From Micromonospora avicenniae (lineage in GTDB: Bacteria > Actinomycetota > Actinomycetes > Mycobacteriales > Micromonosporaceae), in the NCBI RefSeq assembly GCF_900156065.1, contig NZ_FTNF01000003.1, forward strand, positions 62,001-126,000: a stretch of 64,000 bases of DNA, written 5' to 3'. Position numbers and translations under genes: made by a program. The notes under the pieces were generated by a model. The model was given only the letters and a program-made list of their open reading frames with translations, searched no databases and was not told the DNA's origin. Positions 1-64,000 of the stretch are shown here, piece by piece (positions within the stretch are counted from its first letter, which is position 1; the number at the start of each line of letters is the position of its first letter).

Positions 1-732
1 GCCGACGCCGTGCAGTTCTTCCTCTCCGACCCGCAGGGATGGAAGGCCCCGAAGTCCCGGGAGGACGCCGAACGGCTGCGCAGCGCCGAGGTCGACATCT
101 ACGTGCACGCGCCGTACGTCATCAACGTGGCGACCCTCAACAACCGGATCCGGATTCCCAGCCGCAAGCTGCTGCTCGCCCACGCCACCGCGGCCGCCGA
201 CGTCGGCGCGAAGGGGCTCGTCGTACACGGTGGGCACGTCAACTCCGGTGACGACCTGGCGGTCGGCTTCGACAACTGGCGCAAGACCTTCGCGTACGCG
301 GCGGAGTCGGGCGGGTTCAAGGTGCCGGTACTGATCGAGAACACGGCCGGTGGCGAGAACGCCTGCGCGCGCCGACTCGACGCGCTCGCCCGGCTCTGGG
401 ACGCCGTCGCTGACTACGAGGTGGGCTTCTGCCTGGACACCTGCCACGCGCACGCCGGCGGTGAGGAGCTGTTGGGCCTGGTCGACCGGGTCAAGGCGAT
501 CACCGGACGGATCGACCTGATACACGCCAACAACTCCAAGGGGAGCTTCGACTCCGGCCAGGACCGGCACGACAACCTCGGGGGCGGCACGATCGACCCC
601 GACCTCCTAGTGGCGGTGATCCGGGCGGCCGGAGCGCCGGTGGTCGTGGAGACTCCCGGCGGTGCGGCCGGCCAGGCCGAGGACATCGCCTTCCTTCGTG
701 AGCAGCTCGGGACGGAGCGCCCTGCGGCATGA
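1..732 (+). CDS. nfo: Endonuclease IV (AP endonuclease), 5'-truncated by window edge
   Basis: The product cleaves DNA 5' to abasic sites in base excision repair and belongs to the TIM-barrel endonuclease IV family, which uses three zinc ions. The reading frame is open from base 1, so the N-terminal part lies upstream of the window; about 243 residues are visible against roughly 280 for the family. Metal-ligand motifs appear in order: HAPY, VVHGGH, IENTAGG, CLDTCHAHAGG, IHANNSKG, a DRHDNLGGG segment and a final VVETPGG. No key residue is missing in the visible part. The stop codon overlaps the next start (ATGA), so the two genes are probably cotranscribed. Family identification is very secure. 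Confidence 0.95.
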   Translation, partial: ADAVQFFLSDPQGWKAPKSREDAERLRSAEVDIYVHAPYVINVATLNNRIRIPSRKLLLAHATAAADVGAKGLVVHGGHVNSGDDLAVGFDNWRKTFAYAAESGGFKVPVLIENTAGGENACARRLDALARLWDAVADYEVGFCLDTCHAHAGGEELLGLVDRVKAITGRIDLIHANNSKGSFDSGQDRHDNLGGGTIDPDLLVAVIRAAGAPVVVETPGGAAGQAEDIAFLREQLGTERPAA

Positions 733-3215
733 CGACCGGACAGTCGGAAACCGGTGGCGTGCCCGCGCCGCCCGGCGACAGCCAACGACCCACGAGCGGC
801 GCCGCGCCGCGCCCGGCCGGCGATGCCGGAACGGGCAACGGCCGCACGGGCGCGGCCGACAACGGGGACGGGACCGCGCGGAGAACCGACGGGGCGGCCG
901 CGACGACCGCGGGTGGGCCGGGGGCTGCCGCGGCCGAGCCCACCACCACCAGCGCCGAGCCCACCGCCAGCGGCTCGGCCGCCGATGCCCCCGGGGCCGG
1001 TAGGAACGGCGTGGCAACCGTCGGCGAGGCCGACGCGGACCACGGAACCGCCGCGAACGGCAAGGCCACGGCCGACCGGGCCGACGCACTCGGCAGTGCC
1101 GACGGGACTGGCACGCCCGGCAAGGCCGGCGCCGAGGGGAAGACCGGCACGAAATCCGACTCCGGTGTTGGCGGCGAGGCGGGCGACCGACCGGCGGACC
1201 AGGCCACCGCCACGGAGGCGGACAAGAAGGCGGGCGAGACGGCCGAGGAGGCCAAGGACCCGTGGAGCTCCTTCGGGCCCGCTCCTGAGGCGGTGCCGAG
1301 CCGACCGCGCCGGGTGGTGCGCGCAGTCGGACGTTTCCTGATCCACGAGTGGACGCTGGCGACGCTCGGGGCGCTGGCCCTCGCGGTGCTGATGACGTGG
1401 CCGACGCTGCGCTACCCGCTCTACACGATGCCGCAGGACACCTGGGATCCGAGCCTGCAGGCCTGGCAGATGGCCTGGTCCGGGCACATCCTGCTGGCCG
1501 ACCCGGCCCAGCTGTGGCAGTCCAACAGTTTCTTCCCGGAGCTGTGGAGCTTCGCGTTCTCCGACACGCTGCTCGGCTATGCCCCGGCGGGCATGATCGG
1601 CACCGGCCCCGAGGCCGCCGTCCTCCGCTACAACATCATGTTCGTGCTGGCGCACGCGCTCGCCACGTTCGGGGCGTACGCGCTGGCGCGGCAGCTCGGC
1701 TCGGGGCGTACGGGTGCGGCGGTGGCCGGGGTGGCCTACGCGTACGCTCCCTGGCTGCTGTCCCAGGCCGGCCACCTGCACGTGCTCTCCAACGGCGGCA
1801 TTCCGCTGGCGCTCGCCATGCTGGCCCGGGGGCACGGCTGGTCGCTCCGGCACGGTTACCGGCCCGAGCGACGACACGACGGCTGGGTCTACGTCGGCTG
1901 GCTCGTGGCGGCCTGGCAGCTGAGCCTCGGCTTCGGCATCGGGCTGCCGTTCGCGTACTTCCTCGGCGCCACGGTGCTCGTCACCGCGGTCATCTGGTAC
2001 GTCCGGCGGACCTGGTTCTGGGCGGTACGGCGTCCGTTCGGCACCCGGCTGTTCGTCGCCGACCTGGTCGGCGGGGCGCTCTTCGCCGGTGTCGGCGTGC
2101 TGATGGCGATCCCCTACTTCAAGGTGACCGAGCTGCACTCGAACGCCGAACGGTCGATCGGCGACATCGCCCTCTTCTCGCCGCCCGCCTCCGGCTTCGT
2201 CACCGCGCCAGCGGAGTCGCGCATCTGGGGTGGGCTGCACGAGGGGGCGCGAGCGGCGCTGCCCTGGCACCCGGAGATGACGCTGCTACCCGGCTTCGTG
2301 CTCTACGCCCTGGCCGCGGGCGGCCTCTTGTTCTCGGTCTGGAAGCTGCGGCACCGCCTGCTGCTGCTCGCCGGTGTGCTGGGCACGATGGTGCTCGCCA
2401 TGGGCACCCGCTTCTTCGGCGGTACCTGGACCTACGTGCCGCTCTTCGAGCACCTGCCCGGCTGGAACGGGCTGCGTACGCCGGGCCGGCTGATGCTCTG
2501 GACCACGCTGCTGCTCTGCCTGCTGGCGGCGGGCGCGGTCACGGCTCTCACCGAGCGGGTGTACGACCTCGCCAGGCAGCGGATCCCGTCTTGGCCTGGT
2601 CCGTGGCTGCGGCTGGCCACCCTGCTGCCGTTGCTGCTGGTGGCGGTCGAGGGTCTGAACACCACGCCGCACCCGGTGGCCCCGACCCAGCCGGCCGCCA
2701 TGCGCCTGGTCGATGGCCCGATGCTCGTGCTACCGAGCAACCAGAGCCTCGACCAGCACGTCATGCTCTGGTCCACCACGCACTTCCAGGACATCGTGAA
2801 CGGGGGCAGTGGCTTCACCCCTCAGCAGCTGGACGAAGTCCGGCGGGTGACCCAGACGTTCCCCGACCAGACAAGCGTCGACTACCTGCGCACGCTGGGC
2901 GTACGTAACGTGGTGCTGCTGCGCGACCAGCTCGCCGGTACTCCGTGGGAGATGTCCGTCGACAGTCCCGTGGACGGGCTCGGCATCACGCGGGAGGAGA
3001 TGGGCGACGCGGTGGTCTATCGGCTCTGGCCCGGGGAGTCATCGGCCACTCCCCAGCCGCAACCGACCCCGTCCGGCCAGCCCGGCCTACCGACGCAGCC
3101 AGGCATGCCGACGGGCCTACCCACGGGGCTGCCGACGAACCTCCCGACCGGACTACCCACGAACCTGCCGACGGCGCTGCCCACGAACCTACCGACCGGG
3201 TCTGGCGGGCGATGA
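729..3215 (+). CDS. Large polytopic membrane protein, GT-C glycosyltransferase-like
   Basis: This 828-residue protein has three parts. Residues 1-195 are a low-complexity Ala/Gly/Thr/Asp-rich cytoplasmic region. The middle (about 205-650) has some ten hydrophobic segments. The first external loop (PQDTWDPSLQAWQMAW) is Asp/Trp-rich, as in GT-C enzymes that use lipid-linked sugars. The C-terminal ~40 residues form a Pro-rich tail of LPTG/LPTN repeats. The start codon overlaps the nfo stop by 4 bp, which fixes the start and implies translational coupling. A sugar transferase for cell-envelope glycans is the best guess from fold type. Donor, acceptor and catalytic residue are not identifiable by eye. 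Confidence 0.8.
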   Translation: MTTGQSETGGVPAPPGDSQRPTSGAAPRPAGDAGTGNGRTGAADNGDGTARRTDGAAATTAGGPGAAAAEPTTTSAEPTASGSAADAPGAGRNGVATVGEADADHGTAANGKATADRADALGSADGTGTPGKAGAEGKTGTKSDSGVGGEAGDRPADQATATEADKKAGETAEEAKDPWSSFGPAPEAVPSRPRRVVRAVGRFLIHEWTLATLGALALAVLMTWPTLRYPLYTMPQDTWDPSLQAWQMAWSGHILLADPAQLWQSNSFFPELWSFAFSDTLLGYAPAGMIGTGPEAAVLRYNIMFVLAHALATFGAYALARQLGSGRTGAAVAGVAYAYAPWLLSQAGHLHVLSNGGIPLALAMLARGHGWSLRHGYRPERRHDGWVYVGWLVAAWQLSLGFGIGLPFAYFLGATVLVTAVIWYVRRTWFWAVRRPFGTRLFVADLVGGALFAGVGVLMAIPYFKVTELHSNAERSIGDIALFSPPASGFVTAPAESRIWGGLHEGARAALPWHPEMTLLPGFVLYALAAGGLLFSVWKLRHRLLLLAGVLGTMVLAMGTRFFGGTWTYVPLFEHLPGWNGLRTPGRLMLWTTLLLCLLAAGAVTALTERVYDLARQRIPSWPGPWLRLATLLPLLLVAVEGLNTTPHPVAPTQPAAMRLVDGPMLVLPSNQSLDQHVMLWSTTHFQDIVNGGSGFTPQQLDEVRRVTQTFPDQTSVDYLRTLGVRNVVLLRDQLAGTPWEMSVDSPVDGLGITREEMGDAVVYRLWPGESSATPQPQPTPSGQPGLPTQPGMPTGLPTGLPTNLPTGLPTNLPTALPTNLPTGSGGR
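3103..3200 (+). repeat. In-frame tandem repeat encoding LPTG/LPTN
   Basis: Near the 3' end of the GT-C-like gene, 12-base units encoding Leu-Pro-Thr-Gly or Leu-Pro-Thr-Asn are repeated about seven times, with synonymous drift at third positions. The units give an extended Pro/Thr tail after the last globular segment. Such repeats are prone to copy-number change. Confidence 0.75.
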
Positions 3216-3320
3216 CGATCCGATGATCCGGTCGTGCGGACATGGTGCCAGGTGATGTGAAGCTTCCCGCAACGAACGGGGCCGACATCGAGACGGCCCC
3301 GCGAGGCAGGAGGAACCACC

Positions 3321-3797
3321 ATGAAAACGCGAATCCGAACCATCCTCGCCGGGCTCGCCACGCTGGCCGCCCTTGCCGTCGCCACCCCGGCGCAGGCGGC
3401 AACCGCCGCTCCCCTCGGCACCGCCGCGAACCCGTTCACCGTCTCGGCCACTTCGGGCTGCGGATCGAGCTGCGACGGCAAGGACCCATCCGTGTACGCC
3501 ATCTACTACAACGGCCGAATCACTACCTGCTCGGCCGACGCGATCACCGCGCGGGTCAACACCAACGGCATCAACCTGGAACTGCGCTACAGCGCGATCT
3601 GCCGCACGGCCTGGACCCGGGTCCCCAACGACTTCTACTACCCGTACATCCGGAGCTACTACCCCGACGGCCGGCTCCGCGTCGAGTACAACGGCTTCGA
3701 GGGCGCCTACTACTCGCAGATGGTCAACGACGCGAACCTGCTCGCCGAGGCGCGCGCCTCGGCCGGCCCGACGACCTGGTACACGGGCCGGTACTGA
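3321..3797 (+). CDS. Small secreted DUF2690-type protein (copy A)
   Basis: The 158-residue product starts with a Sec signal peptide (KTRIRT, a hydrophobic stretch, cleavage near ATPAQA-AT). The mature part carries the DUF2690 pattern: paired Cys, CDGKDP, a later Cys before an alanine-rich stretch, then LELRYSAICRTAWTRV. The function of the family is unknown. Several Cys suggest disulfides in a secreted domain. The start is set by a good ribosome site (AGGAGG, seven bases before ATG). A perfect hairpin follows the stop. It is paralogous to the minus-strand gene at 13409-13879, and the two bracket the secreted-protein block. Confidence 0.85.
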   Translation: MKTRIRTILAGLATLAALAVATPAQAATAAPLGTAANPFTVSATSGCGSSCDGKDPSVYAIYYNGRITTCSADAITARVNTNGINLELRYSAICRTAWTRVPNDFYYPYIRSYYPDGRLRVEYNGFEGAYYSQMVNDANLLAEARASAGPTTWYTGRY

Positions 3798-3814
3798 GCC
3801 GGTAGCGACCAATA

Positions 3815-3852
3815 CGGACCGGGCGGCGTAACTCTGCGCCGCCCGGTCCGTC
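3815..3852 (+). terminator. Hairpin terminator after DUF2690 copy A
   Basis: A perfect 15-bp inverted repeat (ACGGACCGGGCGGCG and its complement) has an 8-base loop and lies 18 bases after the stop codon. No U-tract follows, as is common in high-GC actinobacteria. Confidence 0.7.
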
Positions 3853-3998
3853 GTCATGCGTTCGGCGAATCGCGGCTATGGGCCGGCGATGCGATGAGCA
3901 TGATCCCGTGGTGAGCGCGCCGGTGATGCTGCCCCTCACTGGTAGCGCCGTCGCACGTCGCGTCACGGCGCAACCGATCTCGATCAGAGGGGATCAGG

Positions 3999-5579
3999 TT
4001 GAAGCAGCGGGTAGGAACAAGACAATGGCTGACGGCGGCGTGCCTCGCCGCCGCCATCCTGGCTGTCCAACCGGCGTCAGTGCACGCCGAGGAGAAAAGA
4101 GAGCCTGCGCCGGAACCGACCAAGCCGGTCGCCCAGGCACCGCGCGAGTCCGGCGACAACAGCATCACGCCCGCCCAGCGGGCACGTATGGCGAGTGAGG
4201 AGCCACTGGTCAAGGCGGCGTTGCGGATTCGCACGGCTGCGCAGAAGGCCAAGGCGGCCGGCTTCGCCGGGGTGGCGTTGCGCGACGGCACGGTGACCGT
4301 CTACTGGAAGGGTCCGGTGCCGGCGGCCAGCCAGAAGACGATCGACCAGGAGTCGGCCAAGGTGCCGGTCGTGGTACAGCCCGCCGCGCACTCCGCAGAG
4401 GAGCTGGCCAAGGCGGCCGACGAGATCGGCCGGACGTTGCGCGCCTCCGGCGACCGCTCGGTCGTCTCGATCGGCTACCCGGTGACCGGCAGCGGCATCA
4501 CCGCCACGGTGACCGGCGCGAAGACGCCGGCCGCCCTCGCGAATACCCCGGTGCCCGTGACTGTGAACCGGACTGCGCCGAAGTCCGTCAAGCCTGCTTC
4601 GCAGGGTTCGGCGCCGGGCCGCCGGACGGGCTCACCGGCTAGCGCGGGGACCGCCGGCACGACGGCTACCGGAGACTCGATGGGCACCCTGGCGTTCGGC
4701 GACTGGCCGCACCCGAGCCGGCAGGACGACACCGTCCCGGCCTGGGGCGGGGCGCACATCATCAACTCCAACGCGACCGGCGGGAACCAGGGCTGGCAGA
4801 TCCGGGACGACGAGACCTCTGAGGTAAGGCCGGCCGACGACAAGTGGCACTGCACCTCCGGCTTCCCCGTCATCGTCAACGGCAGCGGCCAGGAACTCAT
4901 GGTGCAGGCGCTCGGCTGCGGCGGCCCGCAGCGGGCATTTGTCGAACCGAACGGTGAGCCAGTCAACGTGCCAACCAGCAGCATCACGGTGGATGCCTCC
5001 TCCGGCGTCTCGTTGACCGTTCCCGTCGGCGGCGCCGAGCCGTACCTCTACGGCGGGGACGCCTGGGCGCAGACCGGCTGGCAGATCGGCGGCTGGGAGG
5101 CACCGGTGACAGGCCAGACCGTCTGCGTTTCCGCGGCCGAGACAGGGACTTTCTGCGACGTCACGATCGGCGATGAGGTCGACTCGGAAACCGCGTTCAT
5201 CCCGACCTCACAGGGCGACTCCAACGAGACCCACAACATGACCAACCTCTACACCCACCCTCATGACGGACCGGTGTGGTCCGACCGGCGGGTCTACAAG
5301 CTCGCGGACGGCAGCGTCTGCAACGCGTTCGACTTTTTCAAGGAGGAGGACGAAGAGCACTGCTGGCGCGTTCCGTTCGCACCGGGTGACATGGGCGCTG
5401 CCGTCTACACGATGCCGGCCACCGGTACCACGACCGGCGTGATCATCAAGGGCATCCTTGTTCACCACCACGACGGATACCTCCAGAACCCGCTCAACTA
5501 CCACATGGTGGGGGCCGATCGGATCTCGGCCGCCTACCCATATATCAGCCCCCTGACTTCGAGGAACGACCGGCCGTGA
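3999..5579 (+). CDS. Secreted chymotrypsin-fold pseudo-protease with prodomain-like region
   Basis: This 526-residue secreted protein starts at TTG after GAGGGG and has a signal peptide ending near VHAEE. Residues ~60-190 resemble an alpha-lytic-protease type prodomain (FAGVALRDGTVTVYW, later VVVQPAAHSAEELAKAADEIG). The rest resembles S1 serine proteases of the streptogrisin type, but the catalytic landmarks are gone. After CTSGF (Cys285) there is no TAGHC histidine block, and the GDSGGPV motif reads GDMGAAV, with Met465 in place of Ser. An intact enzyme is therefore unlikely; a binding or inhibitor-like role is possible. The next gene begins within 20 bases, indicating an operon. The fold call is moderate and the missing Ser is read directly. 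Confidence 0.65.
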   Translation: MKQRVGTRQWLTAACLAAAILAVQPASVHAEEKREPAPEPTKPVAQAPRESGDNSITPAQRARMASEEPLVKAALRIRTAAQKAKAAGFAGVALRDGTVTVYWKGPVPAASQKTIDQESAKVPVVVQPAAHSAEELAKAADEIGRTLRASGDRSVVSIGYPVTGSGITATVTGAKTPAALANTPVPVTVNRTAPKSVKPASQGSAPGRRTGSPASAGTAGTTATGDSMGTLAFGDWPHPSRQDDTVPAWGGAHIINSNATGGNQGWQIRDDETSEVRPADDKWHCTSGFPVIVNGSGQELMVQALGCGGPQRAFVEPNGEPVNVPTSSITVDASSGVSLTVPVGGAEPYLYGGDAWAQTGWQIGGWEAPVTGQTVCVSAAETGTFCDVTIGDEVDSETAFIPTSQGDSNETHNMTNLYTHPHDGPVWSDRRVYKLADGSVCNAFDFFKEEDEEHCWRVPFAPGDMGAAVYTMPATGTTTGVIIKGILVHHHDGYLQNPLNYHMVGADRISAAYPYISPLTSRNDRP

Positions 5580-5593
5580 AGAAGGGAGGAACG

Positions 5594-8566
5594 ATGAGTA
5601 TGTTCAGCACGAGCGGACTCCGTACCGGCAGACCGATGGCGTTGGCCGCAGCTGTTGCGGTCGGCCTCGCGCTGTTGTGGGTCCCACCAGCGCAGGCGAA
5701 GCCACAGCCGACCCGGGAGCCGGTCGCCGTCGGGGCGATCGGTGCGACGGAGCGGGACAAGGTGATCGGTACGGGCTGGCAGTCGTCGCCGGACCGGGCG
5801 TGGACCACCGCCGGGGATGCGGAGGGCTTCCACGTCCTGGTCGCCGACGCGGCCGACGGTTACACCTGGCGCACGGTCGCCACCCTCAGCGAGAGCGGGT
5901 TCGACACCGACCGCTGGATCGGCAACGCGTGCGTCACCGGTTCGGGACGCCGTGCCGTGGTCGTGTACGCGCCCCGGACCTTCACGAACAAGGCCGAGCT
6001 GAGCGCACGGGGCGGCTTCACCGCCGTCGTCGATCTGGAAACCGGCGCGGTGAGGAAGCTGCCGGTTACCACCAGCCTCGCCTATTTCAATCCGGGCTGC
6101 GGCACCGGGGAGGCGGTGGCGCTGACGCAGGAGGGCGATGAGGAACGGCCCGGCACCCGGCTGCTACGCCTGGACGCCGTCCAAGCGAAGCTGGGGCCGA
6201 AGGTCACGGTGAAGGGCCAGCTGACGTCGGCCGTACCCGTCGGGAACGGCTTCATCGGTGCGCGCGGCGCCTATCTCACCAAGGTCGACAGCAAGGGAAG
6301 CACGACGAACCTCGGCGAGGGGAGCAACGTGCCGTTCGCCATCCGGCCGGACGGCGCGGGTGGCGTCAACTACCTCGAACTCGACGGCACCTCGATGCGG
6401 GCACGTCGGCTGGCCGGCGGCAAACAGGTCACGCTGGCCGAGGGCGGTGTCGGCTCCTTCGGGCTCGAACCCGGCGCCGGTGGGCGGGTGTTTCTGACCG
6501 GTCGTCCGACCAGCGTCAGCTCCCTGCCCGCGGCCGTGCAACGGCTCGACGTGCCGGCCACGGCGGAGGTCTCCACCACCGGTCGGCTCGCTTTCGAGCG
6601 GACGATGACCGCCGAGGAGACGCTTCCTGGCAGTACCCCGCCGGTGGATAGCGCCCCAGTCCGGTTGAAGGCGCTGGTGCCACAGACCCGTGAGGCGGTC
6701 TCCTTCCAGGTGGCGCCGGCGCACGCCGCCACTGCGGGGGCGACCGAGGTCAGCCCGGCGCTGGGCCGCCCGCGCACGGCCGCGGCGGGTACGACCAGCC
6801 GGGCGGACGCCGCCAAGGCCGCCGCGGACGACGATCTGATGACGCGGTACGACCCGGAGGACCCGGATCCGTGGTGCGCGGTGCCGCGCAACGACATGAA
6901 GACGCTGGCATACCACCCCCGCCCCCGCCAGATCGAGTGGGCGGTCGACTACGGCATCTTCGGGGCGCTCACCCAGGTCCGGCCCGCGAACTTCAAGAAC
7001 TTCGGGCTGCCGTCGTACTCCCCGCAGGGACTGTTCCCGCCACACCCGCTGGTCGGCGGCGGCCATGTCTCGGCACAGATCATGCTCGGCATCCTGGCGC
7101 AGGAGTCCAACCTGTGGCAGGCCTCGCAGACCGAGTCTGGCGAGTACGGCAACCCGTTGATCGGCAACTACTACGGGCGCAACTACTACGACGAGGACAC
7201 CAGCGACGACTGGCGGATCCACTGGGACGAGGCGGACTGCGGCTACGGCGTCGGGCAGGTGACCGACGGCATGCGCAAGGCCGGCAAGGAGAAGCCTGGC
7301 GAGGTGGCCCGACCGGCCGTTCACCAGCGGGCCATCGCGCTGGACTACGCGGCCAACATAGCCGCCTCGCTGCAGATCCTCCAGGACAAGTGGAACCAGA
7401 CCTACTCCAACGGTCTCGTCGTCAACAACGGTGACCCGACGAAGGTCGAGAACTGGTACTTCGCAGCCTGGGCCTACAACAGCGGCTTCTACCCGTCCAA
7501 GGGAGACGGATCGCCGTGGGGTGTCGGCTGGAGCAACAACCCGATCAACCCCCGGTACGATCCGGCGCGGCACCCGTTCCTGGATGTACGGGACCCGTTC
7601 GACCTCGATGACAACGTCCCCGTTTTCAGCGATGCGGCGCACCCTCAGGACTGGCCCTACCAGGAGAAGGTCATCGGCTGGGCGGCCCAGTCGATCGATA
7701 CGGGCGACGACGGCGTCGGCTTCCGTACCGCGTTCTGGATCGGGGAGCCACTGGACGCACGGCTGCGACGAACCCAGCAGAAGCCGGAAACCAGTCTCTT
7801 CTGCGACGGCTCGAACAATTGTGACCCGCTGGCCCGTGTGCAGCCGAACGAGCCCGGTCTCGAGCAGGAGCCTCCCGGACCCTGCCTGCACAAGAACAGT
7901 GCGGGTCAGTACGACCTGAAGTGCTGGTATCACGCACCGGTCACGTGGAAGGGGGACTGCGACGAGAGTTGCGGCTTCGAGGGCATCCGGTACGACGTGC
8001 CGGACAACTACGCCGAGCCCGTTGACGGCACGCACAACCCGCCGCAGTGCACCCCGGTCGGCCTGCCGGCCAACGTGATCATCGTGGACAGCATCTCCTC
8101 CGGCACAGCCATGCCACGGTGCGGCAACGCCCCGCGCAACGACGGGTCCTTCATCATGGAGTTCGCGGAGGGCTGGCCCGGCGAGTACACGTCGAAGATC
8201 GACACTCACCAGCTGGACAACGGGTTCGGCGGCCACCACTGGTTCACCCGGGCTCGCGGGTCGTACCGGTTCCAGGTGATCGCTACCTGGCGGCCACCGA
8301 CCAGTCAGACCGGGCGCACCGGCGTGTACGTCTACGTCCCGCCGACCGGCGGGCGGGTCAACGACGCGTACTACGAGATCAATACCGGTGACGGCCGGAT
8401 CCGGATGGTGAAGGTGGATCAGGAGGCGTACCACGGTAGCTGGGCGTTCCTGGGCAACTTCCAGCTCGGGTCCGGCGCATATGTCCGGCTGGACACGATG
8501 CTTTCGGGGCCGTCAGAGAAGTCGATCAGCATCGACGCTGCGGCCTTCGTGCCGGGCGGCGTCTGA
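5594..8566 (+). CDS. Giant secreted protein A: propeller-like, lytic-transglycosylase-like and golvesin-like domains
   Basis: The product is about 990 residues. ATG 5594 is chosen, though ATG 5600 has better spacing from AGGGAGGA. A signal peptide ends near PAQA. Residues ~45-330 contain repeated beta-strand-like units resembling a propeller. Residues ~430-640 look like a GH23 lysozyme-like domain: AQESNLW (candidate catalytic Glu504), GYGVGQVTDGM and FAAWAYNSG. A Cys-rich linker follows, then a golvesin-like C-terminus (KVDQEAYHGSWAFLG, ending SIDAAAFV). It is paralogous over its length to the minus-strand protein at 9269-13222 but lacks the SGNH domain. Peptidoglycan or glycan cleavage outside the cell is plausible but unproven. 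Confidence 0.7.
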   Translation: MSMFSTSGLRTGRPMALAAAVAVGLALLWVPPAQAKPQPTREPVAVGAIGATERDKVIGTGWQSSPDRAWTTAGDAEGFHVLVADAADGYTWRTVATLSESGFDTDRWIGNACVTGSGRRAVVVYAPRTFTNKAELSARGGFTAVVDLETGAVRKLPVTTSLAYFNPGCGTGEAVALTQEGDEERPGTRLLRLDAVQAKLGPKVTVKGQLTSAVPVGNGFIGARGAYLTKVDSKGSTTNLGEGSNVPFAIRPDGAGGVNYLELDGTSMRARRLAGGKQVTLAEGGVGSFGLEPGAGGRVFLTGRPTSVSSLPAAVQRLDVPATAEVSTTGRLAFERTMTAEETLPGSTPPVDSAPVRLKALVPQTREAVSFQVAPAHAATAGATEVSPALGRPRTAAAGTTSRADAAKAAADDDLMTRYDPEDPDPWCAVPRNDMKTLAYHPRPRQIEWAVDYGIFGALTQVRPANFKNFGLPSYSPQGLFPPHPLVGGGHVSAQIMLGILAQESNLWQASQTESGEYGNPLIGNYYGRNYYDEDTSDDWRIHWDEADCGYGVGQVTDGMRKAGKEKPGEVARPAVHQRAIALDYAANIAASLQILQDKWNQTYSNGLVVNNGDPTKVENWYFAAWAYNSGFYPSKGDGSPWGVGWSNNPINPRYDPARHPFLDVRDPFDLDDNVPVFSDAAHPQDWPYQEKVIGWAAQSIDTGDDGVGFRTAFWIGEPLDARLRRTQQKPETSLFCDGSNNCDPLARVQPNEPGLEQEPPGPCLHKNSAGQYDLKCWYHAPVTWKGDCDESCGFEGIRYDVPDNYAEPVDGTHNPPQCTPVGLPANVIIVDSISSGTAMPRCGNAPRNDGSFIMEFAEGWPGEYTSKIDTHQLDNGFGGHHWFTRARGSYRFQVIATWRPPTSQTGRTGVYVYVPPTGGRVNDAYYEINTGDGRIRMVKVDQEAYHGSWAFLGNFQLGSGAYVRLDTMLSGPSEKSISIDAAAFVPGGV

Positions 8567-8574
8567 CGGATGAA

Positions 8575-8609
8575 CCGATGGGGGTACGCGAGGCGTGTAC
8601 CCCCATCGG
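8575..8609. terminator. Hairpin between convergent genes
   Basis: A 13-bp perfect stem (CCGATGGGGGTAC and its complement) with a 9-base loop starts 9 bases after the stop of giant protein A. It sits between two convergent transcription units and could act in both directions. The remaining bases to 8780 show no recognisable feature. Confidence 0.7.
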
Positions 8610-8780
8610 CGTCGGGCTTTCGCTGCCACCCAGGGAAGCAGGGCGTCCTGCGGTGGACTTCGTTATGAAGACCGTCCGATCGGTTGGCGGGGTGGGGCGG
8701 CCAGACCCGCTCTTGAATCATCCCCAACCGCCGGCAGATGTCTCGAGCATTGGCTGGGTCTCGGCTCAGGTGCAGAGGCT

Positions 8781-9272
8781 TTACCGGTGCAGTGTGACGA
8801 CCCGGTCAGGCCGATCAGGTCGCTGGTCGAGGGCCGAACCACAAGAAATGTCGGCCATGTCGACGTGTGGATCCTTGGCTGCCATCCCCGACAGCCGGAC
8901 GCAGAGCCGGACGTGAACCTCGGCGGCGACGAAGCCACCACCATGACCGGCCCCGTCGTAGGCAACATCCACTTCGAGGCGGCCGTCACGGCCTGCGCGC
9001 TGGCCGAAGACGACACCGTGACGGTCTGCCGCACTCGCGGCTGTCGCCAGGGCAGTCAGCCGCTGTTCAACAGTCTGCGTGGTCAAGGCCGGATCGGCGA
9101 GCACGACGGTAGCCGTGTTCCGGGCGAGAGCGGCGCGAGATCGCACCGCCTCGGTCGCTTCCGCCGTCGCCTGCCCCTCCGAATCCAGACCACAGCCGGC
9201 CAGGCAAAGTAGCGTGACGCCCGCGAGAAGAAGGCATCTTCTCGCGGACCTCACCGTGACTGCCCGGGTCAC
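8781..9272 (-). CDS. Putative lipoprotein translationally coupled to giant protein B
   Basis: This 163-residue product has an N-terminal Arg-rich and hydrophobic stretch ending in a lipobox (LCLAGC), so lipid anchoring at Cys is expected. The rest is Ala/Val-rich with a helix-like segment and later paired strands; I recognise no family. GTG at 9272 is chosen because it overlaps the stop of the upstream 1317-residue gene (GTGA), implying coupled translation. A second GTG at 9254 also precedes the lipobox. Its fixed position suggests a surface partner or chaperone of giant protein B. Confidence 0.65.
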   Translation of the reverse strand: MTRAVTVRSARRCLLLAGVTLLCLAGCGLDSEGQATAEATEAVRSRAALARNTATVVLADPALTTQTVEQRLTALATAASAADRHGVVFGQRAGRDGRLEVDVAYDGAGHGGGFVAAEVHVRLCVRLSGMAAKDPHVDMADISCGSALDQRPDRPDRVVTLHR

Positions 9273-12200
9273 ATGCCCATCATATCGACGGCCACATGGT
9301 TCATGACCGATGCGTAGCGGGATGTGCCGTCCTTGTTCGGATGAAAGGATTGCTGCGACAAGCCCCAGCGATTCCAACTCTCCGGCAGATAGTCCGGCAG
9401 TGGGCCATTCTCACCCGGCGTGAGGGTAAGGACTATCTTGTTGAGCGCCTCCGGGTCGCCGCATACTCCGTGGCCGGCGAACGCGACCGTGGGGTCACCG
9501 AAGTAGGTGGGGATGCCCTCGGCGCTGGCCTCCGTGCTGGCCTGCCCCATCACCGTGGCCAGCAGCAGAGCGGTGCTGTTCAGCCACGTCCGTTCCCCAT
9601 CGTTGATCTCGCTGAAGCAGAAGAGACCTGTCTGCTCGAACAGCTTCGGGTAACCCATCAGCAGAATCTGTGCGTGGGGCGCCTTCTTGTGGATTTCCCG
9701 CAGCACCGTTTTGATGGACTGCTTGACCGGCCCTTCGATGTTCTGCTTGACGGTCGCCGCAAGGGGCTCCGTGTCACCAGGATAGGTGTCGGTGTCGCAC
9801 TGAAAGCTGTTCAGGATGCAGAACTGGAGCACATCGGCGAAGCGCGCGTCGTTGCCGCCGATCGACAGGGTCACCAGAGTGGTGTTCTCATCAAGGAATC
9901 CGCGGTCGAGTTGCGGCAGTTCACCCCAGTGGTAAGCCGCCGACTGTCCCCAGGCGTTCGTCGGGAGCGGCTGCCCGTCTGGCGCGGTGTAGCCGGGCAG
10001 CAGGTTCTCCGTCTCGGCGCCGGAGCAGGCGAGAAACTGGTAGTCCATGCTCGGGTCCCAGGCGTCCGAGCGGCTGCCGATGTTCGACGTGCTGTCGGAG
10101 AGCACGGCCAATCGAGACCAGGCGTACCGCGACCGATGGCACACATCCTGGTAGCGCACCTGGTCGTTGACGACTTCCTTGTAGTCCGTCTCCGGGTAGT
10201 AGTCGGCTCCGTCCAGGCTGGAGGCACCCTCACCGGAGGAGAATGAGTCACCCAGCGCGACGATTTGATGCCGAGGCTTGGCAGCCAGCTTCTGCACGGC
10301 GATGGCGTCCCACGCCACGTCTTCGTCACCGGTTCCGTCGTACGCCTCGTTGGTCAACCGCACCCGCGGTGTACCGGCGAACTTGAAGACCCCGAGGGAT
10401 ACCCACTGACTGCGCTGTACGCGTTGCAGGATCACACGCTTCTTGCCGCTGGCAAACCCGGTGCCGAGATCGACCTCGTACGCGGCCTGGCGGGTATGCG
10501 CGCCCTGCTCCGGCAGGTGCACCATCACCCGGGCCCAGCCGTTGACTGCCTGATTCAGGGCCCAGGTACCCGTTACCTTCATTTTTCCACCAAGGTCGCC
10601 CGGCGCCCAGGTATGGGCGAACCAGAAGTGGCCCCCGAATCCGCCACCGATCTGATGAAAGTCGACCTTGGACGCAAACCGGCCTGCCGAGTCGTTGGCA
10701 AAGGTCAGCCCAAAGGTCCCTGAGTTGGTCCAGTTATTCGTGCATCCCGCACGGATTGGGGGAGTCCCGCCAGGGACGTCATCGACTATCAGGCTGCCGG
10801 AGGGCAGGCCGGACAAATCGCATTTCGGCGGGTAGGTGTTTGCGTCTTCCTGGTACGCATACCCAGGATCGAACCGCAGGACCTCGTTGCCGAGTTGGCT
10901 GGGGCCCTTCCACGTTGCCGACTGGTGGTACCAGCACACCAGGTCGTACTTGCCCGCAGCGTTCTTGTGCGCGCAAGGCCCTGCGGGCTCGCCCACCACG
11001 TCGGGATCGTCCGGCGTGTGCAGCTCGCCGGGGTGGCAGTCGTTCGAGTCGTCGCAGAACAGGTACGTCGGCGGTTTCACGTTGACCCGGTCCTCGACCG
11101 AAACCCACCAGGCTGCTCGAAAGCCCGCCACGGAGATGTCCGGGCCCTCCGGCAGGCTCGGCGGGTGCCCAGCAAAGCCCAACACCTTCTCCTGGTAGGG
11201 CCAATCCTGTGGGTGAGCGGCATCGGCGTAGGTGTCCTCGAGGAAGGGCCTGCGGTCCGGCTTGTATCGCGGGTTGGCCGGGTTGTTCGCCCAGCCCAGG
11301 CCCCATGGCTCGCCCGTGCCCAGATCTGGATGCAGGCCCGAGTTGTAGGCCCACAAGGCGTAGAACCAATTCTCCAGACCGGCTGGGTCTCCGTTGTTGA
11401 TGATCAGATTAGCGGCTCGGGTTTGGTTCCACTTGTCCTGCAGCACCCGCAATCCGGCCGCCACGTTGGCGGCGAAGTCGAGGGCGACCGCCCGCTGCGA
11501 GTCGTACGGCAGCAGCGTCTCTCCGGGCTTCGCGTGCCCACTGCGCCGCATCCCGTCGGTGAGCTGGGTGACACCGTAGCCGCAGTCGGCCTCATCCCAG
11601 CGCACGTCCCAGTCGTCGTCCGGGTTCTCGTTGTAGATGTCGCGCCCGTAGAAGTTGCCGATCAGCGGATTGCCGGTGACTCCCGGCAGGGCGTGACGCG
11701 TTGCCTGCCACATGTTCGATTCCTGGGCAACCACGCCCAGCATCACCTGCGCCGGCACCCGGCCGCCGCCGAGCAGTTGGTGCGGCGGGAACAGATCCTG
11801 TGGTGTGTACGCCGGCATCCCGAGGTTTTTCCAGTTGGCGGGTCTCTGCACGTACAGAGAGTTAGTGATGGCCTGGTCGATTGCCCACTCCACCTGCCGC
11901 GGCTTGGGCTGCAACACCTGGTTACGGGGATCGTTGCGCGGCACCGAACACCACCGCTCGTCCTCGGCGGGTTCCGTATCGGAGCCGGTGGCGTCGAGCG
12001 AGCGCTTGCCGTCTGCGGATGATGCATCTGGCCGCAGGGCTGCGGACGGATCTGTTGTAGTTGATCGCGGTGTCACCTGGAAGCTGACGTCGCGACCCGT
12101 GCCCGTGACTCGGGCTTCGATGGCGACCCGGCCGACTTCGGTGGCCTGCGCCGTCGATTCGGCCATCGCACCTTGGTCGGTACGCTGCACCCGGGTCAGC

Positions 12201-13222
12201 GCAAGCTGCCCCTCTGAGGAAAGTTCCGCCGCCGCCGGCACGTCGAGTCGTTTGACCCCGTCCGGTAGCGCCTGCAGCTCGGTCGGCCGCCCGGTGATGA
12301 AAAGCTGACGGCTCGCCCCGGCGCCGACCGACAGATCGCCGAGTGGCCCCTTTGCTAGCGTCCGCACCGTCGCACCCGGCCGAGGCGCCACGTAACCCAC
12401 CCGCGCCCCGCCGTCGGGGCGGTCGATGAAGAGGACGTTGCCCTTCCGGTCGGTGGTCATACCAAACGGTGTGCCGGCAGTGCGGACGAGCGGGACGAGT
12501 CGGCCACCTTTTTTCACCTGCACCAGGCGGGATCCGCCCGCAGCCACGATGCCAGCTGGGGTGAGTACTGGTGCCGTGAGCTCGGCCTCCACAACCTCGG
12601 CACCGCCGAGCTTTCCGGTGGCGACGTCGAGCGTGGTCAGTCGAGTCCGCGGCTGATCGCTCAGATTCTCCTCACGCTGACCATTCAGCTGGGTGAGCAC
12701 GGCGCTCTCCCCCGCACCGCAACTGGGATTGAAGTACGCGAGCGATGTGCGGATCGGCAGTCGGGTGACCTCGCCAGTTTTCAAGTCAACCGTGGCGGTG
12801 AATCCACCCCGGTCGAACAGGTCCGACCTGTTCGTGAAGGTCCGTGGCGCGTACACAACCACGAGCCGGCGACCGGACGCGGTCAGGCACGCGTTGCCGA
12901 TCCACTGATCGGCTTCCACACCGGGGACCGTCAGGTCGGCCACTCCGTGCCAGGTGTACCCACTGCTGACGGTGGCGGCCAACACGTGGAAGCCATCGGC
13001 GTCGCCGGAGGTCGTCCAGGCAAGGTCAGACGAGTGCGTCCACCCCTGCGGGAGCAACTGGTCGCGATGTTCGGGTCGAATGGTGTTGGTTGCCTTGGCC
13101 TGCTCCGCCTTCGGCGGCGATGCGGGCTCGGGCGGGGCGGCGGCTGCGGGGAGCGCGGGTGCCGCCGAAGCGGCGACGACGACTACGGCGGCCGCCGCTA
13201 GGGTGGCCCATTTTCGGATCAT
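9269..13222 (-). CDS. Giant secreted protein B: propeller-like, lytic-transglycosylase-like, golvesin-like and SGNH hydrolase domains
   Basis: The 1317-residue product starts at ATG 13222 after GGTAGGAAGG and has a signal peptide. Its first ~960 residues parallel giant protein A: a propeller-like part, then AQESNMW (candidate Glu501), GYGVTQLTDGM and ALWAYNSG, and a golvesin-like part ending DVAWDAIAV. It then gains an SGNH/GDSL hydrolase domain: GDSFSSGEG (Ser993), a GGND block, and SFHPNKDG (His1294). The position three residues before the His is Gln, not Asp, so a Ser-His dyad is likely. De-esterification or acyl removal from envelope polymers alongside glycan cleavage is a reasonable inference. 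The substrate is unknown. Confidence 0.75.
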   Translation of the reverse strand: MIRKWATLAAAAVVVVAASAAPALPAAAAPPEPASPPKAEQAKATNTIRPEHRDQLLPQGWTHSSDLAWTTSGDADGFHVLAATVSSGYTWHGVADLTVPGVEADQWIGNACLTASGRRLVVVYAPRTFTNRSDLFDRGGFTATVDLKTGEVTRLPIRTSLAYFNPSCGAGESAVLTQLNGQREENLSDQPRTRLTTLDVATGKLGGAEVVEAELTAPVLTPAGIVAAGGSRLVQVKKGGRLVPLVRTAGTPFGMTTDRKGNVLFIDRPDGGARVGYVAPRPGATVRTLAKGPLGDLSVGAGASRQLFITGRPTELQALPDGVKRLDVPAAAELSSEGQLALTRVQRTDQGAMAESTAQATEVGRVAIEARVTGTGRDVSFQVTPRSTTTDPSAALRPDASSADGKRSLDATGSDTEPAEDERWCSVPRNDPRNQVLQPKPRQVEWAIDQAITNSLYVQRPANWKNLGMPAYTPQDLFPPHQLLGGGRVPAQVMLGVVAQESNMWQATRHALPGVTGNPLIGNFYGRDIYNENPDDDWDVRWDEADCGYGVTQLTDGMRRSGHAKPGETLLPYDSQRAVALDFAANVAAGLRVLQDKWNQTRAANLIINNGDPAGLENWFYALWAYNSGLHPDLGTGEPWGLGWANNPANPRYKPDRRPFLEDTYADAAHPQDWPYQEKVLGFAGHPPSLPEGPDISVAGFRAAWWVSVEDRVNVKPPTYLFCDDSNDCHPGELHTPDDPDVVGEPAGPCAHKNAAGKYDLVCWYHQSATWKGPSQLGNEVLRFDPGYAYQEDANTYPPKCDLSGLPSGSLIVDDVPGGTPPIRAGCTNNWTNSGTFGLTFANDSAGRFASKVDFHQIGGGFGGHFWFAHTWAPGDLGGKMKVTGTWALNQAVNGWARVMVHLPEQGAHTRQAAYEVDLGTGFASGKKRVILQRVQRSQWVSLGVFKFAGTPRVRLTNEAYDGTGDEDVAWDAIAVQKLAAKPRHQIVALGDSFSSGEGASSLDGADYYPETDYKEVVNDQVRYQDVCHRSRYAWSRLAVLSDSTSNIGSRSDAWDPSMDYQFLACSGAETENLLPGYTAPDGQPLPTNAWGQSAAYHWGELPQLDRGFLDENTTLVTLSIGGNDARFADVLQFCILNSFQCDTDTYPGDTEPLAATVKQNIEGPVKQSIKTVLREIHKKAPHAQILLMGYPKLFEQTGLFCFSEINDGERTWLNSTALLLATVMGQASTEASAEGIPTYFGDPTVAFAGHGVCGDPEALNKIVLTLTPGENGPLPDYLPESWNRWGLSQQSFHPNKDGTSRYASVMNHVAVDMMGM

Positions 13223-13350
13223 GGCCTTCCTACCTCGAGAGGGGATGGGACCAAAACACACTCATCGAGGCCGCCATCGTTCGGCCATCAGCGCCTCATC
13301 AGTTCTCAAGGGAGGGCGCAACAGTCCATCCACTAACACACACGCGACGG

Positions 13351-13388
13351 CGACGGCATGCCGCTACGAATGGAGCGGCATGCCGTCG
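13351..13388 (-). terminator. Hairpin terminator after DUF2690 copy B
   Basis: A perfect 15-bp inverted repeat (CGACGGCATGCCGCT and its complement) with an 8-base loop lies about 20 bases beyond the stop of the minus-strand DUF2690 gene. It separates that gene from the start of giant protein B. Confidence 0.7.
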
Positions 13389-13408
13389 ACGGAGCGAGGT
13401 TGCAACTG

Positions 13409-13879
13409 TCAGTTAACGCAATACTCCATCCACTGGGCCAGTGCCGAGTAGTAAAAGTAGAGGCAGCCACGCGGGTTCTGGTTGGCGGCCGCCATTGGCG
13501 TCCAACCCGTCTCGCCGGCGTACGCGGCCAGGGTCTTTTTGTACGTCACCGAGTTGCCCTTGATGCGTGCCTCGCCCGTCGATCCGTACTGATTGGTGTA
13601 CCTGGTCCAGTAGGCCTGGCAGCCGGAGGAATACCTCAGCTCGATGTAGACACCGTTCTTCGCCACCCCGTCCGCCACCGTCGTTCCGGTGCAGCCCAGC
13701 GAATTGGGATCCTTTCCATTGCAGGAAAGGTAACCGGACCCGCCACCGTTGCGGCAGAGGTCGGGATCGGCCGCAGTGCCCGCCCACGCCGCATTGGGCG
13801 AAGCCACGAGGGCACTGGCGGCCAGCACCGTCGCCGCCAGGAAGTTCCGTGTCCGCCTGAAATTGAAAACCCGAGCCAC
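13409..13879 (-). CDS. Small secreted DUF2690-type protein (copy B)
   Basis: GTG 13879 is preferred because AGAGGA lies six bases upstream; an upstream GTG at 13894 would add five residues. The 156-residue product has an Arg-rich n-region, a hydrophobic core and a cleavage site near AAWAG. The mature part shows the DUF2690 pattern: LSCNGKDP, a following Cys, then VYIELRYSSGCQAYWTRY. It is a diverged paralogue of copy A at the other end of the block, and its C-terminus gains two extra Cys. No catalytic motif is seen and function is unknown. Confidence 0.85.
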   Translation of the reverse strand: MARVFNFRRTRNFLAATVLAASALVASPNAAWAGTAADPDLCRNGGGSGYLSCNGKDPNSLGCTGTTVADGVAKNGVYIELRYSSGCQAYWTRYTNQYGSTGEARIKGNSVTYKKTLAAYAGETGWTPMAAANQNPRGCLYFYYSALAQWMEYCVN

Positions 13880-14113
13880 AGCAGTTCCTCTCACTCACAG
13901 TGATCGGGCCGACTGTAATCATGGGGCTCATCATTTCCCCATCGCCCGGCCACCACGATCCCGCGCCGCTCACACGGCAAGACGTCAAACCACCACGTAG
14001 GCAGGACCGATGACCCGCCGATGGGAAGACAACGGCATCGTCTGGCCTGCGACCGTGCAGCGTCGCGGCTCCTGCCCGGCACCTTGGCCCGGCCCAAGCC
14101 GGCAACTCCCCGG

Positions 14114-15595
14114 TCAGACCCGAGCGGTGGGGTCGGCAGTAAACCGTGATATCCGTCTCGCCATCCATGGCGCATCAGGAGCGCCGTCGAGCACCCCGCC
14201 GTCCGGGTCGTCGGCGTACGTGGCCCGGACGGCGTCGCGCCCCGGTCGCAGGATGTCGCGCACGATCAGCCCGCAGAGCACCACCACGGTGACCAGCCGC
14301 AGGCTGGCGGCGAGCACGAACACGCCCTCCGGGAAGACGGGCCGCCCGGTGGAGGCGCCGAGCAGTTCGCCGTAAAACGCCGCGAAGTAGCAGACCTCGG
14401 CCAACTGCCACGCGAGGAAGGCCCCCCAGCGCGGCCTGGCGAGCACGGCGAGCGGCAGCAGCCAGAGCACGAACTGCTGGGACCACACCTTGCTGAAGAT
14501 CAGGAAGGCGGCGACCACCAGGAACGCGAGCTGCGCCAGCCGGGGACGGCGTGGTGCCAGCAGGGCCAGGGCGGCCACCCCGAGGCAGACCAGCCCGAAC
14601 AGGGCGTACGAGAGCAGGTTGAGCGTCGGGATGTTGCCGTTCAACCACTCGAACGGGCCCTGGCCGCCGACCTTGCCGTCGAGGTAGCGGCCGATGTACC
14701 AGAGCGTCCCCCAGTCGATGGGACGGGTGCTGTTCAGTTCGAAGAAGCGGTCCCAGTTCTCCCAGTACGGCACAGCGGCGGGCAGGTTCACCGCCACCAG
14801 CGCGACCGCGCCCGCCGCGATGGCGGTGAGCGCCGCGCGCAGCCGCTTCGCCCGCAGGGCGAGCAGCAGCAGCGGCCAGAACAGGAAGAGTGGCCAGAGT
14901 TTGGCCGCGCCGGCCAACCCGAGCAGCGCGCCGGCCAGCACGGGCCGCCGCTTCGCCCAGGCCAGCAGGCCGAACGCGCCCAGCCCGATGGCGAGCAGGT
15001 CCCAGTTCACCGTGGCGGTGAGCAGCAGAGCCGGCGACAGTGCGAAGAGCGCGGCGTCCCAGGGTCGTCGGCGGCGCAGTGCCAGGATCACCGCGACCGT
15101 GGCCACGGCGAGCGCGCCGAGCACCAGCGCGTTCAGGTTGTAGAACCACTGGCCCTGGTTGATGCCGGGGTCCTCGTTCCCGAGGGCGTGCACCGGCAGA
15201 CCGAGCGCACCCATGAGATAACCGGTCAGCACCGGGTACTCGACAGGGTGGTCCCGGTAGGGCACCTTGCCCTCGTTCAGCCCTTCGGCGTAGTAGAGGG
15301 CGAGCACGTCGGTGTAGCAGAACCGCGTGTACTGCACGTTGTTCTGCCAGGCGCCGTCCTGGCAGGGGGACTTCTGCACCCAGTGCAGCGCCAGCGTCAG
15401 GCAGACGAGGGCCAGGACGATCCGGGCCGCCGTCCAGAACCGACGTTCGCGGCCGGCCGGCCGGTCGAGGGCCACGGCGTGGTCGCCCAGCGGGCCGCCG
15501 ATGAGCCCGGAGACTCCCCGGACGAACCCGTCGGAGCGGGACGGGTGGTCGCTGGTGCGGGCATCGCCGAGGCCGGGCGTCGACTGGGTGCTCAT
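14114..15595 (-). CDS. Polytopic mannosyltransferase-like membrane protein (GT87/DUF2029 type), Rv0051-like
   Basis: ATG 15595 gives 493 residues with about eleven hydrophobic segments. The first external loop contains PCQDGAWQNN and later YRDHPVEYPVLTGYLMG; the EYP motif is typical of GT87/DUF2029 polyprenyl-phosphate-mannose-dependent transferases. The gene lies next to ponA, as Rv0051 does in M. tuberculosis. The likely role is adding sugars to envelope lipoglycans or glycoproteins at the outer membrane face. Donor and acceptor are inferred from the family only. The longer upstream reading frame is rejected because it lacks membrane-protein character and a ribosome site. Confidence 0.8.
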   Translation of the reverse strand: MSTQSTPGLGDARTSDHPSRSDGFVRGVSGLIGGPLGDHAVALDRPAGRERRFWTAARIVLALVCLTLALHWVQKSPCQDGAWQNNVQYTRFCYTDVLALYYAEGLNEGKVPYRDHPVEYPVLTGYLMGALGLPVHALGNEDPGINQGQWFYNLNALVLGALAVATVAVILALRRRRPWDAALFALSPALLLTATVNWDLLAIGLGAFGLLAWAKRRPVLAGALLGLAGAAKLWPLFLFWPLLLLALRAKRLRAALTAIAAGAVALVAVNLPAAVPYWENWDRFFELNSTRPIDWGTLWYIGRYLDGKVGGQGPFEWLNGNIPTLNLLSYALFGLVCLGVAALALLAPRRPRLAQLAFLVVAAFLIFSKVWSQQFVLWLLPLAVLARPRWGAFLAWQLAEVCYFAAFYGELLGASTGRPVFPEGVFVLAASLRLVTVVVLCGLIVRDILRPGRDAVRATYADDPDGGVLDGAPDAPWMARRISRFTADPTARV

Positions 15596-15814
15596 GAAGA
15601 GGCATCCTGCCGCAACACCGCGAGGAGAACGAGCACATGCCCCCACGTCAAGGCGTCTGCCCGAGACAGCTGCTCTCCCTCCGTGTGACCTTTTGTACCC
15701 ACAGCAACGCACATATTGTCCCGTTCACCCCTTCTTCAGTCCTTGACGGACATGGAGGAACGGCTATGCTGAGCGCGGTCGTCCCACGGCCAGGAGAAAG
15801 CCACGGGGGCAGTT

Positions 15815-16666
15815 GTGGAATTTCAATTTCTCGGTCCACTGACCATGCGATCAGGCAATTCCTCTTTCCATATTTCGGGGGAGCGCGGTCGCAAACTGCT
15901 TGCCCGCCTCGTAATCGACGTCAACCACGACGTCACCATCGATCGTCTAATAGACACCGTATGGGACGCCGATCCGCCGGCCACTGCGCGTCAGCAAATC
16001 CAAAACCGCTTGGGCCGACTCCGCGCCCTGCTGTCGCAAAATGCCTCGGGCCAACAGATCGTCCGACATGGCAACTGCTACCAGTTGCAATCGGCCGAAG
16101 AACACGTCGACGGATTGAGGTTTCGCCGGCTCTGCGCCGAGGCGGATATCGCCCACCGGTCTGGTGATGCGGCGCACGCGACCGCTCTACTCCGCCAAGG
16201 GCTCACATTGTGGCGCGGGAATGCGCTCCAGGACATCCACTCGGACGCCTTACAAGGGGATGCCACCCATTGGGAGGAGTTCCGCCTCCGCGCCATCGAG
16301 AGCCTGGTGGCTCTCGAATTCGCTAGGGGAGCCGGAGTTTCCATCATTTCCGATTTGCAGTCCTGGGTCGCTAGATATCCCTATCACGAGGGTCTGCACT
16401 GCCGCCTGTCTGAGGCCCTGCACGAGGCGGGGCGAACGGTCGAATCGCTGGCCGCCATCCGGGATCTACGGCACCGGCTAGATTTGGAACTGGGAATCGC
16501 ACCGGGCGCCGCAGTCAATGAGCTGGAGCGAAGCATTCTCGTAAGCCAGGAGGCACTGCCACCAGCCAGCATCCACCTTGACCGGGAGGCAGCCGAGGCG
16601 CTGCGCCGGGCACTGAGCGAAACCACGCGTGCACTGGCGATCCTGGCCACTGTCTTGGCCTGCTGA
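15815..16666 (+). CDS. Orphan SARP/AfsR-type transcriptional regulator
   Basis: The 283-residue protein has an OmpR-like winged-helix DNA-binding domain (about 1-95; RGRKLLARLVIDVNHDVTIDRLIDTVW) and a bacterial transcriptional activation domain (about 97-245; RDLRHRLDLELGIAPG). This is the standard SARP layout without NB-ARC or TPR parts. Such activators normally sit in secondary-metabolite clusters and bind heptameric direct repeats. Here no biosynthetic genes adjoin it. Many codons end in A or T, unlike the neighbours, which suggests transfer. The start is GTG 15815. Its targets are unknown; the secreted-protein block next door is one possibility. Confidence 0.85.
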   Translation: MEFQFLGPLTMRSGNSSFHISGERGRKLLARLVIDVNHDVTIDRLIDTVWDADPPATARQQIQNRLGRLRALLSQNASGQQIVRHGNCYQLQSAEEHVDGLRFRRLCAEADIAHRSGDAAHATALLRQGLTLWRGNALQDIHSDALQGDATHWEEFRLRAIESLVALEFARGAGVSIISDLQSWVARYPYHEGLHCRLSEALHEAGRTVESLAAIRDLRHRLDLELGIAPGAAVNELERSILVSQEALPPASIHLDREAAEALRRALSETTRALAILATVLAC

Positions 16667-16749
16667 CCGAAGCCGAACGTTCGGGTCGCACCGCTAGCAC
16701 TCTCTGGAGTTCGGGCCTGAACTGAGGACTACCAGGGAATAATCTGACG

Positions 16750-16785
16750 CCGCCGGCGGCCGGACAGGGGTCCGGCCGCCGGCGG
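16750..16785 (-). terminator. Hairpin terminator after ponA
   Basis: A perfect 15-bp stem (CCGCCGGCGGCCGGA and its complement) with a 6-base loop lies just beyond the ponA stop. It also separates ponA from the convergent SARP gene. Confidence 0.65.
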
Positions 16786-16797
16786 CTCGAATTTCGT

Positions 16798-19620
16798 TCA
16801 GTACTGGTCGGGTGGTGTGCTCGGTAGCAGTCCGCCGCCACGGCCTCCGCCGCCGGGGCCTCCGCCGCCGGGCCCGTCCGGTCCGCCACCGCCGGGATTG
16901 CCGCCACCAGGGTTGCCGCCACCGTTCGGTGGGCACAGCACACCGAACGGGTCGGCGCACGGCGGCGGCTGCTGGGTGGGCGGCGGTGCGGGCTCGACCC
17001 CGTTGCCGGCCTTGTCGTCGCCCATGCCGGTGATGTTCGGCAGGTCCAGCTTGTCCTTGCCCTTGAGCGCGGCGTCCATGAACCGCTTCCAGATCGGCCC
17101 GGGCAGGCTGGAACCACCGATGTGGGTGCCGTCCTTGAGTCGGATCTGCGGCTTGTTCTGGTCCCGGCTGCCCACCCAGACGGCGGTCGCCACCTGCGGT
17201 GTGTAGCCGACCATCCACGCGTGCGCGTTGTCGTCGCTGTCGTATTCCCAGGTGCCGGTCTTACCGGCGGCTTCGCGGCCGCCGTCGAGGGACGCCCTGT
17301 TCTTGCCCGGGATCTCCTTGAGCACCGCGGTCACCTCCTTGGCGACCTCCGGCTTGATCCGCTGCTGCGGCTTGATCTGCTCGCCGGTGCCGGGCACGTT
17401 GACCCACTTGCCGGTGTCCCGGTCCTGCTTCTGGATCTTGCGGATGAAGTGCGCCTTGATGTACTTGCCGTCGTTGGCGAACGTCGCCATGCCGTTGGCG
17501 TGGTCCAGGACGGTGATCGGGTACTTGCCGAACCCGGTCCGGTTGTCGAACGGGTTCCGCTCCTTCTTCGACAGGTCGTAAGCGCGCGGCGGGTCGACGC
17601 CCCACATGGTGGTCACGCCGGCCTGCTTGGCCATGTTGACGACCTTGTCCGCGCCGATCTTGTCTGCCACCCAGTAGAACGGCACGTTGTACGACTGGAC
17701 GGTGGAGACCTCGAGGGTGCACCACTTGTGGCAGATGCCGTCGCCGCGGCCGGCGTTGCCGATCTCGTTCTTTTCGGGCTCGCCTTCGGGAACGAACGGC
17801 GTCGCGTCCCAGTGCGACTTCACCGAGATACCCTCGTCGATCGCGGCGGCCAGCGTGTAGACCTTCATCGACGAGCCCGGCGGGTGTCCACCGGTGAGGT
17901 CGCCGTTCTTGTCGATGTTCTTGCCGGCGTAGTCGAAGTCGGCGCCGCTGTCACCGCCGTAGTAGGCGAGCACCCGGCCGGTCTTTGGCTCGATGGACAC
18001 CACTGCGGCCATCAGGTTCTTCGGCTGACCGTAGAGTTCCGAGCCCTTCACCGACTGCCGCGCGGTGTTCTCGGCAGCAGTCTGCATCTTCGGGTTGATC
18101 GTGGTCGTGATGCGGTAACCGCCGTCCCGCAACTCGTCGACGCAGTTCGGCTTGCCGGCCGCGCCCGAGTCGGAGCAGATGCCCATGGCATCCATCTCCT
18201 GCCGGACGTAGTTGATCACGTTTCCACGCGGGGTGTCGACGCCGAACCCCGCGCCGCCCTTCTTCGGCGGCAGCACCTTCGGGTATTCGGTCGGCGCCGG
18301 CTCCTTGCCCGCGGCGTTCAGCCAGCCCTTCTCGACCATGCCCTTGATGACGTAGTCCCAACGGCTCTTGGCATCGGTCGGGTTGACCGCCGGGTCGTAC
18401 CCCCTGTGCGTGGCGCTTGCCTCCGGCTGCTTGATCAGGGCCGCGAGCACCGCACCCTCGGCTGGCGTGACCTTGTCGATGTCCTTGCCGAAGTACGTCT
18501 GTGCCGCCGCCTGGACGCCGTACGCCCCGCGGCCGAAGTAGATGACGTTGAGGTAGTGCTCCATGATCTGGTCTTTGCTGAACTGGTCGTTCAGCTTCGA
18601 GGCGAAGATCGCCTCCTTCACCTTGCGGGCGTACGTGTCGTCCTGAAGGTTCTCGTACGCATTGCGGGCATACTGCTGGGTGATCGTGGAGGCACCCTGC
18701 TTGTCGCCGCCGGTGAGGTTGTTCCAGGCGGCCCGGACGATGCCCTTGTAGTCGACACCGGAGTGCTCGTAGAAGTTGCGGTCCTCCGCGGAGGCGACCG
18801 CGTCCCTGACGTACTGCGGGATCTGATCGATCTTCACGAGCTGCCGGTTCTCTTCGCCGAGTTTGGCGATCGGCGTCGTTTCGTCGCTCATGTAGACCGT
18901 CGTGGAGAGCGGCAGCGGCAACGACTGCGGCAGCACCACGTTGGTGGAGTAGTAGGTGAAGCCGACGACGCCGATACCGGCGAGCATGATGAGCACCGCG
19001 AACCCGGCGATGATGAAGTTCATCCGCTTGCGCTTCTTCGCCCGCGCCGCGCCCGCCGAGTCACCCGCACCGCGACCACGGCGCGGTCCACCCGGTCCGC
19101 CTGGGCCACCCGGCCCACCCGCCCCCGGCGGGACGCTCGCCCGGGCCACCGAGGCACGACCACCGACCGACGCGGACCCGACACTCGCCCGTCCGGCGGA
19201 GGCCGCGCCCACTGCCGCGGCGCCGACGGAGGCGCGACCGGCCGGACCGGCCGGGGAGACCGGAACCGAGGCTCGGCCCGCGCCCGCGCGTCCGGACGCA
19301 CCGCCCGGTGCCGGCGAGACCGGCACCGACGCCCGTCCCGGGCCACCGGCCGATGCCGAGCCGACCGAAGCGGAACCGACGGACGCCGCACCGGAGGCGC
19401 CGCCACGCGACGGGACGGATGCGCGCCCGCCCGAGCCGGTGCCGCGGGACGCCACCGACGCGCGTCCGGCCGAGGCCGAGGCCTCCTGGCCCGACCAGCC
19501 GTTTCCGCGCGCGTCCTCGCCGGGGCGACGGTACGAGCCGTCCGCTCCCCGTCCGGGGTCTCCGCTCGGATTCGGGATCTGGGCCCGCCCGCGCGAACTG
19601 GGATCGCCGTACGAGTTCAT
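16798..19620 (-). CDS. ponA: Class A penicillin-binding protein (PonA1-like)
   Basis: This bifunctional peptidoglycan synthase polymerises lipid II and cross-links stem peptides. It has 940 residues. Residues 1-195 are a cytoplasmic Gly/Arg/Ala/Ser-rich region with many GRASV-like repeats, followed by one transmembrane helix near 200-225. The GT51 domain has SAEDRNFYEHSG (catalytic Glu279) and GASTITQQYARN. The transpeptidase has SSMK (Ser583), SYN and KTG (Lys787). A Pro/Gly-rich tail follows. All catalytic residues are present. The neighbours (DUF5318 gene, padR, ino1, GT87-like gene) match the mycobacterial ponA1 locus. Confidence 0.95.
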   Translation of the reverse strand: MNSYGDPSSRGRAQIPNPSGDPGRGADGSYRRPGEDARGNGWSGQEASASAGRASVASRGTGSGGRASVPSRGGASGAASVGSASVGSASAGGPGRASVPVSPAPGGASGRAGAGRASVPVSPAGPAGRASVGAAAVGAASAGRASVGSASVGGRASVARASVPPGAGGPGGPGGPGGPRRGRGAGDSAGAARAKKRKRMNFIIAGFAVLIMLAGIGVVGFTYYSTNVVLPQSLPLPLSTTVYMSDETTPIAKLGEENRQLVKIDQIPQYVRDAVASAEDRNFYEHSGVDYKGIVRAAWNNLTGGDKQGASTITQQYARNAYENLQDDTYARKVKEAIFASKLNDQFSKDQIMEHYLNVIYFGRGAYGVQAAAQTYFGKDIDKVTPAEGAVLAALIKQPEASATHRGYDPAVNPTDAKSRWDYVIKGMVEKGWLNAAGKEPAPTEYPKVLPPKKGGAGFGVDTPRGNVINYVRQEMDAMGICSDSGAAGKPNCVDELRDGGYRITTTINPKMQTAAENTARQSVKGSELYGQPKNLMAAVVSIEPKTGRVLAYYGGDSGADFDYAGKNIDKNGDLTGGHPPGSSMKVYTLAAAIDEGISVKSHWDATPFVPEGEPEKNEIGNAGRGDGICHKWCTLEVSTVQSYNVPFYWVADKIGADKVVNMAKQAGVTTMWGVDPPRAYDLSKKERNPFDNRTGFGKYPITVLDHANGMATFANDGKYIKAHFIRKIQKQDRDTGKWVNVPGTGEQIKPQQRIKPEVAKEVTAVLKEIPGKNRASLDGGREAAGKTGTWEYDSDDNAHAWMVGYTPQVATAVWVGSRDQNKPQIRLKDGTHIGGSSLPGPIWKRFMDAALKGKDKLDLPNITGMGDDKAGNGVEPAPPPTQQPPPCADPFGVLCPPNGGGNPGGGNPGGGGPDGPGGGGPGGGGRGGGLLPSTPPDQY

Positions 19621-19816
19621 TCCTCACACCCTGCCGGTCGCGGTGGGGCACCACTGCGCCACCACCGGGTTGCCGTGAGCCGATTCACGCGTGACTGCGA
19701 CACATGTGTGCCGAACGCGCGACATCGCTGCCCGATTAATCGGGCTTATCAGACCAATCACCGTCGTCCATCCTGGCGCTCCTGTGCGACGCCGGGATCG
19801 GGCGACCGGTTTGGAC

Positions 19817-20263
19817 TCACCGTTGGGCCTCTCGCCTTCGCCGTACCGTGCCGGAGACGTCGCCACCCACCGCGTCGCCCTCCGATCCGCCCTCGGCCAG
19901 GCCGTCCCGACCGAGCAGGTACTGCTCGACAAGATGGTTCCAGTCACAGCCGAGGCACACCTCCACCACAAAGACCTGGAACTCACGTAGCGTCATCGCC
20001 AGCACCGGCAGCTCCGCCAGTGTGCGGGCCTGACCGGCGGACTGCTTGAGTTCGTCGCCGTAAATGTAGTGGACGTGGATGAGGTTCTCGCTCCGGCAGA
20101 TCGGGCAGCGCTCGTCGGTCGGCTCGCCATGGAACCGAGCTGCGTTCTTGAGGTACGGCGAGGCGTCGCAGACGTCGTACGTGCCGACCCGGCCGGCCAG
20201 GAGCTCACGCAGCACCGCTCGCTTCCGAAGCGAGTAGTCGACAACCTGGCGCTGCGTACGCAT
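19817..20263 (-). CDS. DUF5318 family protein (Rv0049-like), putative zinc-binding
   Basis: The 148-residue protein contains CPICRSENL and CLGCDWNH, two CxxC knuckles suggesting a structural zinc, preceded by a conserved N-terminus (RQVVDYSLRKRAVLRELLAG). The last ~35 residues are charged and low in complexity. The position between ponA and padR matches Rv0049 in mycobacteria, whose function is unknown. ATG 20263 has no clear ribosome site, so a leaderless mRNA is possible. The operator-like palindrome at 20372 is about 110 bases upstream. Confidence 0.8.
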   Translation of the reverse strand: MRTQRQVVDYSLRKRAVLRELLAGRVGTYDVCDASPYLKNAARFHGEPTDERCPICRSENLIHVHYIYGDELKQSAGQARTLAELPVLAMTLREFQVFVVEVCLGCDWNHLVEQYLLGRDGLAEGGSEGDAVGGDVSGTVRRRREAQR

Positions 20264-20341
20264 GCGGAGAAGGGTACGCGCTCCGGCCGAACGAGGCGAC
20301 AGGGGTGACTATCCGTAGTCGAAGGACCTCGTTTTCGGGGT

Positions 20342-20370
20342 TTGCCCTGATCGGGGCGAGCGACTAACGT
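20342..20370 (+). promoter_or_regulatory. Candidate sigma-A promoter of padR-ino1
   Basis: TTGCCC at 20342-20347 and TAACGT at 20365-20370 are separated by exactly 17 bases. The predicted transcription start falls inside the adjacent palindrome, an arrangement expected for autorepression. Both hexamers are imperfect. Confidence 0.5.
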
Positions 20371-20371
20371 G

Positions 20372-20394
20372 CGATGTATCGGTCCGATACATCG
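20372..20394. promoter_or_regulatory. Palindromic operator, probably for the PadR regulator
   Basis: Two perfect 11-base arms (CGATGTATCGG and its complement) flank a single central T. The arms contain the ATGT...ACAT halves typical of PadR-family operators. The site lies 43 bases before the padR start and overlaps the predicted transcription start, so autorepression of padR-ino1 is likely. Confidence 0.65.
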
Positions 20395-20436
20395 CGGCGG
20401 TTATCGCTCCGCGCAGAGGGTAAGAGGGGATGGCCC

Positions 20437-21075
20437 GTGCTCGAGCTCGCCATCCTCGGCCTGCTGCAGGAGTCTCCGATGCACGGCTACGAGCTGCGCA
20501 AGGAGTTGGCTGCCAAGCTCGGCGCAATCCGAGCGGCGATCAGCTACGGCTCGCTCTACCCGACCCTGCGCCGGCTGCAGGCGGCGGGCTGGATCACCGA
20601 AGCTGCTGAGACACCCGCCACCGCCGAGGAGGTTCCCGCGCTGACCAGCCGACGTGGTCGGGTGGTCTACAAAATCACCGCGGAGGGCAAGGAACGCTTC
20701 GCCCAACTCATCGCACAGACGGGGCCCGAGACGTACGACGATACGGGCTTCGGTGTGCACTTCGCGTTCTTCGCCCGGACCGACCAGGCGACCCGGCTCC
20801 GCATCTTGGAGGGTCGCCGACGCAAGATCGAGGAGCGTCGCGAGGGACTTCGCGACGTACTGGCACGGGCGGCCGAGCGCCTCGACGCATACACCCTGGA
20901 ACTGCAGCGCCACGGACTTGAAGCCTGTGAGCGCGAGGTCCGCTGGCTGGAGGAGCTCATTGCAAACGAGCGCTCCGGCCGTGCCCCGACGGTCCCGCAA
21001 CTCGGGACGGCCGGCGGCCGACGAGAAGAGTTCAGCCCGCCTCCACCTGGAGAGTCCAGGAAAGAGCGGCCGTGA
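20437..21075 (+). CDS. PadR family transcriptional regulator (Rv0047c-like)
   Basis: GTG 20437 is chosen for the ribosome site AGAGGGGA eight bases upstream. The 212-residue product has a PadR winged helix ([40 protein letters not shown]) and an extended C-terminal helical domain with coiled-coil character ([20 protein letters not shown]), typical of the PadR-s1/Vir group. It ends just before ino1 and is very probably cotranscribed with it, as in mycobacteria. The upstream palindrome suggests autoregulation. The ligand is not known. Confidence 0.9.
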
Positions 21076-21098
21076 TGAAGAAGAAGGAGGCAGACGCT

Positions 21099-22178
21099 AT
21101 GGGCTCCGTCCGCGTCGCCATCGTCGGTGTGGGTAACTGCGCCTCGTCCCTCGTGCAGGGCGTCGAGTACTACCGGAACGCCGACCCCAACGATCGCGTC
21201 CCGGGTCTCATGCACGTCACCTTCGGCGACTACCACGTCTCGGACGTGCAGTTCGTCGCGGCGTTCGACGTGGACGCCAAGAAGGTGGGCATGGACCTCG
21301 CCGAGGCGATCGTCGCCAGCGAGAACAACACCATCAAGCTCTGCGACGTGCCGCCGACCGGCGTCACCGTGCAGCGCGGCCCGACCTTCGACGGTCTGGG
21401 CCAGTACTACCGCGAGATCATCGAGGAGTCGGACGCCGAGCCGGTCGACGTGGCCAAGGCGCTGCGCGACGCCCAGGTCGACGTCGTGGTCTCCTACCTG
21501 CCGGTCGGCTCCGAGCAGGCCGACAAGTTCTACGCCCAGGCCGCGATCGACGCCGGCTGCGCGTTCGTGAACGCCCTGCCGGTCTTCATCGCCTCCGACC
21601 CGGAGTGGGCGAAGAAGTTCGAGGACGCGGGTCTGCCGATCGTCGGTGACGACATCAAGAGCCAGGTCGGTGCCACCATCGTGCACCGCGCGCTGGCGAA
21701 GCTCTTCGAGGACCGCGGTGTCGAGCTGCTGCGCACGTACCAGCTCAACTTCGGCGGCAACATGGACTTCATGAACATGCTGGAGCGCAACCGGCTCGTC
21801 TCGAAGAAGATCTCGAAGACCCAATCGGTCACCTCCCAGATCCCGCACGAGATGCAGAAGAGCGACGTGCACATCGGCCCGTCGGACCACGTGCCGTGGC
21901 TGGACGACCGCAAGTGGGCGTACATCCGCCTGGAGGGCCGTTCCTTCGGTGACACCCCGCTGAACGCCGAGCTCAAGCTCGAGGTGTGGGACTCCCCGAA
22001 CTCGGCCGGTGTCATCATCGACGCGGTCCGGGCCGCGAAGATCGCGCTGGACCGCAAGATCGGTGGCCCGATCCTGTCGGCCTCGTCGTACTTCATGAAG
22101 TCCCCGCCGGTGCAGTACGCCGACCACGACGCGCACGCCGCCGTGGAGGCGTTCATCGCCGGTGAGGTCGAGCGCTGA
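21099..22178 (+). CDS. ino1: Inositol-1-phosphate synthase
   Basis: The enzyme converts glucose-6-phosphate to inositol-3-phosphate with NAD, the first step toward phosphatidylinositol and mycothiol. ATG 21099 is set by AAGGAGG eight bases upstream; an upstream GTG is rejected. The 359-residue actinobacterial form shows the NAD motif [40 protein letters not shown] and a conserved [12 protein letters not shown]. It forms an operon with padR 23 bases upstream and ends at a strong terminator. Identification is secure. Confidence 0.97.
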
Positions 22179-22196
22179 CGCGCCGACGCAGCAAAG

Positions 22197-22234
22197 CAGT
22201 GAGGGCCGGGTCCGGGTGGACCCGGCCCTCACTG
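22197..22234 (+). terminator. Strong hairpin terminator after ino1
   Basis: A 17-bp perfect stem (CAGTGAGGGCCGGGTCC and its complement) with the 4-base loop GGGT lies 18 bases past the ino1 stop. There is no U-tract. Confidence 0.8.
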
Positions 22235-22300
22235 CATCCGGCCCTCGGACGACGATCCGGAACGCCTGAAGCCGCGACCGGCGGGTGCCCGCCGCCGTGG

Positions 22301-22780
22301 TCAGGACCAGGCGCGTTGCAGCGCGATCCGGGCCTCCAGTTCCAGCAGGTGCACCTTGCGGTCCAGCCCGCCGCCGAAGCCCACCAGCTTGCCGCCGGCG
22401 CCGACGATCCGGTGGCAGGGCACGATCACCGGCACCGGGTTGCGGTTGCAGGCGACGCCCACCGCCCGAGCGGCCCCCGGGTCGCCGACCAGCCGCGCCA
22501 CCTCGCCGTAGGTAAGCGTCTCGCCGTGCGGAATACGGGTCATCTCCCGCCAGACCGCCCGCTCGAAGTCGGAGCCGCGCGGAATCCTGACCGGCACGGT
22601 GAAGTCGGTGAGCTCGCCGGCGAAGTACGCGCGCAGCTCGGCGACCGCCTGCCGGGCCGGGTCGTCCTCCGGCTCGGCCGCGGCCGCGTCGACCCGCCCG
22701 AAGTGCGTCCCGCACACGCTCGTGCCATCGGTGGCCACGGAGAACTCGCCGATCGGTGAGTCGAGCACGGTCCAGCGCAT
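22301..22780 (-). CDS. ogt: Methylated-DNA--protein-cysteine methyltransferase
   Basis: This suicide repair protein removes O6-alkyl groups from guanine onto its own Cys. The 159-residue product has the hallmark VPCHRIVG (acceptor Cys122), YGEVARLVGDPGAARAVG for the DNA-binding helix, and NRNPVPVI just before the active site. Length matches stand-alone Ogt without an Ada-type N-terminus. No ogt-specific operator is seen. It is a single gene, convergent with the ino1 operon. Confidence 0.95.
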   Translation of the reverse strand: MRWTVLDSPIGEFSVATDGTSVCGTHFGRVDAAAAEPEDDPARQAVAELRAYFAGELTDFTVPVRIPRGSDFERAVWREMTRIPHGETLTYGEVARLVGDPGAARAVGVACNRNPVPVIVPCHRIVGAGGKLVGFGGGLDRKVHLLELEARIALQRAWS

Positions 22781-22848
22781 CCGTCCATTCTCCGCGCCCG
22801 TACGACACCTTCGCCAGGCCAGGCATGCCCGGCGCGGTTCCGGCCCGA

Positions 22849-23253
22849 TCAGAGCAGGTTGACTCCGAGCAGCAGCGAGCCGGCGATCAGGCAGCCGCCG
22901 CCGAGGACGGTCAACCAGATCAGCTTGTTGGGCCGGGTGTCCTGGGGGCGTACCACCGAGAGGAAGAAGCCCAGCGGCATCAGGACCGGCGCTGCGACCA
23001 GCAGTGACCGGATCGCGGTGCGCGTGCCCTCGGACGCGTCGGCCTGGTCAATGTAGGGCAGGACCGCGAGCGCGAACAGGACCAGCACGCCGGCGTGGGC
23101 ATGTCCGGCCGTCCAGAGGCCGCGGCGCACCGGGTTGTCGAGGTAGCCGCCCTTGCGGCGGGCGAGGTGAGTGAGCAGCGTCAGGCCGCCGTACGCGACG
23201 GCGACGACGGTGATCAGCAGGATGCCGGCGGTGGTCAGGGTTGCCGAGGACAT
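22849..23253 (-). CDS. Small membrane protein with four predicted helices
   Basis: ATG 23253 follows GGAGG with seven-base spacing, giving 134 residues. Four hydrophobic segments are visible (TTAGILLITVVAVAYGGLTLL; LFALAVLPYI; LVAAPVLMPLGFFLSVV; WLTVLGGGCLIAGSLLLG), with a GHAHAG motif between the first two. No enzymatic motif is recognised. It is preceded by a promoter-like TTGACA...AATCTT pair flanked by two identical 9-base boxes, which suggests regulated expression. Confidence 0.75.
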   Translation of the reverse strand: MSSATLTTAGILLITVVAVAYGGLTLLTHLARRKGGYLDNPVRRGLWTAGHAHAGVLVLFALAVLPYIDQADASEGTRTAIRSLLVAAPVLMPLGFFLSVVRPQDTRPNKLIWLTVLGGGCLIAGSLLLGVNLL

Positions 23254-23264
23254 GGGGGCACCTC

Positions 23265-23309
23265 CATCTTGTCGCCGTAAAGATTGCCAAGCCGACGACA
23301 TCTTGTCAA
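23265..23309 (-). promoter_or_regulatory. Promoter with paired 9-base boxes for the small membrane protein
   Basis: On the minus strand TTGACA (23304-23309) and AATCTT (23280-23285) are 18 bases apart. GACAAGATG occurs twice in direct orientation (23265-23273 and 23299-23307), one copy overlapping the -35 and one downstream of the -10. The spacing of 34 bases is about three helical turns, as expected for a repressor binding two sites on one face. Confidence 0.45.
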
Positions 23310-23428
23310 TGGCTAGATCGAGCTCGGAACAATATTCGATGCTGATCGACCTCAAGGGCCGGGAGTTGGCCCGGCAGTCGCTGCCGCAGGCGCTGGACAA
23401 CCTGACGCTGACGGCCGGGCCGGTCTGA
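23309..23428 (+). other. Possible short ORF or gene remnant (39 codons)
   Basis: ATG 23309 opens 39 codons ending ...RQSLPQALDNLTLTAGPV. The last 25 codons mostly end in G or C, like real genes here. No ribosome site precedes it and it overlaps the divergent promoter. It may be the tail of a decayed regulator or a chance ORF. No family is recognised. Confidence 0.2.
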
Positions 23429-23459
23429 TGCGTTGCGGAACGTCGATACCGTGCCGGGC

Positions 23460-23972
23460 GTGGCCACGGGGACACTCGCTTTTCTGATCATCGGCGGGGC
23501 CGGCGTCGGGGTACTGGCGCTCGCCCTGCTCGGCACGGAACTGCTCCACTTCGGCGGCGCCGACGTCGACGGGCCGGTCTCGCTCGAGACGGTCGCCGGT
23601 TTCGCGGGCGCCTTCGGCTTCGGAGCCGCGATCGTCAACGAGCTCATCGGTGGTCGGACCACCGGCGCGGTCGCCTCGGCGGCGGCCGGCGGAGCGCTCG
23701 CCGCGGTTCCCGTCGCCTGGGTCGCGGCCCGGCTGGGCCGCGCCGCCCGCCGGATGCGGACCGATGCCACCCCGACCCGGAACGACCTGGTCGGCGCGGT
23801 GGGGCTGGTCGTCACCCCGGTACCGGTGAACGGCTACGGCGAGGTCCGGATACGGCTGGCCGGTCAACCGGTCAAGCTCAACGCCCGCGCCGACCAGGCC
23901 ATCGCCGTCGGCACGCGGATCTTCGTGGTCGAGGCGCTCAGCGAGACCAGCGTGCACGTCGAGCCCTACTGA
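23460..23972 (+). CDS. NfeD-like membrane protein
   Basis: About 170 residues from GTG 23460 (TTG 23433 is an alternative). Two to three hydrophobic segments (TLAFLIIGGAGVGVLALALLG and a Gly/Ala-rich stretch) precede a C-terminal OB-like domain (NDLVGAVGLVVTPVPVNGYGEVRI; KLNARADQAIAVGTRIFVVEAL). This layout is that of short NfeD proteins, which are usually encoded with a flotillin or stomatin partner. The flotillin gene starts 29 bases after this stop, supporting the call. A role in membrane microdomain organisation is inferred. Confidence 0.8.
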   Translation: MATGTLAFLIIGGAGVGVLALALLGTELLHFGGADVDGPVSLETVAGFAGAFGFGAAIVNELIGGRTTGAVASAAAGGALAAVPVAWVAARLGRAARRMRTDATPTRNDLVGAVGLVVTPVPVNGYGEVRIRLAGQPVKLNARADQAIAVGTRIFVVEALSETSVHVEPY

Positions 23973-24001
23973 TCCAACCCCCTCGCAGACAGGAAACCTG
24001 C

Positions 24002-25498
24002 ATGCCCCTTTTCATCGCCATCGGAGGCGCCGTCCTCCTCGTCCTCGTTCTCGTGCTCTTCGTGCTCTCGCGGATCAAGGTCGCCGGGCCGAACGAGGCG
24101 TTCATCGTCACCGGCCGCAAGGGCCGCACCACCCAGACCGCCGACGGCGGCCGATCGACGGACATGTCCGGGCAGAAGGTGGTGCTCGGTGCGTCGGTCT
24201 TCGTCCTGCCGGTGGTGCAGAAACTCCAGTCGCTCGACCTGTCCAGCCGCCGCATCGACGTCGGCATCAAGGGCGCGGTGAGCAAGCAGGGCATCCGCGC
24301 GGACCTGCACGGCGTCGCCATCGTCAAGGTCGGCGGCACCGAGGATGCCATCCGGGCCGCCGCCCAGCGCTTCCTGCACCAGCAGGACGAGATCGAGGAC
24401 TTCACCCGGGAGGTGCTCGCCGGCGCGCTGCGTTCGATCGTCGGCCGGCTCACCGTCGAGGAGGTCATCCGCGATCGGGCCGCGTTCGCCAGCGCGGTGG
24501 CCGAGGAGGCCGAGCACTCGATGACGAACCAGGGCCTGGTGCTGGACACCTTCCAGCTCCAGGACATCCTCGCCGAGGGCTCGTACCTCCAGGACCTGGG
24601 CCGGCCGGAGGCGGCCCGGGTCCTCAAGGACGCGGCCATCGCCGAGGCCCGGGCTCGCCAGCAGGCGGAGCAGGAGCGGCTGCTCGCCGAGGAGGCGATC
24701 GCCGAGGCCAACCGGAACCTGGCCCTCAAGCAGGCCGGGATCCAGGCCGAGATCGACGCGGCGAAGGCGAAGTCCGCGGCCGCCGGGCCGCTCGCCCAGG
24801 CGGAGCGGGACCAGGCGATCCTCTCCGAGCAGCAGAAGGTGGCCGAGCGCAACGCCGAGCTGAAGCAGCGGCAGCTCGACACGGAGGTGCGCAAGCCCGC
24901 CGACGCCGCCCGGTACAAGGTGGAGCAGGAGGCCGAGGCGGCCCGCAACGCGGCGGTGCTGCAGGCCGACGCCCAGCGGCAGTCGGTCATCGCCGCCGCC
25001 CAGGCCTCCGCCGAGCAGGCCCGGCTCACCGGTGAGGGCGAGCGCGCCCGCCGGGCCGCGCTGGCCGAGGCGAACGCGATCGAGGGCGCCAAGGAGGGTG
25101 AGGCGGAACAGCGGCGACGTTCGGCCATCGCCGAGGCCGTCGAGCGGGAGGGTCAGGCCGAGGCCGCGGCGATCCTGGCCAAGGGTCAGGCCGAGGCCGA
25201 CGCGATGGCCCGCAAGGCCGAGGCGTTCGCCGCGTACGGGGAGGCCGCCGTGCTCGACCTGCTGGTCAAGGTGCTGCCCCAGGTGGTCGAGGCGGCGAGC
25301 GCGCCGATCGGTGCGATCGACAAGATGACCGTCATCTCCACCGACGGCGCGTCGTCGCTGACCAAGTCGGTGGCAGGCAACGTGGCGCAGGGGCTGCAAC
25401 TCGGCAGCGACCTGACCGGCATCGACCTGGCCGGGCTGCTCGCCCGGCTCGGCGCGGCCGCCGACAACGGCAAGTCGAAGCCGGCCGTCGAAGCCTGA
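24002..25498 (+). CDS. Flotillin-like SPFH domain protein
   Basis: The 498-residue protein begins with one membrane-anchoring helix (IAIGGAVLLVLVLVLFVLS), then an SPFH/Band 7 domain (about 28-190; VAGPNEAFIVTGRKG; EVLAGALRSIVGRLTVEEV). A long Ala/Glu-rich coiled coil (about 210-420; EANRNLALKQAGIQAEIDAA) follows, then a C-terminal oligomerisation segment. This is the flotillin layout; such proteins scaffold membrane microdomains. It follows an NfeD-like gene closely. The start ATG has AGGA upstream. Confidence 0.92.
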   Translation: MPLFIAIGGAVLLVLVLVLFVLSRIKVAGPNEAFIVTGRKGRTTQTADGGRSTDMSGQKVVLGASVFVLPVVQKLQSLDLSSRRIDVGIKGAVSKQGIRADLHGVAIVKVGGTEDAIRAAAQRFLHQQDEIEDFTREVLAGALRSIVGRLTVEEVIRDRAAFASAVAEEAEHSMTNQGLVLDTFQLQDILAEGSYLQDLGRPEAARVLKDAAIAEARARQQAEQERLLAEEAIAEANRNLALKQAGIQAEIDAAKAKSAAAGPLAQAERDQAILSEQQKVAERNAELKQRQLDTEVRKPADAARYKVEQEAEAARNAAVLQADAQRQSVIAAAQASAEQARLTGEGERARRAALAEANAIEGAKEGEAEQRRRSAIAEAVEREGQAEAAAILAKGQAEADAMARKAEAFAAYGEAAVLDLLVKVLPQVVEAASAPIGAIDKMTVISTDGASSLTKSVAGNVAQGLQLGSDLTGIDLAGLLARLGAAADNGKSKPAVEA

Positions 25499-25501
25499 GC
25501 C

Positions 25502-25555
25502 GAAGGGACGGGCCCCTCGTCAACGCGCGGCGCGTTGTCGTAGGGGCCCTTCTTC
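25502..25555. terminator. Two-part hairpin between flotillin and cca
   Basis: An outer arm GGGCCCCT/AGGGGCCC encloses an inner stem CAACGCG/CGCGTTG. The structure sits between convergent stop codons (flotillin and cca), so it may terminate both. GAAGGG and TTCTTC extend the outer arm imperfectly. Confidence 0.65.
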
Positions 25556-25562
25556 GTGCCGG

Positions 25563-27023
25563 TCAGGAGACGATGCCCTCGTCGCGGGCCCAGCGGAGCA
25601 GTTCCGCCTCCGCGGCGTCACGGTCCAGCGGGCCGCGCTCCAGACGCAGGTCCTTCAGATATTTCCAGGCCCGGCCCACCACCGGCCCCGGCGGTACGCC
25701 GAGCAATTCCATGATCGCGTTGCCGTCGAGGTCGGGGCGTACGCGTGCCAGGTCCTCGTCGGCCGCGATCCGGGCGATCCGCTCCTCCAGCGCGTCGTAG
25801 TCCGCGGCCAACTGTGCCGCCTTACGACGGTTACGGGTGGTGCAGTCCGAGCGGGTCAGCTTGTGCAACCGGGGCAGCAGGTCACCGGCGTCGGTGACGT
25901 AGCGGCGCACCGCCGAGTCGGTCCACTCGCCCCGGCCGTACCCGTAGAAGCGCAGGTGCAGCGCGACCAGCGCGGTCACCTTGGCGGTGACCTCCTTCGG
26001 GTAGCGCAGCGCCTTCATCCGCGCCTTGGTCATCCGCGCGCCGACCACCTCGTGGTGGTGGAAGCTGACCCGGCCGTCCGGGCCGACCGCCTTGGTGTCC
26101 GGCTTGCCCACGTCGTGCATCAGCGCGGCCATGCGGAGGATGAAGTCGCAGCCCTCCTCCTCGAAGCCGACCGCGTTGCTCACCACGGTCAGCGTGTGCT
26201 CGTAGACGTCCTTGTGCTGGGCGTGCTCGTCGATCTCCAGTTTCAGCCCGGTCAACTCGGGCAGGAAGCGCTCGGCCAGCCCGGTGTCGACCAGCAGCCG
26301 CAGCCCGGTGATCGGGTCGGCGCCGCAGAGCAGCTTCGTGAACTCGTCCCGGATCCGCTCGGCGGTGATCCGGTCCAGGTCGGCCGCCATCGCGACCATC
26401 GCCGCGCGCACGTCGGGATGCACCGCGAAACGTAGCTGCGCGGCGAACCGGGCGGCACGCAGCATCCGCAGCGGGTCGTCGCGGAACGACTCCTGGGGCG
26501 AGGCGGGCGTACGGATCACCTTGGCGGCGAGGTCGTCGAGACCGCCGTGCGGGTCGGTGAACCGGTGCTCGGGCAGGCTCACCGCCATCGCGTTGATGGT
26601 GAAGTCGCGCCGCTTCAGGTCCTCGACGAGGCTGGTGCCGTACTCGACCACCGGGTTCCGGCTGACCTGGTCGTACGCCTCGGCGCGGAAGGTGGTGATC
26701 TCCAGCCGCAGCCCGTCGCGTTGCGCACCGATGGTGCCGAACTCACGACCGGTCTCCCAGACCGCCTCCGCCCAGCCCTTGACGATCCGCAGGGTCTCGT
26801 CGGGGTGGGCGTCGGTGCAGAAGTCGAGGTCCTCGCCGAGCCGCCCGAGCAGGGCGTCTCGCACGGAACCGCCCACGAGGTGCAACTCGTGACCGGCCCG
26901 GGCGAACCGGCGGCCAAGCTCGTCGGCGACCGGGGAGACCCGGAGAAGTTCGGCGACGGCGTTGCGCTGCGCGGCGGTCAGTTCGCGGCGGTCGGCGGCG
27001 TGCGATGCGGAGGCTTCGGACAT
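25563..27023 (-). CDS. cca: CCA tRNA nucleotidyltransferase
   Basis: This enzyme adds or repairs the 3' CCA of tRNAs. The 486-residue class II-type protein has the head motif LVGGSVRDALLG with GEDLDFCTD metal ligands, RRDFTINAMAV, and the RNA-binding neck DPLRMLRAARFAAQL. A C-terminal HD domain (AALMHDVGKPDTK) is fused, as usual in actinobacterial PcnA. It is relevant here because tRNA-Ile in this window lacks an encoded CCA. It is transcribed divergently from murJ, 126 bases away; mycobacteria carry two further genes in that position. Confidence 0.95.
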   Translation of the reverse strand: MSEASASHAADRRELTAAQRNAVAELLRVSPVADELGRRFARAGHELHLVGGSVRDALLGRLGEDLDFCTDAHPDETLRIVKGWAEAVWETGREFGTIGAQRDGLRLEITTFRAEAYDQVSRNPVVEYGTSLVEDLKRRDFTINAMAVSLPEHRFTDPHGGLDDLAAKVIRTPASPQESFRDDPLRMLRAARFAAQLRFAVHPDVRAAMVAMAADLDRITAERIRDEFTKLLCGADPITGLRLLVDTGLAERFLPELTGLKLEIDEHAQHKDVYEHTLTVVSNAVGFEEEGCDFILRMAALMHDVGKPDTKAVGPDGRVSFHHHEVVGARMTKARMKALRYPKEVTAKVTALVALHLRFYGYGRGEWTDSAVRRYVTDAGDLLPRLHKLTRSDCTTRNRRKAAQLAADYDALEERIARIAADEDLARVRPDLDGNAIMELLGVPPGPVVGRAWKYLKDLRLERGPLDRDAAEAELLRWARDEGIVS

Positions 27024-27149
27024 GGGATCGCCAGCCTATCGGGCCGGGTCTGGATCTCCTGCGGCGGGCGCGGGTAACGGGTTCGGGTTGACTAAGGTCT
27101 GTGACGTGCGGGCAGGTGCCCTGCTTGACGTACCCCGGGGAGGCTGGAG

Positions 27150-28910
27150 ATGAGCGGCGGGCTCTACCGCAGCGCGAACGCCGCACAGGGCGGTGGCCCC
27201 GGCGGGTACGACGGACGACCTCCGTCGGACGGCGCCACCTTCATCTCTGCGGAGCCGCTGAACCAGCCGGCGGCGGAGGCGGTGGCACCACCGCAGGAGG
27301 TCGTCGCGGAGACGAGTGCCGCCGCGAACAGCGCCGTGATGGCAGTCGGCAGTCTCGTCAGTCGGGGCACCGGCTTCCTCCGGAACCTGATGATCGGCGC
27401 CGCGCTGGGCAACCTGGTCGGCAACGTCTACACCACCGCGCAGTTCCTCCCGAACCAGGTGTACGAGTTCCTGCTCGGCGGCGTGCTGACCAGCGTGCTG
27501 ATCCCGGTGCTGGTGCGACGCAGCAAGGCCGACCCGGATCGGGGTGAGGCGTACGCCCAGCGGCTGCTCACCCTCGCGGTGCTCGCGCTGGCCGCCGCGG
27601 CGTTGATCGCGGTGCTCCTGGCACCGGTGCTGACCACGCTCTACGCCAGCGGCAAGGACCCCGCCTACACCGGCTTGGTCACGAAGCTGTCCTGGCTGAT
27701 GCTGCCGATGCTCTTCTTCACCGGGTTGAGCGCGCTGATCGCCGCGGTGTTGAACACCCGGGGGCATTTCGCCGCGCCGATGTGGGCGCCGATCCTCAAC
27801 AACCTGGTGGTCATCGGCACGTTCGGCCTCTACATCCTGTTCTACGGCGCGAAGGCCATCCGGCCGGAGGACATGGGCTGGGGACGGATCCTGCTGGTCG
27901 GCGGGGGCACCCTGCTCGGTGTGGCGGTGCAGTCCGCCGGCCTGCTGCCGGCGCTGCGCAAGGTGGGATTCCGGTGGAAGCTGCGGTTCGACTTCCGCGA
28001 GCTGGGGCTGCGGGAGCTGGCCAGGCTCGGCGGGTGGATGTTCTGCTACGTCGCCGTCAACCAGCTCGGCCTGTTCGTGATCGTCAACGTGCTCACCCGG
28101 GCGGCGGGCGAGGACAGCGCCGGTCTGCTGATCTACAACAACGTCTTCCTGCTGCTGATGATGGCCCACGGCATCATCGCCGTCTCGATCATCACCGCGC
28201 TGATGCCACGGATGAGCGCCGCCGCGGCCGACGGCCGGTTCCACGAGGTCACCGCCGACCTGTCCCGGGGCACCCGGATGGTCACCGCGGTGCTCGCGCC
28301 GATCGCGGTCTGCTACGCGGTACTGGCCGCGCCGATCGCGGTGGTGGTCTTCCAGTACGGCGCGTTCAGCGGTGACAACGCGGTGGCCACCTCGACGGTG
28401 CTGCTGGTCGCCGCACTCGCCCTGGTGCCGTTCGCGATCAGCCAGCTCTTCACGTTCGCCTTCTACGCCCTGCCGGACACCCGCACCCCGGCGCTGGTGA
28501 ACATCCCGGTGGTGGTGCTGCGGGTACTGATCCAGGTCGGCCTCTATCTCGCCTTCTCGCGCACCTTCGCGGCGGCCGGCATGATGCTCGGTAACGCGAT
28601 CTCGTACGTGGCGGCGGCGGTGATCTCCGCGATCCTGCTACGGCCGCGGATCGGACGCATCGGGCTCGGCGCGATCATGCGCACGATGGGCCGGGTGATC
28701 GTCGCGGCGCTCGGCGCCGCCCTCGTCGGTTTCCTCGTGGTCACCGTGCTTCCGGGTGACTCGGCGCAGTTGGGTCGGGGCGAGGCCGTACTCCAGCTCG
28801 TCATCGGCGGCGCGGCGATCGGCGTGACCTACCTGGCCCTCGCCATGGCGTTGCGGATCGGTGAGATCACCGAGGTGGTGGGCATGGTCCGGCGCCGCCT
28901 CGGCCGCTGA
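27150..28910 (+). CDS. murJ: Lipid II flippase MurJ (MviN)
   Basis: MurJ moves lipid II across the membrane for peptidoglycan synthesis. The 586-residue protein has a ~60-residue N-terminal tail and about fourteen hydrophobic helices (family MOP). Motifs include NSAVMAVGSLVSRGTGFLRNLM, TTAQFLPNQVYEFLLGGVLTSVLIPV and a central FFTGLSALIAAVLNTRG. GGAGG lies six bases before ATG. In M. tuberculosis the homologue is fused to a pseudokinase and a sugar-binding domain; here those parts are a separate gene 435 bases downstream. Confidence 0.95.
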   Translation: MSGGLYRSANAAQGGGPGGYDGRPPSDGATFISAEPLNQPAAEAVAPPQEVVAETSAAANSAVMAVGSLVSRGTGFLRNLMIGAALGNLVGNVYTTAQFLPNQVYEFLLGGVLTSVLIPVLVRRSKADPDRGEAYAQRLLTLAVLALAAAALIAVLLAPVLTTLYASGKDPAYTGLVTKLSWLMLPMLFFTGLSALIAAVLNTRGHFAAPMWAPILNNLVVIGTFGLYILFYGAKAIRPEDMGWGRILLVGGGTLLGVAVQSAGLLPALRKVGFRWKLRFDFRELGLRELARLGGWMFCYVAVNQLGLFVIVNVLTRAAGEDSAGLLIYNNVFLLLMMAHGIIAVSIITALMPRMSAAAADGRFHEVTADLSRGTRMVTAVLAPIAVCYAVLAAPIAVVVFQYGAFSGDNAVATSTVLLVAALALVPFAISQLFTFAFYALPDTRTPALVNIPVVVLRVLIQVGLYLAFSRTFAAAGMMLGNAISYVAAAVISAILLRPRIGRIGLGAIMRTMGRVIVAALGAALVGFLVVTVLPGDSAQLGRGEAVLQLVIGGAAIGVTYLALAMALRIGEITEVVGMVRRRLGR

Positions 28911-29345
28911 CACCATCGCCGAACCGCCGGTACGGTGCGTCACCGTGGATCACCAGCCTGGGGATGCGCCTGTGGATAACTCAGCGATTCACCGGCCAAC
29001 CGCCGGATCGGCCTGTGGATAACCAACCGTACGGCTGAGCGTGGCCGACCGTACGGTGGGAACGACGGAGTTGGGCGCGCGACCACCACTCCGGTCCGAG
29101 CCCCTCCGGCAGCCTCTTGCGGCGAACCCGTAGATTGGCTAGTACATGTGCCAGCAACGTGACTGACAACGGTCGTAACCGGACGGCGTGTCATACCCCC
29201 GGCACCTCCGGCGGCTACGGCGGGAAGATGACATGTCGGGGAGGCGGGCAACCCGGGTAAGGTCGCTCTCGACGGGTACGGCAGGCGGCGGCGCTCGCGT
29301 CGGCACCGGTCGGCCGGTTCCTTCGAAGGCAGAGCGGGAAGCCAC
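28911..29345. promoter_or_regulatory. Intergenic region with two perfect DnaA boxes
   Basis: This 435-base gap holds two exact TTATCCACA boxes on the minus strand (28971-28979 and 29014-29022), 43 bases apart. Two CCGTACGG palindromes flank the stretch after them. The rest, to the pseudokinase ribosome site GGGAAG, is GC-rich with no gene that I can support. DnaA control of the downstream gene is possible. Confidence 0.6.
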
Positions 29346-30947
29346 ATGCCCAGCAGCGCGGGTCCATCGATCGACACGATCACCGAGGGAGGACGGGTGA
29401 CCCAGGTCGGCGAGGGTCAGGACGCGGACGAGAGCGCTCCGCCGGTCATGACCTTCGGTGCTCCCACGACCGGTGAGATCCTCGCCGAGCGGTACGAGCT
29501 GGTCGAACACATCAACAACGACAGTGCCGGGCGGTTGGTCTGGCGAGGTGTCGACGTCATCCTGCGCCGCCCTGTCGCGGTCGTGCTGCGCTACCCGGGC
29601 GGCGACTCCGCCACCGAGATGCTCCAGGCCGCCGTCGCGGCCAGCCGTGTCATCCACCCCAACCTCGTCGGCGTCTACGACGCGATCGACGAGGACGAGC
29701 GGGCGTACGTGGTCCGTGAATGGGTGGACGGACGGTCCCTGCGGGAGATGGTTGCCGACGAACCGCTGGACTCGGCCCGGGCGACCGCGATCGGCTCCGC
29801 CGTCGCCAGCGCGCTGGCCGCCGTCCACGCCACCGGAATGGTGCACGGGAACGTACATCCCGGCACCGTCATGATCTCTGACGACGGCCGGGTGGTGCTG
29901 GCCGACGCGCGTACCGACGGGAACGACAGCCAGGAGAGCGACGTCCGCGCGGTCGGCGGCATCCTCTACTTCGCGCTGACCGGGCACTGGCCGCACACCG
30001 AGGCGCCGCTGCGGGGCGCCACCGCCGGACACGGCCGTGCCGCCATCCCCGACGCGGTCCGGGACGCCGACGGCGCGCTCGCCGCGCCCCGGCAGGTCCG
30101 TGCGGGCGTGCCCGCGTACCTCGACGATCTGACCATGGATCTGCTCGACGCCGAGATCGCGCCGCCGTCGTCGGACGTGCTCGCCGCCGAACTGGCCCGC
30201 CTCGACGTACCGGCCGAGGATCAGTTCCTCGACAACAGCGGCCCGTTGCGCTTCGCGGCCGAGCCCGGGGAAGAGCCCTCGCCGCTGGCCGCCGCGGGTG
30301 GCCGCAAGGTCGCCATCGGCATCGCCGGGCTGCTGGCGGTCGCCCTGGTCGGGCTCCTGATCGGTATCAGCACCCTGGGCGGCGACGACAAGGACCCGCA
30401 GACCAATCCGGTGGCTGCGCCGAGTTCCAGCGCACCCGCCCAGGCCGAGCCGCCGGCCGCGGCCGTCGGCCCGCTGCGCGTCCGGGACGTACGCATCGTC
30501 GACCCGGACAGCAAACTGCGGGATGAGTTGGACCACGCGAACAAGGTCATCGACGGTGACCGGGACAAGGGCTGGGGTACCGACACCTACACCACCGCCA
30601 AGTTCGGCAACCGAAAGTCCGGCATGGGGGTCTGGATCGACCTCGGCGGCCCGCACACGGTGAAGTCCGTCCAGGTCAGCCTCTCCAGCACCGGCGCCAC
30701 CGCCGAACTGCTCGCCGGCACCACGAACCCGCCGTCGACGTCCAACGGCGACAAGCAGCTGGTGCAGGACTACAAGAAGACCCGGATCGGGCAGCCGTTC
30801 GAGGAGCACGACGGCACCACGATGGCCTTCGACGGCTTCGACGCCGACACGAAGTACCGCTACCTGCTCTTCTGGATCACCCAGCTGCCGCCGAATGACC
30901 GGGGTTACCAGATCGACGTTCAGGAAATCACGGTCCAGGGGTCGTGA
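29346..30947 (+). CDS. MurJ-partner pseudokinase with membrane helix and extracellular discoidin-like domain
   Basis: The 533-residue protein has a kinase-like domain (about 45-290), one transmembrane helix (VAIGIAGLLAVALVGLLIGI, near 325) and an extracellular F5/8-type domain (about 380-533; GVWIDLGGPHTVKSVQVSLSS). The kinase domain is inactive by sequence: the HRD loop reads VHGNVHPG, the DFG Asp motif is lost (LADARTDG), and the VAIK lysine is absent (VAVVLRYP). In mycobacteria the same modules are fused to MurJ, where the phosphorylated pseudokinase binds FhaA and restrains lipid II export. A scaffold role is inferred. A later GTG at 29397 is an alternative start. Confidence 0.88.
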   Translation: MPSSAGPSIDTITEGGRVTQVGEGQDADESAPPVMTFGAPTTGEILAERYELVEHINNDSAGRLVWRGVDVILRRPVAVVLRYPGGDSATEMLQAAVAASRVIHPNLVGVYDAIDEDERAYVVREWVDGRSLREMVADEPLDSARATAIGSAVASALAAVHATGMVHGNVHPGTVMISDDGRVVLADARTDGNDSQESDVRAVGGILYFALTGHWPHTEAPLRGATAGHGRAAIPDAVRDADGALAAPRQVRAGVPAYLDDLTMDLLDAEIAPPSSDVLAAELARLDVPAEDQFLDNSGPLRFAAEPGEEPSPLAAAGGRKVAIGIAGLLAVALVGLLIGISTLGGDDKDPQTNPVAAPSSSAPAQAEPPAAAVGPLRVRDVRIVDPDSKLRDELDHANKVIDGDRDKGWGTDTYTTAKFGNRKSGMGVWIDLGGPHTVKSVQVSLSSTGATAELLAGTTNPPSTSNGDKQLVQDYKKTRIGQPFEEHDGTTMAFDGFDADTKYRYLLFWITQLPPNDRGYQIDVQEITVQGS

Positions 30948-30990
30948 CCCGGCCGCCACGCTCCGGGCACCGCCTCCGCCGGACGTGGTG

Positions 30991-31740
30991 ATGGAAGAGC
31001 ACGACACGCGGACGACGGCGGGCCTGCCTACCCCGGCTGGGCCCGCCGACCCGTCTGACGATCTCGCTCTGCTGCGCGCCCACGTCGCCGGCGACCGGGA
31101 TGCCTTCGCTCAGCTCTTCCAGCGGCACCGTGACCGCCTCTGGGCGGTGGCGCTACGGACCATGGGCGACCGCGAGGAGGCCGCGGACGCGCTCCAGGAC
31201 GCTCTGCTCTCCGCTCACCGGGCCGCGAGCCGGTTCCGTGGCGACTCGGCGGTCACCACCTGGCTGCACCGGATCGTGGTGAATGCCTGCCTCGACCGCA
31301 TCCGCCGGCGGCAGGCGCACCCGACTGTGCCGTTGCCCGACGGTGTACGCACCGACGGTGGCTCCGCCACGGGCGGTGTGGAGCCGGCCGCTCCGGTACA
31401 CGATCACGACACCGCGCTGGTCGTCCGCGAGGCGCTTGCCGCGCTGCCCGTGGAGCAGCGCGCGGCGCTCGTGCTGGTGGACGTACAGGGCTATCCGGTC
31501 GCCGAGGTGGCGAAGATCCTCGGCGTGGCCGAGGGGACGGTGAAGAGCCGTTGCGCCCGGGGCCGGGCCCGGCTGGCCGTCCTTCTGGGCCACCTCCGCC
31601 CGACGGCGGGCGGTGCGGCGACGCCGGCCGGTAGCAGCTCCGGCGTGCCCCCCGTCACCGACGGGAACCCGCGCCGGGTGGAGGGCGTCGGATCAGGGTC
31701 GGGGCGATCCCGGCAGGACGTCAAGCGGGAGGACACGTGA
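30991..31740 (+). CDS. sigM: ECF sigma factor SigM-like
   Basis: The 249-residue protein carries sigma region 2 (DAFAQLFQRHRDRLWAVALRTMGDREEAADALQDALL, then WLHRIVVNACLDRIRRR) and region 4 (LPVEQRAALVLVDVQGYPVAEVAKILGVAEGTVKSRCARGRARL). A ~50-residue polar tail follows. ATG 30991 is chosen over an upstream frame that overlaps the pseudokinase gene. The stop overlaps the next start (GTGA), coupling it to its anti-sigma factor. Position between the murJ group and trxB matches mycobacterial sigM. Confidence 0.88.
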   Translation: MEEHDTRTTAGLPTPAGPADPSDDLALLRAHVAGDRDAFAQLFQRHRDRLWAVALRTMGDREEAADALQDALLSAHRAASRFRGDSAVTTWLHRIVVNACLDRIRRRQAHPTVPLPDGVRTDGGSATGGVEPAAPVHDHDTALVVREALAALPVEQRAALVLVDVQGYPVAEVAKILGVAEGTVKSRCARGRARLAVLLGHLRPTAGGAATPAGSSSGVPPVTDGNPRRVEGVGSGSGRSRQDVKREDT

Positions 31741-32717
31741 CGGTCGGGCGATTCCGGGAGGTCGACCACGATCTGCTCGCCGACTACCTCGGCGGGGCGC
31801 TGGACGGCACGCCGGAGCAGGCGGTGGTCGCACGCCTGGTCGCCGAGGACGCTGCCTGGTCCGAGGCGTACGCAGAGCTGGCCCCGGCTGTCGCCGCCGT
31901 CGAGGGGGATCCCGCCCGCTGGGGGGAGCCGGCTGCCGAGGTGCCGGTGGATGTCGCCGACCGGATCGTCACGGCGCTCGCCGCGCTGCCTCCGGTGCCC
32001 GGTGCGCACGAGGAGAAGCCGTCCGAGCCGGACGTGGACCCGACCGGCAGCCCACTCGTCCCGGCCCAGAGCGGTCGGCGCCGGCCGGCTGTCGGTGTAC
32101 CGCGGTCGGATCGGGGTGCCCCCACCGGTCCCGGCCGGCAACGGCGGCGCCTGGCGCGGGTGGCCGGGCCGGTGGCGCTGGCCGCGGTCGCCGTGGCGGT
32201 CGTCGGCCTCGGGGTCGACCAGTTCGCCGGTGGAGGGGACGACGCACAGACCTCCGGTACCGCCTTGGATGCGCCCGCGAATGCTCCCGAGGCTGGGGCC
32301 GCACCGGTGCGGACCACGGGGCCGACGACGCACAGCGGCATCGACTACGCGCCCGTGAATCTGGGCTCTGTGCTCGCGTCCGGCGGGCCCAAGGCGCTCG
32401 CGGGTAGTTCGGCCCCGACCGGGCGGGCCGCCAGCGGAGCGCAGCACGACCGGCTGTCGGCGCCGTACCGGGGTGACCAGCTCGACCGGCTGACCGATCC
32501 GGCGGCGCTGGACACCTGCCTGAGAGAGATCGCCGCGGAGCACCGGGGCGGTGCGCTCGTGGCCGATCTGGTCGACTACGCCGCGTTCCAGGGCGAGCCG
32601 GCGCTGGTCGTACGCTTCACCGACGCGACGGGCGCACGATGGGCCTGGGTGAGCGGCCCGGAGTGTGGGGTGCCGGGCTCCGGCGCGGACACCCGTTATC
32701 GGACGCGGGTAGGGTGA
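31737..32717 (+). CDS. Membrane-bound anti-sigma factor for SigM
   Basis: The 326-residue product has an N-terminal ~70-residue sigma-binding-type segment (DHDLLADYLGGALDGTPEQAVVARLVAEDAAWSEAYAEL), a polar linker, one transmembrane helix (VAGPVALAAVAVAVVGLGV, near 142-160) and an extracytoplasmic domain ending in a Cys pair (LDTCLREI; SGPECGVPG). No HxxxCxxC zinc motif is present, so it is not a redox ZAS protein. GTG overlaps the sigM stop by 4 bases. The role is inferred from context and layout. Confidence 0.82.
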   Translation: MTVGRFREVDHDLLADYLGGALDGTPEQAVVARLVAEDAAWSEAYAELAPAVAAVEGDPARWGEPAAEVPVDVADRIVTALAALPPVPGAHEEKPSEPDVDPTGSPLVPAQSGRRRPAVGVPRSDRGAPTGPGRQRRRLARVAGPVALAAVAVAVVGLGVDQFAGGGDDAQTSGTALDAPANAPEAGAAPVRTTGPTTHSGIDYAPVNLGSVLASGGPKALAGSSAPTGRAASGAQHDRLSAPYRGDQLDRLTDPAALDTCLREIAAEHRGGALVADLVDYAAFQGEPALVVRFTDATGARWAWVSGPECGVPGSGADTRYRTRVG

Positions 32718-32776
32718 GTTCGCGGTCAACCGGCGTTCGGGCATCCGCGTGACGTGACCCACCGGACGCCTGGCGC

Positions 32777-32804
32777 GGGAATTCCCGGTTCGTACGATGA
32801 CGTT
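32777..32804 (+). promoter_or_regulatory. Candidate SigR/SigH-type promoter of trxB-trxA
   Basis: GGGAAT (32777-32782) and GTT (32802-32804) are 19 bases apart, close to the actinobacterial thiol-stress consensus GGAAT-N18/19-GTT. It lies about 90 bases before the trxB start. In Streptomyces trxBA is a known SigR target, which supports the call. Confidence 0.5.
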
Positions 32805-32896
32805 TCGGAAGTAGCTGCCGGCTCCTCCAGGCGTCGGCACAGGATCGGTATCGTGCGCGCGCCGATGCCGAAACACACACAACTCGGGAGACGGCA

Positions 32897-33850
32897 GTGG
32901 ACGAGGTCCGCAACCTGATCATCATCGGCTCTGGGCCGGCCGGTTACACGGCGGCGGTCTATGCCGCGCGCGCCAACCTGAAGCCGCTCATCATCGAGGG
33001 TGTGCAGTCCGGTGGTGCGCTGATGACGACGACCGAGGTGGAAAACTTCCCCGGCTTCGCCGACGGCATCCTCGGGCCCGAACTCATGGACAACATGCGT
33101 AAGCAGGCCGAACGGTTCGGTGCCGAGTTCCTGACCAACGACGTGACCCGGGTCGAGCTGGTGGACACCGGTGACGCCGGCTCCGGCGCGGTCAGCACCG
33201 TGTGGGTCGGCGAGACCGCCTACCGCGCCCGCGCCGTCATCCTGTCCACCGGTTCCGCCTGGCGGCCGCTCGGCGTGCCGGGCGAGCAGGAGTACCTCGG
33301 CCACGGCGTCTCCTCGTGTGCGACCTGCGACGGCTTCTTCTTCCGGAACCAGCACATCGTCGTCGTCGGCGGTGGCGACTCGGCGATGGAGGAGGCCAGC
33401 TTCCTCACCCGCTTCGCCGACTCGGTCACCATCATCCACCGCCGTGACTCGTTCCGCGCCAGCAAGATCATGGCCGACCGGGCGCTGAACAACGACAAGA
33501 TCAAGGTCGAGTGGAACACCGTGGTCGAGGAGGTCCTCGGTTCCGACGGCAAGGTCTCCGGTGTCCGCGTCCGCAACGTGCACACCGGCGAGACCAAGGA
33601 ACTCGACGTCACCGGCGTCTTCGTGGCGATCGGCCACGACCCGCGTAGCGAGCTCTTCCGCGGCCAGGTGGAACTGGACGACGAGGGGTACGTGAAGGTG
33701 GAGGCCCCCACCACCCGGACCAGCGTGCCTGGCGTCTTCGCGGCCGGCGACCTGGTAGACCACACCTACCGGCAGGCGATCACCGCCGCCGGTACGGGCT
33801 GCGCCGCCGCCCTCGACGCGGAGCGCTTCATCGCGACTTTGCAGGGCTGA
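32897..33850 (+). CDS. trxB: Thioredoxin reductase
   Basis: This FAD enzyme passes electrons from NADPH to thioredoxin. The 317-residue protein has the FAD motif [16 protein letters not shown], the redox pair CATC (Cys141/Cys144), the NADPH motif [11 protein letters not shown] and the C-terminal [14 protein letters not shown]. Length and motifs match the low-molecular-weight bacterial form. GTG 32897 is the start. The trxA gene follows 31 bases later in the same operon, and a thiol-stress promoter candidate lies upstream. Confidence 0.97.
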
Positions 33851-33881
33851 ACAACCCGAACGACCCTGGAGGAGGGCCATA

Positions 33882-34205
33882 GTGGGAACAACCAAGGCTG
33901 TCACCGACGCGAGCTTCGCCAGCGACGTGCTGAAGTCCGACAAGCCGGTGCTTGTCGACTTCTGGGCCGAGTGGTGCGGGCCGTGCCGCAAGGTCTCGCC
34001 TCTGCTCGAGGAGATCGCGGGCGAGATGAGCGACCAGGTCACCATCGTCAAGCTGAACATCGACGAGAACCCGGAGACCGCCCGGGCGTACCGGGTGATG
34101 TCCGTACCGACCCTGACGATCTTCAAAAACGGCGAGCCGGTGCAGTCCATCGCCGGCGCCAAGCCCAAGGGCGAGCTGGTCAAGCTGATCGAATCGGCGC
34201 TCTGA
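33882..34205 (+). CDS. trxA: Thioredoxin
   Basis: This 107-residue cytosolic disulfide reductant has FWAEWCGPCRK (Cys32/Cys35), the cis-Pro loop SVPTLTIF and the terminal FKNGEPVQSIAGAKP. GTG 33882 follows GGAGGAGGG. It is the second gene of the trxB-trxA operon and ends at a textbook intrinsic terminator. Confidence 0.97.
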   Translation: MGTTKAVTDASFASDVLKSDKPVLVDFWAEWCGPCRKVSPLLEEIAGEMSDQVTIVKLNIDENPETARAYRVMSVPTLTIFKNGEPVQSIAGAKPKGELVKLIESAL

Positions 34206-34218
34206 CCAACACCTACGC

Positions 34219-34263
34219 CGCGACCCCGCAACCGGTCCATCCGGTTGCGGGGTCGCGTTTTTT
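34219..34263 (+). terminator. Intrinsic terminator of trxB-trxA
   Basis: A perfect 17-bp stem (CGCGACCCCGCAACCGG and its complement) with loop TCCAT is followed by six T residues. It is the only hairpin in the window with a clear U-tract. Confidence 0.92.
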
Positions 34264-34352
34264 CGCCGGGCGAGCCACCTCACCCGGCCGGAACGCATAA
34301 CCTCAAGCACGGGCCGCCCGGCCAGCCAGCACCCGTGCAGAGGGGGTCGTGC

Positions 34353-35519
34353 GTGCGTCCGATCCGTCCCGGTGATCGCGGACCCGCGGTCACGGAGATC
34401 CGTACGGTCCTGGCCGGTCTCAACCTGCTGCCGCCGGCGGACGGCGCGCAGATCGACGAGTTCGACACCGCGACCGAGCGGGCGGTACGCGCCTTCCAGC
34501 AGTCCCGCGGGCTGAGCGTGGACGGTCGCGTCGGTGCGGAGACGTGGCGGGCCCTGGAAGCGGCCCGCTGGCGGCTCGGCGCGCGCACCCTCTACCACGC
34601 GGTGCCCGAGCCACTGACCGGCGAGGACGTTCGTTCGCTGCAGGAACGCCTGCTGGAGATGGGGTACGACGCCGGCCGGGCAGACGCCATCTACGGCATC
34701 CGGACGTCCCGGGCGGTGGCCCAGTTCCAACGCGAGGTCGGCCTGACCCCAGACGGCGCGTGCGGTCCGCACACCATGAACGCGCTGCGCCGGCTCGGCC
34801 GGAAGGTGGTCGGCGGTCGCCCCCAGTGGCTGCGCGAGTCCGACGCCATCCGGCAGTCCGGGCCGACCCTCGTCGGCCGGACGGTGGTGATCGACCCGGG
34901 CCACGGCGGCACCGACCCCGGTGTGGTGGTGCCGGACGGAACGCTGCGCTGGACCGAGGCGGATCTGGTGCACGACCTGGCGAGCCGGCTGGAAGGGCGG
35001 CTGGCGGCCTCCGGTGTGCGAGTCCAGCTCACCCGCGGCCCGGCCCCCGGTGAGTGCCTGCCGGACACCGACCGGGCCCAGCTCGCCAACGCGCTCGGCG
35101 CCGACGTGTTCATCTCGCTGCACACCGATGGGCACCTCAATCCCGACGCCGACGGGGTGGCGACCTACCACTACGGCACCAACAACGGCGTCACCTCGGC
35201 GACCGGCGAGCGGCTGGCGGGGCTCGTACAGCGGGAGATCGTGGCGCGTACCGGGCTGCGGAACTGCGGCACCCACGCCAAGGCGTGGGACCTGCTCCGG
35301 CTGACGCGAATGCCGGCGGTCCGGGTGGAGGTCGGTTACCTCACCTCACCGACGGACCGCGCCAGGCTGGTCGACCCGCGGTTCCGTGACCGGGTCGCCG
35401 AGGCGATCGTGGCCGCCGTACAGCGGATGTACTTCCCCATCGAACGGGACGTGCCGACCGGCTCGATCGACGTCAGCGAACTCCGGGCGGTGGTGGCGGC
35501 CGGCACGGTGGTCGACTGA
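34353..35519 (+). CDS. cwlM: CwlM-like N-acetylmuramoyl-L-alanine amidase family protein
   Basis: GTG 34353 (AGAGGGGG upstream) gives 388 residues with no signal peptide. Two peptidoglycan-binding repeats (about 1-70 and 85-150; IDEFDTATERAVRAFQQ, YGIRTSRAVAQFQR) precede an Amidase_3 domain with its zinc ligands intact: His184 (DPGHGG), Glu202 (WTEADL) and His257 (LHTDG), plus catalytic Glu326 (VEVGYL). In mycobacteria the syntenic CwlM is cytosolic and, when phosphorylated, activates MurA. The missing signal peptide fits such a regulatory role despite intact catalytic residues. Confidence 0.9.
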   Translation: MRPIRPGDRGPAVTEIRTVLAGLNLLPPADGAQIDEFDTATERAVRAFQQSRGLSVDGRVGAETWRALEAARWRLGARTLYHAVPEPLTGEDVRSLQERLLEMGYDAGRADAIYGIRTSRAVAQFQREVGLTPDGACGPHTMNALRRLGRKVVGGRPQWLRESDAIRQSGPTLVGRTVVIDPGHGGTDPGVVVPDGTLRWTEADLVHDLASRLEGRLAASGVRVQLTRGPAPGECLPDTDRAQLANALGADVFISLHTDGHLNPDADGVATYHYGTNNGVTSATGERLAGLVQREIVARTGLRNCGTHAKAWDLLRLTRMPAVRVEVGYLTSPTDRARLVDPRFRDRVAEAIVAAVQRMYFPIERDVPTGSIDVSELRAVVAAGTVVD

Positions 35520-35534
35520 TCCCCTCGGATCAGT
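35515..35534. terminator. Short hairpin spanning two convergent stop codons
   Basis: ACTGATC and GATCAGT form a 7-bp stem with a 6-base loop. The stop of cwlM lies in one arm and the stop of the GNAT gene in the other. It is short and has no U-tract, so termination strength is doubtful. Confidence 0.4.
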
Positions 35535-36195
35535 TCGTGCTCGATCGGGTGGCAGCGGCGGGTCGGACGGGGCGGAGCAGACTCTCCGGGCTCATCGAGC
35601 CGAGCAGCTTCTCCAGCGCGTATTCGACGTCGGACTTCCAGCTCAGCGCGGTACGCAGCTCCAACCGGAGCCGAGGGAAGCGGGGATGCGGACGTACGGT
35701 TTTGAAGCCGACGGAGAGGAAGAAATCGGCCGGTGCGACGCAGGCACGGGAGTCGTCGGCCGCGTCACCGAACTTGGCGTCGCCGAACGCCTCGATCGCC
35801 TTGATCCCGCGCTTGGTGAGGTCCCGCGCGACACCCTGCACGAGCATCCGTCCCAACCCGCCGCCGGCGAAGGACGACACCACGTTCGCCGTCATCAGTA
35901 GCGCGGCGTCGGCCGAGACGGGCGAGGTGGGAAAGGCCATCGAACGGGGAACGTACGCCGGCGGGGCGTACATGACGAAGCCGGCCGGCATGCCGTCGAC
36001 GTAGGCGAGTTTGCCGCACGACCCCCACTCGAGCAGGGTCTGGGAAACCCAGGCCTCCTTCTCCAGACCCGGATCACCGGCGGCGCAGGCCCGGTCGGCG
36101 GACACCGGATCCAGCTCCCAGTAGACGCACTGCCGACAAGGACGGGGCAGGTCCTCCAGCGTGTCCAGGGTCAGGTTGACCAGACGTCGCGACAT
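35530..36195 (-). CDS. GNAT-type N-acetyltransferase, Rv3916c-like
   Basis: ATG 36195 is preferred over ATG 36210, giving 221 residues. The N-terminus (LVNLTLDTLEDLPRPCRQCVYWEL) carries a CRQC pair, and the centre has a GNAT-like acetyl-CoA loop (GGGLGRMLVQGVARDLTKRGI) followed by FFLSVGFKTVR. The position between cwlM and the par genes corresponds to Rv3916c, which has no assigned substrate. The acceptor is unknown. Confidence 0.78.
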   Translation of the reverse strand: MSRRLVNLTLDTLEDLPRPCRQCVYWELDPVSADRACAAGDPGLEKEAWVSQTLLEWGSCGKLAYVDGMPAGFVMYAPPAYVPRSMAFPTSPVSADAALLMTANVVSSFAGGGLGRMLVQGVARDLTKRGIKAIEAFGDAKFGDAADDSRACVAPADFFLSVGFKTVRPHPRFPRLRLELRTALSWKSDVEYALEKLLGSMSPESLLRPVRPAAATRSSTN

Positions 36196-36482
36196 TGGCG
36201 CACCCCACACTCAGGCTCGGTGGTGAACCGGCACGGAACGACAGCGCCGCCTTCCTGCCCCCGACGAGCGATCGTACGCCGCCAGCCGACCGTACGGGAG
36301 GGGACGCGCTAACGCCCACCGGAGCGGGTGACCGTCCGGGGAATGGACGCACCCGATGTCCGGTGACCGGCTAGGCGGATGCGGTCTAGGATCGAAAATC
36401 GGCGCCCCGTGCCGCCATGGTCGCCGGTGTCCGGGGTACACCCCCGGGCGGGAGTCCGCCCTCCAGCGATCGAGGTGATGTC

Positions 36483-37793
36483 ATGGCCGGCACGACGCTC
36501 GACGACTACACCGACCGGTACGCCCGGCGCGTACGGGGCATGAAGGCCTCGGAGATCCGAGCCCTCTTCGCAGTGGCGAGTCGTCCGGAGGTCGTGTCGC
36601 TGGCCGGCGGCGCTCCCTACATCACGGCGCTGCCGCTGGACGCGGTGGGCGAGATGCTCGGCCGCCTGGGCTCCGAGCACGGCGCGACCACTCTGCAGTA
36701 CGGCATCGGCCAGGGGACGCTGGAGCTGCGCGAGGGAATCTGCGAGGTGATGGCCCTCTCCGGGATCGACGCCGCCTGCGGCGCGTCGCCGGACGACGTG
36801 GTGGTCACGGTCGGCGGGCAGCAGGCGCTCGACCTGGTGGCCCGCCTCTTCCTGGATCCGGGTGACGTGGTGCTCGCCGAGGGCCCGACGTATGTCGGCG
36901 CGCTCGGGGTGTTCCAGGCTGCCCAGGCCCAGGTGGTACATGTGCCGATGGACTCCGACGGGCTCATCCCCGAGGCGTTGGAGGCCGCCATCGCCGAGCA
37001 GGCACGCACCGGCCGGCGGGTCAAGTTCCTCTACACCATCCCCACCTACCAGAACCCGACCGGCGTCACGCTCACCGAGGAGCGACGGGAGCGGGTCCTC
37101 GACATCTGCGAGCGCGCCGGTCTTCTCGTGATCGAGGACGACCCGTACGGTCAGCTGGGGTTCGAGGGCGAGGCGCCCGCGCCGCTGCGAGCCCGTCGAC
37201 GAGAGGGCGTCTTCTACCTCGGCACCTTCTCCAAGACCTTCGCCCCCGGCCTGCGGGTCGGCTGGATCCTGGCGCCGCACGCGGTCCGCGACAAGCTGGT
37301 CATCGCGAGCGAGGCGCAGATCCTCTGCCCCAGCGGCTACGCGCAGGCCGCCGTCGCGACGTACCTCAACACCATGCCGTGGCGGGAGCAGCTGAAGGTC
37401 TACCGCGAGGTCTACCGGGAGCGCCGGGACGCGCTGCTCGACGCGCTCACCGACCTGATGCCGGAGGGCACCAGCTGGACCAGGCCCGGCGGGGGTCTCT
37501 TCGTGTGGGCCACGCTGCCCGCCGGCCTCGATTCGAAGGCGATGATGCCGCGTGCCGTCGCCGCACGCGTGGCGTACGTGCCGGGTACCGGCTTCTACGC
37601 CGACGGCTCCGGCGGCGGCCACATGCGGCTGAACTTCAGCTTCCCGCCACCGGAGCGGATCCGGGAGGGCGTGCGCCGGCTCGCCGGGGTGATGGAGCAG
37701 GAGATCGCCACGCGGCAGGTCTTCGGTGCGGTACGTGGCGAGGGTCCCCGCCGCCGGGCCGGTTCGGACACGCCGGGACCGGCCTTGGCATGA
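36483..37793 (+). CDS. PLP-dependent aminotransferase, class I/II (MocR-like catalytic domain)
   Basis: ATG 36483 follows GAGGTGATGTC and gives 436 residues, without the GntR domain of MocR regulators. The fold-type I features are clear: VSLAGGAPYITALPLD at the N-terminus, YGIGQGTLELREGI, PTYQNPTGVTL and the PLP lysine in GTFSKTFAPGLRVGW (Lys251). Similar enzymes act on 2-aminoadipate, valine or aromatic amino acids, so the substrate is not predictable. The next gene starts 7 bases after the stop, forming an operon with a ligase. Confidence 0.88.
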   Translation: MAGTTLDDYTDRYARRVRGMKASEIRALFAVASRPEVVSLAGGAPYITALPLDAVGEMLGRLGSEHGATTLQYGIGQGTLELREGICEVMALSGIDAACGASPDDVVVTVGGQQALDLVARLFLDPGDVVLAEGPTYVGALGVFQAAQAQVVHVPMDSDGLIPEALEAAIAEQARTGRRVKFLYTIPTYQNPTGVTLTEERRERVLDICERAGLLVIEDDPYGQLGFEGEAPAPLRARRREGVFYLGTFSKTFAPGLRVGWILAPHAVRDKLVIASEAQILCPSGYAQAAVATYLNTMPWREQLKVYREVYRERRDALLDALTDLMPEGTSWTRPGGGLFVWATLPAGLDSKAMMPRAVAARVAYVPGTGFYADGSGGGHMRLNFSFPPPERIREGVRRLAGVMEQEIATRQVFGAVRGEGPRRRAGSDTPGPALA

Positions 37794-37800
37794 TTCCGGC

Positions 37801-38799
37801 ATGGGTAAGACCGCTGCCGACCGCCCCGAGCTGACCGAACCAGCCGGCCACGACGACCTGCACGTCCTGGTGCTCGCCGGCGGGCTCTCGTACGAGCGGG
37901 ACGTCTCGCTGCGCTCCGGCCGCCGGGTGCTCGACGCACTCCGGGCGGTCGGCATGGACGTCGAACTCCGTGACGCCGACATCGCGCTGCTGCCGGCGTT
38001 GGCCGCCGACCCGCCGGATGCCGTCGTCATCGCCCTGCACGGCGCGACCGGGGAGGACGGCTCGCTGCGCGGCGTACTCGACCTCTGCGACGTCCCGTAC
38101 GTCGGGTGCGACGCGCGGGCGTCCCGGTTGGCCTGGGACAAGCCCTCGGCGAAGACGGTGCTCCGCGAGGCGGGCATCCCCACTCCCGACTGGGTGGCGC
38201 TGCCGCACGACCGCTTCTCTGAACTGGGCGCCGTCGCCGTACTGGACCGGATCGTCGACCGGCTCGGCCTGCCACTCATGGTCAAGCCGGCGCAGGGCGG
38301 TTCCGGCCTGGGTGCCGCGGTGGTCCGGGAGAACGCGGCCCTGCCGGCCGCCATGGTGGGTTGCTTCGCGTACGGCTCGACGGCGCTCGTCGAGCGGTAC
38401 GTCCCGGGAATGGACGTGGCCGTCTCAGTCCTCGACCTCGGCGACGGCCCGCAGGCCCTGCCGGCCGTGGAGATCGTGCCCCGCAACGGCGTGTACGACT
38501 ACGCCGCCCGGTACACGGCCGGACGGACCACCTGGCACGCGCCCGCACGCCTCGACTCCGGGGTCGCGGCGAACGTGGCGGAGGTGGCCCTGGCCGCGCA
38601 CCGCGCCCTGGGCCTGCGGGACCTGTCCCGGGTCGACCTCATCGTCGACGCCGACGGGCAGCCGCACGTGCTGGAGGTCAACGTGTCGCCGGGGATGACC
38701 GAGACGTCGCTGCTGCCGCTCGCCGTCGCGGCCGCGGGCCTGGACTTCGGGCAGGTGCTGAGCGCGCTCGTGGCCCGCGCCGCAGCCCGTCGGCCCTGA
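37801..38799 (+). CDS. D-alanine--D-alanine ligase family ATP-grasp protein
   Basis: The 332-residue product shows the Ddl order of motifs: LAGGLSYERDVSLRSG at the N-terminus, HGATGEDGSLRGVLDLCDVPYVGCDARAS, the ATP-grasp LPLMVKPAQGGSGLGA, and DLIVDADGQPHVLEVNVSPGMTETSLLP with metal ligands. Canonical Ddl enzymes are slightly longer (about 350). The ERD triad and GEDG fit a D-Ala-D-Ala or related dipeptide ligase. Cotranscription with an aminotransferase hints at a dedicated amino-acid substrate. A second, canonical ddl is expected elsewhere. Confidence 0.82.
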   Translation: MGKTAADRPELTEPAGHDDLHVLVLAGGLSYERDVSLRSGRRVLDALRAVGMDVELRDADIALLPALAADPPDAVVIALHGATGEDGSLRGVLDLCDVPYVGCDARASRLAWDKPSAKTVLREAGIPTPDWVALPHDRFSELGAVAVLDRIVDRLGLPLMVKPAQGGSGLGAAVVRENAALPAAMVGCFAYGSTALVERYVPGMDVAVSVLDLGDGPQALPAVEIVPRNGVYDYAARYTAGRTTWHAPARLDSGVAANVAEVALAAHRALGLRDLSRVDLIVDADGQPHVLEVNVSPGMTETSLLPLAVAAAGLDFGQVLSALVARAAARRP

Positions 38800-38808
38800 C
38801 CTCCTCGG

Positions 38809-38826
38809 CACTGCGCGGCCGCAGTG
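38809..38826. terminator. Hairpin between convergent genes
   Basis: CACTGCG and CGCAGTG form a 7-bp stem with a CGGC loop. It lies 10 bases after the ligase stop and 9 before the stop of the opposing hypothetical gene. Confidence 0.45.
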
Positions 38827-38834
38827 TGAGGCGT

Positions 38835-39368
38835 TCACGGCCCGTAGGCGAGATTCGTGCCACCGCTGGCCTCGATCAGCCAGGACAGCGAGCCGCTGCC
38901 GAACGGCCAGCCGGTGGTGGCCACCTCGACCCAGCCGCCTCCCGATGAGTCGGTGCCCGCGTGCCACCACCACCAACTGCGATCGTCCCCGGCCCCTTCC
39001 TCGGTCGGGTCGAAGTAGTACAACCAACCCGACAGGGTCCACGGCCCCTCGCTGACGGCCGCTCTCTCCGTCGGCGTCATCGCCCGCCACTGCCGCAACC
39101 ATGCCTCGACATCAAGGTGCTCGCTCGGCTCCGGCTCCCTGGGCTCAGGCGCGCACCGTTCGACGAACCAGGTCGGCAGCAGCTGGGGCCACCGCTCGAA
39201 TGCGGGCCAGTCGCCTGTCCGCTCGACCACCCGCGTCAGCACCTCACGCGCATCGGCGATGACCCGGGCGGGATCCTCGGCGGTGAACCGGACCCGGACG
39301 AGAAACAGCCGCTGCTGGTCGTCCTCGGCCTCCAGGCCGGACCGGAGACGCCGCAGCTCGCCCTCCAT
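38835..39368 (-). CDS. Hypothetical protein, Trp-rich C-terminal half
   Basis: ATG 39368 (GGAG close upstream) gives 177 residues. I recognise no family. The N-terminal half is charged and helical (EGELRRLRSGLEAEDDQQ; ARVIADAREVLTRVVER). The C-terminal half has many Trp residues in beta-like segments (TLSGWLYYFDP; RSWWWWHAG; STGGGWVEV-like stretch), ending in LSWLIEASGGTNLAYGP. There are no membrane segments and no signal peptide. Codon use is typical of the chromosome. It could be a small binding or immunity-type protein. Confidence 0.6.
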   Translation of the reverse strand: MEGELRRLRSGLEAEDDQQRLFLVRVRFTAEDPARVIADAREVLTRVVERTGDWPAFERWPQLLPTWFVERCAPEPREPEPSEHLDVEAWLRQWRAMTPTERAAVSEGPWTLSGWLYYFDPTEEGAGDDRSWWWWHAGTDSSGGGWVEVATTGWPFGSGSLSWLIEASGGTNLAYGP

Positions 39369-39444
39369 GATCTCCACGGCGAGAAAGTGTGCACCACCAC
39401 CGGCGTCGTCACACCTCAATACCGCCAGACCACAAGATCAGGGC

Positions 39445-39774
39445 CCGCAACTGCCGCCCGCTGCCGGCTCTCGCGGAGTTGCTCCGGGCGTTACGACCCC
39501 GTCCCGTACGTCGCAGCGAGGAGCCGGCGGAGTCGGCCGAACCGTGGTCCGACGAGGCCGTGAACGCCTGTCGGTCTTCGCGGCCGAGACGACGGTGGTG
39601 ACCGGTGCTGGAGTCGACCGGAGTTCTGCGCGGTGGCTCGCCCCGGCCCCGGCCGAACCGCCGCCGCCCGCCGTCGTGGAGCTGGGCCCGGTGCGTGCCG
39701 TTTCCGCGCACTCGGTCCAGCCGACGCGGCCCGTGGACCCGTTGATCGGGTCGGTCGGGAAGTGCCGCGCCTAG
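39445..39774 (+). pseudogene. Possible frameshifted gene remnant
   Basis: In this ~400-base stretch between two minus-strand genes, one plus-strand frame is GC3-rich from about 39445 to 39575 (LPALAELLRALRPRP...SDEAVNAC). A second frame takes over to the TAG at 39774 (VFAAETTVVTGAGVDRSS...DPLIGS). Together they read like one protein tail split by a single-base shift. No start, ribosome site or family is recognised. The stretch could instead be non-coding with GC bias. Confidence 0.25.
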
Positions 39775-40739
39775 GCCGGCTTCGCCGCTGCCACGTCGTC
39801 CTCGGGGCGCCTCGGCGAAGGCACCTTCGGCTGCCGTCCGGCTTCCCCGTCCGAGGCGTTCCCTGCAGCCTCAGAGCCCGCCAGAGGCGTCGGGCTCTCC
39901 GTCGCCTCCTCGACCACCGGGTGCTCTGCGGCAGCCCCGCTCCCGGGGACGTCGCCCGCGGAGAGCGCCTCCGCGTTGCCGTCGTCCTCGCCCTGCGGGC
40001 CCTCGTCGAGGGCCGAGCGGTCAGCGTCACCGTCGGCGTCGGCCTCGGCAGCAGCCATCCCCTCGCCGGTAGGCGTCTCCTCGGCAGCCTCGATCACCGA
40101 GGTCTCCGGCGCGGCCTCGGTATCCGTGTCGGGAATCGACGAGGCGATGCTGGACGGCGCCTGCCACTCGATCCGGGGCGGCTCCGCGAGCGGACGGCCG
40201 CCGAAGTCCGCCAGCCAGGCCGCAACCAGTGCGAGGTTCTCCCGCCACTTCGCCTCGGGGATCGGCGGCAGGATCGAGTCCCAGAGGGACAGGAACGTGC
40301 CACGCAGTTGAAGGCGACCGTACGGGCGGGCGAGGAACCACAGGTGCAGGTGCGCGGAGCCGTCGCCCCAGCGATTCACGTGAACCCGGGCCACGTCGTC
40401 CAGCGACCGGATCGCGCGCTCCAGCCGTACCGTCATCACACCCAGCTCGGCGGCGAGCAGGTTCGGCAGGTCGCCGAGGTCGAGGTGGGATCGGGTTTCC
40501 AGGATGAGGACCATCGGCAGACCGGTCGGCCGATCCATGGCGCGCACCCGCCACCGCTCACCGACCCAGATGTACGCCTCGTCGGGCGCGCCGCACGCGA
40601 TGCATTCCCGGTTTCCCTCGCCCTTGCGGGGCGGCTCGACCGGGACCGGATCATCGATTTGCTTGACGCGAAGGTCGCCCTCGAAGGGGAATGAGGGCCA
40701 CTGGGTGAAGTCCGGAACTGCGGGAGGGGTGTCGTGCAC
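39771..40739 (-). CDS. HIT-like protein with acidic C-terminal tail
   Basis: GTG 40739 is chosen (AGGG eight bases upstream); the long upstream frame runs through parS and DnaA boxes and is rejected. Of 322 residues, the first ~200 resemble the HIT/GalT fold: NRECIACGAPDEAYIWVGERW, then MVLILETRSHLDLGDL and the loop HVNRWGDGSAHLHLWFLARPYG. The catalytic HxHxH is changed to HLHLW, so nucleotide hydrolysis is uncertain. The last ~110 residues are Ala/Glu/Asp-rich and disordered. It sits next to parB in an origin-proximal position. Confidence 0.72.
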   Translation of the reverse strand: MHDTPPAVPDFTQWPSFPFEGDLRVKQIDDPVPVEPPRKGEGNRECIACGAPDEAYIWVGERWRVRAMDRPTGLPMVLILETRSHLDLGDLPNLLAAELGVMTVRLERAIRSLDDVARVHVNRWGDGSAHLHLWFLARPYGRLQLRGTFLSLWDSILPPIPEAKWRENLALVAAWLADFGGRPLAEPPRIEWQAPSSIASSIPDTDTEAAPETSVIEAAEETPTGEGMAAAEADADGDADRSALDEGPQGEDDGNAEALSAGDVPGSGAAAEHPVVEEATESPTPLAGSEAAGNASDGEAGRQPKVPSPRRPEDDVAAAKPA

Positions 40740-40904
40740 GAGGCTGACCCTAGTCGAGTCCGGCACCGCTGTCCCTACTCCGCAACGACCGATGTGACAG
40801 GCCCTCCAGAGCCGCTCCGGCGGGTCCGCGCCGGAGATATCCACAGGCCCCCGGAGGCCCGGTGTTCGCGCGTAATCCACAGGTACGCAAGGGGTTCCAC
40901 GCGC

Positions 40905-40920
40905 TGTTTCACGTGAAACG
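40905..40920. other. parS site 1 (ParB-binding centromere site)
   Basis: GTTTCACGTGAAAC palindrome in the 16-base context TGTTTCACGTGAAACG, one base from the bacterial consensus. It lies between parB and the HIT-like gene, ten bases from a DnaA box. Confidence 0.93.
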
Positions 40921-41007
40921 GCAGTCGCCTGTGGATAACTGGTGTGGATAAGTTCGCCTGCCGCCGACACGCCCGCCCACCCCGCGTTCCGGGTGCTCCA
41001 GCGGCTC

Positions 41008-41023
41008 CGTTTCACGTGAAACG
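41008..41023. other. parS site 2 (ParB-binding centromere site)
   Basis: CGTTTCACGTGAAACG, a perfect 16-base palindrome with the 14-base parS core intact. It lies 103 bases from site 1. Confidence 0.93.
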
Positions 41024-41291
41024 CCGGGGGGCCCGGCCGTTCCTCCCCGGAGGCGGCATCGACCTGAGTTCCGCGGACGGCGTACTCCCGCGCGACGCGG
41101 GACCGCACGACCTTCTCGCCCATCGTGTGTGCGTTCGGCGAGGGGACGGGCCCCTGAAAGCCCGAGCTGACCGTCCCGGTTCCACCGACGAGGCCGCGGC
41201 AGGGCAGCAGGGGTGCCGGTCGACGGCTGTCCCTGACAGCACGACGGCCGCCCACCCCGGCGAGGGTGCGCGGCCATCGGGGGCGGTCGCG

Positions 41292-42305
41292 TCAGGACTC
41301 GGACGACTCCTCGCTGACGCCGATGATCCCCACGATCCGCTCCAGGTCGTCGACCGTGGCGAACTCGATCGTGATCTTGCCCTTGCTCCGGCCGATATCC
41401 ACCTTCACTCGGGTGTCGAAGCGGTCCGACAGCCGATCGGCCAGATCGTTGAGGGCCGGCGCGTGCGGCTTGGGACGCCGGTTGGCGGCCGAGGGCTTCG
41501 CCGGGCCGTCGTTCAGGGCGAGGGCGACGATCTCCTCAGTCGCACGGACGGAGAGGCCCTCGGCGACGATCCGCAGCGCGAGCTGCTCCTGCGCCTCCGC
41601 GTCGTCGAGGCTCAGCAGAGCGCGGGCGTGCCCGGCGGAGAGGATCCCGGCGGCGACCCGCCGCTGCACCTGGGCGGGGAGGTTGAGCAGCCGGATGGTG
41701 TTGGAGATCTGCGGGCGGCTGCGCCCGATCCGGCGGGCCAGCTCTTCGTGCGTGGCCCCGAACTCCTCCAGCAGCTGCTGGTAGGCGGCCGCCTCTTCCA
41801 GCGGGTTGAGGTTCGCCCGGTGGATGTTCTCCAGCAGTGCGTCCCGGAGCATCGCGTCGTCCCGCGTGTCCCGCACGATCGCCGGGATGTTCTCCCTACC
41901 GACCGCCTGGGCGGCCCGCCAGCGGCGTTCGCCCATCACCAGCTCGTACTTCTCGTCGTCGAGCTGGCGGACGACGATCGGCTGGAGGAAGCCGACCTCC
42001 TGGATCGAGGTCTTCAGCTCCTCGAGCGCCTCCTCGTCGAAGACCTGTCGGGGCTGTTTCGGGTTCGGCAGGATCGCGTCGACCGGGATCTCAGCGAACC
42101 GCGCTCCCGGCACCGGACTCAGCGTCGACTCGGGCTCCGGCGGCGCGACCGGTGCTTCGACAGCCGGCGGGGCGGCGGCCACCGCACCCGCGGCCGGCAG
42201 GTTGTTCGCCGGCTCGACGACCTCCGTTCCGGCAACCGGCGCCGGCCCGGTCGGGATGAGTGCTCCCAGACCTCGACCCAGGCCGCCCCGAGGACGGTTC
42301 TTCAT
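41292..42305 (-). CDS. parB: Chromosome-partitioning protein ParB
   Basis: ParB is a CTP-dependent clamp that loads at parS and spreads to organise the origin region. The 337-residue protein begins with the ParA-interacting [13 protein letters not shown] box. It has the CTPase/N-domain motif [13 protein letters not shown] with [13 protein letters not shown], a helix-turn-helix ([21 protein letters not shown]) and a C-terminal dimerisation domain ([19 protein letters not shown]). GGAGG precedes ATG by six bases. It follows parA by 27 bases in one operon, and its target sites lie on both sides of the operon. Confidence 0.97.
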
Positions 42306-42332
42306 GCCACGCCTCCAGACGACTCGTCCGCA

Positions 42333-43565
42333 CTACGCATTCCGGCCCACCGGTTCCTTGACGCCTCGCTCGGCGATCTCCTGGGCTGCCTCGAAGTAGC
42401 TCGTGGCACCCCGCGATCCGGGATCGTAGGTCATCACGGACTGCCCGTAGCTGGGCGCCTCGGAGACGCGCACGTTCCGCGGAATGACCGCCTGCAGGAC
42501 CTTGTCGCCGAAGTGGTTGCGGACGTCCTGCTCGACCGCGTCAGCCAGGCGGGTGCGCCGGTCGTACATGGTGAGCAGGATCGTGGAGACCTCGAGGCGC
42601 GGGTTGAGGTGCTGCCGGACCAGGTTGATGTTGTTGATGAGCTGGTTCAACCCTTCGAGCGCGTAGTACTCGCACTGAATGGGGATCAGCACCTCCTGGG
42701 CGGCCACCAACGCGTTCACGGTGAGCAGCCCGAGCGAGGGCGGGCAGTCGATGAAGACGTAGTCGAAGTGGCCGGGGTACGCGGCGATGGCGCGGGCGAG
42801 CCGGGACTCCCGGGCCACCACGGAGACCAACTCGATCTCGGCACCCGCGAGGTCGATGGTCGCCGGTACGCACCAGAGGTTGGGGATGCCCTCCACGCCC
42901 TGCGCCACCTCCTCCAGCGGCACGCTGTTGATGAGGCAGTCGTAGACGTCCGGCACGCCGGTGTGGTGCGGCACGTTCAACCCGGTGGAGGCGTTGCCCT
43001 GAGGGTCGAGGTCGACCACCAGCACCCGATTGCCGTGCAGCGCGAGCGCCACGGCCAGGTTGACGGTCGTGGTCGTCTTACCCACGCCGCCCTTCTGGTT
43101 CGCGACGCACATGACCCGGGTCCGCTCCGGTCGAGGCATCGTCACCTCGCCACTGGGGTTCAGGATCTGCACGGCGCGCATCGCCTCCATTGCCAACGGT
43201 GGGTCATCATCTTCGGCCGTTTCACGTGAAACGTACGAGGGATCAACCGGCGTGGCCTCGTACGGCTCGGCCGGGACAGCGGGGGTGTCGGGCGCTGCGG
43301 TGGCATCCGATACCGCATCGGGGGTGGGCTGTTGCGGGACGGCCTGCTCGATCCGAGCCGACGCCGTGGTGTTGCGCCGGGTCGTGGCCGACCGCGCCTC
43401 GGACGGTGCGTTCACCGGCCGCGGTACCGAGTCCGGCGGGCGGATCGCCTGCTGCTCTGGCCCGGACCCGTCCGGGGACCAGGCGGGGTAGCTGGTTTCA
43501 CGTGAAACATGGTCGTTGGCCGACCTGTTCGTTCGTGGGTCGTCGTACCTGCCGTCGTCATGCAC
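42333..43565 (-). CDS. parA: Chromosome-partitioning ATPase ParA
   Basis: ParA is a Walker-type ATPase that moves ParB-parS complexes over the nucleoid. The 410-residue protein has a deviant Walker A (NQKGGVGKTTTTVNLA), DLDPQGNASTG and FIDCPPSLGLLTVNAL. An N-terminal extension of about 140 polar residues is longer than in many ParA proteins. It contains the peptide VSRET twice, each copy encoded by a parS palindrome. GTG 43565 follows AGGGA with six-base spacing. Confidence 0.96.
   Translation of the reverse strand: MHDDGRYDDPRTNRSANDHVSRETSYPAWSPDGSGPEQQAIRPPDSVPRPVNAPSEARSATTRRNTTASARIEQAVPQQPTPDAVSDATAAPDTPAVPAEPYEATPVDPSYVSRETAEDDDPPLAMEAMRAVQILNPSGEVTMPRPERTRVMCVANQKGGVGKTTTTVNLAVALALHGNRVLVVDLDPQGNASTGLNVPHHTGVPDVYDCLINSVPLEEVAQGVEGIPNLWCVPATIDLAGAEIELVSVVARESRLARAIAAYPGHFDYVFIDCPPSLGLLTVNALVAAQEVLIPIQCEYYALEGLNQLINNINLVRQHLNPRLEVSTILLTMYDRRTRLADAVEQDVRNHFGDKVLQAVIPRNVRVSEAPSYGQSVMTYDPGSRGATSYFEAAQEIAERGVKEPVGRNA
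43218..43233. other. parS site 3, inside parA
   Basis: CGTTTCACGTGAAACG, a perfect palindrome lying within parA and read as Val-Ser-Arg-Glu-Thr in the N-terminal extension. Confidence 0.93.
43494..43509. other. parS site 4, inside the start of parA
   Basis: GGTTTCACGTGAAACA with the 14-base core intact, about 60 bases inside parA. It encodes a second Val-Ser-Arg-Glu-Thr. Confidence 0.93.
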
Positions 43566-43936
43566 CTGTCATCCCTGCCCGCTTCGGATGGTCGGTCCGC
43601 ATCCGTCAACTGGCCACGCCCGCACACGCCCTTCACGGTGTCCGTAGCCAGCGGGAGCGGCCGGGACCGTCAACGTCCGTCGCCATCCGCTCCACACTAT
43701 CGACGCGCGGTCAGCCTACGGCGCACAGGCGCGGCCGGTCCACGTCGGGTTCTCATCCCTTCCTCCACCCGCAACGGTTCCAACGACCCAGGCACGTACC
43801 GGGAAAGGCTTGCGCCGCAACGGAACCGCTGGTCATCCAGCGCGGCGGCGACCACCGCGAGCCCTGCCGCTGCGAGCGCGACAGGTATCACAGTCGAGGC
43901 GGCCGCCGCTGACGGCACGACAGCTCGCTCGCGCCG
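43566..43936. other. Gap between rsmG and parA
   Basis: These 371 bases contain the parA ribosome site and probably its promoter. One minus-strand ORF (43697-43918, GTG start, 73 codons) has a single hydrophobic stretch (VIPVALAAAGLAVVAAAL) 18 bases after rsmG. Its second half is Arg-rich and unconvincing, so it is not called as a gene. No other feature is seen. Confidence 0.4.
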
Positions 43937-44782
43937 TCAGCGACGGCGCGAGCGGCCACCCCGGGACCGCTTGGCGGCCGCCGTCCGGGCCGGACCCACG
44001 ACCCGCTCCCGTACGACCTCCACCACGGTGGTCGGCGGGTCGATCACTCCGACGCCGCAGAGGTGCACGGTCGGCTCCCCGCCGCCGAGCTTCGCGACAG
44101 CGGCCTCGTGCTCGACGATCTCCTCGGCCGCCGAGGCGCCCTTGAGCGCGACCAGGCGCCCGTTCGGCACGGCGAGCGGTAGGCACCAGGCCGCGAGCCG
44201 GTCCAGCGGAGCAACGGCGCGAGCGGTGACCACGTCTCCGCGCAGCGGGGCCATGCCGTTCGCGCCGGTGGCCGCCTCCTCGGCCCGACCACGGAACACC
44301 CGGACGGACCCGCCCAGCCCGAGCCGCTCCACCACCTCGATCAGGAACGAGGTACGTCGGGCCAGCGGCTCGATCAGGGTCACCGCCAGGTCGGGGCGCG
44401 CGATCGCCAGGACGAGACCAGGCAGGCCGGCACCGGAGCCGACGTCCAGCACCTCGATGCCCTCCGGAATCCGCTCGGCCACCGCCGCGCAGTTCAGCAG
44501 GTGACGGTCCCAGATCCGGGGGGCCTCCCGGGGGCCGATCAGGCCGCGGACCACCCCGTCGGTGGCGAGCAGTTCGGCGTACGCGGCGGCGATGTCGAGG
44601 CGGTCACCGAAGAGTGCCCGGGCCGCATCGGCCAGCTCCACCGGCAACGTGGCGACGGCGGGGTCGGGGGTGTCCGCCGTACCGGAGGAACGCGAGAAAC
44701 GTTCCGAGGGGTCGCCGGGCCGGACAGCCGACGGCCCGGGTGAGGTGCCACCCGGGCCGGTCGCGGCGTCTTCGTGGGTCAC
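43937..44782 (-). CDS. rsmG: 16S rRNA (guanine527-N7)-methyltransferase RsmG
   Basis: RsmG methylates G527 of 16S rRNA; its loss gives low-level streptomycin resistance. The 281-residue protein has the SAM site LDVGSGAGLPGLVLAIA, RIWDRHLLNCAAVAERIP before it, and VVTARAVAPLDRLAAWCLPL. N-terminal (~45) and C-terminal (~30, basic) extensions exceed the E. coli form. GTG 44782 lies 4 bases after the jag stop in the rpmH-rnpA-yidD-yidC-jag-rsmG operon. Confidence 0.95.
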   Translation of the reverse strand: MTHEDAATGPGGTSPGPSAVRPGDPSERFSRSSGTADTPDPAVATLPVELADAARALFGDRLDIAAAYAELLATDGVVRGLIGPREAPRIWDRHLLNCAAVAERIPEGIEVLDVGSGAGLPGLVLAIARPDLAVTLIEPLARRTSFLIEVVERLGLGGSVRVFRGRAEEAATGANGMAPLRGDVVTARAVAPLDRLAAWCLPLAVPNGRLVALKGASAAEEIVEHEAAVAKLGGGEPTVHLCGVGVIDPPTTVVEVVRERVVGPARTAAAKRSRGGRSRRR

Positions 44783-44786
44783 CCGG

Positions 44787-45383
44787 TCAGTCCACCGGCC
44801 GGACGACGATACGACGGTTCGGCTCGACGCCTTCCGACTCGCTCTCCACGCCGGCGATCGCGTTGACCACGTCGTGCACGCACTTGCGCTCGAAGGCGGA
44901 CATCGGCTCCAGCCGCACCGACTCGCCGTACTCCTTGACCTTCTCCACCGCGTTGCGGGCCACCGCGGCGAGTTCCTTGCGCCGGGTGGCGCGGTAGCCG
45001 CCGACGTCGAGCAGCAGCCGGCTCGGCGTACCGGTCTGCCGGAAGACGGCGAGCCGCGTCAGCTCCTGGAGCGCTTCGAGGGTGGCACCGCGCTGGCCGA
45101 CGAGGCTCTGCAGCCTGGCGCCGACGACCTCGACCACCGGGCGCCCACCGGATACCAGCTCGTCGATGTCGCCGTCGTAGTCGAGGATGTCGAGCAGACC
45201 CTCGACGTAGTCGGCCGCGATCTCGCTCTGCCGGAACAGGTCGCTTTCGGCCGGGGCCTTCTTCTCCCGGCCTGCGCCGTTGGCCTCCTCGGCCTCGACC
45301 TCGGTGTCGTCGCCGGACGCGACGGGAGCCGTCCCCTCCTCGTCCAGGGACTCGTCGGCGCGGGGGATGCTGGTATCGGTCAC
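44787..45383 (-). CDS. jag: Jag/KhpB-like RNA-binding protein (KH plus R3H)
   Basis: GTG 45383 follows GGAGATGAC and starts VTDTSIPRADES, giving 198 residues; an upstream ATG at 45545 would add 54 disordered residues. After an acidic N-terminus come a KH-like domain (DYVEGLLDILDYDGDID; GRPVVEVVGARLQSLVGQRGATLEALQELT) and an R3H domain (ARNAVEKVKEYGESVRLEPMSAFERKCVHDVVN). The family binds RNA and affects cell-wall synthesis. Its place between yidC and rsmG is conserved. Confidence 0.92.
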   Translation of the reverse strand: MTDTSIPRADESLDEEGTAPVASGDDTEVEAEEANGAGREKKAPAESDLFRQSEIAADYVEGLLDILDYDGDIDELVSGGRPVVEVVGARLQSLVGQRGATLEALQELTRLAVFRQTGTPSRLLLDVGGYRATRRKELAAVARNAVEKVKEYGESVRLEPMSAFERKCVHDVVNAIAGVESESEGVEPNRRIVVRPVD

Positions 45384-45592
45384 GGTGTCATCTCCGTACT
45401 CGCTCGGCCGGACCGTCGGTCCGCTGGTCTCCCGGGCCCGGCTGGAGGTCGCCGGTGCCACGGGCACGTCTGTATGGGCAGTTTCGCCCGTGCCCGCGTC
45501 GCGCGCGGTGTGTTCCGCCCGGCGCCGGCCGTACGGCGGCTGCACGGTGCGGAACGGGCCGCCGACGGTCTCCCGCGGCGGCCCGGATCACG

Positions 45593-46570
45593 TCAGCCCT
45601 GCCGCTTGGCGGGGCGCCCCTTCTTCGGGTTGGCCGGCTTCGCGCCCGGCTTCGGGGCGGCGACCTTCGGGGCGGCGGCCTTGGTCGGCACCTGCGGGGC
45701 GGGCTTGCGGCCGAACAGGCCACTCGTCTTGGCCGGCTGCGCCGGGTTGCGGGTCGCCGTCGCGGCCTTCGAGGCGGTGGGCGGCGGCGGGTACTTGCGG
45801 AGCACCCACTGCTGCTGGCCGAGCGTGAAGAGGTTGTTGGTGACCCAGTAGATGATCACACCGATCGGGAAGATCGAACCGGACACCAGGAGCGAGAGCG
45901 GGATGCCGTAGAGCATCAGCCGCTGGATCATCCGCTGCTGCGGGTCCTCGGCCCAGCCGGTCTTGAGGATCATCTGGCGGCTGGTGAGGTAGGTGGTACC
46001 CATCATCACCAGGACCAGGACGCCGGCGATGAGCTTGACGGTGGTGCCGTTCGCGCCCAGGTTGGCCAGTTCTTGGGGGGTCGAGCCGAAACGGCCGGAG
46101 ATCGGGGCGGTGAAGAGCTTCGCGCTCGAGGCGCTGTTGAACTGGTCGACGGTCCAGCCGTACAGCGTCTTGAGCTGGTTGTCCGGGTTGAGCCGCTTGA
46201 GCGTGTGGAACAGGCCGAGGAAGACGGGGATCTGGAGGAACATCGGAAGGCAGCCCATGAGGGGGTTGGCCTTTTCCTTCCGGTAGAGCTCCATCATCTC
46301 CTTCTGGAGCGTCTCCCGGTCACCCTTGTGCTTCTCCTGCAGCGCCTTGACCTGGGGCTGCAACGCCTGCATCGCGCGCTGCGACTTGATCTGCTTGACG
46401 AAGACCGGGAACAGGATCACCCGGACGGTGACCACCAGGAAGAAGATGGCCAGGATCCAGGCGAAGTTCGTGCCGATGACGGCGTCGACGGGCACTCCGA
46501 TGGCATCCCAGGCCGAGTGCCAGGTCAGCAGGATCCACGAAATCGCGTAGTAGATCCAGTCGAGACTCAA
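45593..46570 (-). CDS. yidC: Membrane protein insertase YidC
   Basis: YidC inserts membrane proteins with or without SecYEG. The 325-residue protein is the short actinobacterial form with about five helices: [23 protein letters not shown] with the conserved hydrophilic-groove Arg, [36 protein letters not shown] and [21 protein letters not shown] Lys/Ala/Pro-rich tail (~60 residues) may contact ribosomes. The start is TTG 46570, overlapping the yidD stop (TTGA), with GGAG seven bases upstream. Confidence 0.95.
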
Positions 46571-46860
46571 TTCGGAGCTCCAGTCACATCGGCACGGCGG
46601 CGACCGCCCGGCTCCGGTACCGGGTCATGTCCACCTGGGTGGAAGGGATGGCAGCGCAACAACCGCCGGACCGCCAGCCCGGTCCCGCGGACCGCGCCGT
46701 GCCGGCCCACCGCCTCTAGCGCGTACGCACTGCACGACGGGTAGAACCGACAGCGGGCCGGCAGTGCCGGACTTATCCAACGACGGTACGCGATGATGGG
46801 CCCGATCAGCACACGGGCGGCCAGGCTGTCGGACCGGGGAGCGGCGGAACCGAGACTCAC
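46567..46860 (-). CDS. yidD: Membrane protein insertion efficiency factor YidD
   Basis: This small (97-residue) amphipathic protein helps YidC-dependent insertion. The family core is intact: [34 protein letters not shown], with three conserved Cys, followed by [20 protein letters not shown] 46860 overlaps the rnpA stop (GTGA) and its own stop overlaps the yidC start, so the three genes are translationally linked. Confidence 0.96.
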
Positions 46861-47270
46861 CGGCGCCGCCTCCGGGCCACCTGGGCGGCGGCGATCGCGG
46901 CGTCCAGGTCGGCGCCGAGCCGCGGGTAGGACACGTCGGCGGCCTCGGGGAGCGCTCGGACGACCAACGTGCTGCCCGGGGGCAGTTCGCCCAGCCGTTC
47001 GCGGACGAGGTGCCGCAGGCGGCGGCGGACCCGGTTACGAACGACCGCCGGCCCGACGGCCTTGGATACGACGAAGCCGGCGCGAGTCGGCGCGGACGAC
47101 TGCTCCGCGCCGGCGTTCCGCGCCGGCTCCGACGAGGTCGGTGTCGCTGGCTCGGGAGAGATCGGCAGGGTCAGGTGCACCACGACCGCGCCACGGCCGG
47201 CGCGTCGGCCACCCCGGACCGCTGCGGCGAAGTCGGTGCTGCGCCGCAGTCGCTGCGCGGCGGCCAGCAC
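46857..47270 (-). CDS. rnpA: Ribonuclease P protein component
   Basis: RnpA assists the RNase P RNA in 5' tRNA maturation. The 137-residue protein has [25 protein letters not shown] at the N-terminus and the RNR motif [24 protein letters not shown]. Between them is an insert of about 25 residues ([17 protein letters not shown]) not found in shorter RnpA. GTG 47270 is 37 bases after the rpmH stop. Confidence 0.95.
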
Positions 47271-47307
47271 GACTGCCTCACGTCTCCCCGGACCTGCCCG
47301 GTCGGCC

Positions 47308-47445
47308 TCAGGCCGACAGGCGGGCGCGGCCCTTGGCGCGACGGGTCGAGAGGATGGCCCGCCCGGCCCGGGTGCGCATGCGCAGCCGGAAGCCGTGGGT
47401 CTTGGCGCGCCGGCGGTTGTTCGGCTGGTAGGTGCGCTTGCTCAC
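47308..47445 (-). CDS. rpmH: 50S ribosomal protein L34
   Basis: This 45-residue basic ribosomal protein reads [18 protein letters not shown], then [21 protein letters not shown], the full L34 signature. GTG 47445 follows GGAGAGCCTGAC. It is the first gene of the leftward rpmH-rnpA-yidD-yidC-jag-rsmG operon. A good promoter lies about 180 bases upstream. Confidence 0.97.
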
Positions 47446-48074
47446 GTCAGGCTCTCCGTTGTCCTACGTCCCGGGACGGTGAAGACCCGGGAGTCGTGTG
47501 GTGGTCCAGGCCACTACGCGGTGGCCTCCAATCGGCGCTGCCCGACGACGCGGCACCTCACCGATTCGGGGAGACCTACGCGGGCAGCAAGCACCCATCA
47601 CCCTAGCAGAGGGCGTGAGAGCAGCCGCTCCAGCCTACGCAGGGAGGCAATGACCGTCAAACGGCACCGCCCGGGCCGGTACGGACGCACCGACGACCGT
47701 AGCGGCGGTTTTCACTCATACCGCGAACGCGGGGGCCGCGTCGCCGGTTGATGGCGCAGGGACAACGCTGTTACCGTGCCCGATTGCGGTCGGCGTCGGG
47801 GGTTGAATCGTCGACGACCGGCAAGACCGGACAAGGTAGTGAATCGTTCGGCACGGTGTACCCGCTTCAGCGCCCGATCAGGCAGGGGCAGGTCCCACCC
47901 GCGTCCGACGAACGGCCACAATCGGTCGGTACACAGGCTGTGGATAACTTGTGGACGACGACTGGTCGGCCGTTCGGGTGGTAAAAGCGCCATCCGCGCT
48001 CACGCGGCGGGCCCGCGACGGCCGGCTGGCAGACAGCGACGGCCGGGGAGCAGAGGCGAGGGGGTGGCACGACG
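47446..48074. promoter_or_regulatory. rpmH-dnaA divergent intergenic region
   Basis: These 629 bases separate the leftward ribosomal-protein operon from dnaA. They contain the rpmH promoter candidate and, nearer dnaA, one exact TTATCCACA box (47939-47947, minus strand) followed by a TTGTCCACA-like box (47950-47958). These suit DnaA autoregulation. No convincing dnaA -35/-10 pair was found. No gene is supported. Confidence 0.75.
47632..47660 (-). promoter_or_regulatory. Candidate sigma-A promoter of rpmH operon
   Basis: On the minus strand TTGACG (47655-47660) and TAGGCT (47632-47637) are exactly 17 bases apart. The predicted 5' leader to rpmH is about 180 bases. Confidence 0.6.
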
Positions 48075-49874
48075 GTGGCCGGTTCGACCGACCTTGCCGC
48101 GGTGTGGACGGCGACGACCGACGAGCTCGCCGACGAGATCATCTCCGCGCAGCAGCGGGCCTACCTCCGGCTGACCCGACTGCGCGCGATCGTCGAGGAC
48201 ACCGCGCTGCTCTCCGTACCGGACGCCTTCACCCGGGACGTGATCGAGTCTCGGCTGCGCCCGGCGATCACCGAGGCGCTCACCCGCCGTCTCGGCCGGC
48301 CGATCCAGGTGGCGGTCACCGTACGGGTCGCCGAGGACCCGGCCGGGCGACCGGCCGGAACCGTCTACCGCAGCACCCCGGAACCAGGGCCGGTCGATCT
48401 GGAGGTGGGGCCGGCAGATCTGCTCGACGCGCCCCACCCGGCCGCACGGCCGGACCCGCCGATCCCCGAACAGCCGCAGCCGGAACGCACGCTGGACCAT
48501 TCGCCGCAACTCGTCGAACCGCACCACCCGGACTTCGGTACGGGCCGGGACGCGCAGGAGACGCTGTTCAGCACCGCGTTCGCCGACCCGGGGCCGGCTC
48601 CGGCACCTCGGGCCGCACCGGAGCGGCGCGCCTTCGACGAACAGGCCGCTCGGCTCGATCCGCCGGGCCCGGACGCCCGCTCCTACGAACCCCGGTACCG
48701 CGAGGAAGCCCCGTCGCCGCGTGATCAGCACGTGATCCGGGCGCTGCCCCGCGACGGTGGGACCGACAGCGGCCCCGGCCGTGGTGGCGCGGATCACCGG
48801 TCGGTGCTGCGGGACGACCGCCGGCTGCCGGGAGCCGACACGGGCGGAAACCGGCTGAACCCGAAGTACATGTTCGAGACGTTCGTCATCGGCTCGTCGA
48901 ACCGCTTCGCGCACGCCGCGTCGGTCGCGGTGGCCGAATCACCGGCGAAGGCGTACAACCCGCTGTTCATCTATGGCAGCTCCGGGCTCGGCAAGACCCA
49001 CCTGTTGCACGCCATCGGGCACTACGCCACGACCCTCGGGAACGCCCGCTCGGTCCGGTACGTCTCGACCGAGGAATTCACCAACGACTTCATCAACTCG
49101 CTGCGGGACGACAAGACCAGCGCGTTCCAGCGGCGCTACCGGGACGTGGACATCCTCCTGATCGACGACATCCAGTTCCTGGAGAACCGGGAGCGGACCC
49201 AGGAGGAGTTCTTCCACACCTTCAACACCCTGCACAACGCCAACAAGCAGATCGTGATCACCTCCGACCGCTCGCCGAAGCAGCTGGCGACCCTGGAGGA
49301 CCGGCTGCGTACCCGGTTCGAGTGGGGCCTGCTCGCCGACATCCAGCCGCCGGACCTGGAGACGCGAATCGCGATCCTGCAGAAGAAGGCGGCCCAGGAG
49401 CGGCTCTACGCGCCGCCGGACGTGCTGGAATTCATCGCCTCCCGGGTGTCGAACTCGATCCGCGAGCTCGAGGGCGCGCTGATCCGGGTGACCGCGTTCG
49501 CGAGCCTCACCCGGTCGACGGTCGAGCTGTCCCTGGCCGAGGAGGTGCTGCGGGACTTCATCCCCGACGGCGCCGGCCCGGAGATCACCGCCGACCAGAT
49601 CATGGTCTCCACCGCCGACTACTTCGGGGTGAGCCTGGAGGATCTGCGCGGGCACTCCCGGTCCCGGGTCCTCGTCAACGCCCGCCAGGTGGCCATGTAC
49701 CTCTGCCGGGAGTTGACCGACCTTTCGCTGCCCCGGATCGGGCAGGCGTTCGGTGGACGCGACCACACCACGGTCATGCACGCCGACCGGAAGATCCGGC
49801 AGCAGATGGCCGAGCGCCGCTCGCTCTACAACCAGATCGCCGAGCTGACCAACCGGATCAAGCAGAACACCTGA
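48075..49874 (+). CDS. dnaA: Chromosomal replication initiator DnaA
   Basis: DnaA binds DnaA boxes and melts oriC. The 599-residue protein has domain I (1-85), a long Pro/Asp-rich domain II (about 90-255), and the AAA+ domain III with [21 protein letters not shown] (Walker Lys307) and [25 protein letters not shown]. Domain IV has the signature [15 protein letters not shown]. The extended domain II is typical of Streptomyces-like actinobacteria and explains the length relative to E. coli (467). GTG 48075 follows GAGGGGG. The oriC region lies directly downstream. Confidence 0.98.
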
Positions 49875-50657
49875 GGCGTACGCGGGCCGCACGCGCGGCC
49901 GCGATGCGCGACCGAGTGACCCGAGCCCCGCCCACGGCGGGGCTCGACGTTTTCCACAGCCGGTCGCTTGACCCTCGAGCCGGTCGAACCCACAGGATCG
50001 GGGCCGTGTCCGTCCACCGCCCGCGATCGTTGTCCACATCCCGTTGTCCACCGACGGTGGATAACTACGCTGGGTCCGCTCTCGATTTACCCACAGGTTG
50101 TGGACAACTCCTGGGGACAGGGTGTGGACGCCTGGGGACAACGGGGCCGTCATCCACCGATGACGGCCGACCTGTGGGCAAGCTGTTGAAGGTTCTGGGG
50201 ATGACGACGGATCCGACGGTCCGGACGATCCACAGGCCTGGGGAGAAAGTCGGTGGATTGACGGTGGATAACCGGTGGACAACGGTGGACAACCTGGGGG
50301 TTAACGCGGCCTGTGGACCGGCACCCGGGTTTATACCCGGGTTCTCCACAGCCAACTCACCGGTGGATAAGCTGTCTCACCTGCGCAAACGCTGGTTCTC
50401 CACAGTTTGCACAGGTGCGATGAAGACGATGAGTTATCTCTTCTGAAAAAACAAAAACCAATCATCACCGTTGGACTTTCTGTGGATCGGGCCGGACGCT
50501 GCCGAGGCAGCGGTGAGCAGGGACTCCCTCCGTGGGGTCGGGCACACAGCCGATGTCGTCGCGTCTTAAGGTGCGATGAGTACCCGCCCCGTCGGGCGGG
50601 TCGGCAGGCAGCGGTCGGCATGAGAGAGTTGTTGTCGACGTCGACGCGGAGGCATTG
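49875..50657. other. oriC: Origin of replication oriC
   Basis: The dnaA-dnaN gap of 783 bases carries about eighteen DnaA-box-like 9-mers on both strands. TTGTCCACA is exact at 50030-50038 and 50099-50107 (minus). One-mismatch forms lie at 49950, 50044, 50056, 50087, 50123, 50263, 50274, 50284, 50342, 50362 and 50396, and weaker ones at 50173, 50226, 50312 and 50481. An AT-rich stretch (about 50430-50470, including GAAAAAACAAAAACC) after the last dense group is the best unwinding-element candidate. A pair of ACCCGGGT palindromes at 50323-50342 is a further structure. Confidence 0.93.
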
Positions 50658-51791
50658 ATGAAGTTCCGAGTGGAGCGCGACGCGCTCGCCGAGGCCGTGG
50701 CCTGGACCGCGAAGAGCCTGCCCAACCGGCCGTCCGTTCCGGTGCTGGCCGGCGTGATGCTCCGGGTCACCGACGGCAACCTGCAGGTGTCCGGGTTCGA
50801 CTACGAGGTCTCCAGCCAGGTGACCGTCGAGGTGCAGGGGGACGCCGACGGCGCGGCGCTGGTCAGCGGCCGGCTCCTCGCCGAAATCACCAAGGCCCTG
50901 CCGGCCAAGCCGGTGGACATCGCCGCGGTCGGCGCCCACCTCGAGCTGGTCTGCGGCAGCGCCCGGTTCACCCTGCCCACGATGCCGGTGGAGGACTACC
51001 CGTCCCTGCCGGAGATGCCGGAGAGCGCCGGCACCATCGACGCCGCCACCTTCGCCGCCGCGGTCGCCCAGGTCGCCATCGCCGCCGGGCGGGACGAGAC
51101 CCTGCCGATGATGACCGGTGTCCGGATCGAGCTGTCCGGCAGCACCCTGGCGATGCTCGCCACCGACCGTTACCGGCTGGCGCTGCGCGAGATCCAGTGG
51201 AACCCGGACGACTCGGATGTGAGCATCAACGCCCTGGTGCCCGCGCGTACCCTGCACGACACCGCCAAGGCACTGGGTCCGATCGGCGGCGAGGTCACGC
51301 TGGCGCTGGCCGCCGGCGGTGCCGGCGAAGGCATGATCGGCTTCGCCGGAGGCACCCGGCGTACGACCAGCCGCCTGCTCGACGGCGCCAACTACCCGCC
51401 GGTCCGCTCGCTCTTCCCGAGCAGCCACAACGCCGAAGCCCGGGTGCCGGTCAGCACCCTGATCGAGGTCGTCAAGCGCGTGGCGCTGGTCGCCGAGCGG
51501 ACCACCCCGGTGCTGCTCAGCTTCAGTGCGGACGGGCTCGTCGTCGAGGCCGGTGGGTCCGAGGAGGCACGCGCCAGCGAGGCGATGGAGGCCACCTTCA
51601 CCGGCGACCCGCTCACCATCGGCTTCAACCCGCAGTATTTGATCGACGGCCTGGCCAACCTGGGCGCACAGACCGCAGTACTCTCGTTCGTCGACGCCTT
51701 CAAGCCCGCGGTGATCTCGCCCGCCGGGGAGGATGGCGAGGTCGTACCGGGGTATCGCTACCTCATCATGCCGATCCGCGTGTCTCGCTGA
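50658..51791 (+). CDS. dnaN: DNA polymerase III beta sliding clamp
   Basis: The clamp tethers DNA polymerase III to DNA. The 377-residue protein begins MKFRVERDALAEAVAWTAKSLPNRP and has three repeats of the clamp fold. Motifs include DYEVSSQVTVEV, LATDRYRLALREI and the C-terminal YRYLIMPIRVSR, which forms the partner-binding pocket. ATG 50658 (GGAGG upstream) is chosen over the overlapping TTG. Confidence 0.98.
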   Translation: MKFRVERDALAEAVAWTAKSLPNRPSVPVLAGVMLRVTDGNLQVSGFDYEVSSQVTVEVQGDADGAALVSGRLLAEITKALPAKPVDIAAVGAHLELVCGSARFTLPTMPVEDYPSLPEMPESAGTIDAATFAAAVAQVAIAAGRDETLPMMTGVRIELSGSTLAMLATDRYRLALREIQWNPDDSDVSINALVPARTLHDTAKALGPIGGEVTLALAAGGAGEGMIGFAGGTRRTTSRLLDGANYPPVRSLFPSSHNAEARVPVSTLIEVVKRVALVAERTTPVLLSFSADGLVVEAGGSEEARASEAMEATFTGDPLTIGFNPQYLIDGLANLGAQTAVLSFVDAFKPAVISPAGEDGEVVPGYRYLIMPIRVSR

Positions 51792-51829
51792 TCGCGCCCG
51801 CAACACCCACGCACCGGAGGTAAGAACAC

Positions 51830-52702
51830 ATGCAGCTCGGCCTGGTAGGACTCGGCCGGATGGGCGGCAACATGCGCGAGCGGTTGCGCGCCGCCGGCCA
51901 CGAGGTGGTCGGTTTCGACCACAACGCGGAGCTGAGCGACGTTGCGTCCCTCGCGGAGCTGGCGGAGAAGCTCGAATCGCCGCGGGCCGTCTGGGTGATG
52001 GTCCCGGCCGGCGTCACCGACGAGACCATCGACGCGCTCGCCGAGGTGCTCGGCGAGGGCGACATCGTCATCGACGGCGGCAACTCGCGGTTCAGCGACG
52101 ACGCCCCCCGGGCCGAGCGGCTGAACGAGCAGGGCATCGGCTACATCGACGTCGGGGTCTCCGGCGGCGTCTGGGGCCGGCAGAACGGCTACGCGCTGAT
52201 GGTCGGTGGCGCCGAGGAGCACGTCGCCCGGCTGATGCCGATCTTCGAGTCGCTCAAGCCGGAGGGCGAGTTCGGTTTCGTGCACGCCGGCCCGGTCGGA
52301 GCCGGTCACTACGCGAAGATGGTGCACAACGGCATCGAGTACGGCCTGATGCACGCGTACGCCGAGGGCTACGAGCTGCTGGCCGCCTCCGAGCTGGTCA
52401 CCAACGTGCCGGGCGTCTTCAAGTCGTGGCGTGAGGGCACCGTCGTCCGCTCCTGGCTGCTCGACCTGCTCGACCGGGCCCTCGACGAGGACCCGGAGCT
52501 GACCGAGCTGAGCGGCTACACCGAGGACACCGGCGAGGGACGGTGGACGGTGGACGAGGCGGTCCGGCTGGCCGTGCCGCTGAACGTCATCACCGCCTCG
52601 CTGTTCGCCCGGTTCGCCTCTCGTCAGGAGGACTCGCCCGCGATGAAGGCGGTGGCCGCGCTGCGTCAGCAGTTCGGCGGGCACGCCGTCCACAAGCGCT
52701 GA
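51830..52702 (+). CDS. gnd: 6-phosphogluconate dehydrogenase, short (YqeC-like) form
   Basis: The enzyme oxidatively decarboxylates 6-phosphogluconate to ribulose-5-phosphate. The 290-residue product is the short class, with the Rossmann motif [35 protein letters not shown], the substrate motif [19 protein letters not shown] and catalytic [21 protein letters not shown]. It sits between dnaN and recF, an insertion seen in Streptomyces and Micromonospora but not in mycobacteria. Confidence 0.95.
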
Positions 52703-52718
52703 GCGGTTTCCACAACCT

Positions 52719-53852
52719 GTGTACGTCCGCCGGCTGGAACTGGTCGACTTCCGCTCGTACGAGCGGATCGGCGTGGACCTGGAGCCGGGGGCGAACGTCC
52801 TGATCGGCGCCAACGGCGTCGGTAAGACGAACCTGATCGAGGCGCTCGGCTACGTGGCGACCCTGGACAGCCACCGGGTCGCCACGGACGCGCCGCTGGT
52901 ACGGATGGGCGCCGGTTCGGCGGTGATCCGGTGCGCGATCGTGCACGACGAGCGGGAGCTGCTGGTCGAGCTGGAGATCGTTCCGGGTAAGGCGAACCGG
53001 GCACGGCTGGGCCGTTCCCCGGCTCGTCGGGCGCGGGACGTCCTCGGCGCGCTGCGGCTGGTGCTCTTTGCTCCGGAGGACCTCGAACTCGTCCGGGGTG
53101 ATCCGGCCGAGCGCCGCCGTTACCTGGACGACCTGCTGGTCAGCCGGCAGCCACGGTTCGCCGGGGTGCGGGCCGACTACGAGCGGGTGGTCAAGCAGCG
53201 CAACGCCCTGCTGCGCACCGCGTACCTGGCCCGCAAGACGGGCGGGTCGCGGGGCGGCGACCTGTCCACCCTCGCCGTCTGGGACACGCACCTGGCCCGC
53301 CACGGGTCGGAACTGCTCGCCGGCCGGTTGGAGCTGGTCGCGGCGCTGACCCCACACGTGGCGAAGGCGTACGACGCGGTCGCCGCGGGGCGCGGGGCCG
53401 CCGGCATCGCGTACCGGCCGTCGGTGGAGCTGGCCGAGCCGACCCTGGACCGGGCAGCGCTCGCCGAGGCGCTGACGGCCGCGCTGGCCGAGTCGCGGTC
53501 GGCGGAGATCGAGCGGGGGACCACGCTGGTCGGTCCGCATCGGGACGAGCTGGCGCTCACCCTCGGTCCGCTGCCCGCGAAGGGGTACGCGAGCCACGGC
53601 GAGTCATGGTCGTTCGCGCTGGCGCTGCGCCTGGCCGGGTACGACCTGCTGCGCGCCGACGGGATCGAGCCGGTGCTGGTGCTCGACGACGTCTTCGCCG
53701 AGCTGGACGCCGGGCGTCGGGAGCGGCTGGCCGAGCTGGTCGGCGGGGCTAGCCAGCTGCTGGTGACCTGTGCGGTCGACGACGACGTGCCCGCCGCGCT
53801 GCGGGGCGCTCGATACGCGGTGGGCGACGGGACGGTGAGCCGTGTCGGATGA
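52719..53852 (+). CDS. recF: DNA replication/repair protein RecF
   Basis: RecF is an SMC-like ATPase that loads RecA on gapped DNA. The 377-residue protein starts [17 protein letters not shown] and has Walker [15 protein letters not shown], the signature helix in [20 protein letters not shown] and Walker [23 protein letters not shown] 52719 is used, 16 bases after gnd. It overlaps the next gene by 11 bases. Confidence 0.97.
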
Positions 53853-54582
53853 TCCGGAGGGCACCGGGGACGGTGGCACGGGCACGAATGGACCGAGTCG
53901 CGCCGTGCCGGCCGGGCGCCGCGGTGCGCGTACCCCTGGCGACGGCGGAACCGACCAGCGTGACCGGGCCGCCGCCCGGGGCGCGACCGGCTCGGACGCC
54001 GCGGCCGGCGACGGCGGGCTCCGGGCGGACGGCCCCGACCCGATCGGTGCCGTCGGTGGCACCGACCCGGACGGACCGTCGGGGCCGCAGTTGGCGCGTG
54101 CGGTGCTCGATGCGGCGAAGGCGCGACGGGATGCGAAGCCCACGACCCGCCGGCGGGGCTCGACCGGCGGTGGTGGTGGCGCCGGCGAGCGGCGGATGCG
54201 CGGCTACTCGGGTCCCGGGCCGGATCCGCGTGACCCGCAGCCGCTCGGTGCCGTGCTGGACCGGCTGGTGAAGGCCCGGGGCTGGCAGCAGCCGGCGGCG
54301 GAGGCGACGGTGTTCGGCGCGTGGGAGCGGGTGGTCGGGCCGGAGGTGGCGCAGCACAGCCGCCCGGTGAAGCTGGAGAACGGGGAACTGACCGTCGAGG
54401 CGCGCAGTACCGCCTGGGCGACCCAGCTGCGTCTGCTCGCCGGTTCACTGTTGAAGCAGATCGCTCGCGAGGTCGGCCACAACGTGGTGCGCAAGCTGCA
54501 CATCCACGGTCCGGCCGCGCCGTCGTGGTCCCGTGGGCCGCGCCGGGTCCGTGGTCGCGGCCCGCGGGACACGTACGGCTGA
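53842..54582 (+). CDS. DciA-like protein (DUF721)
   Basis: Of 246 residues, the first ~130 are Gly/Ala/Asp/Arg-rich and disordered. The rest is the DUF721 fold: [44 protein letters not shown], then [26 protein letters not shown]. DciA proteins interact with the replicative helicase DnaB and are widespread in bacteria lacking DnaC/DnaI. The recF-DUF721-gyrB order is conserved in actinobacteria. GTG 53842 overlaps recF. Confidence 0.9.
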
Positions 54583-54600
54583 TCGCGGTTTCGCGGCGGC

Positions 54601-54822
54601 TCAGTTGCCGTTGCGGGCCTCGCGGGCGGCGCGCTTGCGTTCCCGCTGCTCCCGGCTGTAGCGCTTGCGGTTCTCCAGGTCCTGCTTCCACATTTCCCGG
54701 GCCACCGCCGAGCCGCCCTGGACGGCACCCTGGACCTCGGCCGGACCGGCCAGGTGCTTGTACGCCCACCTCATGAGCCGGCCGCCCTCACCCGGCTTCT
54801 GGACCGGCTTCTCCTCGCCCAT
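54601..54822 (-). CDS. Small basic protein of unknown function
   Basis: ATG 54822 (GGGAGG upstream; GTG 54828 is an alternative) gives 73 residues. The N-terminal part contains EGGRLMRWAYKHLAGPAEVQGAV. The C-terminal part is a charged helix (WKQDLENRKRYSREQRERKRAAREAR), probably nucleic-acid or membrane-surface associated. It is divergent from ohrR and shares its operator region, so it may be under OhrR control. No family is recognised. Confidence 0.65.
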   Translation of the reverse strand: MGEEKPVQKPGEGGRLMRWAYKHLAGPAEVQGAVQGGSAVAREMWKQDLENRKRYSREQRERKRAAREARNGN

Positions 54823-54844
54823 CGCCACCCCACCTCCCTGATGG

Positions 54845-54886
54845 TTGGACTACCAACAATTGGTGTACCAATAGTTGGGGCACCAA
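54845..54886. promoter_or_regulatory. Three phased TTGG-N4-CCAA operators before ohrR
   Basis: TTGGACTACCAA (54845-54856), TTGGTGTACCAA (54860-54871) and TTGGGGCACCAA (54875-54886) repeat at an exact 15-base period. The flanking CAATTGGTG (54858) and CACCAATTG (54881) form a larger inverted repeat. They lie between the divergent small gene and ohrR, suggesting shared control by OhrR. Confidence 0.7.
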
Positions 54887-54926
54887 TTGCCGGTACGATA
54901 GCACCGGTCTACGAGGGGGGCGAGTA

Positions 54927-55394
54927 GTGCGCGACGAGATGGCCGACCGGGATCCGCTGGCCCTGGAGGAACAGGTCTGCTTCGCGCTCTCGGTCGCCGC
55001 GCGCAGCGTCGTCGCGGTCTACCGCCCGCTGCTTGAGCCGATGGGACTGACTCATCCCCAGTACCTGGTGATGCTGGCGCTCTGGCAGTACGCCCCGCTC
55101 TCCGTGCGCGAGCTCAGCCGGCTGCTGCAACTGGACCCGGGCACCCTTTCCCCGCTGCTGAAGCGGCTGGAGGCGACCGGCTACGTCCATCGCGAGCGGG
55201 CCGCCGCCGACGAGCGCAGCCTCGCCGTCACGCTGACCGCCGCCGGAGAGGCACTGCGGGCGCAGGCGGAGCAGATCCCGGCGGCGATCGTGGAGCGGCT
55301 CGGACTGCCGGTGGCGGAGCTGCGCCAGCTGCACGCCGCGCTCACCACCGTCATCGCCGCCGCGAACCGCGCCGAGGCCGTGCCGCTCTCCTGA
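54927..55394 (+). CDS. ohrR: OhrR-type MarR family organic hydroperoxide sensor
   Basis: The 155-residue repressor has the OhrR N-terminal signature EEQVCFALSVAARSVVAVYRPLLEPMGLTHPQYLVMLALWQ with the peroxide-sensing Cys18. The MarR winged helix follows (LSVRELSRLLQLDPGTLSPLLKRLEATGYVHRERAAADERSL). OhrR represses ohr and is inactivated by oxidation of this Cys. No ohr peroxidase gene adjoins it, which is unusual. GTG 54927 is the start. Confidence 0.9.
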   Translation: MRDEMADRDPLALEEQVCFALSVAARSVVAVYRPLLEPMGLTHPQYLVMLALWQYAPLSVRELSRLLQLDPGTLSPLLKRLEATGYVHRERAAADERSLAVTLTAAGEALRAQAEQIPAAIVERLGLPVAELRQLHAALTTVIAAANRAEAVPLS

Positions 55395-55452
55395 CGGAAA
55401 AGCGTTGCTCCGCCGGGCGCGGCCGGGGGTGGGCCCGGCAGCGGTCCGCCCG

Positions 55453-56034
55453 TCAGGAGTGCGTCGCCCGGCGCGGGGCGGCCGACTCGGCGTAGACGGC
55501 GAAGCCGCGGTCGGCACAGCGCCGGTAGAAGGCGGCCAGGACCCCCAGTTCGGCGCAGGTGAAGTTCCACTGCGGCGGCTCACCGCTCTCGTCGCGCAGG
55601 CCGTCGAGCCGCCCGTCCAACCAGCGCAGCTGCTGCTCGGCCAGGCGTCCGTCACCGAGCAGTTCGCGCAGTACCGCGCTCACCGACTCGAACGTCACCG
55701 TCTCGCCGTGCTGTCGGTGCCCGGCGACGAACCGCTCGATGCCGTCGGCGATCCAACCGCAGCCGTCCGGGTCGATCACCGGATCCTCGTCCTCCGCCGC
55801 GGCGTCTGTGGCGTAGAGCACACCCTCCAGACCGAGCAGCAGGTCGACCAGTTCCGTGTACGCGGTCGCCCGGACCGTGCCGGTCTTCGCGATCAATTCG
55901 GCCAGCGCGGCTGTCGGCGCGGAGATCCTCGGCAGATCGACGATCTCGCCGAAGTCGACGAACTCGGCCGGTGCGACCGGGTCGTAGAAGCGGCCGGTAC
56001 GCGGCCAGTGGACCGCGACGTTGTCCAGCCCCAT
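55453..56034 (-). CDS. Hypothetical protein, possible conserved actinobacterial family
   Basis: The 193-residue protein starts at ATG 56034 with AGAGGTGAC upstream. It is mostly helical and acidic: FVDFGEIVDLPRISAPTAALAELIAKTG, ELVDLLLGLEGVLYATDAAAEDEDP, and FTCAELGVLAAFYRRCADRGFAVYAESA. No membrane segment, signal or catalytic motif is visible. I do not recognise the family. It lies between ohrR and the gyrB promoter, transcribed away from gyrB. Confidence 0.65.
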   Translation of the reverse strand: MGLDNVAVHWPRTGRFYDPVAPAEFVDFGEIVDLPRISAPTAALAELIAKTGTVRATAYTELVDLLLGLEGVLYATDAAAEDEDPVIDPDGCGWIADGIERFVAGHRQHGETVTFESVSAVLRELLGDGRLAEQQLRWLDGRLDGLRDESGEPPQWNFTCAELGVLAAFYRRCADRGFAVYAESAAPRRATHS

Positions 56035-58508
<2,474 letters not shown>

Positions 58509-58638
58509 CGGTCATCGGCGGGCCGGCCGGTCATCCACCGGCCGGCCCTCCGATCCACAGAGTTATCCACAGCCGGGCCGGTATCCACAGCGGTTATCCA
58601 CAGCACGAAAACGACTCTCAGTCTGATAAGGGTAAACA
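58509..58638. promoter_or_regulatory. gyrB-gyrA intergenic region with DnaA-box cluster
   Basis: Within 130 bases lie two exact TTATCCACA boxes (58563-58571, 58594-58602), GTATCCACA (58581-58589) and CGATCCACA (58551-58559), all in one orientation. Before them is an 11-bp hairpin (GGGCCGGCCGG at 58520, complement to 58548) that could end gyrB transcription. This is outside oriC, about 8.5 kb from it. Confidence 0.8.
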
Positions 58639-61158
58639 GTGACCGATTCCCCCGAGTCCACACCGAACGAGCCCGAGGCCGCCGAGGCCGCCGGCGCAGT
58701 GGTCGCGCACGACCGGATCGAACCGGTCGGGCTCGAGGTGGAGATGCAGCGCTCCTACCTCGACTACGCCATGAGCGTCATCGTCGGGCGTGCGCTGCCG
58801 GATGTCCGGGACGGGCTCAAGCCGGTCCACCGCAAGATCCTCTACGCGATGTTCGACTCCGGATACCGGCCGGACCGCGGCTACGTGAAGTGCTCCCGCG
58901 TCGTCGGCGACGTGATGGGTCAGTTCCACCCGCACGGCGACTCGGCGATCTACGACGCGCTGGTCCGGATGGCCCAGCCGTGGTCGCTGCGCTACCCGCT
59001 CGTCGACGGCAACGGCAACTTCGGCTCGCCGGGTAACGACCCGGCCGCGGCCATGCGATACACCGAGTGCAAGCTCGATCCGCTGGCCATGGAGATGCTG
59101 CGCGACATCGACGAGGACACCGTCGACCTCCAGGACAACTACGACGGCCGGGCCAAGGAGCCCACCATCCTGCCGTCCCGGATCCCGAACCTGCTGATCA
59201 ACGGCTCCGAAGGCATCGCGGTCGGCATGGCCACCAAGATCCCGCCGCACAACCTGCGTGAAATCGGCGCGGCGGTGCAGTGGTGCCTGGAGAACCCGGA
59301 CGCGGACGAGGCGACGACCCTCGAGGCGTTGCTGGAGATCGTCAAGGGTCCCGACTTCCCGACCCACGGCCTGATCGTCGGTCAGGCGGGCATCCAGGAC
59401 GCGTACCGGACCGGCCGCGGTTCGATCCGGATGCGGGCCGTGGTGGAGGTCGAGGAGGACAAGCGCGGCCGGCCCGCGCTGGTCGTCAGCGAGCTGCCCT
59501 ACCAGGTCAACCCGGACAACCTCGCCGAGCGGATCGCCGAGCTGATCAAGGAAGGCAAGCTCGGCGGCATCGCCGACATCCGGGACGAGTCCTCCGGGCG
59601 TACCGGCATGCGGATCGTGCTCGTGCTCAAGCGCGACGCGGTGGCCAAGGTCGTGCTCAACAACCTCTACAAGCACACCCAGCTCCAGGAGACCTTCGGC
59701 GCCAACATGCTGGCGCTGGTCGACGGGGTGCCGCGCACGCTCAACCTCGCCCAGTTCATCCGGTACTACGTCGAGCACCAGATCGAGGTCATCCGCCGGC
59801 GCACGGCGTTCCGGCTCCGCAAGGCGGAGGAGCGGGCGCACATCCTGCGCGGTCTGTCCAAGGCGCTCGACGCCCTCGACGAGGTGATCGCTCTGATCCG
59901 GCGTTCGCCCACGGTCGAGGACGCCCGGCAGGGCCTGGTCCGGCTGCTGGAGATCGACGAGATCCAGGCGACCGCGATCCTGGACATGCAGCTGCGCCGC
60001 CTGGCCGCCCTGGAGCGGCAGCGGATCCTCGACGACCTGGCCAAGCTCGAACTCGAGATCGCCGACCTCAAGGACATCCTGGCCAAGCCCGAGCGGCAGC
60101 GGAGGATCGTCTCCGAGGAACTGGGCGAGATCGTCGCCAAGTGGGGTGACGACCGGCGGACGAAGATCATCCCGTTCGAGGGCGAGGTCTCGATGGAGGA
60201 CCTCATCGCCCGCGAGGACGTGGTGGTCACGATCACCCGCACCGGGTACGCCAAGCGCACCCGGGTCGACCAATACCGCTCCCAGCGTCGTGGAGGCAAG
60301 GGCGTCAGCGGCGCAAGCCTCCGCCAGGACGACATCGTCAGCCACTTCTTCGTCTGCTCGACGCACGACTGGATCCTGTTCTTCACCAACAAGGGCAGGG
60401 TGTACCGGGCGAAGGCGTACGAGCTTCCGGAAGCCAGTAGGGTGGCCAAGGGTCAGCACGTGGCCAATCTGCTCGCCTTCCAACCGGACGAGCAGATCGC
60501 ACAGATCATCGAGATTCCGAACTACCAGGTGGCTCCCTACCTGGTACTGGCCACGAAGAACGGCCTGGTGAAGAAGACGCGGCTCGAGGAGTTCGACTCC
60601 AACCGTTCCGGCGGCATCATCGCGATCAACCTGCGCGATGAGGACGAGCTGGTCGGTGCTGCGCTGGCGGGGCCGGAGGACGACCTGCTGCTGGTCTCCA
60701 AGAACGCGCAGGCGATCCGGTTCAACGCCACCGACGAGGCGCTGCGGCCGATGGGCCGGGCCACCTCGGGCGTGATCGGGATGCGCTTCGCCGAGGACGA
60801 CGTGCTGCTGGCCATGGAGGTCGTCCGGCCGGGCCTGGACGTGCTCGTGGCGACGAACGGTGGATACGCGAAACGTACCCCCATCGAGGAATACCCGGTC
60901 CAGGGCCGGGGAGGTAAAGGCGTGCTGACTGCGAAGATCACAGAGCGCCGGGGTGGTCTGGTCGGCGCGGTGGTGATCGACCCGGACGACGAGCTGTTCG
61001 CGATCACCAGCAACGGTGGTGTCATCCGGACTCCGGTGAAGCCTGTACGCCGTACGCGTGACCGGAACACAATGGGGGTCAAGCTGATGGACCTTCCGGA
61101 CGGCGTGACTATCGTGGCGATTGCTCGCAATGCCGACGAGCCTGACGAACAGGACTAG
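58639..61158 (+). CDS. gyrA: DNA gyrase subunit A
   Basis: GyrA breaks and rejoins DNA in gyrase. The 839-residue protein has the winged-helix core [31 protein letters not shown]. The quinolone region reads [10 protein letters not shown], with Ser102 and Asp106 as in sensitive enzymes. The catalytic Tyr141 lies in AMRYTE. A C-terminal beta-pinwheel has the GyrA box QRRGGKG. GTG 58639 is the start. It lies 130 bases after gyrB, separated by DnaA boxes and a hairpin. Confidence 0.98.
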
Positions 61159-61162
61159 TTGA

Positions 61163-62023
61163 ATGACGGAGACACAGGCGAAGTCGGGGAACGCGGGGTC
61201 CTCGGCCAACCCGGTCGACGAGGAGGCCGCAGGAGGCGGCGCATCGGCGACCGGCCGAGCGGCCGTGGGCCGCGCGACGGTCCCCGCCGACGCGCCTGCC
61301 CCGAAATTCACCCGGGCCCCCGGGATGACACCCCCTCCGGACAAGCCGACCGAAGACGACGGAGCCAGCGAGAAGACACAGGCGGTGCCGGCCGACGCCG
61401 CGGCGAAGGCAGCCGGCGCCGCCCGGTCTTCGAGCAGCACCCAGCAGATCCCGGTCCGCGCAGGCGTGTCGGCCACCGGCACGCAGCCTCGGGTCAGCGG
61501 TGCGGCGACGCCGGACGCCTCCCGGTCGGGGGCCGGCCGGGCACCCAACGGCGGTGGCCTCCCGGCAGGGCTCGGCAACCCGTCCGCTGTCGGGGCCGCT
61601 CGGGTCGGTGACGCCGTGCGCGCCGCGCGTTCGTCCGTGAGCTCGGCCGCGTCGCGCGGGCCGCGCCGAGCCCGGCTGAACCTGAAGCGGATCGACCCCT
61701 GGTCCGTGATGAAGTTCGCATTCGCCGTGTCGGTGGTGCTCTTCATCGTGGTCGTGGTGGCCACCTCGGTGCTGTACCTCGCGCTGGACGCCATGGGTGT
61801 CTTCCAGAGCGTCAACGACAGCCTGACCGACCTGGTGAACGCCGGCGGCCAGAGCGCCGACGGCTTCCAGATCACCGCCAAGGGCGTGATCCTCAGCTCG
61901 GCGCTGATCGGCCTGGTCAACGTCGTGCTCTTCACGGCGCTGGCCACCCTCGGAGCGTTCGTCTACAACGTCTGCGCCGACCTGGTCGGCGGGGTCGAGC
62001 TGACGCTCGCCGAGCGGGACTGA
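61163..62023 (+). CDS. DUF3566 membrane protein (Rv0007-like)
   Basis: The 286-residue protein starts 5 bases after gyrA. Residues 1-165 are polar and disordered. The C-terminal DUF3566 domain has RRARLNLKRIDPWSVMKFAFAVSVVLFIVVVVATSVLYLALDAMGVF, a loop, then LSSALIGLVNVVLFTALATLGAFVYNVCADLVGGVELTLAE, giving two transmembrane helices. The function is unknown; the gyrA-DUF3566-tRNA-Ile-tRNA-Ala order is conserved in actinobacteria. Confidence 0.92.
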   Translation: MTETQAKSGNAGSSANPVDEEAAGGGASATGRAAVGRATVPADAPAPKFTRAPGMTPPPDKPTEDDGASEKTQAVPADAAAKAAGAARSSSSTQQIPVRAGVSATGTQPRVSGAATPDASRSGAGRAPNGGGLPAGLGNPSAVGAARVGDAVRAARSSVSSAASRGPRRARLNLKRIDPWSVMKFAFAVSVVLFIVVVVATSVLYLALDAMGVFQSVNDSLTDLVNAGGQSADGFQITAKGVILSSALIGLVNVVLFTALATLGAFVYNVCADLVGGVELTLAERD

Positions 62024-62030
62024 GAACCAC

Positions 62031-62073
62031 CGGACGCCGGGGCGCCGCAGAAAGCGGTCGTCCCGGCGTTCCG
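62031..62073 (+). terminator. Imperfect hairpin after DUF3566 gene
   Basis: CGCCGGG and CCCGGCG, with outer CGG/CCG and a small bulge, form a stem within 50 bases of the stop. It lies before the tRNA-Ile gene. Confidence 0.4.
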
Positions 62074-62169
62074 TACTCCGGTAGGTTCGACGGCGACGAG
62101 CGGCGCGCAGAGCCACCCCCCGATTTGGGGCGGCGCGCGCTGATGGGTTAACCTTGCTCGTCGCTACGC

Positions 62170-62243
62170 GGGGCTATAGCTCAGTCGGTTAGAGCGCAGA
62201 GCTGATAACTCTGAGGTCGCTGGTTCGATTCCAGCTAGCCCCA
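62170..62243 (+). tRNA. tRNA-Ile (anticodon GAT)
   Basis: The 74-base cloverleaf has acceptor GGGGCTA/TAGCCCC, a D-arm GCTCAGTCGGTTAGAGC, anticodon loop CTGATAA with GAT, and the T-arm GGTTCGATTCC. The discriminator is A at 62243. CCA is not encoded (the next bases are CCG), so Cca must add it. Confidence 0.97.
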
Positions 62244-62286
62244 CCGCACGTCCTCCGACGGCAGCCGAGCGCAAGGGGTCGCCCCA

Positions 62287-62415
62287 ATGGTCAAGAAGCT
62301 TCTGATTCTGGTCGGCGTTGTCGGCGTGGCCGCCGTTGTGGCCCGCAAGATCAAGGCGTCCAACGACGAGCGGGCCCTCTGGCACGAGGCGACCACGGCG
62401 CCCGACCTGCGCTGA
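62287..62415 (+). CDS. DLW-39-type small membrane protein
   Basis: This 42-residue protein starts at ATG 62287 after AAGGGG. One helix (LLILVGVVGVAAVVA) precedes RKIKASNDERALWHEATTAPDLR. The pattern matches the DLW-39 small-protein family seen between tRNA-Ile and tRNA-Ala in actinobacteria, though the namesake DLW is ALW here. Function is unknown. Confidence 0.85.
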   Translation: MVKKLLILVGVVGVAAVVARKIKASNDERALWHEATTAPDLR

Positions 62416-62458
62416 GAACGCCGTCAGCCACAACTGACCAGCGGATCCGTCCGCTCTC

Positions 62459-62534
62459 GGGGCCCTAGCTCAACTGGCAGAGCACTGCCTTTGCAAGGCA
62501 GGGGTTAGGGGTTCAAGTCCCCTGGGCTCCACCA
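62459..62534 (+). tRNA. tRNA-Ala (anticodon TGC), CCA encoded
   Basis: The cloverleaf has acceptor GGGGCCC/GGGCTCC with the Ala identity pair G3-U70, anticodon loop TTTGCAA (TGC) and T-arm GGGTTCAAGTCCC. The discriminator is A at 62531, followed by encoded CCA. Its 3' end borders the integrase remnant, a usual attachment-site arrangement. Confidence 0.97.
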
Positions 62535-62589
62535 GCACTTTCCTTGGTTGATCTCGGTTCCGAGTACAGCCATCCGTACAGCGAAGCGG

Positions 62590-62717
62590 TCACGCCGTCC
62601 CCTCCTCGCCCAGCACCCGATCGATGGCCGAGGCAGCCTGACGAGCCCGCGCCGGCGGACATGGCCGTAGGTGTCGGCCGTCATCCGGATCGTGGAGTGT
62701 CCAAGCGGCTCCATGAC
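62590..62717 (-). pseudogene. Tyrosine recombinase (phage-type integrase) C-terminal remnant, frameshifted
   Basis: The minus strand reads VMEPLGHSTIRMTADTYGHV (62658-62717), the catalytic His and Tyr block of actinophage integrases. The expected continuation PPARARQAASAIDRVLGEEGTA (62593-62658) lies in another frame, so a one- or two-base shift separates them. Everything upstream of this block is missing. It ends about 55 bases from tRNA-Ala, the likely old attachment site. Confidence 0.85.
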
Positions 62718-63042
62718 GGTCCGCAGCGGCCAGGACTCGGTCGGCCAGGGTGGCCGCCAGGTCAGGACGATCTCGAAGAACGCAGGCGAGCTGCCAGCGC
62801 TTGCCATTCCTCCGGTGGTAGCGACGGAACGGTGCGTTACTCGCGAGCCTCGGCGGCAGTTCGGGCTCTACCCAGTCTGAGTTCAGCTCAGCCAGGAGGT
62901 CATCAAGCTGCCGCTCGAACTCGCCAGCCAGGTCGCCGTCTACCCATGCGTCCATGCAGACATCATCTCCGCCTACCCACTCCGTCATCGACTGGCCGAA
63001 CAGATCTTGTAAAGGATGTGGTGGGACGCGAGTGTCAAGCAT
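62590..63042 (-). CDS. Hypothetical protein whose C-terminus runs into the integrase tail
   Basis: An open frame of 150 codons (or about 121 from ATG 62955, MDAWVDGDLAGEF) reads DDLLAELNSDWVEPELPPRLASNAPFRRYHRRNGKRW and LACVLRDRPDLAATLADRVLAAADRHGAAW. Its last ~22 codons are the integrase tail described at this position. It may be a gene joined to the integrase end by deletion, or a decayed element gene. I recognise no family for the N-terminal part, and expression is doubtful. Confidence 0.4.
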   Translation of the reverse strand: MLDTRVPPHPLQDLFGQSMTEWVGGDDVCMDAWVDGDLAGEFERQLDDLLAELNSDWVEPELPPRLASNAPFRRYHRRNGKRWQLACVLRDRPDLAATLADRVLAAADRHGAAWTLHDPDDGRHLRPCPPARARQAASAIDRVLGEEGTA

Positions 63043-63183
63043 GTCCCGTGACCGGACAGGCCGCGTTGTGGCGTGTGATCCGACAGCTGATGAGCGACGT
63101 AGCTCCGTCAGGTGACCTGCGACAGATCCAGCAAGCTAGGGGCGACAGAATGTTCGTCGTGGCGGGGACTAGGGGCCGGGTGT

Positions 63184-63624
63184 TCAGCTCCAGGTGGGCT
63201 CGTTCCGTAGCTGCCCGTGGAGCTGACCGGCGGCAGTGAGCACCGCGACGAAGCCAAACACCTCAATTCGATCGACGTCGAAACTTCCCGTGATGATCGG
63301 CGGCGGCGCGTAAGCGTAGATCTGGCCGGCGTCCAGTTGAAGCCCACGCCGGTGGTATGCGCCCATGGCGAGGGGGCCTAGAAGATACCTGTCCTGGCCA
63401 CCCTCAGTGCCCAGCTCGGCAGTCAGATCGGCATGGGAGTTCCACCCCCGTACGAGCTGCCCTTCGAAGGTGTCGAGGAACCACCACGCCCCGTCGGCAG
63501 ACTCAAGGAACACATCGCCGAACAGCGAGGTAAACCGCGGAGCCTTGCCGTCGAGATCCAGCCAGGCCCATGACTCCAGCGCCGCAGCGTATTCCCGCTC
63601 ACTGAACTGCTTGGTGAGTTCCAC
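63184..63624 (-). CDS. DUF1851/Tdi1-like immunity-type protein
   Basis: The 146-residue protein reads WAWLDLDGKAPRFTSLFGDVFLESADGAWWFLDTFEGQLVRGW, then YLLGPLAMGAYHRRG and IEVFGFVAVLTAAGQLHGQL. The LFGDxFL...DG...FLDT pattern resembles DUF1851/T6SS immunity protein Tdi1 domains. No toxin partner is next to it. In this accessory patch it may be an orphan immunity gene. Family assignment is tentative. Confidence 0.55.
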   Translation of the reverse strand: MELTKQFSEREYAAALESWAWLDLDGKAPRFTSLFGDVFLESADGAWWFLDTFEGQLVRGWNSHADLTAELGTEGGQDRYLLGPLAMGAYHRRGLQLDAGQIYAYAPPPIITGSFDVDRIEVFGFVAVLTAAGQLHGQLRNEPTWS

Positions 63625-64000
63625 CGCGCCATTGGATCACGTACCTGCTCAGGTGTTGTCCCCACCGGTGGCGGCAGCCGACGCATCTGGCCAGCTCGGC
63701 GCGGCAACCGCTTCTGGCCGCGTTCAGCGCGCCGAGGTGTCGCAGATCAGTTGGCGGACGCGTGTCGCGCATCAGCCGACGGAAGACAGGTGGCACCGTG
63801 ATGTGGTTGCCGAATTGCCCTCTATCAGATCAAGGCGGCCCGCAAGCGGGCCGCGCCGGCCCGGCCCCGGCCTGCTGGCGACCTCCGGCCGGCATCGGCC
63901 GGGCCGGCCGGCCACGCTGGCGGAGCACCAAGGGCATAGAGGCTGAGGCGGGACGATCGCCGTCGGGGTTGCTCACCGTCCACGGCGGGGCGATCGCTGC
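63625..64000. other. Window end without a supported gene
   Basis: No gene is supported here. A 9-bp perfect stem (GCGGCCCGC/GCGGGCCGC, 63835-63854) begins a very GC-rich tract of GGCC/CCGG repeats that runs to about 63915. It may be a terminator or a repeat shared with other loci. Confidence 0.4.

What the first reader, a model, noticed from the sequence alone, without database searches (positions are those of the whole stretch)
3321..13879. Ten-kilobase secreted-protein cassette with paired paralogues
Two DUF2690-type small secreted proteins lie at the outer ends, transcribed toward the centre. Inside are a pseudo-protease, two giant paralogues that converge, and a lipoprotein. The paralogues keep both the candidate transglycosylase Glu and the propeller and golvesin-like parts. 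Nearly every product is exported, in an otherwise housekeeping region. The near mirror-image layout suggests duplication with later division of labour, possibly an envelope-remodelling or interbacterial system.
Basis: partly seen in the sequence, partly recalled or inferred. Interest (0 to 1): 0.75.

Follow-up and report, generated by a model that had tools for sequence, protein, structure and literature searches.

The report
Secreted polymorphic toxins, swappable enzyme tips
This stretch of a soil actinobacterium's chromosome most likely encodes a secreted protein weapon: a large, probably wall-cutting carrier that in related bacteria bears interchangeable enzyme tips (here a lipid-cutting one), next to a small protein that probably protects the producer.

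Summary
Across 79 loci the same ~960-aa scaffold (propeller, SLT-like and golvesin-like domains) bears exchangeable C-terminal tips: SGNH, NucA/NucB DNase, both, EEP nuclease, an unknown ~430-aa domain, ricin lectin, or none. On a scaffold-only tree the tips need at least 19 changes. The gene at the 3' end goes with the tip: DNase tips face SUKH-1 or DUF6461 genes (13 of 19 against 0 of 76), SGNH tips are followed by small membrane-anchored proteins (19 of 38 against 0 of 57), the unknown tip by polytopic membrane proteins (8 of 14 against 0 of 81) (families seeded from these neighbours). This is the signature of polymorphic toxin-immunity systems. Best reading: giantB is a secreted toxin, the lipoprotein its surface immunity protein, giantA a tipless partner encoded with a pseudo-trypsin. 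Toxicity and protection are inferred; half the SGNH giants lack a partner of the named families. Our searches found no published description. New variant of a known kind.

The parts
3321..3797 (+). DUF2690 secreted protein A (158 aa, signal-peptide-like start)
   Evidence: PF10901 41.6 bits, cut-off 23; sequence
3999..5579 (+). secreted trypsin-fold pseudo-protease (526 aa from TTG; the start is uncertain), partner of tipless giantA
   Evidence: profile matches S1 proteases, best 2sfa E 2e-4; catalytic Ser and His positions replaced; precedes the tipless giant in the 4 loci that hold it
5594..8566 (+). giantA, tipless scaffold protein (990 aa): signal-peptide-like start, beta-propeller, SLT-like domain, golvesin-like domain
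   Evidence: model pLDDT 83.3, pTM 0.82
5726..6718 (+). giantA beta-propeller (about residues 45-375)
6911..7693 (+). giantA SLT-like lytic transglycosylase domain; Glu504, Gln555, Tyr628-Asn629 invariant in 95 of 95 giants
8141..8554 (+). giantA golvesin C-terminal-like domain
   Evidence: PF25275 41.3 bits, cut-off 31.6
8781..9272 (-). lipoprotein (163 aa), candidate surface immunity protein for the SGNH tip; lipobox Cys27, Cys124 and Cys144 invariant in 12 of 12 aligned
9269..13222 (-). giantB, SGNH-tipped scaffold protein (1317 aa), candidate toxin
9272..10279 (-). giantB C-terminal SGNH/GDSL tip (336 aa), phospholipase A1-like
   Evidence: PF13472 37.7 bits, cut-off 32.9; PDB 4hyq phospholipase A1 E 9e-22; S, G, N, H invariant in 45 of 45 tips
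11129..11911 (-). giantB SLT-like domain (Glu motif AQESNMWQA at 11702-11728)
13409..13879 (-). DUF2690 secreted protein B (156 aa; a GTG start at 13894 is possible)
   Evidence: PF10901 33.1 bits, cut-off 23

Best explanation
The cassette is a locus of an apparently undescribed family of secreted polymorphic toxins of Actinobacteria. Shown from sequence: a constant scaffold with a signal-peptide-like start (beta-propeller, SLT-like muramidase domain, golvesin-like domain) carries an exchangeable C-terminal tip, and in many loci a tip-specific gene sits at its 3' end. In this window giantB bears a phospholipase-like SGNH tip and overlaps a lipoprotein gene. GiantA is a tipless version encoded after a pseudo-trypsin and a DUF2690 protein. 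Inferred mechanism: giantB is exported by Sec; the propeller and golvesin-like domains (perhaps with lectin-like or DUF2690 accessory proteins and giantA) bind a related neighbour's envelope; the SLT domain opens peptidoglycan; the SGNH tip hydrolyses membrane lipids. The lipoprotein on the producer's outer membrane face binds and blocks the tip, which is where an immunity protein against an extracellular lipase would have to sit. Relatives with DNase tips instead have SUKH-1 or DUF6461 partners without a membrane segment, as expected for a toxin that acts inside cells.
For: (1) Swappable tips: of the best 120 relatives plus the two giants (122), 19 end at the scaffold and 103 fall into 59 SGNH (some with NucA/NucB added), 30 unknown, 13 EEP, 1 other; the 96 giants of 79 loci add ricin-tipped and NucA/NucB classes.
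(2) Tip exchange: on a scaffold-only tree of 95 giants the tip needs at least 19 changes (6 is the least possible); sister rows with different tips at 100 support include L038/L040 and L069/L073_8.
(3) Partner goes with tip: of 17 SUKH/DUF6461 hits among 11,015 ORFs, 16 lie in loci of DNase-tipped giants and one (L033) beside a truncated giant whose nearest tree relative is DNase-tipped; all 19 hits of the anchored and multi-TM families lie in loci with an SGNH-tipped giant; all 8 polytopic hits with the unknown tip. Counts near the 3' end: 13 of 19 against 0 of 76, 19 of 38 against 0 of 57, 8 of 14 against 0 of 81. Pfam independently names the DNase partners SMI1_KNR4 (4, one below cut-off) or DUF6461 (6) in 10 of 10 scanned, chosen from the convergent neighbours.
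(4) Family-blind check: a small anchored or polytopic downstream ORF in 27 of 38 SGNH and 9 of 14 unknown-tip giants, against 1 of 43 others.
(5) SUKH proteins are recorded as immunity to nuclease toxins including one named Tox-NucA (PMC3482391, passages); a phospholipase with a lipoprotein immunity is known from T6SS Tle3/Tli3 (PMC9860674, abstract start in a listing).
(6) SGNH catalytic residues in 45 of 45 tips, SLT Glu in 95 of 95.
(7) Patchy distribution: 5 of 41 relatives, 17 of 120 genomes of another family, 7 of 148 genomes across the class at E below 1e-100.
Against: No toxicity, secretion or neutralisation has been measured. Partner families were seeded from these neighbours, so the p-values are descriptive, and one ORF (L023) was admitted by an exception for its long frame. 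In phylogenetically independent pairs the partner never goes the wrong way, but the numbers are too small (median p 0.125 in each of three tests). Nineteen of 38 SGNH giants, 6 of 14 unknown-tip and 6 of 19 DNase-tipped ones have no partner of the named families, and EEP tips have none (0 of 5). In the family-blind test about six of the 27 SGNH positives look by eye like plain secreted proteins or a doubtful ORF (L028, L031, L051, L068, L074, L082), and the one exception among the 43 others is a real-looking 240-aa lipoprotein after the tipless giant L063_16. In held-out loci only 8 of 21 SGNH giants have such a neighbour, some of them plain secreted proteins, and one DUF6461 hit lies 3.9 kb beyond an SGNH-tipped giant, L120. 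Whether Tox-NucA of PMC3482391 is the same family as Pfam DNase_NucA_NucB was not checked. The SLT domain is below Pfam's cut-off in the window's giants, has no meaningful PDB match by profile, and its fold was not tested because the propeller filled the fold searches. GDSL domains are also listed among the accessory domains of umbrella UmbA proteins (PMC13274773, passage), so SGNH need not be the killing part. How DNase tips would cross the membrane is unknown.
Confidence: 0.72

Rival explanations
1. Envelope-remodelling or developmental hydrolases: the giants are the producer's own cell-wall and lipid enzymes, and the small anchored neighbours are chaperones, foldases or docking proteins.
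For: SLT muramidase and lipase activities are typical of growth and lysis enzymes; the locus lies near penicillin-binding-protein and glycosyltransferase-like genes (names by eye); many SGNH and all 5 EEP giants lack a partner of the named families.
Against: Patchy distribution; tips swapped between scaffolds; DNase tips with SUKH-1 or DUF6461 genes make little sense for wall growth; a foldase would not be expected to change compartment with the tip's substrate.
Confidence: 0.13
2. Secreted scavenging enzymes: surface carriers that degrade external DNA and lipids for food.
For: Nuclease, lipase and lectin tips on an apparently exported carrier; SGNH tips resemble phospholipase A1 4hyq (extracellular Streptomyces origin recalled).
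Against: Scavenging enzymes need no tip-specific cytoplasmic or surface partner, yet in the 79 loci these partner families were found only with their tip class.
Confidence: 0.08
3. The SGNH domain is a targeting or wall-polymer-processing part and the lethal activity here lies in the SLT domain; the lipoprotein protects against something else.
For: Seven giants carry SGNH followed by NucA/NucB, so SGNH can be internal; GDSL and ricin domains are listed as accessory domains of umbrella UmbA proteins; a tipless giant, L063_16, is also followed by a lipoprotein.
Against: The anchored partner families were found with SGNH-only giants (19 of 38) and with none of the 7 SGNH+NucA/B, 8 tipless or 11 ricin-tipped giants.
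Confidence: 0.16

Closest known systems
[quoted passage not shown] 2012, PMC3482391; passages seen)
   Same: constant exported N-terminal part, variable C-terminal tip, linked tip-specific immunity gene; SUKH immunity for nuclease toxins; beta-propeller listed for Sec-exported toxins and RicinB as an adhesion part
   Different: the words SGNH, GDSL and transglycosylase have 0 occurrences in the held main text (a search listing of the same paper counts transglycosylase once); the SUKH/DUF6461 genes here are mostly convergent
Streptomyces umbrella toxin particles UmbA/B/C (PMC11062931; abstract, passages and sections 4 and 10 seen)
   Same: secreted polymorphic toxins of Actinobacteria; inactive trypsin-fold partner; small secreted partner; lectin and propeller parts; immunity gene downstream of the toxin gene
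   Different: no ALF-repeat family found in the giants by Pfam; the scaffold has an SLT-like domain; DUF2690 is not shown to be UmbB-like; the pseudo-trypsin here has no recognised lectin
T6SS Tle phospholipase / Tli lipoprotein immunity pairs (PMC9860674; abstract start in a search listing)
   Same: antibacterial phospholipase countered by a lipid-anchored protein outside the cytoplasm
   Different: other bacteria and another delivery; whether the lipase folds differ was not tested
Phospholipase A1 4hyq and lipase 5mal (Streptomyces origin recalled)
   Same: tip domain homologous, E 9e-22 and 1e-14
   Different: chains of 236 and 234 residues, not fused to a scaffold

Membership tests
polymorphic toxin system | constant N-terminal part with exchangeable C-terminal domains | tested here: met
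   seven tip states in 95 scaffolds, at least 19 changes on the scaffold tree
polymorphic toxin system | tips include recognised toxin or effector enzyme families | tested here: met
   NucA/NucB, GDSL, Exo_endo_phos by Pfam on representatives
polymorphic toxin system | adjacent tip-specific immunity-type gene | tested here: met
   met for 13 of 19 DNase-tipped, 19 of 38 SGNH and 8 of 14 unknown-tip giants; not met for EEP tips (0 of 5) nor for the rest
polymorphic toxin system | export signal | tested here: inconclusive
   signal-peptide-like N-termini seen by eye; no predictor available
polymorphic toxin system | toxicity of the tip and neutralisation by the partner | not testable with these tools
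   needs bench work
umbrella toxin (Umb) | ALF-repeat, coiled-coil UmbC | tested here: not met
   Pfam scan of both giants at E up to 1 lists no ALF family; the giantA model has a propeller and no long coiled coil
umbrella toxin (Umb) | UmbA inactive trypsin-like domain with lectin | tested here: inconclusive
   pseudo-trypsin present, no recognised lectin; homology to UmbA not established
umbrella toxin (Umb) | UmbB adaptor | tested here: inconclusive
   DUF2690 model is a small all-beta domain with only weak matches
SLT lytic transglycosylase | three motifs with catalytic Glu | tested here: met
   E504, Q555, Y628-N629 invariant in 95 of 95; the assignment of the motifs is recalled
SLT lytic transglycosylase | Pfam cut-off reached in the window's own giants | tested here: not met
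   giantA slice 13.4 bits against 21.3; giantB shows no SLT match at E up to 1; 46 of 48 slices match at E up to 0.5, best 9e-6
SGNH/GDSL hydrolase | S, G, N, H catalytic residues | tested here: met
   45 of 45 tips; window tip over Pfam cut-off
active S1 serine protease | intact catalytic Ser and His | tested here: not met
   both positions replaced in the window gene
bacterial lipoprotein | signal peptide with lipobox Cys | tested here: met
   LAGC, Cys27 invariant in 12 of 12 aligned, by motif only

The most novel reading that the evidence does not exclude
A second, umbrella-like class of secreted antibacterial particle. A tipless or lectin-tipped giant and a toxin-tipped giant, both built on a wall-cutting propeller-SLT-golvesin scaffold, assemble with an inactive trypsin and DUF2690 (sometimes lectin-fused) accessory proteins, and the muramidase clears a path for an exchangeable warhead. 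In 11 of the 16 loci with more than one giant, a toxin-tipped giant sits beside a tipless or ricin-tipped one.
Probability: 0.2. Interest if true: 0.88.

Novelty: new variant of a known kind. Interest (0 to 1): 0.7.

Why it matters
The carriers are widespread but patchy in Actinobacteria (517 encoding stretches confirmed in one scan) and in the 120 listed relatives carry names such as golvesin-domain, GDSL, endonuclease/exonuclease/phosphatase or hypothetical protein. If the reading is right, they are a further family of exported protein weapons of antibiotic-producing soil bacteria. They would give functions to orphan families (DUF6461, the anchored lipoproteins, perhaps DUF2690) and offer a clean logic for testing immunity: the partner sits in the compartment where its tip acts. 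They also suggest how a toxin could breach a Gram-positive neighbour's wall with a built-in muramidase.

Tried and rejected

Sampling limits: the 78 loci are the best of 517 by similarity to giantA, not a random sample; one fragment (L024_13) was dropped before the 95-giant counts; two extra loci (L090, L091) slipped into the ORF set and gave no hits; of 31 giants in the loci fetched, five were left out: L114_6 and L142_7 (identical to L075 and L012 giants), L128_6 (no tip match), L129_8 (weak SGNH match on a long tip) and L136_9 (tip split over two frames).
Full report
WHAT IS THERE. The window lies at G000:C62:62001-126000 of a 6.82-Mb genome, probably a Micromonospora: the closest giantA relative listed is 89% identical, from M. 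musae. From left to right: DUF2690 protein A (+, 3321-3797), pseudo-protease (+, 3999-5579), giantA (+, 5594-8566), lipoprotein (-, 9272-8781), giantB (-, 13222-9269), DUF2690 protein B (-, 13879-13409). The giantB stop and the lipoprotein start overlap as GTGA, which suggests translational coupling. GC is 0.65-0.66 over 8001-14000, while most of the window lies near 0.70.

A FAMILY WITH SWAPPABLE TIPS. A protein search gave 1301 relatives of giantA among the 7980 candidates scored, best 120 listed. With the two giants (122), the C-termini are SGNH (59, giantB among them), unknown ~430 aa (30), EEP nuclease (13), one other, and no tip (19, giantA among them). A genome scan confirmed 517 encoding stretches; the best 80 gave 78 loci. 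With the window, these 79 loci hold 96 giants, 95 kept: SGNH 38, unknown 14, NucA/NucB 12, ricin lectin 11, none 8, SGNH+NucA/B 7, EEP 5. Pfam confirmed the tip types on ten representatives, the unknown class having no match over cut-off. On a scaffold-only tree the tip states need at least 19 changes, with well-supported sisters bearing different tips, so tips have been exchanged repeatedly. Different tips also occupy similar chromosomal neighbourhoods: neighbour clusters recur in many loci (penicillin-binding protein 26, PadR-like 16, a ~140-aa protein 14, GT87-like 12; the last two lists include the window), with SGNH, unknown, ricin, SGNH+NucA/B or no tip (gene names by eye).

THE PARTNER FOLLOWS THE TIP. 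Genes at the giants' 3' ends differ by tip. Ten chosen convergent neighbours of DNase-tipped giants are SMI1_KNR4 (SUKH-1; 4, one just below cut-off) or DUF6461 (6). Many SGNH-tipped giants are followed by ~120-165-aa proteins with a lipobox or one membrane helix; those of the window lipoprotein's family share two further cysteines. Many giants with the unknown tip are followed by 56-139-aa polytopic membrane proteins. Iterated profiles over 11,015 ORFs gave 17 SUKH/DUF6461 hits, 16 in loci of DNase-tipped giants and one beside the truncated giant of L033 (hits of L033, L064 and one of L042 lie 1.4-3.1 kb off); 19 anchored or multi-TM hits, all in loci with an SGNH-tipped giant (in L009 the gene lies between the two giants, directly after the SGNH one); and 8 polytopic hits, all with the unknown tip. 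Near the giant's end (about -130 to +320 bases, one L023 ORF admitted by exception): 13 of 19 against 0 of 76, 19 of 38 against 0 of 57, 8 of 14 against 0 of 81. Because the profiles were seeded from these neighbours, a family-blind test was added: a small anchored or polytopic ORF follows 27 of 38 SGNH and 9 of 14 unknown-tip giants, against 1 of 43 others; in held-out loci 8 of 21 SGNH, 2 of 2 unknown-tip and 0 of 3 others (loci). The detailed list shows that about six of the 27 look like plain secreted proteins or a doubtful ORF, and that the exception is a real-looking lipoprotein after the tipless giant L063_16. Among held-out loci the seeded profiles hit one lipoprotein after an SGNH giant (L115), one polytopic protein after an unknown-tip giant (L126), and, against the pattern, one DUF6461 gene 3.9 kb beyond an SGNH giant (L120). 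Independent-pair tests never contradict the pattern but lack power.

READING. This is the logic of polymorphic toxins and immunity. DNase tips pair with proteins of a superfamily recorded as immunity to nuclease toxins, among them one named Tox-NucA (PMC3482391, passages; not checked to be the same NucA family). Lipid-attacking tips pair with proteins tethered outside the membrane, as for the T6SS phospholipase Tle3 and lipoprotein Tli3 (PMC9860674, abstract start in a listing). I therefore read giantB as a secreted toxin with a membrane-lipid-cutting tip and the lipoprotein as its immunity protein. Export, wall cutting, lipid cutting and protection are inferred.

GIANTA, PSEUDO-TRYPSIN AND DUF2690. 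Tipless giants of giantA's clade form one Micromonospora group (4 rows, support 100), each with the pseudo-protease gene upstream (4 of 4 loci). In the protein searches the two families also show contigs of identical length at least four times (175357, 198388, 42475, 101832). Of 16 loci with more than one giant, 11 pair a toxin-tipped giant with a tipless or ricin-tipped one; three of these tipless giants (L018_9, L039_13, L063_16; 32-34% identical to giantA) were found only as neighbours of another hit, so the count is biased. The inactive trypsin and small secreted partner recall umbrella particles (PMC11062931), but no ALF repeats were found and no homology was shown. DUF2690 occurs in 19 of 79 loci by profile (a looser clustering gave 22). 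A search of 19 giant-bearing genomes found it in 19, but 14 of the 20 loci named for that search already held one, so this is no fair sample; it also occurs in genomes without giants.

NOVELTY. Searches for golvesin, DUF2690, DUF6461 and combinations of polymorphic toxin with Actinobacteria/lysozyme/Streptomyces, transglycosylase, GDSL or Micromonospora showed no paper on this family (open-access library only; titles and abstract starts of the listed papers seen, 20 of 863 listed). The mechanism class is known; the scaffold, its tip set and its partner genes appear new.

Noticed in passing
window 15845-16666 (+): A short SARP/BTAD-type regulator gene (type by eye); 15 BLAST relatives, this one included, occur in 13 of 79 giant loci, some directly adjacent (L025, L036, L052, L070), so it may regulate the cassette.
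   Followed up: partly
L024, L032, L034, L035, L046, L058, L072, L082: Subtilase genes resembling T7SS mycosins (by eye) lie near mostly ricin-tipped giants (8 loci).
   Followed up: no
L037:13644-14558, L048:13431-14498, L049:13591-14499, L130: DUF2690 matches in ~300-aa proteins downstream of SGNH+NucA/B giants; L037's reads by eye as a ricin-lectin-like part followed by DUF2690.
   Followed up: no
L033 and L064: Giants that look truncated, with SUKH or DUF6461 genes 1.8-3.1 kb beyond the apparent end; L064 has both, resembling a poly-immunity locus.
   Followed up: no
L063, tipless giant L063_16: A 240-aa lipoprotein-like gene overlaps the end of a tipless giant, unlike the other tipless ones; unexplained.
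   Followed up: no
G006, G008, G012, G013 (same genus): Divergently placed pairs of DUF2690 matches about 1 kb apart in genomes without a giant, hinting at another partner system.
   Followed up: no
L006:15275-16567 and 13 other loci (alignment A8): A ~430-aa tip with many invariant residues and no Pfam match over cut-off or PDB relative, often paired with small polytopic membrane proteins: possibly an unrecognised toxin family.
   Followed up: partly
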